Shown one piece after another: positions 1 to 22,518 of a DNA stretch of 22,518 bases. The notes under the pieces were generated by a model. That model was given only the letters and a program-made list of their open reading frames with translations. It searched no databases and was not told the DNA's origin. The stretch is from a virus, in the IMG/VR virus record IMGVR_UViG_3300035698_024496, positions 1 to 22,518 of that record. One strand, given 5' to 3'. Numbering within the stretch: position 1 is the first letter of the stretch; each line of letters starts with the position of its first letter. Made by a program: the position numbers and the translations under genes.

Positions 1-462
1 CTGCATTGTTGTTGCCACTTCCACCTGAACGGCCCCTTCTGCCCTAACTTTTAATAGAAGGGTTTGGCAAGAAATAGGAATTTGAAGAAAGGTTGGATTT
101 GAAGCATTGCTTGTGGTTTTCAGCTGATTCACATCCTCTCCGCCATCTCCGCCTACTCCTCCACCGGCAACAGACAATGCAGTAAAGGTCGTGGAGCTTC
201 CTGGATTGGCATTGTTAGCAGTCGCACTTCCAGAACCTCCGCCGCCGCCGCCGCCACCTCCGACTCCAATAACAAGAACTCTTGTCACGAAGTCAGGACA
301 CGTCCAACTTCCACTTGATGTGAATACTTCAAAGCCCAATGGACGAGAAAGAAGTCCGTTAATGTTTGCGCCAATCTTACTAAACAAAGCTTCGGATACA
401 GGTTTGTCCTGTGCCACCTCATCTGTGTTCATATTGTTAAATGATCCGTTAATGTCTGCCAT
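1..462 (-). CDS. Glycine-rich tail-fibre-like protein (partial, continues past window start)
   Basis: The reading frame opens with ATG at 462, preceded by a GGGAG-type ribosome site, and stays open to base 1, giving 154 codons without a stop. The N-terminus is followed by a segment like FTSSGSWTCPDFVTRVLVIG and then a long Gly run. This 'FTSSGSWTCP..VT.V.V..VGGGGGGG' pattern is typical of phage tail-fibre and receptor-binding tips. It is the last visible gene of the tail block and sits 15 bp after the hub-like gene. Past the GGDGGED segment the protein loses its Gly-rich character, and a Gly/Asn-rich stretch reappears in the -1 frame near base 35, so a frameshift or sequencing indel is possible. 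The fibre role is inferred from composition and position. Confidence 0.65.
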   Translation of the reverse strand, partial: MADINGSFNNMNTDEVAQDKPVSEALFSKIGANINGLLSRPLGFEVFTSSGSWTCPDFVTRVLVIGVGGGGGGGGGSGSATANNANPGSSTTFTALSVAGGGVGGDGGEDVNQLKTTSNASNPTFLQIPISCQTLLLKVRAEGAVQVEVATTMQ

Positions 463-477
463 GTGATTCTCCCTTTT

Positions 478-2757
478 TTAAATCATAAAGTATGCGCTAG
501 CGCCGTCGTTGAAAGTGGCCGATGCTCCGCTCGGAGCAATGAATACATACACTAGTTTTTGATCAACAGAGGCTTGATCATAGTCTCCGAACTCCAGAAT
601 GTTTCCAGCCGAAGGAGTAAACGAAAGAGGAGTCTGAAGCGTCACAGTGTTTGCACTCCATGAATCAATTGTTGATGTAGCCGCCACTGTGTAATCAGCA
701 TTTCTAACTCTAACATTTATTTGACCGAACCTAGTCCACTTCAAGAATTCATCTTGCCCATAAGGGACTATAGAAAAATCATTGAACAACGGATCTCCTG
801 GAATGAATGCTCTCCTAATAGGAGGAAGCACTGAGAACGAAGAGCTGCTTGATGCGCTTTGGATAATTGAAGCCGGAGAAATTAAACCATATCTAGACTG
901 AGCTCCGAAGTTAGTATCAAGCAGAGAGAAAGATATATCGCCTGTTCTTAGATCAACTGTTTTATTTAACACTTGATAGAGTTTCGGAAGCTGGTTTCTA
1001 CCGCCTGTTTCTTGTGAGCTGATTCTCAAGGAATCTGTTTGGAGAATAACTAAATCACCGACGTTAACATTAAACCCTGCGCCAAATAAAACTTTAACTT
1101 CATCAAAGCTTTCTGCTCCGAAAGCATACCTGTTCAATCTTCTAGCCGCGTTTGATTGCGCTATGTTTCCATCTCTCAGTCCTTCTGCATTAATTGTTAG
1201 AGCTCTAGTTCCAAGAGGTATTCTATCTTGAGATGTTGCATTTACTTGTATAAGCCCTTTGAAATACCTGTCAGAGAAAGCCTCTTTGTCATACCTATAA
1301 ATAATTGTGTTGTAGAAGTTTCTGCCTGTGGATCTTTTCTTCTTTAGAGTAGCAGCATTCTTGATGTTTCCAAGATTGAGTATCTTGATTTCGTCACGAG
1401 GAAGCGGGCCGACATGGTAACCTAAAGAGGATCTTGATTCCCTGAAAGTCGTGTAGCATGCAATCGGCGAGTATATTTGTTTCTCAATAAACTCTTTTCC
1501 GTTAACAGTTTCAGTTAAATAAAAATCGTAATCGAAACCATTTAAGAAAAGCGATTTAAGTCGATCGTGCTCAGCAACATCAACTTGCTCGGGGTCCATC
1601 TGAAGACCTTCTCCAAGAGAATTATACTTAGACCAAAAAGATGCAGTGAAAGAGGGGTCATTGTTTTCAACAATCTGAAGCCCAGCAAGAACCGCATAGC
1701 AGCCTGAATCAGTTACCGTTAAACTGTTTATAAATCTATAGTCTCCAGTTATACTAATCGCCAAATAATCGCCCGGAGTAACTCCTAGCTTATTGAATAG
1801 ATTTGGGTCCGAGAAAAATATTGCATTAAAAACCAACTGAGTCGGGCTAATCCTTACCGTGCTTTTAATTACAATCCCGGTGGCGTATGGCTCGTTCTTT
1901 CCGGACAACATAACCTTGAGAGCAAGATCAATACTGTTACCACTCAAGCGATAGAGCGTGTCGAATGTTGCACCACTTGAATGAGACACCGCCGTAGTTC
2001 CAAGCTGTCCTCTTGTGCATTCAAGCAAAGAGTTTCCGGAAACTTCTTCGTATCTAATAATCTCATTACCTATTTTCACGTAGTAGAAAATGTCCGGGTC
2101 CGGGTCCGGGAAAGGCGTTCTGATGGGATCGAAAAGAATTGGAACTAAAACGCCTGCAGAAGAGACAAGCGGAATCGATGTCACGCTATTACTTATCCCT
2201 GCTGATAGTTCGCCTGATATTTGTTTAAATATTTCTTGTCTCTTCTTTTGGTCGGGATGCGAAATCGTCAGTTCTACAAGTCCGCCACCTGAGACAACCT
2301 CATCAACTATCCCTCTAAAGATTACAATGTAATCCTCAGGCCATGCCGTGTTCTGGAATCCGAAATAAAGCCTGCACTTTGCACCAAGGATATCATCTAT
2401 CTCTAAGCCCGGAGCTATAAGGCGGCTCATTATTGAATCCTTATCTATGAACTGAAGTCTTATTGAAGGAACAGCCGAGCCAATGCCTAGATCGGGATCG
2501 ATTTTAAAAGTTATTTTGCTGGAGGTAGAGCCCCCACCTGAGAAAGAAATTAGATTTTCTTGCTCATCAAATTTAATAAGCCCGCCGATGCGCCAACTGT
2601 TGCCGATCTCCAGGTTCTCATCTCCGATTCTTACGAACTCGAAGATATCGCTGCTGCCAAACAATGTGCCGTAGCCATCTATTTCAAATATTATATTTGG
2701 TCCGACACTTACTTGCTGAGAGGCAAGCCTGGCCGAAGTCGTAAGCTGAATGGGCAT
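478..2757 (-). CDS. Tail hub / baseplate-like structural protein
   Basis: This 759-residue, beta-rich protein starts at ATG 2757. I recognise no enzyme motif. Around residues 225-265 it carries a segment of the form VKIGNEIIRYEEVSGN.L..CTRGQLGTTA..H..GATF, a small beta motif that recurs in phage tail hub and fibre proteins. A coding 6-bp repeat near 2095-2112 gives a short Pro-Asp run. Position is the main guide: it follows the lysis genes and precedes the Gly-rich fibre gene. It could be the central hub (Tal-like) or another distal-tail component. It has no tape-measure features, signal peptide or peptidase motif. I am confident it is a real structural gene but not of the exact role. Confidence 0.75.
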   Translation of the reverse strand: MPIQLTTSARLASQQVSVGPNIIFEIDGYGTLFGSSDIFEFVRIGDENLEIGNSWRIGGLIKFDEQENLISFSGGGSTSSKITFKIDPDLGIGSAVPSIRLQFIDKDSIMSRLIAPGLEIDDILGAKCRLYFGFQNTAWPEDYIVIFRGIVDEVVSGGGLVELTISHPDQKKRQEIFKQISGELSAGISNSVTSIPLVSSAGVLVPILFDPIRTPFPDPDPDIFYYVKIGNEIIRYEEVSGNSLLECTRGQLGTTAVSHSSGATFDTLYRLSGNSIDLALKVMLSGKNEPYATGIVIKSTVRISPTQLVFNAIFFSDPNLFNKLGVTPGDYLAISITGDYRFINSLTVTDSGCYAVLAGLQIVENNDPSFTASFWSKYNSLGEGLQMDPEQVDVAEHDRLKSLFLNGFDYDFYLTETVNGKEFIEKQIYSPIACYTTFRESRSSLGYHVGPLPRDEIKILNLGNIKNAATLKKKRSTGRNFYNTIIYRYDKEAFSDRYFKGLIQVNATSQDRIPLGTRALTINAEGLRDGNIAQSNAARRLNRYAFGAESFDEVKVLFGAGFNVNVGDLVILQTDSLRISSQETGGRNQLPKLYQVLNKTVDLRTGDISFSLLDTNFGAQSRYGLISPASIIQSASSSSSFSVLPPIRRAFIPGDPLFNDFSIVPYGQDEFLKWTRFGQINVRVRNADYTVAATSTIDSWSANTVTLQTPLSFTPSAGNILEFGDYDQASVDQKLVYVFIAPSGASATFNDGASAYFMI

Positions 2758-2776
2758 CCCTAGAATTTAACCGATG

Positions 2777-3028
2777 TTATTTCTTTTTACGACTTTTCTG
2801 TGCGCAATAGTCCACAAGCAGCCTGAAATCATCGGGCTCGAAACAAATAAAGTTTTCGCTGTCCGAGTAACTAAGGAAGCCGAAAGCTGTCCCGTCTTTG
2901 TCCGAGTATTGGAAACCGCCAACCTCGGGATCGGAGATATAAACTTTAACGTTTGGAGCGTTCTTGTCCTTGCAACTAGATGCGATTGATAATACCAGCA
3001 ATACGCTTAGCAGCTTCACGCTTAGCAT
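2777..3028 (-). CDS. Small lipoprotein, candidate outer spanin
   Basis: This 83-residue protein has a short charged start, a hydrophobic stretch (residues 5-16) and an ASSC lipobox with Cys19, so it is predicted to be exported and lipidated. The mature part is about 65 residues and ends in a basic KSRKKK tail. The start is marked by AAGGAGAG five bases upstream of ATG 3028. The gene begins inside the preceding gene and overlaps it by 53 bp out of frame, an arrangement resembling Rz/Rz1 spanin pairs. The upstream partner has no clear transmembrane segment, so the spanin assignment is an inference from the lipobox, overlap and lysis neighbourhood. Confidence 0.6.
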   Translation of the reverse strand: MLSVKLLSVLLVLSIASSCKDKNAPNVKVYISDPEVGGFQYSDKDGTAFGFLSYSDSENFICFEPDDFRLLVDYCAQKSRKKK

Positions 3029-3197
3029 TTGAACTCTCCTTTTCCGGAAGGTCTTTTGATTCGTTCAGCATTTTGAAAGCGTCCGCCGTGTCTATAAGCA
3101 GCTTCTTGTTTGACTCATCTTTAAGCCACGCGAAAAGCTGCTTGCCGAGTTTTATCAACTCGACAAGCAGAGATATACCTGTAGTGAATGAACCCAT
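2976..3197 (-). CDS. Small amphipathic lysis-block protein of unknown function
   Basis: This 73-residue protein starts at ATG 3197, three bases after the stop of the holin-like gene, so translation is probably coupled. Residues 7-26 form a hydrophobic or amphipathic stretch ending in FAWLKDE. The rest is charged and helical, rich in Lys, Glu and Ala. I recognise no family. Its location between a membrane protein and an overlapping lipoprotein gene suggests a role in lysis, perhaps as a spanin partner or accessory, but nothing in the sequence proves this. Confidence 0.55.
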   Translation of the reverse strand: MGSFTTGISLLVELIKLGKQLFAWLKDESNKKLLIDTADAFKMLNESKDLPEKESSNAKREAAKRIAGIINRI

Positions 3198-3200
3198 AAT

Positions 3201-3404
3201 TTAAAGCTTAGACTCTTCTTTTTTAACTATCCCAACAGACTCTAGAAGTTTTTTAATACCAGCAAGAACAACTGCTATAACAGAACCGGGCTTGACGAGT
3301 TCCGTCTTACCGAGAAAATATTCTATGAGCATATAGATAGCTCCGATAACAATAAGAACCTTTTCATCTTTTAAGAACTCAATAATTCCGTTTAACCATT
3401 CCAT
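3201..3404 (-). CDS. Small membrane protein, candidate holin
   Basis: This 67-residue protein has two hydrophobic segments, around residues 15-31 and 41-57, separated by a short charged linker (GKTELVKPG), and a charged C-terminus ending KKEESKL. Small size, two membrane segments, a charged tail and a position directly downstream of an endolysin are the usual marks of holins, though holins share no sequence motif. A GGGGG ribosome site lies nine bases before ATG 3404. The 88-aa membrane protein on the other side of the endolysin is an alternative holin candidate. Confidence 0.55.
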   Translation of the reverse strand: MEWLNGIIEFLKDEKVLIVIGAIYMLIEYFLGKTELVKPGSVIAVVLAGIKKLLESVGIVKKEESKL

Positions 3405-3427
3405 TTTTCAAATCCCCCTAGCGCTCA

Positions 3428-3865
3428 TTATAGAGTAGAAAGCTTAACTCTCAAGGCTGCCATGTCTATATTTGGACAGGTCTTCCTGATTCCGCCAACT
3501 TGAGCTTCAGCGTGGCCGCGCCAAAGGACTGAGTCAATTGAGTATTTTTTTTTGATTTCCGTATACAATAAATATAGGGAGTCATATTGCTCGGGCAAAA
3601 ACTCACTCCGTCCGACTAGGCATATGCCTAGGCTGTTTTTGTTTTGGCCCTGACAGTGACTCCCTACTATACTTTCAGGCCTGCCTGCCTCAACTACTCC
3701 GGACTTTCGAATAACCCAATGGTAGCCAATACCGTTCCAGCCTCTATCCTTGTGCCAGCTATTAATGATGTCGGCCCCTATGGAGTCCCAGCCGTGCACA
3801 CCTTTAGGTTTGTCGGGCGTATCCGCACAATGAAGAATGACTTTGTTTGGAAAGTTAGCCATCAT
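3428..3865 (-). CDS. Endolysin: T7-lysozyme-like N-acetylmuramoyl-L-alanine amidase
   Basis: This enzyme belongs to the Amidase_2/PGRP fold that cleaves the amide bond between N-acetylmuramic acid and L-Ala in peptidoglycan. Numbered from the longer possible start at 3925, the expected residues are visible: His32 in LHCADT, Tyr68 in GIGYHW, His138 in RGHAE, and Lys148 and Cys150 in RKTCPNIDM. They correspond to the zinc ligands and catalytic Tyr/Lys of T7 lysozyme. I chose the ATG at 3865 because it gives 145 residues, close to the 151 of T7 lysozyme, and overlaps the upstream stop in an ATGATGGCTAA arrangement. ATG 3925 would add 20 basic residues buried in the upstream gene. It has no signal peptide, so export needs a holin. 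Confidence 0.88.
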   Translation of the reverse strand: MMANFPNKVILHCADTPDKPKGVHGWDSIGADIINSWHKDRGWNGIGYHWVIRKSGVVEAGRPESIVGSHCQGQNKNSLGICLVGRSEFLPEQYDSLYLLYTEIKKKYSIDSVLWRGHAEAQVGGIRKTCPNIDMAALRVKLSTL

Positions 3866-4121
3866 TGTTGTATTTAAGCCTTTCTTCAATTCGAGCCAGC
3901 GCTTGAAGTATTTGAGTAATGGCAATTGACATTCTCGCGTCCAAGTCGTGGTGGCGCGTTCTTAGATCGTCGACATCTTTTTGAGTTTCCTCATTGGATT
4001 TTTCAACAGCTTTAACTTTCCCCTCCAATCGAATGAACCAAATCACCCCACTCATAACGGCGGTTAGAAATGCGAGTGCCGTTGTTAATACTTCGAGAGT
4101 AAGCGGGATTGAAACGTTCAT
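3855..4121 (-). CDS. Membrane-anchored coiled-coil protein of the lysis block
   Basis: This 88-residue protein has an N-terminal hydrophobic segment (about residues 8-31, ending VIWFIRLEG) followed by a heptad-rich helical region with many Glu, Lys, Asp and Arg, consistent with a periplasmic or cytoplasmic coiled coil. That architecture fits an inner-membrane spanin or an XhlA/holin-like protein. The ATG at 4121 lies two bases past the upstream stop, and the gene's own stop overlaps the proposed endolysin start. The protein is clearly membrane-associated. Whether it is a holin or an inner spanin cannot be decided from sequence. Confidence 0.6.
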   Translation of the reverse strand: MNVSIPLTLEVLTTALAFLTAVMSGVIWFIRLEGKVKAVEKSNEETQKDVDDLRTRHHDLDARMSIAITQILQALARIEERLKYNNDG

Positions 4122-4123
4122 GG

Positions 4124-5896
4124 TCAGCGAGGTCCCATACAGATGATATCAAACCACGAATCTATGTTTCCACTATTATCTATTCTATAAGTAGTTACAT
4201 CGAAGCCTGTAGCTGTTACGCCTGTAATCGATCCACCACCAAATGCGGTACCGTTTGCAGCCTGGACGATTCCGCATGATGGGATGCCAGAAAATGCATT
4301 TGTAAACGTAATAGTGTAGTCGCCTGAGCTGTTCCTAACAACACTTAACGACGTGCCACTTTGACGGTGCACGGTGCATGGAGTGCTCGTGCAATTAGTT
4401 AGATCCGTTGCTGCTCCACCACCACGCGCTCTAACCAGCCCCTCAACTCCTTCACTCGGAGTAGTCACAGCGTTTCTAATAAGCGGCATAGGTACTGCTG
4501 AGCAGGGGGAGCCTGGAGTTACGGGGACTGAGGCGAACCATGAGATTGAGTTTCCGTTCACCCATAACGCATTGGCGTTTCTTTTCGTTAGTCCAGTATC
4601 TCCGCTGCCTTGAAGAGCGACTGTTAGATACGTGACGCTTGGCTCGATCAATGTCTGAAAAGATACTTCTGCTAACGCGCTCGTGGACAATGATCCTACC
4701 TGTCTTAGTAGTGGGATCTGTCCAGAGTCGGCGCTTGTGAATCCAGGCGGTAGACTAATGCGAGCCTCGTCGGCAGTAGGTGTCCCTGACGTGTATCGAC
4801 CTTGAATGTAAAGCATTCCGGCAACGCATTGTGCAGTCGCGGAGTTATTCGTAACTGTTCCGCTGCCTGTAATCGTAGGAGTGTACACAGTCGGTGCTAT
4901 ATAAGGAGCTCCAACCCTAACTACTTGCTCTGATACAGTGGGGTAGCGTGTGACGGTTAGTCTGGTTCTAGAGTTGTTTTCAACTGTATAACTAGTGTCG
5001 GCCGTTGAATCTATTTGTATCGCTAAAGTTTCTCCAGCGGAATAGAATTTTACATCAGGCGATCCAATGAAGGCACCGAGCAGACTTGCTACAGTGGGAT
5101 TTCCAGCTGCATAAGTTATAGAAGGACCAATTAGGGCGAATGTCTCAGATGCCGCTCCGCCTAAAACTACTTGAGGCTGAATTTGATAATTACCGCTTTT
5201 TAAAAAAGTTATGACTCCAGTCGATGTGTTTAAACTCGCACAAGAACCTCCTACCTCAACACTGTTCCACTGGATTGTTGTTGCCGATGCGCTTGCTATT
5301 GTTTGGTTGGATGTAGCTCTTCTAGCCTGTATACAAAGCTCAGCCTGACTCACACTCCCCACACTCGTAGCCGCTCCTAGGTAAACCGAATCGACCTTGA
5401 TAGCAGCTCCGCCTGCAGTGGATGCGATAACAAAAGCGGGATCGTCGGTTATGCTTGCTCCACATGGAAAGACTGCCGAGTAGGATTGTGAGCTAGCGCC
5501 TGAGTTGATGCCTGTAATAATCGAGCTCACTCTAACTCCTGCTAGCGTTGCATACAGAGAGTAGGCAGTTGCGTCTCCAATAATGTTAACTCGCCACTCG
5601 CAACTCTGACCAAGAAGCCCTGATTGAAAATCACTGGCTTGGAATATCACCAATTCATCTGGAGCAAGAGACTCTATTGAATGAGATGCCGAACCTTCTA
5701 AAGGTGCAGTAGTAACTCGAGTGTGGATGTCGGAGGCATCGGTCACCCCGGACACGTTTCTCTCAGCGCCCGAGTTCAATATATAGTTACGCTCTGCTTT
5801 TGCGTTCAAGCTTTGTTGGAAATCCGTAGTACGTAAAGACTGCGCATGCACAGCTGATGATAATAAAAACCCAAACAAAAAAATATTATGCTTCAT
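4124..5896 (-). CDS. Large secreted-type fibre-like protein with C1q-like jelly-roll
   Basis: This 590-residue protein starts at ATG 5896 with GGAG six bases upstream. It begins with a textbook Sec signal peptide: Lys at position 2, a hydrophobic core FLFGFLLSSAV, and an AHA|Q cleavage site around residue 18. A beta-rich segment around residues 185-320 resembles the C1q/TNF jelly-roll, with FLKSGNYQIQPQVVL and FYSAGETLAIQID as the characteristic strands. A following domain starting at YTPTITGSGTVTN and carrying ISLPPG is a type common in environmental phage tail and surface proteins. Several Cys residues suggest disulfides. It sits between a tail gene and the lysis block and is probably receptor-binding or adhesive. 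The signal peptide is odd for a cytoplasmically assembled virion protein. Confidence 0.7.
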   Translation of the reverse strand: MKHNIFLFGFLLSSAVHAQSLRTTDFQQSLNAKAERNYILNSGAERNVSGVTDASDIHTRVTTAPLEGSASHSIESLAPDELVIFQASDFQSGLLGQSCEWRVNIIGDATAYSLYATLAGVRVSSIITGINSGASSQSYSAVFPCGASITDDPAFVIASTAGGAAIKVDSVYLGAATSVGSVSQAELCIQARRATSNQTIASASATTIQWNSVEVGGSCASLNTSTGVITFLKSGNYQIQPQVVLGGAASETFALIGPSITYAAGNPTVASLLGAFIGSPDVKFYSAGETLAIQIDSTADTSYTVENNSRTRLTVTRYPTVSEQVVRVGAPYIAPTVYTPTITGSGTVTNNSATAQCVAGMLYIQGRYTSGTPTADEARISLPPGFTSADSGQIPLLRQVGSLSTSALAEVSFQTLIEPSVTYLTVALQGSGDTGLTKRNANALWVNGNSISWFASVPVTPGSPCSAVPMPLIRNAVTTPSEGVEGLVRARGGGAATDLTNCTSTPCTVHRQSGTSLSVVRNSSGDYTITFTNAFSGIPSCGIVQAANGTAFGGGSITGVTATGFDVTTYRIDNSGNIDSWFDIICMGPR

Positions 5897-5898
5897 AT

Positions 5899-7017
5899 CT
5901 ATCTCCTACTCATCTCTACCCAATTCGAACCATCCCAAAACAAACTTAAAACGCTGTGCTGGAAAGAAGTCCAAGAGCCATTCAATTTTAAACCATCGCC
6001 GTCTTCTAAAATGATTGCATCATCATCAGCTCCGCCAACAATAATGAGCTCACGTCCTATGGTTGTTGCAGCATCAATCTGTGGGTTGGCGGTTATGTTT
6101 ACCTCTCCGCCATTTGAATCAACAATCCAAAGCTGCCTTGCATTCGTGCCTTCGATATATTCTATCCCATCAGCTGCCAAAACCGTTTGAGGAGATGCCG
6201 TGGTTCCTGTTACAACTAAAGCGCCACCGCCGCTACCACCACCACCACCTTGAGCAGCTTGATAGTCAAAGCTCCACTCAAGAGGAATAGTCGGCTCGAT
6301 TGTAGGCTTAGTGTCGTAGCCAATCACTGTTCTAAATAAAACTTCAAAACTATTGCCAGAAGAAGCAAGCGTGTATGCTTGCTCTGTGCCTGCATTGTTT
6401 CTCAAGAACCCAAGAGTTAAAACTCCACCTGATGCAGACAGCTCTCCATAGATGAGCCTTCCGTCGGGATCGTAGATCAAAGATCTATCGCTTGTTTTTC
6501 TAATGAAAACGGTTCCGTTCGGATCGCATATAACGCCGTCGGTTCCAGTGCCAGCCGGGAATGAAAAAGATCCGGCTTGAAAAGGAGAGGTGACGTTTAC
6601 ACTGGACGCCGCACCAATTCCAGTTACAGCTAGTTGCCTATACTCAGTGGAGTAGAAATTAAATCCTGCTAGGTTAGATGCATCTACTTTTTTTGAGTCT
6701 GCTCCGTCGTGATCATGTCCTGTTGTAGTATTGAAAAGAGCGCCAACTAAATCAACTCTTTGAAATAAGTTATTAGTAGGAGCGCCTATCGACGTGTCTG
6801 TCCATGCGGGAATACCAGTGGCCGAACTTCCAGGCACTCTTCCAGTATATGAGTTCAAAGAGTTTATTTCTCTTTGTGCATTAACGACTGTATTCCCACT
6901 CACTGTATCTGGATTCTGTAAATCCACCCTGCCTACGGTAGTGGTGTTAGCCGTCCTGCTCATAAAAGCATTATTGAAAGTTGTTTGATTTGCTAGCTGT
7001 CCATTAACTACACTCAA
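5899..7017 (-). CDS. Tail fibre / distal tail structural protein
   Basis: This 372-residue protein begins at TTG 7017, shortly after a GGGGGTG ribosome site. The opening, MSVVNGQLANQTTFNNAF.SRT, is a start I associate with phage tail-fibre-type proteins. A HDHDG..SKKVDASNL segment around residues 100-115 resembles the HxHDG metal-binding-like motif often seen in fibres and trimeric tail proteins. A Gly-rich hinge (AQGGGGGSGGG) near residues 255-265 separates it from a C-terminal beta domain ending in LFWDGSNWVEMSRR, a common fibre-tip ending. Only 2 bp separate it from the next gene, so the two are co-translated. The fibre role is inferred from composition and position. Confidence 0.65.
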   Translation of the reverse strand: MSVVNGQLANQTTFNNAFMSRTANTTTVGRVDLQNPDTVSGNTVVNAQREINSLNSYTGRVPGSSATGIPAWTDTSIGAPTNNLFQRVDLVGALFNTTTGHDHDGADSKKVDASNLAGFNFYSTEYRQLAVTGIGAASSVNVTSPFQAGSFSFPAGTGTDGVICDPNGTVFIRKTSDRSLIYDPDGRLIYGELSASGGVLTLGFLRNNAGTEQAYTLASSGNSFEVLFRTVIGYDTKPTIEPTIPLEWSFDYQAAQGGGGGSGGGALVVTGTTASPQTVLAADGIEYIEGTNARQLWIVDSNGGEVNITANPQIDAATTIGRELIIVGGADDDAIILEDGDGLKLNGSWTSFQHSVLSLFWDGSNWVEMSRR

Positions 7018-7029
7018 GAAGCACCCCCA

Positions 7030-7803
7030 TTAGTCGAGCTTTCTAAACTTTAAAACACCCGTCTCATACCAAGTGGGCAAATTCACATTAAATAATTCTT
7101 TAATTTTAAAGCCTACCCCATCTTTGGAATCCGGAGTTGACTCAAGTAATAGATTCTCAAAACTAGATTCTGAATCAGCATCGGGCATGAACTCTATAGG
7201 AAGCTTCTTTCTGCAATGAGAAAGAAACCCGATTGCATTTGCTAAAGCGTTTGCATCTGCCTTGAATACCGAGTTGCCGATTGCGCTGTCATGAATATAT
7301 CTGATGTTCATTTCAACAAATCTTTCCGTGCCAAATTGGAATACTTCCACCGTTCCGTTTGCGGCTTGGTTCACGGTAGCATCAACAGAGAACTCGTTCT
7401 CACTGCTTGCTACATAGTCTTGCAAAATAAACTGAGGCTCGTATCCAAACCCGGCCAAAGCTCCGCTAGCCGAAGTCACAGAGACGACGTCCGGCCCACT
7501 GAATCCGAATAGCCCATACCCTGTATCACCTGCATTGGTTCCGGAAGTGATCAACAAAGAAAAGCTAGAGGCAGAAGCAATGCTGTATCTTCTTGTGGCT
7601 CTATTGAAATCTACGGTGTATGTAAATTGGCCTACTGCCTCTAGCGCTCTCTTTAACTCAACAGAACCTTCCTCCATTGTATATCCACCATTGTTTAAGG
7701 TGGCTTCTAACTCCCCCGAGGAAGCTTCTGAAAAGTTTATTTTATTCGAGCTAGCTGTGATTTCCGGTAAATAATAAAACTTAGAAAAAGTTGTTATACT
7801 CAT
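7030..7803 (-). CDS. Distal tail protein
   Basis: This 257-residue protein starts at ATG 7803 with an ATGA overlap onto the tape-measure stop. A beta-rich central stretch of the form YTVDFNRATRRYSIA.A.SFSLLITSGTNAG.T.YGLFGFSG is a recurrent pattern in phage tail proteins encoded just after the tape measure. The gene position is where siphophages place the distal tail (Dit) or tail-tip protein. I see no catalytic motif. I infer a role at the tail tip; the exact counterpart in a model phage is not evident. Confidence 0.65.
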   Translation of the reverse strand: MSITTFSKFYYLPEITASSNKINFSEASSGELEATLNNGGYTMEEGSVELKRALEAVGQFTYTVDFNRATRRYSIASASSFSLLITSGTNAGDTGYGLFGFSGPDVVSVTSASGALAGFGYEPQFILQDYVASSENEFSVDATVNQAANGTVEVFQFGTERFVEMNIRYIHDSAIGNSVFKADANALANAIGFLSHCRKKLPIEFMPDADSESSFENLLLESTPDSKDGVGFKIKELFNVNLPTWYETGVLKFRKLD

Positions 7804-9560
7804 GTAACAGCTCCACTTGCTATGACGACTCCGCTAGTTCCGAATGCTTCGTTAATTGCTTCTGCAATTTGAAGGCCTGTCTCTCGTCTATCAAAAACGT
7901 TGCCTTCTATGTTCACTGAAACCTGTGTCTGTCTTTGTTGTTGTTGGATGTCTTGGTCAGAAGTAACTAGCTGGCCCGCAGGAGAACCTAAACCTCCAGC
8001 ACCTCCGGAAGCAAGTCCGCCACCCGCTCCTGCAGCTCCGCCTCCACCGCCCGATCCGCCCAATGCAACCAGTGCACCTCCGGCAACTATCGCGGCTAAA
8101 CCTGCTACTACTGCAGCTGGACCTTGCAGACCAAACAGAAAAGGAACAGTAGAAAGACCAACCCCGATTGTGACTAGAGTTGTCCCAAACTGAATTAACA
8201 TCTGTCCTAGCGACGCTAGAATAGATTTTCCAAAAGCCGCGAATGCATTCTCTCCCTTAGCAAGAGCTCCTCCGAATGCGGAGAATGAAGCTGTGGTTGT
8301 AGCGACAAGCCCGGTCTTTAGATTAGTCGCCAAAGCTTTTGCACTAATGGTGATTTGAGTTGCTGTATCAAAAAAAGAGTCTTTAAAATTCTGAAAACTA
8401 ATTCCGTTTACAGCTGTAGCCGCCGCCTCCACTCCTGATAAATCAGGCGTAGGAAGAACAACAGGCTCAGCAGATTCAACTGATAGTTTAAATGCGTCAA
8501 TGAATGCCACGGCCGATTCTGTTCCTGCTAGGCTTAGCCTTTCGGGATTGAATGCAGAAAGCAGAGCACTCTGCATGTCAGCTGCAGCGGCTTTAAAGTT
8601 GCCGCTGAAAACATTTACAAGAGAGCTTGAAACAGCTCCGATAATAGCGCCTAGGTCTTTGAATAGAGTGAAAACAAAATTGACAACTGGACCAAGGATT
8701 TGTGTGAAGACTCGAGCTACATCAAGAGCTCCTAATATAATGCCCGAGAATATATCCCCTGTGTTTGCTTTCGCAATGCTGCCTGCAAGCTTAGAGAATT
8801 CCTGAGATATAAAGTTTATCGAAGCAACAACAGCGGGCGACTTAACTATAGTACTTCCGATTTGCCTTAAGAAATCACTGAAGTTATTTCCAAGCTGAGC
8901 GATCGCGCCTGCATAAGTTCTGATTTTGCCTTCAGCTGAACCGCCGAATCTTTGTAGAACAAAGTCCAAAGCCGCGCCTGCTTTTAATTGCTCTGCTGTT
9001 AGCGTTCTAATCGCGGGTAAACTTTCGCCGAGCTCTCCTGTGAGTCCTGCAAATGTTTTGCCTAAGTTTTTTAAAGCCCCATCCAACTGCATTCCAGTAG
9101 CAGCCGAAAGTTGTATTGCAGCTTTAGTTAACTGAATTGCTTCCTCATCAGTCCTCGCGAAGTTTCTCGCAAGGCCCGCCAAAGAAAGAACAGCCGTATC
9201 ACTTACTGTAGTTGTTTTCTGAATCTCGCTAGCCAAAGCCTCGAACCTTTGACTTGATTCCTGACTAAAGCTTCCTGCACTTATTAAAGATTGGTTCAGC
9301 CGATTCAATGCTACATCGTAATCACTAGCAGCGGTGATCACGGATCTTAAAGCCATGCCCGAAAGGATGGCTGCACCTGCAGCTAAAGCAGCTGCTCCGA
9401 TTCTTTTAAACGATCTTGTAACGCTTCCTTCAATGGTAGATCCAAGGTTAGTACTAACAGCCTTGCCAACTGAGGCAGTACTAGCTTTGATACCGTCAAG
9501 CTGAGCTTTAAGGTTTCCAACCTCGGCGCGGATCTGAATTATGATCTCATTATCTGCCAT
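7800..9560 (-). CDS. Tail tape-measure protein
   Basis: This 586-residue protein sets tail length and is threaded through the tail tube. Its N-terminus (ADNEIIIQIRAEVGNLKAQLDGIK) is a helical coiled-coil start typical of tape measures. A hydrophobic Ala/Gly-rich segment around residues 45-70, alternating helical and hydrophobic middle regions, a Gly/Ala-rich stretch near 500-530 and a QQQQRQTQVSVN tail complete the profile. The start overlaps the preceding stop as TAATG. At about 1.5 angstroms per residue it would predict a tail near 90 nm, ignoring processing. Position between the chaperone pair and the distal tail genes supports the call strongly. Confidence 0.88.
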   Translation of the reverse strand: MADNEIIIQIRAEVGNLKAQLDGIKASTASVGKAVSTNLGSTIEGSVTRSFKRIGAAALAAGAAILSGMALRSVITAASDYDVALNRLNQSLISAGSFSQESSQRFEALASEIQKTTTVSDTAVLSLAGLARNFARTDEEAIQLTKAAIQLSAATGMQLDGALKNLGKTFAGLTGELGESLPAIRTLTAEQLKAGAALDFVLQRFGGSAEGKIRTYAGAIAQLGNNFSDFLRQIGSTIVKSPAVVASINFISQEFSKLAGSIAKANTGDIFSGIILGALDVARVFTQILGPVVNFVFTLFKDLGAIIGAVSSSLVNVFSGNFKAAAADMQSALLSAFNPERLSLAGTESAVAFIDAFKLSVESAEPVVLPTPDLSGVEAAATAVNGISFQNFKDSFFDTATQITISAKALATNLKTGLVATTTASFSAFGGALAKGENAFAAFGKSILASLGQMLIQFGTTLVTIGVGLSTVPFLFGLQGPAAVVAGLAAIVAGGALVALGGSGGGGGAAGAGGGLASGGAGGLGSPAGQLVTSDQDIQQQQRQTQVSVNIEGNVFDRRETGLQIAEAINEAFGTSGVVIASGAVT

Positions 9561-9784
9561 TATATCTTTCCCATTTTAACCAAGTTAAAAAAGTCCTCAA
9601 CACTTACAGAAGATTTTCCGAAAGGATATGCAGATTTTTCAAGCTCTTTGTGTAACTTTCTTTGTTCGCTCTGCTTAAACTTGGGGAAACAAATCAAGTT
9701 CTTCAATACTAAAGCTTGCTGAGCCTCGATCACATCTATAGCAAGCCAGTATTGTTCTACCGTATCACTGGTCATCTCAAGCAT
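9560..9784 (-). CDS. Tail assembly chaperone, T-like (-1 frame) segment
   Basis: A separate ATG at 9784 would give 74 residues (MLEMTSDTVEQYW...), but the same frame is open further upstream to the A-run at 9848-9856. The in-frame extension reads LDPKYFKLAKLAYTYGFSHDE before the Met. This is the behaviour expected of the T part of a G/GT chaperone pair, which is made only as a fusion by ribosomal frameshifting. The stop overlaps the tape-measure start as TAATG. I see no good ribosome site for the ATG at 9784, which favours the fusion over independent translation. As in lambda, the fusion is expected to bind the tape measure during tail assembly. Confidence 0.7.
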   Translation of the reverse strand: MLEMTSDTVEQYWLAIDVIEAQQALVLKNLICFPKFKQSEQRKLHKELEKSAYPFGKSSVSVEDFFNLVKMGKI

Positions 9785-10107
9785 TTCGTCATGCGAGAAA
9801 CCATATGTGTATGCAAGCTTAGCTAGCTTAAAGTATTTAGGATCTAGTTTTTTTTTAAACCCGCTAAGACTTCACACAGAGAAAGAAATTGATCCGGAGG
9901 CATTTTCATTGAAGCTTCTTTTGGAAGTCCCATTGAATCGATCCAGTCCACCATGACTTGAATCGACTTGGTCTCATCTTTTTGAGCTTCAAGAACCAAC
10001 TCTTGTAGTTGCATAGATTGTCCAAGAGTTGGTTTAGCCACTTCGTAAAACTCGTCTTCTGAAAAAACTACTTTAACTTTTTCAGGTTGCTTGACTTTAA
10101 ATTCCAT
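9560..10107 (-). CDS. Tail assembly chaperone GT-type frameshift fusion
   Basis: This is the predicted long product: translation starts at ATG 10107, reads the 87-codon G-like gene to its A-run, slips -1 and continues in the T-like frame to the stop at 9560. The result is about 182 residues, with the T part contributing about 95 after the slip. Most tailed phages with long tails use such a fusion, in a fixed ratio to the short form, to coat the tape measure. The evidence is a slippery A-AAA-AAC placed directly before the zero-frame TAG, an open -1 frame from that point, and the location between tail tube and tape-measure genes. The frameshift itself is inferred. Confidence 0.65.
9844..9858 (-). 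promoter_or_regulatory. Programmed -1 frameshift site in the tail chaperone pair
   Basis: On the minus strand the G-like gene ends in codons TTA AAA AAA AAC TAG. The nine-A run (9848-9856) contains the heptamer A-AAA-AAC in zero frame, a classic -1 slippery sequence, with the stop codon directly after it. Slipping back one base reads AAA CTA GAT and enters the open T-like frame. I did not find an obvious strong stem downstream, which is common in phages that rely on the slippery run alone. Confidence 0.7.
9844..10107 (-). CDS. Tail assembly chaperone, G-like short form
   Basis: This 87-residue helical protein starts at ATG 10107, preceded by TAAGGAGATT, a strong ribosome site. It begins with a basic, Val/Lys-rich MEFKVKQPEKVKVVF and continues as an acidic helical domain with LCEVLAGLKKN at its end. 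Size and location, directly downstream of the tail tube gene and upstream of the tape measure, match the G-type chaperone. Its stop codon TAG (9844-9846) immediately follows the slippery A-run. The bulk of ribosomes are expected to stop here. The family assignment rests on position and the frameshift layout rather than on a sequence motif. Confidence 0.72.
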   Translation of the reverse strand: MEFKVKQPEKVKVVFSEDEFYEVAKPTLGQSMQLQELVLEAQKDETKSIQVMVDWIDSMGLPKEASMKMPPDQFLSLCEVLAGLKKN

Positions 10108-10119
10108 AATCTCCTTAAA

Positions 10120-10665
10120 TTAATCAGCTGCGAAATCTTGAGTGTGGTTTCCGTAAACAAACAATCGAACTGCATCTTGCTTAGTTGTGTCGGGGTAGCA
10201 TTTGAAAGTAACAGAAATAGTTTCAGGATTCTCTCCTGAGAAAGTAACAGAGTCAGGCATTGGATATGCTTTCCAGAAAGCCCAGTCTCTTGAGTAGTTA
10301 GCTCCAGCCAAAACAACTGGATGTAGAACTAGCTTAGCTGCTTGAGTTAAATTCTGAGTAAAGTCTTTTGTGCTGCCCCAACCAATAACAGCTGTGCCAG
10401 CAGCAGGAGTGTAGGCAGAACCGCCTGCAGCATTGCCGAATATTTTAGCGATTTGTGCTGAATCTGTTTCTTTTAAAGTCACAGTTATCTCAGCTGATTT
10501 TCCTGTGCGGATTCCGGCTAAGATATTTGATCCCTCTTGATGAGCAGTCACGTCGACCATTTGTTCGCCGACTGTTAAAGAAATGTCCCCATCTGAAAAT
10601 CCAAGAGCAGAACCGCTCCATGTAACTTCCATTGGTTCTACTTTGATATTTGTTATTGATCCCAT
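10120..10665 (-). CDS. Major tail tube protein
   Basis: This 181-residue, beta-rich protein starts at ATG 10665 after GGAGGG. It contains DISLTVGEQMVDVTAHQEG and SAEITVTLKETD near its N-terminus and a VTFSGENPETISVTFKCYPD segment near its C-terminus. These match the tail-tube fold: an early strand pair, then an E-x-x-I-x-V-x-F strand followed by a Pro-rich end. A major tail protein is expected exactly here, between the tail-completion gene and the chaperone pair. No sheath gene is adjacent, which supports a non-contractile tail. The strong ribosome site fits a high-copy structural protein. Confidence 0.8.
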   Translation of the reverse strand: MGSITNIKVEPMEVTWSGSALGFSDGDISLTVGEQMVDVTAHQEGSNILAGIRTGKSAEITVTLKETDSAQIAKIFGNAAGGSAYTPAAGTAVIGWGSTKDFTQNLTQAAKLVLHPVVLAGANYSRDWAFWKAYPMPDSVTFSGENPETISVTFKCYPDTTKQDAVRLFVYGNHTQDFAAD

Positions 10666-10677
10666 ATGTAAACCCTC

Positions 10678-11103
10678 CTATTGGCCTGGCGAAATAATCA
10701 CTAATACTGTGAATGTTAAAGACAAGATTACAGCATTGTCATTGGAATCTGCAAGTGGCTCTAGTTGCATAGAACTAAAAAGAACGTTTTTAAAACCTTG
10801 AGTGAGTCTATTGCTAGGAGCTAAGCAGCTCACCAATATCTCTTGATACGAACTCATAGCGGAATCAATGGCGTCTTGTGGGTTTCTATATCCCTTGAAG
10901 AATACACGAACAGAAACTTCCTGGTTAATGACTTGGTCTTGTTGGTTTAAACTAACGCCGCTTCCGGAGATAGTTTCTATATGATAGCTGCGATTCAAAA
11001 GAGTCGAAGGAATGTTCTGGAAGTTAAATCCGTCTTTCCATTCGACGTAGGCCAAAGCGTTTAGACGAGCTCTGAAGTAAGGCCTGATTTGAACCAGGCT
11101 CAT
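10678..11103 (-). CDS. Tail completion / tail terminator-like protein
   Basis: This 141-residue protein starts at ATG 11103, overlapping the connector stop (TAATG). It has an alpha/beta layout beginning MSLVQIRPYFRARLNAL and a C-terminal strand region ending LTFTVLVIISPGQ. The gene lies between the head-tail connector and the tail tube, where lambda gpU-type or HK97 tail-terminator proteins are found, and its length fits. No motif is decisive. It could alternatively be a neck or head-closure protein. Confidence 0.55.
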   Translation of the reverse strand: MSLVQIRPYFRARLNALAYVEWKDGFNFQNIPSTLLNRSYHIETISGSGVSLNQQDQVINQEVSVRVFFKGYRNPQDAIDSAMSSYQEILVSCLAPSNRLTQGFKNVLFSSMQLEPLADSNDNAVILSLTFTVLVIISPGQ

Positions 11104-11786
11104 TAGCGCCGCACCACAACTGCAAACTCTGTATCTATTCCCTCTCCGGTATCAACTAGCCCATCACCATTGATGTCGAGTCTGAGCAGTGCCGTCTTTT
11201 CCCATACAAGGCGTAGCGCGGAATACCGCACAGCCTTCGCATCAAAGATGTCGTCGATAGCATTGGAGTTGGATTCAAATATGATTTGAAGCGCCCACAT
11301 AGTAGCCCACTCTTGAACCTCTCTGATGTCCACGATAGCCGCCTTCGTATAAGGAACACCATTGATATCAGTGAACCCCTGTCTGCGTAGTTGATCTAAG
11401 ATTAGATGCTGAACTCGTCTGTGAATATTCAGAAATGAATTGCGTCCGTTCTCCACCCACTTAAGAATGTCACTTTCCTGAGAGCGCAATATGGCATCCG
11501 AAGAAAATAAGTTATCGCTTGCTGGAGTGATGACTTGAATCGTAGCAGTGATTTGAGCTGAAGCTGATGCAGCGGTAACGCGTGCGGTGACCGTAACAGT
11601 TCCCGCCTGCGTGAATTGCCAATCTAAATAACGGTCAACTGTAACGTCAATAAGGCCAGCGCCAGCATTCACTTCGACAAGACTTATTGCCGCCTCATCC
11701 TGAGTGACAAAAGACTTGAGTGCGGATAGCCGCGTGCGATCGCCGAGTTGAACTACGGCCTCTAATTCCAAGTTTGGAAAGATCAA
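11103..11786 (-). CDS. Head-tail connector / adaptor-like protein with calcium-loop motif
   Basis: This 227-residue protein starts at TTG 11786, just after AGGAGGG. The first 90 residues are beta-rich and Ig-like (TVTVTARVTAASASAQITATIQVI). The second half is helical (residues 95-190), as in gp6-type adaptors that dock on the portal. Residues 204-212 read D-I-N-G-D-G-L-V-D, a DxNxDGxxD loop of the EF-hand or dockerin kind, suggesting Ca2+ binding. The gene sits just after the terminator that follows the capsid genes. The adaptor role is inferred from position and helical content; the Ca2+ loop is seen in sequence. Confidence 0.55.
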   Translation of the reverse strand: MIFPNLELEAVVQLGDRTRLSALKSFVTQDEAAISLVEVNAGAGLIDVTVDRYLDWQFTQAGTVTVTARVTAASASAQITATIQVITPASDNLFSSDAILRSQESDILKWVENGRNSFLNIHRRVQHLILDQLRRQGFTDINGVPYTKAAIVDIREVQEWATMWALQIIFESNSNAIDDIFDAKAVRYSALRLVWEKTALLRLDINGDGLVDTGEGIDTEFAVVVRR

Positions 11787-11800
11787 TGAACCCTCCTGTT

Positions 11801-11834
11801 AAAAAGGGCCCGCAACAAAAAGCTGCGAGCCCTT
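11801..11834 (-). terminator. Intrinsic terminator after the capsid/decoration genes
   Basis: On the minus strand, arms 11834-11824 and 11814-11804 form an 11-bp stem (AAGGGCTCGCA with TGCGGGCCCTT, one G-T wobble) around a 9-nt loop. It is followed by TTTTT at 11805-11801. It lies 7 bp after the stop of the decoration-like gene and before the ribosome site of the connector gene. It would trim transcripts after the high-copy capsid genes, leaving read-through for the tail operon. Confidence 0.85.
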
Positions 11835-11840
11835 GCCCTA

Positions 11841-12233
11841 TTATGAATTTGGGTTAACGAAGTAAACGAGAAGCTTAAGCTTGCCCGCTGTCATAGCCGC
11901 CACTGCTATAGTTGCAATAACGTTATCGCCGGATGCAGCGATAAGAGCCGATGTAGTTGAAGATGTCTCCAACCCAGCGCCCAAATCTGCTACTGCAGTT
12001 GATGCAAGGTATGCCACTGCGGAAGTAGTATGACCAAGAGTTAAAGTTGCATCTCCACCGCTTGTGAAAGCAGTTTGGATTACAACTCCAAAGCCTGTGC
12101 GAACTGCTCCGATTGGAAGCCGAGCTTTGTTTGCTTTAGCAGAAAGATTGATGACGCCTACAGCGCCTCCATCTACTGCGAAATCGTATTCATATTCTGC
12201 AACTTGAATTGCGTCATTTTTAAAATAAGCCAT
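11841..12233 (-). CDS. Capsid decoration / head-fibre-like protein
   Basis: This 130-residue protein starts at ATG 12233 after GGAAGG and follows the major capsid gene by 12 bp. It is Ala/Thr/Gly-rich and beta-structured, with an INLSAKANKARLPIGAV segment, an AFTSGGDATLTLG strand pair and a TIAVAAMTAGKLKLLVYF end. This pattern is one I associate with small proteins encoded directly downstream of major capsid genes in many environmental phages. A head decoration or fibre role is inferred from position and from the terminator that groups it with the capsid gene. Confidence 0.65.
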   Translation of the reverse strand: MAYFKNDAIQVAEYEYDFAVDGGAVGVINLSAKANKARLPIGAVRTGFGVVIQTAFTSGGDATLTLGHTTSAVAYLASTAVADLGAGLETSSTTSALIAASGDNVIATIAVAAMTAGKLKLLVYFVNPNS

Positions 12234-12245
12234 CTAATTTCCTTC

Positions 12246-13088
12246 CTAGCTGATAGTGACAATACGCTTGTTGTATAACTGTTTGAATCCAACCAAAGTG
12301 TCCACGTTAACTCGAGCAGCACGCTTGCCGTCTACACCAAGGTCATAGACTGAAACAGCCAATCCTTGTTGAGCAGCCATCGTGAAGTATGAGCGATGGA
12401 ACAAGTAACTCACGTTACCAACTTCAGTCGTCATGTGCGGGCTGAATCCTAGAAGGCTCTGATTGATCTCACCGGAAGTGAGAGGAGATCCTGCAAGGAT
12501 AAAGTCACTGGAAGTAAAACCAGCAATGTTGAAAATGTCGTTAGTCTGAGCTGCTCCGAAGACTGCATGACGATCGCTCATAGGCACGTTCTGATTATCA
12601 AGAAGTTCTTTTGCTTCAAGAAGATCGGCGAGAGCCAGAGTAGAACCAGAATCATAAGCAATTTGATGATCGGGGCTAGATGCAGATGGAACAGACAAAG
12701 AGATAATCAAAGACTGAATCTTCTTCTGAATAGAATAGATCGCCAATTCTCTTAGCTTGTCCATAGCAGGTAGCGACTGAAGCTGAGCCTTGTTAGTCAC
12801 GATGAAATCTTTGTTGATGCGCTTATTGATTAGCAAAGATTGCTGAGCAACAGTGATTGCATCAGCGTCGGCGCGTGCGCCTTCAGCCAACTCGGTAGCG
12901 TCGCTGAACTCAGGGAAAGTAGAGATCTTGACTGTGTCGCCTAGATTCTGGATTTCGCCTTCATAGTCGCGACTGATAATTGAATTGAATGGAAGCTCCG
13001 CTAATAGAACGTCGTAGTAACGAGCGCTCCAAAGCTGAGGAACAATAACTGAAAGTTCCGAAGCTGTTGTGTGAATTTGATCTGCCAT
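12246..13088 (-). CDS. Major capsid protein
   Basis: This 280-residue protein starts at ATG 13088 after AAGAGGTG, a strong ribosome site. It opens with LSVIVPQLWSARYYDVLLAELPF and has NLGDTVKISTFPEF around residues 48-61. These patterns are typical of HK97-fold capsid proteins of the P22-coat / N4 gp56-like groups. An E-loop-like charged stretch (ELAEGARADADAITVAQQ) follows. It is preceded by a scaffold-like gene and followed by a decoration-like gene, the standard head-gene order. The fold assignment is from pattern recognition; a structure prediction would settle the subgroup. Confidence 0.85.
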   Translation of the reverse strand: MADQIHTTASELSVIVPQLWSARYYDVLLAELPFNSIISRDYEGEIQNLGDTVKISTFPEFSDATELAEGARADADAITVAQQSLLINKRINKDFIVTNKAQLQSLPAMDKLRELAIYSIQKKIQSLIISLSVPSASSPDHQIAYDSGSTLALADLLEAKELLDNQNVPMSDRHAVFGAAQTNDIFNIAGFTSSDFILAGSPLTSGEINQSLLGFSPHMTTEVGNVSYLFHRSYFTMAAQQGLAVSVYDLGVDGKRAARVNVDTLVGFKQLYNKRIVTIS

Positions 13089-13100
13089 TGATTACACCTC

Positions 13101-13724
13101 TTATTTTTGTTGTTGAAATTGTTTGTGGGCTTTTTCGTAAGCGGCGTAATCCCCGGTCTTTCGAGCCTCTAATGATAGTCTATTGACTTCAGAAGAAGTT
13201 ACAAGCCCTGTTGAATTATTTACACTAGGTAGGTTCCCATTGATACTAGTCTTTGATTGTCCGAACCAATGCGGTCGGCTCATCTTAAGAGATTCAATTG
13301 CGCCCTGAACTCCAAGCACATTGATGCGCCCGGTAGATGTGGTTTCGATTTCCACTTTGTCCAGGCCAACAAGCTCCAAATCGGCCAAAGCCTCGGGCCG
13401 GATGCCGGCCTTAAGCGCTTCTTCTTTCACTGCAGAGTATTTCTTTTCTTGAATGAAAGCTTTCTTGGTTTCGGTATCTCGTTGGCGCAAATCGTTTAAC
13501 TCGCCATCTTTGATTGTAACAAGTTCCTCCCAACGCTTTTGCTCACGTAAGGATTTCTCGAATTCCGCTTGTGTGCGGGTCCGCATCTCGCGGGCTTCGG
13601 ATTTGAACTTGTGCATTTCGGCTAGGACTTTGTCCAGCTCAGCTCTAGAAACCATCTCGGAAGGCGCTGCCTCTGGAGCAGTATCTATTGCTGGAACAAC
13701 TTCGGGTATAATTGGATCACTCAT
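13101..13724 (-). CDS. Capsid scaffolding-like protein
   Basis: This roughly 207-residue protein has an acidic, Pro/Ala-rich N-terminus, then a long charged coiled coil (about residues 25-105, rich in Glu, Lys and Arg), then a polar C-terminal part ending in KQFQQQK. That layout and the position directly before the major capsid gene are typical of phage scaffolding proteins, which template procapsid assembly and leave. I chose ATG 13724 because AAGGAG lies five bases upstream. ATG 13748 is possible but has no such site. No protease motif is visible. Confidence 0.75.
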   Translation of the reverse strand: MSDPIIPEVVPAIDTAPEAAPSEMVSRAELDKVLAEMHKFKSEAREMRTRTQAEFEKSLREQKRWEELVTIKDGELNDLRQRDTETKKAFIQEKKYSAVKEEALKAGIRPEALADLELVGLDKVEIETTSTGRINVLGVQGAIESLKMSRPHWFGQSKTSINGNLPSVNNSTGLVTSSEVNRLSLEARKTGDYAAYEKAHKQFQQQK

Positions 13725-13725
13725 G

Positions 13726-13778
13726 AAACTCCTTCTCGCTTCGGTCACCGACCTAGGCGCATAGCCACCGGCTATCGT
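13726..13778 (-). other. Hairpin-rich spacer upstream of the scaffold gene
   Basis: The short gap between the gp10-like gene and the scaffold gene contains two compact inverted repeats. One is ATAGCC-3 nt-GGCTAT around 13762-13776, partly overlapping the upstream stop. The other is TCGGT-1 nt-ACCGA around 13739-13750, just before the AAGGAG ribosome site. There is no U-run, so this is not a standard terminator. An effect on mRNA processing or translation of the scaffold is possible but unproven. Confidence 0.35.
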
Positions 13779-14224
13779 TTCAGGATATCAGAGAGAATCC
13801 TGGAGTAAAGGTCTCGGATCTTTCTTGTTATGGTCACCGAGAATTCGTCGCCCGAATCAGTCGGCATGAAGTGTCTACGAGGCACATGCTTTGTGCCGTC
13901 GTTATTCCAAACAGCCTTTTCGCCTTCAGGTCCTTTAATGCCAACAGTCACCGCTACTCCAGATGATGGATAGAACTTAAGAGCCGCGAGCATGGCGCCG
14001 GAAAGGTAGAGGTTCACGGGTCTCTTATTCTTCCTACCACCTGGATAGTTAGCCGGATTCTTATAAGCAACGAAGCGGCGAACACCACGAACAGGAGACA
14101 AGCCCGCTGCAATAGATTGCTTCATGTTCGCTATAATTAAAGCAGCAATCTTTTCTTTGTTCGCACGAGCAGTAAACGCTTTCTCAATGGTCTTAAGGGC
14201 AGTGAGTTTGAAGATCACAGCCAT
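13772..14224 (-). CDS. HK97 gp10 / virion-morphogenesis-like protein (second copy)
   Basis: This roughly 150-residue protein carries SPVRG, then NLYLSGAMLAALKFY, VGIKGPEGEKAVWNNDGT and HVPRRHFMPTDSGDEF. The S-G-x-M-L-x-A-L helix followed by a P-x-R-x-F-x-P segment is characteristic of gp10-like and Mu gpG-like neck or tail-completion proteins. I chose ATG 14224 since it overlaps the upstream stop by 10 bp. ATG 14260 would extend it into the neighbour. It closely parallels the preceding gene, suggesting duplication. A role in head-tail joining is inferred. Confidence 0.65.
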   Translation of the reverse strand: MAVIFKLTALKTIEKAFTARANKEKIAALIIANMKQSIAAGLSPVRGVRRFVAYKNPANYPGGRKNKRPVNLYLSGAMLAALKFYPSSGVAVTVGIKGPEGEKAVWNNDGTKHVPRRHFMPTDSGDEFSVTITRKIRDLYSRILSDILKR

Positions 14225-14835
14225 CTGATCAACCCCAATTGAGTGAGCTTCGAGAACCAAGCCGGAGATCTAAGAACCGCCAAACGAATCTCAATGCGAG
14301 ATTCCAAATTGAATGCACCACGAAGCACATCATATAGAGATGCAGATGATTCAACTGCCTCAAGCAGGTCTTCGGATTCCTCGGGATCAACTGCCGTTGC
14401 ATCGGCTATAATGCGAGCCACTTCTTTCTCGATCTCGGAAGTGAACCCCTCACCTTCGGCGGGTATGAACTGACGTGTAGGCAGCCTGGAATCACCACTG
14501 AGATTATTATGGCCGTCTGCTTTTTTTGCATCAGGTCCGAACACCCCGAACTCTATTCCATACCCGGTGATTCTATAGTCCAAAGCATCAAGCATATCGC
14601 CAGTGCTTTCCAGATTTGGAATGCCCGGCAGTCCGCTTTCTATTTTCTCTTTTCGATAGTCGCGACTCAGCTTAGGAAAGCTATCGCCTGTTATCGGACT
14701 GCGCTGGCTTGCTACCTTGATTAGAGCCTGCTCTAAAAGGTAATCGCCGACATCTTCTTTAGCCGAGGTCGGAATGTCTAAGATAATCTCAGCCGTTGTT
14801 CGTGTTGCCGTTGTGTTGGTTTTCTTGACTTCCAC
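14215..14835 (-). CDS. HK97 gp10 / virion-morphogenesis-like protein (first copy)
   Basis: This 206-residue protein starts at GTG 14835. It contains SPITGDSFPKLSRDYRKEK, NLESTGDMLDALDYR, EFGVFGPDAKKADGHNN and RLPTRQFIPAEGEGF, the same series of landmarks as the next gene. A C-terminal extension of about 70 residues is unique to this copy. The gene follows the portal after about 60 bp with no recognisable feature. The GTG start has only a weak, distant AAGGGA upstream. A neck or tail-completion role is inferred from the family pattern and position. Confidence 0.6.
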   Translation of the reverse strand: MEVKKTNTTATRTTAEIILDIPTSAKEDVGDYLLEQALIKVASQRSPITGDSFPKLSRDYRKEKIESGLPGIPNLESTGDMLDALDYRITGYGIEFGVFGPDAKKADGHNNLSGDSRLPTRQFIPAEGEGFTSEIEKEVARIIADATAVDPEESEDLLEAVESSASLYDVLRGAFNLESRIEIRLAVLRSPAWFSKLTQLGLIRWL

Positions 14836-14896
14836 TTATCTTGAATCCCTTCCCTGCCGTACCGAGTATAGCGACTGCTTCGACGTCCTCAACTAC

Positions 14897-16462
14897 TTAA
14901 ACCGCTTCGACCTCCGGCTCGACTGATGCAACTACAGCTGGAGCAATAACTTTTTCTTCACGAATCTTCTTAAGCTTCTCTTCCGCCATGTCGCGCGTAA
15001 TGCCTGGATTGTCTTCCTTGATTGCATCGACCTGAGTCATTAAACCCATGTCGAGTTTCATCTTGATAACATCAAGGCGCTCTTTCTCGGACTCGATCGC
15101 CTTGGGCTCACCGAATACAGAATACACATCAAACAAATCAGGGAATGCAATCGCCGATAACTCTTCGTTCAAAGATCCCTCTGCTTTAAGTCGAGCATGC
15201 CAGCGAGAATAGATCTCCCAAACAACAGGCTCGTTATCGACAAACAATTGCCGCTGGTCTTCTACGTCTTCCATGCTCTCTGATTTATCAATGATCATGG
15301 CTATTCCCGATGCGAATCCCGAGCTACCCGATAGATTCGATGCAACTCCGGATGTGCTCAGGTTATTAGTCGTTAAAAGCAATGCAACATACATTTCTAC
15401 GAGTGATCTAAGTTGATCAAGCGGAGGATTTGCGGACTTGAATTCAAATGTAGGCACAGGGTCTTCACTTTCATGTGTGAGCACAATCCCTTTATTGGGT
15501 CCTACCTTAACGTTTTTCGGCAGGTCCTTGCCTGTCATCACAAGCTGACCGTAGCCTTGAGTAATCGCTATATGATTTATATTCGTGACCATGGAGTTAA
15601 TAAGAATAGCTCCGTCGACAAGATCTTCTCCACCCTCGGCCCAGAAAGAACCATCTTGATCTTCTGCATAGTTAACAAACGGTAGCTTCTCAATTGGGTT
15701 CTCTATCTCTTCTGTAGAAATAATGTTTCCCTTCTTGTCGCATGTGAAGTGATAGGAGTCGGACCAAAACACGTAGCCGCGATCGGCCTCGTCTCCAGGC
15801 ACATCGGCAATCGTTTCATCAATGCCGTTACCAAATGTAGTCTGCATGGAAACAACGTTTCCGTTTCTCCCATCAGTGCCCGCCATTGCAGCTAGGCCAG
15901 AAGCAAATCCACCGCCTATGTTTCTAGCAGGTGAATATCCGGAAAGAATAACGACCAAAGGCTTTTCTCTATCATCACTACTTTCCACCACGTCGTAGAG
16001 GTAGGGTGGCAGCGGGGTCATTCGTATCTGAGAGTTCTCCACCATAGGGCGAATGTATAGCATCGTGTTCTTGAACAGCTTGTAGAAGCGGTTGGTCTTC
16101 TTCATTGCTTGATCTGCATCGGATTCACGCACAGCAATCGAGATAGCCTCTGTTGCTTTCTCGTCTTTAATCCCATCCACTACGATCTCGCGTTCAACAC
16201 CGTACTTATAAACGCGTGCGAGCTTGTCGATGACCTTGCGGCATATCCCGAGGTTCGAGAGCGCGTAGGACATCTCATCCACGGTGGACTTGTCGAACTG
16301 GCGTAGCAGCAAGTTCACGACGTAGAGGTGCGTCTTGTCCTTGTAACACTGATAGCGCTTGTAGGCCTCGTGCTTACGGGCGCGGTTCTCCTGCCCGTTG
16401 ATGTGTTGAATGATGCGACGGCGCGTGGCCGGGTCCAGGATGTCTTGTTCTGATTTAATCAT
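14897..16462 (-). CDS. Portal protein
   Basis: This 521-residue protein starts at ATG 16462 with GGAG eight bases upstream. The N-terminal part (helical, with HINGQENRARKHEAYKRYQC) and the middle with LPFVNYAEDQDG and LVDGAILINSMVTNINH fit SPP1 gp6-like / DUF-type portals. These are ring-forming proteins at one capsid vertex, through which DNA is packed by the terminase. Its length is close to the 503 residues of SPP1 gp6. The C-terminus is charged and helical (EEKLKKIREEKV). Its place shortly after the large terminase and before head genes is the standard order. Confidence 0.85.
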   Translation of the reverse strand: MIKSEQDILDPATRRRIIQHINGQENRARKHEAYKRYQCYKDKTHLYVVNLLLRQFDKSTVDEMSYALSNLGICRKVIDKLARVYKYGVEREIVVDGIKDEKATEAISIAVRESDADQAMKKTNRFYKLFKNTMLYIRPMVENSQIRMTPLPPYLYDVVESSDDREKPLVVILSGYSPARNIGGGFASGLAAMAGTDGRNGNVVSMQTTFGNGIDETIADVPGDEADRGYVFWSDSYHFTCDKKGNIISTEEIENPIEKLPFVNYAEDQDGSFWAEGGEDLVDGAILINSMVTNINHIAITQGYGQLVMTGKDLPKNVKVGPNKGIVLTHESEDPVPTFEFKSANPPLDQLRSLVEMYVALLLTTNNLSTSGVASNLSGSSGFASGIAMIIDKSESMEDVEDQRQLFVDNEPVVWEIYSRWHARLKAEGSLNEELSAIAFPDLFDVYSVFGEPKAIESEKERLDVIKMKLDMGLMTQVDAIKEDNPGITRDMAEEKLKKIREEKVIAPAVVASVEPEVEAV

Positions 16463-16480
16463 TTGATAATCTCCGCGATG

Positions 16481-16639
16481 TTAACTCTCAACTATAACCG
16501 TGTCCGCTGCGCTCGACACTTCTACTACTTGCGTTTCACTTGTCTCAACTATAGCCGTGTCCGCTGCGCTCGACACTTCTACTACTTGCGTTTCACTTGT
16601 CTCGACGACTAGCGCGTTCCCGGTTACCTCTACGATCAC
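16481..16639 (-). CDS. 52-aa protein made of two near-identical 19-aa repeats
   Basis: A short frame begins at GTG (16639-16637), overlapping the preceding stop in a GTGA arrangement, and ends at TAA 16483-16481, just before the portal. It encodes MIVEVTGNALV and then two tandem copies of the unit VETSETQVVEVSSAADT(A/V)I, ending VES. The repeats alternate hydrophobic and polar residues, suggesting beta-strands. The stop-start overlap and an open frame across both repeats support a real gene. I recognise no family. It may be a minor structural or fibre-like peptide linked to its upstream neighbour. Confidence 0.6.
   Translation of the reverse strand: MIVEVTGNALVVETSETQVVEVSSAADTAIVETSETQVVEVSSAADTVIVES
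16487..16600. repeat. 57-bp tandem duplication (two copies, one mismatch)
   Basis: Bases 16487-16543 and 16544-16600 are the same 57-bp unit in tandem, differing at one position (a/g at unit base 11). A partial, diverged third start (CTCGAC) follows at 16601. The unit equals 19 codons, so copy number can change without breaking the reading frame of the 52-aa gene. Near identity implies recent duplication. Confidence 0.95.
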
Positions 16640-16986
16640 CGCGTAATCTCCGGGCTGATGGTAGCAACGCCTTGCAGTAGACGCTCGACGCTCGGGCCGC
16701 GCACTAGCTTGATGTCGTAACTCCAGCTTTGCTCGGAGGTGACGGGGATCGAAGCGCTCACGGTCGAGGTCATGCCCCAGGCGACGATGCCGCTGGCGGC
16801 GCTCGTAACGGATAGCTCGAAGGCGTAGAAGTCGGTTGCCGCTACGTTGCGGCGGACCTGTCCGCGCACCGAGGTGACGGAGGTCAGATTAACGGCGTCT
16901 CCCGCCGGATCGGTAACGCGAATCACTCGCTCGAAGGTCGCCCCTTGTTCGATAACAATGTCCAAAATTCCCGCAGCCATAGCCAC
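16636..16986 (-). CDS. Small beta-rich phage structural protein
   Basis: This 116-residue protein starts at ATG 16986 five bases after AGGAGG. It opens with AAGILDIVIEQGATFERVIRV and ends with YDIKLVRGPSVERLLQGVA followed by TISPEITR. The ending 'YD..LV.G..V.RLLQG..T.SPE.TR' is a pattern I recognise from small virion-associated proteins in many phages, often encoded near portal or tail-fibre genes and related to BppU-like N-terminal folds. The exact function is unknown. It directly follows the terminase gene and overlaps the 52-aa gene. Confidence 0.6.
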   Translation of the reverse strand: MAMAAGILDIVIEQGATFERVIRVTDPAGDAVNLTSVTSVRGQVRRNVAATDFYAFELSVTSAASGIVAWGMTSTVSASIPVTSEQSWSYDIKLVRGPSVERLLQGVATISPEITR

Positions 16987-16989
16987 CTC

Positions 16990-19110
16990 CTAGCGTACTT
17001 TGATGATATCAGATTTCTCCCTTTTGCCACTAAAGGGGAAAAGAATATCAGTTAAGTAATCCACCCCATCGGATGCATGCGTGAGCTTTGGATTCTTCTT
17101 GAGCTTCTCGAATGTAACCGGGTCCTGCTCGACTGCTTCCATGTCTCGCCGGAAAGTCGGCATGGTGAGCGGATTGTAAACGATGACTCTCTTATCGAGC
17201 AGGTTGTTCACGTTGAGTTGTCGCTGGCGCATACGCGGCGCGGCGAGACGCGAGACGACCTCGAACCCGGCGTTACGCAGGATAGTGTGATCGGGCTGAC
17301 CGTTGGTCTTGCGAGCCTTGCCTGCGGGGTCCGGATATATCGTCGTGTTCTCGGGCGTGTAGTCGCGTGCGATGAGCGCGGCGATCATGCGCATGGTGTC
17401 CGCGTTGTTGTCTATGACTATCTCGTCGAAGCCGGTGAGTCGTCCTGCGGAGTGATGCCAGAGCGTTGCTGTCATGTGCTCCACGTTGAAGTCGAGCGCG
17501 CACGAGACGGTCATTCCCGGATCGCGCATGAGGGTCTTGTCCTGGTTGCGATCCGAGTGGGCGTAGTAGAACTGGTTTCCGTTCATGTTAACCCAGAGGC
17601 CCTCAAGATAGGCCTGAAGAGTAGCTGAGTCGTAACTTGCCCGCAGTGATTGAATATAAGCTGGGTCTATATTTTCGGCGTTGTCCATTGTTTTGGCGTA
17701 TAGGATGCGTGAGTTTTCCATGGGCTTCTCAACGAATAAATCATGCATGTAATTGCCGATAGATTCTGGCGTACCGCTTGAATAGATTTGAGGACACACG
17801 GCCCCCTTGACTCGAACACGTCCGATGCACTCCAGGTAGCTCTTGCGCGATATGAGAGTAGCCTCGTTGATCGCCATGTCAGAAAGGTTGGGACCTCGAA
17901 TCTTATTCTCAGCAGTGAATAGGTAGAGCTTCCCCTTGCACCATGGAAAGGTGAAGACCTTATCCGTTTGGTGGTAGCGATGTGGAACTTTATTCTCTTC
18001 AAAGATTTGTTCGAACGTAGGCAGCACGTCCTTTTTAAGTTCGGCGTAGCTAGGAGCCGTTAGACCGCCTGAAAAGTTGCGATTGATCCAACGAAACTTG
18101 ATAGCCTTCATACATAGTGAATAGGTTTTCCCCGAGTTATGATGTATCGCACCGTCTTCGGTAACGTAGTTGTTGGTCTCCAAAACGTGCATATCCCAAA
18201 CCCATTCGGCTGGTAGTTTTTCTATTGCCAGAACTATGGATTTGCCTAAGGTGCAAGCCAATGTACGATCTAAAGAAGATAGAGAAACTATGCGATGGCG
18301 TTCGTTCGAGCAGGGATATTGCGGCGTTAACCGGCTTCCCCCAGAAATATATTCAGGCCGTGGCACTGAGAAATAACTGGCCTCGTCGCTATCAAGGGAG
18401 CGCATGCGGAAAGCTGAATGGTCAGTATAAGTTTGGCCGATCGATTGATCATGACGGCTATGTGCTTGTGCCAGCAACTTTAGCTCATCCAAATGCTCGT
18501 CGATGTAAGGGAGATTTGACCGGCACAATACTTGAGCATCGGCGGGCAATGGAAGCGCACCTAGGGCGCTACTTAGAAAAAGCGGAAGTGGTTGACCATG
18601 TTGATGGGTGCCACCTTCATAACGCGATAGAAAATCTTCGGTTGTTTTCCTCAAATGGGGATCACTTAAGAAGCACGATTTCGGGACGAGTTCCAAGCTG
18701 GAGCCCGAAAGGGTTTCTGAATATAAAATTTTATCGCCTACCGAAAGATCGCCAACGTGTCGATACACATGATCAGCGCAAAAAACTCGGTGAAGTGCGC
18801 TTGCTACAAATTCTCCTCGCTCATGCACTACTCGATAAAGAATCTCCTTACCTTTTGGGAACGCATGGCTACCTAGAGAAAGCTGAGATTGATTACTCTT
18901 CTCGTTCCAAGATAGAACAGGCCGTGACTTCGTTATATCTGAAATGGGAACTAGACCCGATGCCGTTCTTATTAAAGATGAATCTATGAGACACGAGTAT
19001 CCACCGCTTAGGTGGATGAATCTTGAGTGCAAGTCGTTGTGAAAATCCGCTTGATGCGGAAGCATTTTATAACGGATGTTGAGCTTCATGGATAACCCCG
19101 GGCCGCTCAT
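16990..19110 (-). CDS. Terminase large subunit (TerL) precursor interrupted by an intein
   Basis: TerL is the packaging motor: an ATPase plus an RNase H-fold nuclease. From ATG 19110 the precursor is 706 residues. Residues 40-325 are an intein, and splicing would leave 420 residues, a normal TerL length. Joining the flanks gives a Walker A of GGYS|SGKT. Walker B-like MAINEA lies at 412-417 and a coupling motif YSSGTPES near 443-450. Nuclease acidic residues are Asp540 (ALDFNVEH), Asp594 (YPDPAGK) and Asp681/Asp684 (SDGVDY). I chose ATG 19110 because GAAGG lies upstream; ATG 19089 and 19128 are alternatives. All starts lie inside the end of the methyltransferase gene. Packaging should depend on the intein splicing itself out. 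Confidence 0.9.
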   Translation of the reverse strand: MSGPGLSMKLNIRYKMLPHQADFHNDLHSRFIHLSGGYSCLIDSSLIRTASGLVPISDITKSRPVLSWNEKSNQSQLSLGSHAFPKGKEILYRVVHERGEFVASALHRVFCADHVYRHVGDLSVGDKILYSETLSGSSLELVPKSCFLSDPHLRKTTEDFLSRYEGGTHQHGQPLPLFLSSALGALPLPADAQVLCRSNLPYIDEHLDELKLLAQAHSRHDQSIGQTYTDHSAFRMRSLDSDEASYFSVPRPEYISGGSRLTPQYPCSNERHRIVSLSSLDRTLACTLGKSIVLAIEKLPAEWVWDMHVLETNNYVTEDGAIHHNSGKTYSLCMKAIKFRWINRNFSGGLTAPSYAELKKDVLPTFEQIFEENKVPHRYHQTDKVFTFPWCKGKLYLFTAENKIRGPNLSDMAINEATLISRKSYLECIGRVRVKGAVCPQIYSSGTPESIGNYMHDLFVEKPMENSRILYAKTMDNAENIDPAYIQSLRASYDSATLQAYLEGLWVNMNGNQFYYAHSDRNQDKTLMRDPGMTVSCALDFNVEHMTATLWHHSAGRLTGFDEIVIDNNADTMRMIAALIARDYTPENTTIYPDPAGKARKTNGQPDHTILRNAGFEVVSRLAAPRMRQRQLNVNNLLDKRVIVYNPLTMPTFRRDMEAVEQDPVTFEKLKKNPKLTHASDGVDYLTDILFPFSGKREKSDIIKVR
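18248..18253 (+). promoter_or_regulatory. Ribosome binding site for the antisense HNH gene
   Basis: AAGGTG lies seven bases before ATG 18261 on the plus strand. It makes ATG 18261 a better start than the in-frame TTG at 18225, which lacks a comparable site, and shows the antisense frame has its own translation signal. On the other strand these same bases encode intein linker. Confidence 0.5.
18261..18989 (+). CDS. HNH homing endonuclease encoded antisense inside the intein
   Basis: This plus-strand gene encodes 242 residues from ATG 18261, with AAGGTG seven bases upstream; TTG 18225 would add 12. The N-terminus has a helix-turn-helix-like segment (DIAALTGFPQKYIQAVALRN). It is followed by an HNH_3-type core: GYVLVPATLAHPNA, LEHRRAMEAHLGR, EVVDHVDG, LHNAIENLRLFSS and GDHLR. 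The core His and Asn residues are at 18597-18599 (DHVDG His), 18621-18623 and 18633-18635. A basic C-terminal domain (RLPKDRQRVDTHDQRKK) may bind DNA. The gene lies wholly within the intein DNA, its stop ending 4 bp short of the edge, and is the only convincing plus-strand gene here. It is expected to cut intein-free terminase genes and drive homing. The HNH family is recognised; activity is inferred. Confidence 0.85.
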   Translation: MYDLKKIEKLCDGVRSSRDIAALTGFPQKYIQAVALRNNWPRRYQGSACGKLNGQYKFGRSIDHDGYVLVPATLAHPNARRCKGDLTGTILEHRRAMEAHLGRYLEKAEVVDHVDGCHLHNAIENLRLFSSNGDHLRSTISGRVPSWSPKGFLNIKFYRLPKDRQRVDTHDQRKKLGEVRLLQILLAHALLDKESPYLLGTHGYLEKAEIDYSSRSKIEQAVTSLYLKWELDPMPFLLKMNL

Positions 19111-19972
19111 AAGTGAACACCTTCTCAACGGACGGTGTGCTAGTTTTGGAGTTAGTTTTCTGATGCTTAATGGCCATGACGACTTTCATGTCGGGCGGAG
19201 CGGTGTACTCCGATACGAAGATTCGGTGCGGGGATGTGCGCACCCATTGCCAGAACTTATCGTGATCGAATGGCCGCGTGTATCCGGTTGTGCCCGCGTA
19301 GGGCGGATCGCAGTAGATAACCGAGTTCGGAAGAATCGGCACCGACTCGTAACTGAGCGAGGTGGTAGATAGCCGCGTCTCCGGACGTTCGAGCCGTTCG
19401 AGCCGTTGGAGCCGTTCAAGCTGTTGGAGCCGTTCAAGCTGTTGGAGATGTTGGAGCTGCATCCTCACCGTCCTCCCCGTCTTACGCAAGTAACCGCACG
19501 CGGCCAGGCGCCGACCGCGAATGGATAGATGCTCGGGCCAGCCGTTTATCCCGAGTAGCTCGCTAGCGGTCTTATCGAACTCGCCGAACACCACGGCCAT
19601 ATGGAGCGAGCGCTTAAACCCCTCGATGCCCTTACCGAAGAGATAATCTTTCTGGTTATTGCCGAAGCTCCACACGACTCGCGTATAGGCGCACGTCGCC
19701 TTGCGTGCTTCGAACATCTCGCGAGTAACCCACTCGGGAAGGAACCTGTCGTATGAGTAGCGTCCGGCGATGGCGTCCTTTACTAGCGCGACGGTGCTGG
19801 GCTCGATCTCGTTGTAGTGAACGCGGCACTTCCGGTGAGCCAGCATGAAGTGAGATACGGAGAACCCGCCGCCGAATAGGTCGTAGAAGTTATCGCACTC
19901 GGGGAAGAGCGTTGCGATCTTATGTATGATGGCTTGCTTGCTACCCTGATAGGGCAGTCCGTAATCAGCCAA
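19067..19972 (-). CDS. D12-class DNA N6-adenine methyltransferase
   Basis: This Dam-like enzyme transfers a methyl group from S-adenosylmethionine to adenine in a short DNA site. Numbered from the TTG at 19972, it has YQGSK at 8-12 and DLFGGGFSV at 31-39 (the AdoMet-binding motif). Catalytic YCDPPYAGTTGY sits at about 220-231, the expected D12 order. I chose TTG 19972 because it overlaps the ParB-like stop. A longer frame to ATG 20077 is buried in that gene and its first 35 residues look unconstrained. Residues 173-196 are a Leu-every-third-residue run (LQQLERL...) from a 9-bp DNA repeat. A phage methyltransferase next to packaging genes probably protects phage DNA from host nucleases. Confidence 0.88.
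   Translation of the reverse strand: MADYGLPYQGSKQAIIHKIATLFPECDNFYDLFGGGFSVSHFMLAHRKCRVHYNEIEPSTVALVKDAIAGRYSYDRFLPEWVTREMFEARKATCAYTRVVWSFGNNQKDYLFGKGIEGFKRSLHMAVVFGEFDKTASELLGINGWPEHLSIRGRRLAACGYLRKTGRTVRMQLQHLQQLERLQQLERLQRLERLERPETRLSTTSLSYESVPILPNSVIYCDPPYAGTTGYTRPFDHDKFWQWVRTSPHRIFVSEYTAPPDMKVVMAIKHQKTNSKTSTPSVEKVFTYERPGVIHEAQHPL
19391..19462. repeat. 9-bp minisatellite inside the methyltransferase gene
   Basis: Eight consecutive 9-bp units (consensus GAGCCGTTC with variants AAGCTGTTG, GAGCCGTTG and GAGATGTTG) run from 19391 to 19462, including a perfect 18-bp double unit repeated at 19409-19426 and 19427-19444. Each unit is three codons, giving QQL, ERL or QRL triplets on the minus strand. 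The length can vary without a frameshift. Confidence 0.9.
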
Positions 19973-20444
19973 GTAGCACGCCGCAATTCGGGCACGACGC
20001 CATGTCGGATTCTTTCTCCTTAGGGTCCTTCTTGTCCGAAGGCTCGTCGTAATCGATCTCCGGAATACGAAGCTCATGGAGTCTAAGGGATCTCATGAAA
20101 TCCTCACCCAACGCGCCATTGATATCGTCTAAGAGAACCTTAAGCACGTCGTCGAACTCGCCCTGAATGTGGCTGTTGTTCATCGTCAGGTTCAGAGCTT
20201 TCTCTTGAACTGGATCGAGATCCACATAGACAACAGGGACCTTGGTCCAATCAATTTCGATGGCTGCAATTAATCTCTGATGCCCTGAGATGAGTACGCC
20301 TGAGCGTGAGTTAACAACGAGCGGCTGAGGCATGCCGAACTTTCGGAGCGACTCCTTCAAGCCCTCCATAGCCGGATTGCTTATCCTTCGAGGGTTATAC
20401 TTAGCCGGGTTGATGTCCCCAATCGGGACCATACTAATCTTCAT
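19965..20444 (-). CDS. ParB/Srx-fold N-terminal domain protein
   Basis: This 159-residue protein has the ParB/Srx-like fold: an early strand IGDINPAKYNPRRI, an LKESLRKFGMPQPLVVN helix-strand, and the nucleotide-binding-like GHQRLIAAIE box (usually GHxRxxA). Length and architecture fit single-domain phage ParB-like proteins that often sit beside DNA methyltransferase and terminase genes. The C-terminus is charged and ends in a CPNC knuckle. ATG 20444 overlaps the preceding stop by 11 bp. The family may act as a CTPase/ATPase or nuclease, or assist the methyltransferase; which applies here is not visible. Confidence 0.8.
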   Translation of the reverse strand: MKISMVPIGDINPAKYNPRRISNPAMEGLKESLRKFGMPQPLVVNSRSGVLISGHQRLIAAIEIDWTKVPVVYVDLDPVQEKALNLTMNNSHIQGEFDDVLKVLLDDINGALGEDFMRSLRLHELRIPEIDYDEPSDKKDPKEKESDMASCPNCGVLLG

Positions 20445-20796
20445 AGTTAAAGTTCACGCCATCTATGAGATCGGTTTCTTGAACAGGGTCGTCACGCCAG
20501 TGTGTTGTATTCTTCATGAAGAAGATCATTGCGGCCACATTGCCCTTGATCCTTCCGGTAGCGAGTCCTTTAAGAATATTCTCAGTGGATCTCTGCAATC
20601 CGTCGCGTGCTCTCTTTCTAGCATCGGAAAAAGCTGGATGTACTTTACACCATTCATAAAGTGTGTCTCGATTCACTCCGATCACATCGGCGAATGATTC
20701 AAATGAGTTTATGCCGCGCATGTAGTTGACAAGTTGCTCACAGTATTCGACGCGATAGAGAGAGGGAGCTCCGAGAGTTGCCTTCTTTTTCGCCAT
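20434..20796 (-). CDS. Terminase small subunit-like HTH protein
   Basis: This 120-residue protein begins with a basic MAKKKATLGAP arm. It then has a helix-turn-helix of the form FESFADVIGVNRDTLYEWCKVHPAFSDA, followed by a helical part (RARDGLQRSTENILKGL...NVAAMIFFMKNTTHWRD). That layout is typical of small terminase subunits and related HTH packaging proteins that bind the packaging site. ATG 20796 overlaps the upstream stop as TAATG. Between it and TerL lie only the ParB-like and methyltransferase genes. The role as TerS is inferred from fold and position; a transcription regulator is possible. Confidence 0.75.
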   Translation of the reverse strand: MAKKKATLGAPSLYRVEYCEQLVNYMRGINSFESFADVIGVNRDTLYEWCKVHPAFSDARKRARDGLQRSTENILKGLATGRIKGNVAAMIFFMKNTTHWRDDPVQETDLIDGVNFNYED

Positions 20797-21149
20797 TATA
20801 TGATCTCCGATAGGTCGACTGATTCGCCTGCATTGAGACGATCGGCGAGCTCGTCGCGCTTGATGGCTGCATCGCGTGCGGCGATTGCGGCCGAGCGTGT
20901 GACGTCGGTCATGTAGCGTTCTTGAGCCTGCTTATCGACGTTACGAATGAACAGGTTGGTTAGGTCATAGACCGTTGTGCGAATCGTGATGGGGTCAAGG
21001 AAGCGTGGAGGTAGAGCGGATAGCTCACGCTCGAGGTTGTCTAGGAACTGAGGAGTTCGCTCGTGTGTGGCCAGCGATTTCTTCAGTTCTTCCGGGCATG
21101 GAGCCAAGGCCACCGCTTCACGGTACGCCTCGATGATGAGCGATCGCAT
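20796..21149 (-). CDS. Hypothetical helical protein
   Basis: This protein of about 117 residues is predicted to be mostly helical, with RSLIIEAYREAVALAPCPEELKK near its start and a charged C-terminus (RDAAIKRDELADRLNAGESVDLSEII). I recognise no family. I chose ATG 21149, which lies one base after the upstream stop; TTG 21191 would add 14 residues inside the upstream gene, and neither has a clear ribosome site. Its tight coupling to the small-terminase-like gene suggests a packaging-related or DNA-associated role, with no direct evidence. Confidence 0.6.
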   Translation of the reverse strand: MRSLIIEAYREAVALAPCPEELKKSLATHERTPQFLDNLERELSALPPRFLDPITIRTTVYDLTNLFIRNVDKQAQERYMTDVTRSAAIAARDAAIKRDELADRLNAGESVDLSEII

Positions 21150-21150
21150 C

Positions 21151-21642
21151 TTAGCCCAACACGCCGGGTAGTTGTTCCGGAGCACGGTCAACTTGGCTGA
21201 TGAGTCGCATTGCTTCTGTGTTCATCTTCCTCGGCTTGAATACTTCCGATGAGCGATAGACCACTTCGTGTGTATGTTCGTCTTGGGCATCGTATGGGGC
21301 GACTACACGCAGTCTTGTGCGTGGATCGAGAACGAACTTTTTAGCGGGTCCTGCTCGAAGTATTGCGGGTTGGTCGCCGTCGGCTGGTTTAACGATTTCG
21401 ATCTCGTGGAAGTGGCCACCAATCGGAGTGCAGCGCGTTTGCTTAGCGCCTTTGACATCGACTGAGTGGAAGAAATGAACGTGATTCAGTTTTAAGTAGT
21501 CGGGCTCTGAGCCTTCAAGCGCCACGTTCTTAAGCATTTTCTCTTCCGAGAGGACATACAAGTCGTGCATGGTGACTTGTTGGGCGCGGAATATGCGCTT
21601 AGGTGATGCGGCTACAGGCTCATTTGGTTTACGTGTGGTCAA
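21151..21642 (-). CDS. Hypothetical phage protein
   Basis: This 163-residue protein starts at TTG 21642, with GGGAG seven bases upstream. The N-terminus is basic (TTRKPNEPVAASPKRIFRAQQ). The middle contains a His-rich stretch (LNHVHFFHSVDVKG and GGHFHEIEI) that could bind metal. I recognise no family. It is the first gene after the 85-bp intergenic stretch that carries a candidate promoter, so it probably leads the packaging operon. Confidence 0.6.
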   Translation of the reverse strand: MTTRKPNEPVAASPKRIFRAQQVTMHDLYVLSEEKMLKNVALEGSEPDYLKLNHVHFFHSVDVKGAKQTRCTPIGGHFHEIEIVKPADGDQPAILRAGPAKKFVLDPRTRLRVVAPYDAQDEHTHEVVYRSSEVFKPRKMNTEAMRLISQVDRAPEQLPGVLG

Positions 21643-21663
21643 GAATAATCTCCCTCATGGCAA

Positions 21664-21697
21664 CTCGCCAGTAAGTGTAGATTAAGCGAGGCGAGTG
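21664..21697. other. Inverted repeat in the intergenic stretch before the packaging operon
   Basis: ACTCGCC (21664-21670) is repeated as GGCGAGT (21691-21697), a perfect 7-bp inverted repeat with a 20-bp loop, between the candidate promoter and the first packaging-operon start. It could be an operator or a leader hairpin. There is no U-run, so it is not a standard terminator. Confidence 0.35.
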
Positions 21698-21701
21698 GAG
21701 A

Positions 21702-21730
21702 GGTATATACGCGACGAGTCGTGGGGTCTA
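21702..21730 (-). promoter_or_regulatory. Candidate sigma70-type promoter for the packaging operon
   Basis: On the minus strand, TAGACC (21730-21725) resembles -35, and TATACC (21707-21702) resembles -10, with 17 bp between. A CGAC-GA-GTCG palindrome overlaps the spacer. It lies 60-90 bp before the TTG at 21642. The -35 matches 4 of 6 consensus bases, so the call is tentative. Confidence 0.35.
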
Positions 21731-22153
21731 TTTTAAAGTGGTGATGACCGGAGCCTTAGGACCTGGCTTTGTGGAATTTGGATCTAGAGAAGCATAAATC
21801 AACTTACTATCAATAAGCTGCTTTAAAATATCATCAAGGCGGCTTGGATATATTTCCGGGAAAGAACGAATTAAAGCGGTGCGTTGCGCTGATCCATTCT
21901 TCATAACATAAGACAAGACTCGCTTAACGTCTTTGTCGGGACTATCTGAGGTTTCCTTTTTCGCCATACGCATTTCAATTTCATCAGAAATCACGGCCAG
22001 GATTTGTTTAACGCTTTTCAGAGTTGCTTGGTTCATAACGCTAAGAGTCGCATAAATAGCGCTATGAGTCAACGATATAACGCGCTGCTCTCGAAACAAT
22101 AGTTTCGTAGATAAAGCTAATAAATTCAATTTACTTAATGATATCAAAGACAT
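21728..22153 (-). CDS. Small winged-helix-like regulator (complete copy)
   Basis: The open frame codes for up to 141 residues. The C-terminal 70 residues (DVKRVLSYVMKNGSAQRTALIRSF...RLDDILKQLIDSKLIYA) have the helix-helix-wing layout of a winged-helix DNA-binding domain. They closely match the partial gene upstream. The start is uncertain: ATG 22153 has no clear ribosome site and gives a Leu-rich N-terminus lacking domain features. ATG 22036 would drop 39 residues and leave palindromes and direct repeats upstream as regulatory DNA. A transcriptional regulator near the start of the late genes is plausible. Confidence 0.6.
   Translation of the reverse strand: MSLISLSKLNLLALSTKLLFREQRVISLTHSAIYATLSVMNQATLKSVKQILAVISDEIEMRMAKKETSDSPDKDVKRVLSYVMKNGSAQRTALIRSFPEIYPSRLDDILKQLIDSKLIYASLDPNSTKPGPKAPVITTLK
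22040..22107. promoter_or_regulatory. Cluster of palindromes and direct repeats, possible operator
   Basis: Within the 5' part of the frame are CGAAAC-4 nt-GTTTCG (22092-22107), the perfect palindrome ATAGCGCTAT (22056-22065), and direct repeats GCTAAGAGTC / GCTATGAGTC at 22040-22049 and 22061-22070, spaced 21 bp or two helical turns. If the gene starts at ATG 22036 this would be a compact operator just ahead of it. Confidence 0.35.
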
Positions 22154-22298
22154 AAATTAATGTAATTAATTTACTATTTTTTTTCTTTCTATATAGTAGA
22201 ACACTACTGGCACTCTTCTCTGTATTCAATTAAAAGCATAGGTAAACCTCCGAATTCATTCGGTTTTAATTCACTTTAAATAGACTTAATCTAATTAT
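22154..22298. other. AT-rich intergenic region between the two regulator genes
   Basis: This 145-bp stretch is AT-rich. It holds a 7-bp inverted repeat AAATAGA/TCTATTT (22278-22304) over the upstream stop, the CCGAAT/ATTCGG hairpin at 22250-22263, the possible leader peptide, and an AGTAG-AACA-CTACT hairpin (22195-22208). No strong terminator with a GC-rich stem and U-run is visible on the minus strand. Confidence 0.4.
22204..22239 (-). CDS. Possible 11-residue leader peptide
   Basis: ATG at 22239 is preceded by CGGAGG seven to eight bases upstream, a stronger ribosome site than that of the downstream regulator. The frame encodes MLLIEYREECQ and then TAG. The site is next to a CCGAAT-TC-ATTCGG hairpin (22250-22263) whose arm touches the ribosome site. 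It could be a translated leader controlling the downstream gene, or a chance ORF. Confidence 0.25.
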   Translation of the reverse strand: MLLIEYREECQ

Positions 22299-22518
22299 CT
22301 ATTTCGGAGGGGTTTTGAGGACGCGCACAACTTGAGCTTTGGGTCCGCGTTTCTTAGAATTTTGCTCAATCCCGATCTCGATCATCTCGCCATTATCAAG
22401 CTGCTTTAAAATCTCGTCAAGCCGTTTTGAATATATTCCCGGGAAAGAACGAGTTAAAGCGGTGCGCTGCACTGATCCCCGCTTCTTAATGTAGTGGAAA
22501 ACCCGCTTAACATCCTTA
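22299..22518 (-). CDS. Paralogous winged-helix-like regulator (partial, enters from window end)
   Basis: Reading the minus strand from the window edge, 72 codons run to TAG at 22301-22299. The product contains KDVKRVFHYIKKRGSVQRTAL, then RSFPGIYSKRLDEILKQL, and ends KTPPK. It aligns without gaps over most of its length with the C-terminal domain of the next gene, sharing the landmarks DVKRV, QRTAL, RSFP.IY, RLD.ILKQL and GPKA. The start lies outside the window. Two adjacent copies indicate tandem duplication of a small DNA-binding protein. Confidence 0.7.
   Translation of the reverse strand, partial: KDVKRVFHYIKKRGSVQRTALTRSFPGIYSKRLDEILKQLDNGEMIEIGIEQNSKKRGPKAQVVRVLKTPPK

Follow-up and report, generated by a model that had tools for sequence, protein, structure and literature searches.

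The window, that is, the whole 22.5-kb stretch of DNA analysed here, is an IMG/VR virus record whose minus strand carries phage structural genes, including those for terminase subunits and the major head protein, among others. The terminase large subunit gene, terL, occupies positions 16990-19089 of the minus strand and is recognized by Pfam Terminase_6N (E = 4.7e-9) and by PHROG terminase large subunit matches. Its start is placed at the ATG at 19087-19089; the longest open reading frame (ORF) extends to a TTG at 19128. The Walker A motif of TerL is split by an insert, with both junctions marked here by carets: HLSGGYS^CLIDSS...DGAIHHN^SGKT.

Repeats of several kinds are present near terL. 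In the D12 methyltransferase ORF (19067-20077, minus strand), an in-frame tandem repeat of 9/18/27 bp at 19386-19459 encodes a Leu-Glu/Gln-Arg-rich stretch of this D12/Dam-like enzyme, whose length differs in the relative L002. Two near-perfect 57-bp tandem copies lie at 16486-16603, between the ORFs 14897-16462 and 16636-16986. In L004, the closest relative of the window, an ORF near the intein-bearing terL (L004:3-698) contains long Ala/Ser/Trp-rich repeats (SAAWSAARSAA...).

The insert (18136-18993, minus strand) is 858 bp long and reads as 286 stop-free codons between GGYS and SGKT, from Cys1 to a terminal HHN. Pfam Intein_splicing aligns with its residues 15-286 at E = 3e-4, a value under Pfam's cut-off; the same profile matches 37 of the 47 intein relatives at E ≤ 0.01, the best of them at 7e-9. 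In an AlphaFold2 model based on 47 relatives, both splicing halves have a pLDDT above 90 (up to residue 90 in the N-terminal half), and residues 137 to 241, with values mostly below 50, are predicted to be mostly disordered. Foldseek pairs the model with the Ssp DnaB mini-intein M86 (PDB 6frg) at E = 2e-8. From these models and from the substitution patterns described below, we divide the intein into an N-terminal splicing half (residues 1-95, 18709-18993), a linker (residues 96-245, 18259-18708) and a C-terminal splicing half (residues 246-286, 18136-18258), all on the minus strand.

The residues expected of a class 1 intein are in place. The nucleophile Cys1, the block B histidine H68 and the terminal H285 and N286 do not vary among the 47 inteins aligned, which come from the window and from viral loci, and the +1 residue of the window is Ser. 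Block B of class 1 follows the pattern T/S-x-x-H: the window has S65 three residues before H68, and the same position is T or S in four other inteins, read by eye. Altogether, the minus-strand insert is a class-1-type intein with catalytic residues and, as modelled, a complete HINT fold resembling that of mini-inteins; it is predicted to splice. The in-frame endonuclease domain of a standard endonuclease-containing intein is absent: the linker is disordered and domain-free, and the HNH domain lies on the other strand. A group I intron was also considered and rejected: at E ≤ 1, Rfam matched nothing in 17000-19600.

On the plus strand, the same bases hold a gene for a helix-turn-helix HNH endonuclease of 242 residues (18261-18989), which starts with the ATG at 18261 and ends with the TGA at 18987-18989, 4 bp short of the intein edge. 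Its product matches Pfam HNH_3 at E = 1e-7 (32 bits, against a curated cut-off of 24.8), as do 46 of 47 relatives, and PHROG 10730 at E = 8e-52 over almost its full length. The predicted structure has a mean pLDDT of 90.8; its best Foldseek neighbour is the homing endonuclease I-HmuI, a weak match (E = 0.14, probability 0.98). The protein begins with a helix-turn-helix region (18309-18371; model helices 16-23 and 27-36), to which helix-turn-helix families match in several relatives. The HNH_3 core follows (18537-18656), with its active-site His-Arg, Asp-His-x-Asp, Asn and His columns invariant in 47 sequences, and then a helical C-terminal part opposite the N-terminal splicing half of the intein. 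The core faces intein residues 113-153.

An AAGGTG site, similar to a Shine-Dalgarno sequence, is found at 18248-18253 of the plus strand, 7 nt upstream of the ATG. In the family as a whole, 35 of 50 clusters have a Shine-Dalgarno core before the first ATG of the HNH gene, compared with 40 of 650 same-strand control ATGs (P = 2e-26), a test in which the weaker AAGG-type site of the window itself scored negative. We recognized no plus-strand promoter of sigma-70 consensus in 17900-19200.

An earlier note on this DNA, made from the letters alone, had described a complete intein inside TerL, an HNH_3-type gene of about 242 residues opposite to it, the AAGGTG site, a stop codon 4 bp from the intein edge and an HNH core facing the linker. 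All of these are found as described, and profile searches with both translations agree with the proposed families, above the cut-off for HNH_3 and below it for Intein_splicing in the window itself. Two of its statements hold in part. The two genes were said to share almost all their bases: the HNH gene does span 85% of the intein, but the C-terminal splicing half stays single-coded. They were also said to differ in strand, frame and promoter; the frame is indeed antisense, and the separate promoter is left unsupported by the scan given above.

The two genes are found together far beyond the window. Every one of the best 80 viral loci retrieved with an HNH alignment carries an open antisense ORF ending with the intein-type HHN[ST], and all of the best 80 retrieved with an intein alignment carry an antisense HNH ORF, the two sets sharing contigs; in the second set the HNH or the intein is partial in three cases, L006 and L230 being shortened and L239 lying at a contig end. 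The HNH frame is thus conserved opposite the intein, the point on which the earlier note had staked its claim. Merging of identical sequences leaves 68 distinct intein DNAs, which form 50 clusters at 85% HNH identity. All 68, from the TerL family, have the intein at the same point of Walker A and the HNH gene in a single register, with HNH codon positions 1/2/3 opposite intein positions 1/3/2.

Carriers include eight cultured Pectobacterium or Dickeya phages and the Pseudoalteromonas phage PHS3, as well as bacterial contigs of Enterobacter, Acinetobacter and E. coli MEI003, the last as a prophage. Its presence in isolate genomes shows that the arrangement did not arise from faulty assembly. 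In E. coli MEI003, the HNH gene has been annotated and terL marked incomplete; in Pectobacterium phage Ymer, the ORF of terL with its intein has been called and the HNH gene missed. Both misannotations result from the two-strand design, and surveys for inteins that build on annotations of this sort are apt to overlook the class.

Several observations point to mobility. Of 879 E. coli genomes that match this prophage region, a single one contains the element, and its junction, compared with the intein-free allele of strain Z247, is exact, with nothing lost or duplicated. Two relatives of the window, L007 and L008, have a TerL that is empty at the same codon boundary. The endonuclease gene thus resides inside its own element, which is inserted exactly and distributed patchily, as homing implies. 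Horizontal movement is also indicated by divergence: in 4 of the 16 pairs compared, the intein has diverged less than the exteins, with P between 0.013 and 1e-6. In the pair L038/L035, third-position differences amount to 3% in the C-terminal half against about 43% in the exteins (P = 1e-6), a contrast that would follow from transfer of the element between alleles that had diverged beforehand. HNH proteins retain a median identity of 46% across TerLs that are less than 22% identical.

Identity between E. coli sequences also breaks near the element, on one side and with a single boundary; this could be ordinary prophage mosaicism. A two-sided coconversion tract was considered there and, with one boundary seen, was not used as proof. 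Further along the MEI003 TerL (L095), in its C-terminal part, a stretch of about 30 residues (VVVNSSNPPVKDRVNSMNAMFCNANGERR) occurs in tandem, with a matching gap relative to the intein-free allele.

Judged from comparative evidence, a homing function of the element is likely. The closest competitor accepts both genes as real and holds that the HNH protein is inactive in this phage, the pair being passively inherited. Homing endonucleases often decay once fixed, and one such event is visible: in L006, an in-frame deletion of 261 nt takes out part of the HNH gene and leaves the intein and TerL open; apart from this deletion, two differences separate the ORF compared from that of L004. This is a natural loss of the HNH. 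However, in the window and in nearly all relatives the HNH gene is intact and constrained, with invariant active-site residues, so that a degenerate state is improbable here.

The homing element has a wider circle of relatives. Distant members have a shorter HNH gene, which lies over the linker and leaves most of the N-terminal splicing half uncovered; in most of those examined, it ends about 115-244 nt short of the intein edge. A search with these short-form HNHs returned at least 515 relatives. Among the best 79 of them, 73 are antisense to both intein halves in one ORF and 4 are partial; an intein was not found opposite the other 2. The antisense register is identical in all 73 cases. Their hosts include TerL, a RecD/UvrD-like helicase, SNF2/ResIII-type helicases, a clamp-loader-type AAA protein, a protein with a weak SMC/RecF-type match and other P-loop proteins, and in nearly all of them a Walker A-like sequence follows the intein.

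We consider it probable that these elements form a large, undescribed class of mobile inteins, found in the Walker A motifs of numerous ATPases from phages and prophages and carrying an antisense HNH gene in a fixed register, with a branch, that of the window, in which this gene overprints the N-terminal half and two unrelated enzymes of known fold occupy common base pairs under dual selection. From the two forms we infer that a mini-intein acquired an antisense HNH gene in its linker, and that the branch of the window then extended the 3' end of this gene over the N-terminal half. The HNH ORF L166:1687-2577, in a Terminase_6N host, comes within 7 nt of the intein edge; its C-terminal part does not resemble that of the main long form and may have spread over the N-terminal half independently. 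In L309, L290 and L298, the minus-strand ORFs encode host proteins with an additional Hint or intein match beside the antisense-HNH intein; in L309 an in-frame LAGLIDADG domain adjoins the intein match, and both endonuclease arrangements may coexist in one protein.

The range of hosts bears on whether the HNH protein could be a packaging accessory of the terminase rather than a homing endonuclease. In the window it is encoded inside terL, and HNH proteins beside terminase genes are known as packaging components from literature cited in PMC10448857. Such a role fits poorly with a gene present in 1 of 879 E. coli genomes and missing from the TerL relatives L007 and L008, or with relatives that occupy helicases, a clamp loader and other P-loop genes; we regard it as very unlikely.

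Selection on the two frames can be examined separately, because in this register the third codon base of either gene is paired with the second codon base of its partner. We counted differences per site at intein codon positions 1/2/3 in 16 independent pairs. The exteins give.133/.087/.391, and the single-coded C-terminal half, at.063/.045/.258, has the same normal wobble. In the linker the values are.072/.246/.055, the maximum falling on position 2, which is the HNH wobble base; in the overlapped N-terminal half substitutions are suppressed throughout (.047/.069/.101). Evolution in the linker thus follows the HNH frame and in the C-terminal half the intein frame, with the N-terminal half constrained by both. 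A natural control is available in the short-form pair L171/L176. HNH coding leaves most of its N-terminal half free, and the wobble there is normal (.095/.071/.357), next to a linker at.117/.444/.041. The most conserved linker residues of the intein sit opposite the active-site residues of the HNH protein.

These numbers also weigh on the possibility that the minus-strand insert is a chance-open frame that does not splice, TerL being either broken or functional with the insert, as proposed for ShiLan. The linker does behave like a neutral translation of the HNH strand. Against this stand the complete HINT fold, the invariance of Cys1, His68, His285 and Asn286, and the normal purifying selection on the single-coded C-terminal half; moreover, an ATPase whose Walker A motif is interrupted would not work until the insert is taken out. 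We hold a non-splicing insert to be just as unlikely as a packaging accessory.

Chance was evaluated by synonymous recoding. In 1000 recodings of the window's intein the antisense frame was open 0 times, with a mean of 7.4 stops, and 1000 recodings of its HNH gene left the intein frame open 0 times; in one other member the frame was open in 18 of 1000. In each of 16 pairs, the HNH identity observed was above that of every one of 200 simulated controls. The pseudocounts, however, exaggerate the change expected under the null when the two members are almost identical; because of this bias, the weight is placed on the per-site substitution pattern. There is a negligible likelihood that codon usage in the intein created the HNH frame as a side effect, with no functional product: chance can produce long antisense ORFs, as that one member illustrates, but not in the recoded window, and the profile match, the confident fold, the invariant active site, the linker substitutions on the HNH wobble base and the enriched Shine-Dalgarno sites all oppose it. 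Each refuting condition of the earlier note that lends itself to computation came out in the note's favour. It is very likely that both genes are real and jointly selected.

The element of the window is best interpreted as an ambisense homing intein, to which we assign a probability of about 0.88 on comparative and sequence grounds. The class-1-type intein would be translated together with TerL from the minus strand and would excise itself, so that the Walker A motif is rejoined as GGYS-SGKT. The helix-turn-helix HNH endonuclease would be translated from its own antisense mRNA, on the plus strand, and probably recognizes and cuts the intein-free Walker A DNA. Repair from the occupied allele would then copy the segment, so that both genes move together. 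The linker DNA is kept for the sake of the HNH gene and serves the intein as a spacer, for the most part disordered; where the HNH gene overlaps the N-terminal splicing half, both proteins constrain the shared bases. The mobility of the element rests on comparison of alleles and relatives, from which homing is inferred.

With such a design the endonuclease is uncoupled from the host gene, since it stands apart from the precursor protein and its timing and amount can differ from those of TerL. The locus is also an unusually clean natural case of a long antisense overlap, in which both products have a recognized fold and both frames are under selection; its single-coded parts and its short-form relatives serve as built-in controls.

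The working mode of a homing intein is familiar; the two-strand arrangement is not. In the open-access literature we found no published description of an endonuclease antisense to its intein, in agreement with the earlier note, which knew of none. Standard large inteins carry an in-frame LAGLIDADG or HNH domain between their splicing halves. The window shares with them the division between splicing and mobility, and its HNH core lies opposite the linker, the usual place of the endonuclease; unlike theirs, its endonuclease is a separate protein of the opposite strand, outside the precursor. The splicing fold is like that of the mini-intein Ssp DnaB M86 (PDB 6frg), from which the window differs by a linker that is long because its DNA carries the HNH gene.

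Mycobacteriophage TerL proteins contain P-loop inteins in Walker A, some of them spliced and with active endonucleases (PMC5050341). The intein of the window likewise sits in the Walker A motif of a phage terminase, at another point, before Ser/Thr-Gly-Lys instead of between Lys and Thr as in TerL1-a; that paper mentions no antisense arrangement for these inteins. Group I introns of nuclear rDNA can have homing endonuclease genes on the antisense strand (PMC9548176), again opposite to the host gene and within a self-splicing element. There, however, the splicing element is RNA, the gene is inserted in the peripheral RNA segment P9.2 and its bases encode no second protein.

Among the published cases that we found, the nearest is the ShiLan insertion, which has an out-of-frame HNH on the same strand and no detectable splicing domain (PMC11855218). 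Both are stop-free insertions in a phage gene that hide an HNH in another frame, with a patchy, homing-like distribution. They differ in that the HNH gene of the window is antisense and that its insertion, endowed with a HINT fold, is a complete intein.
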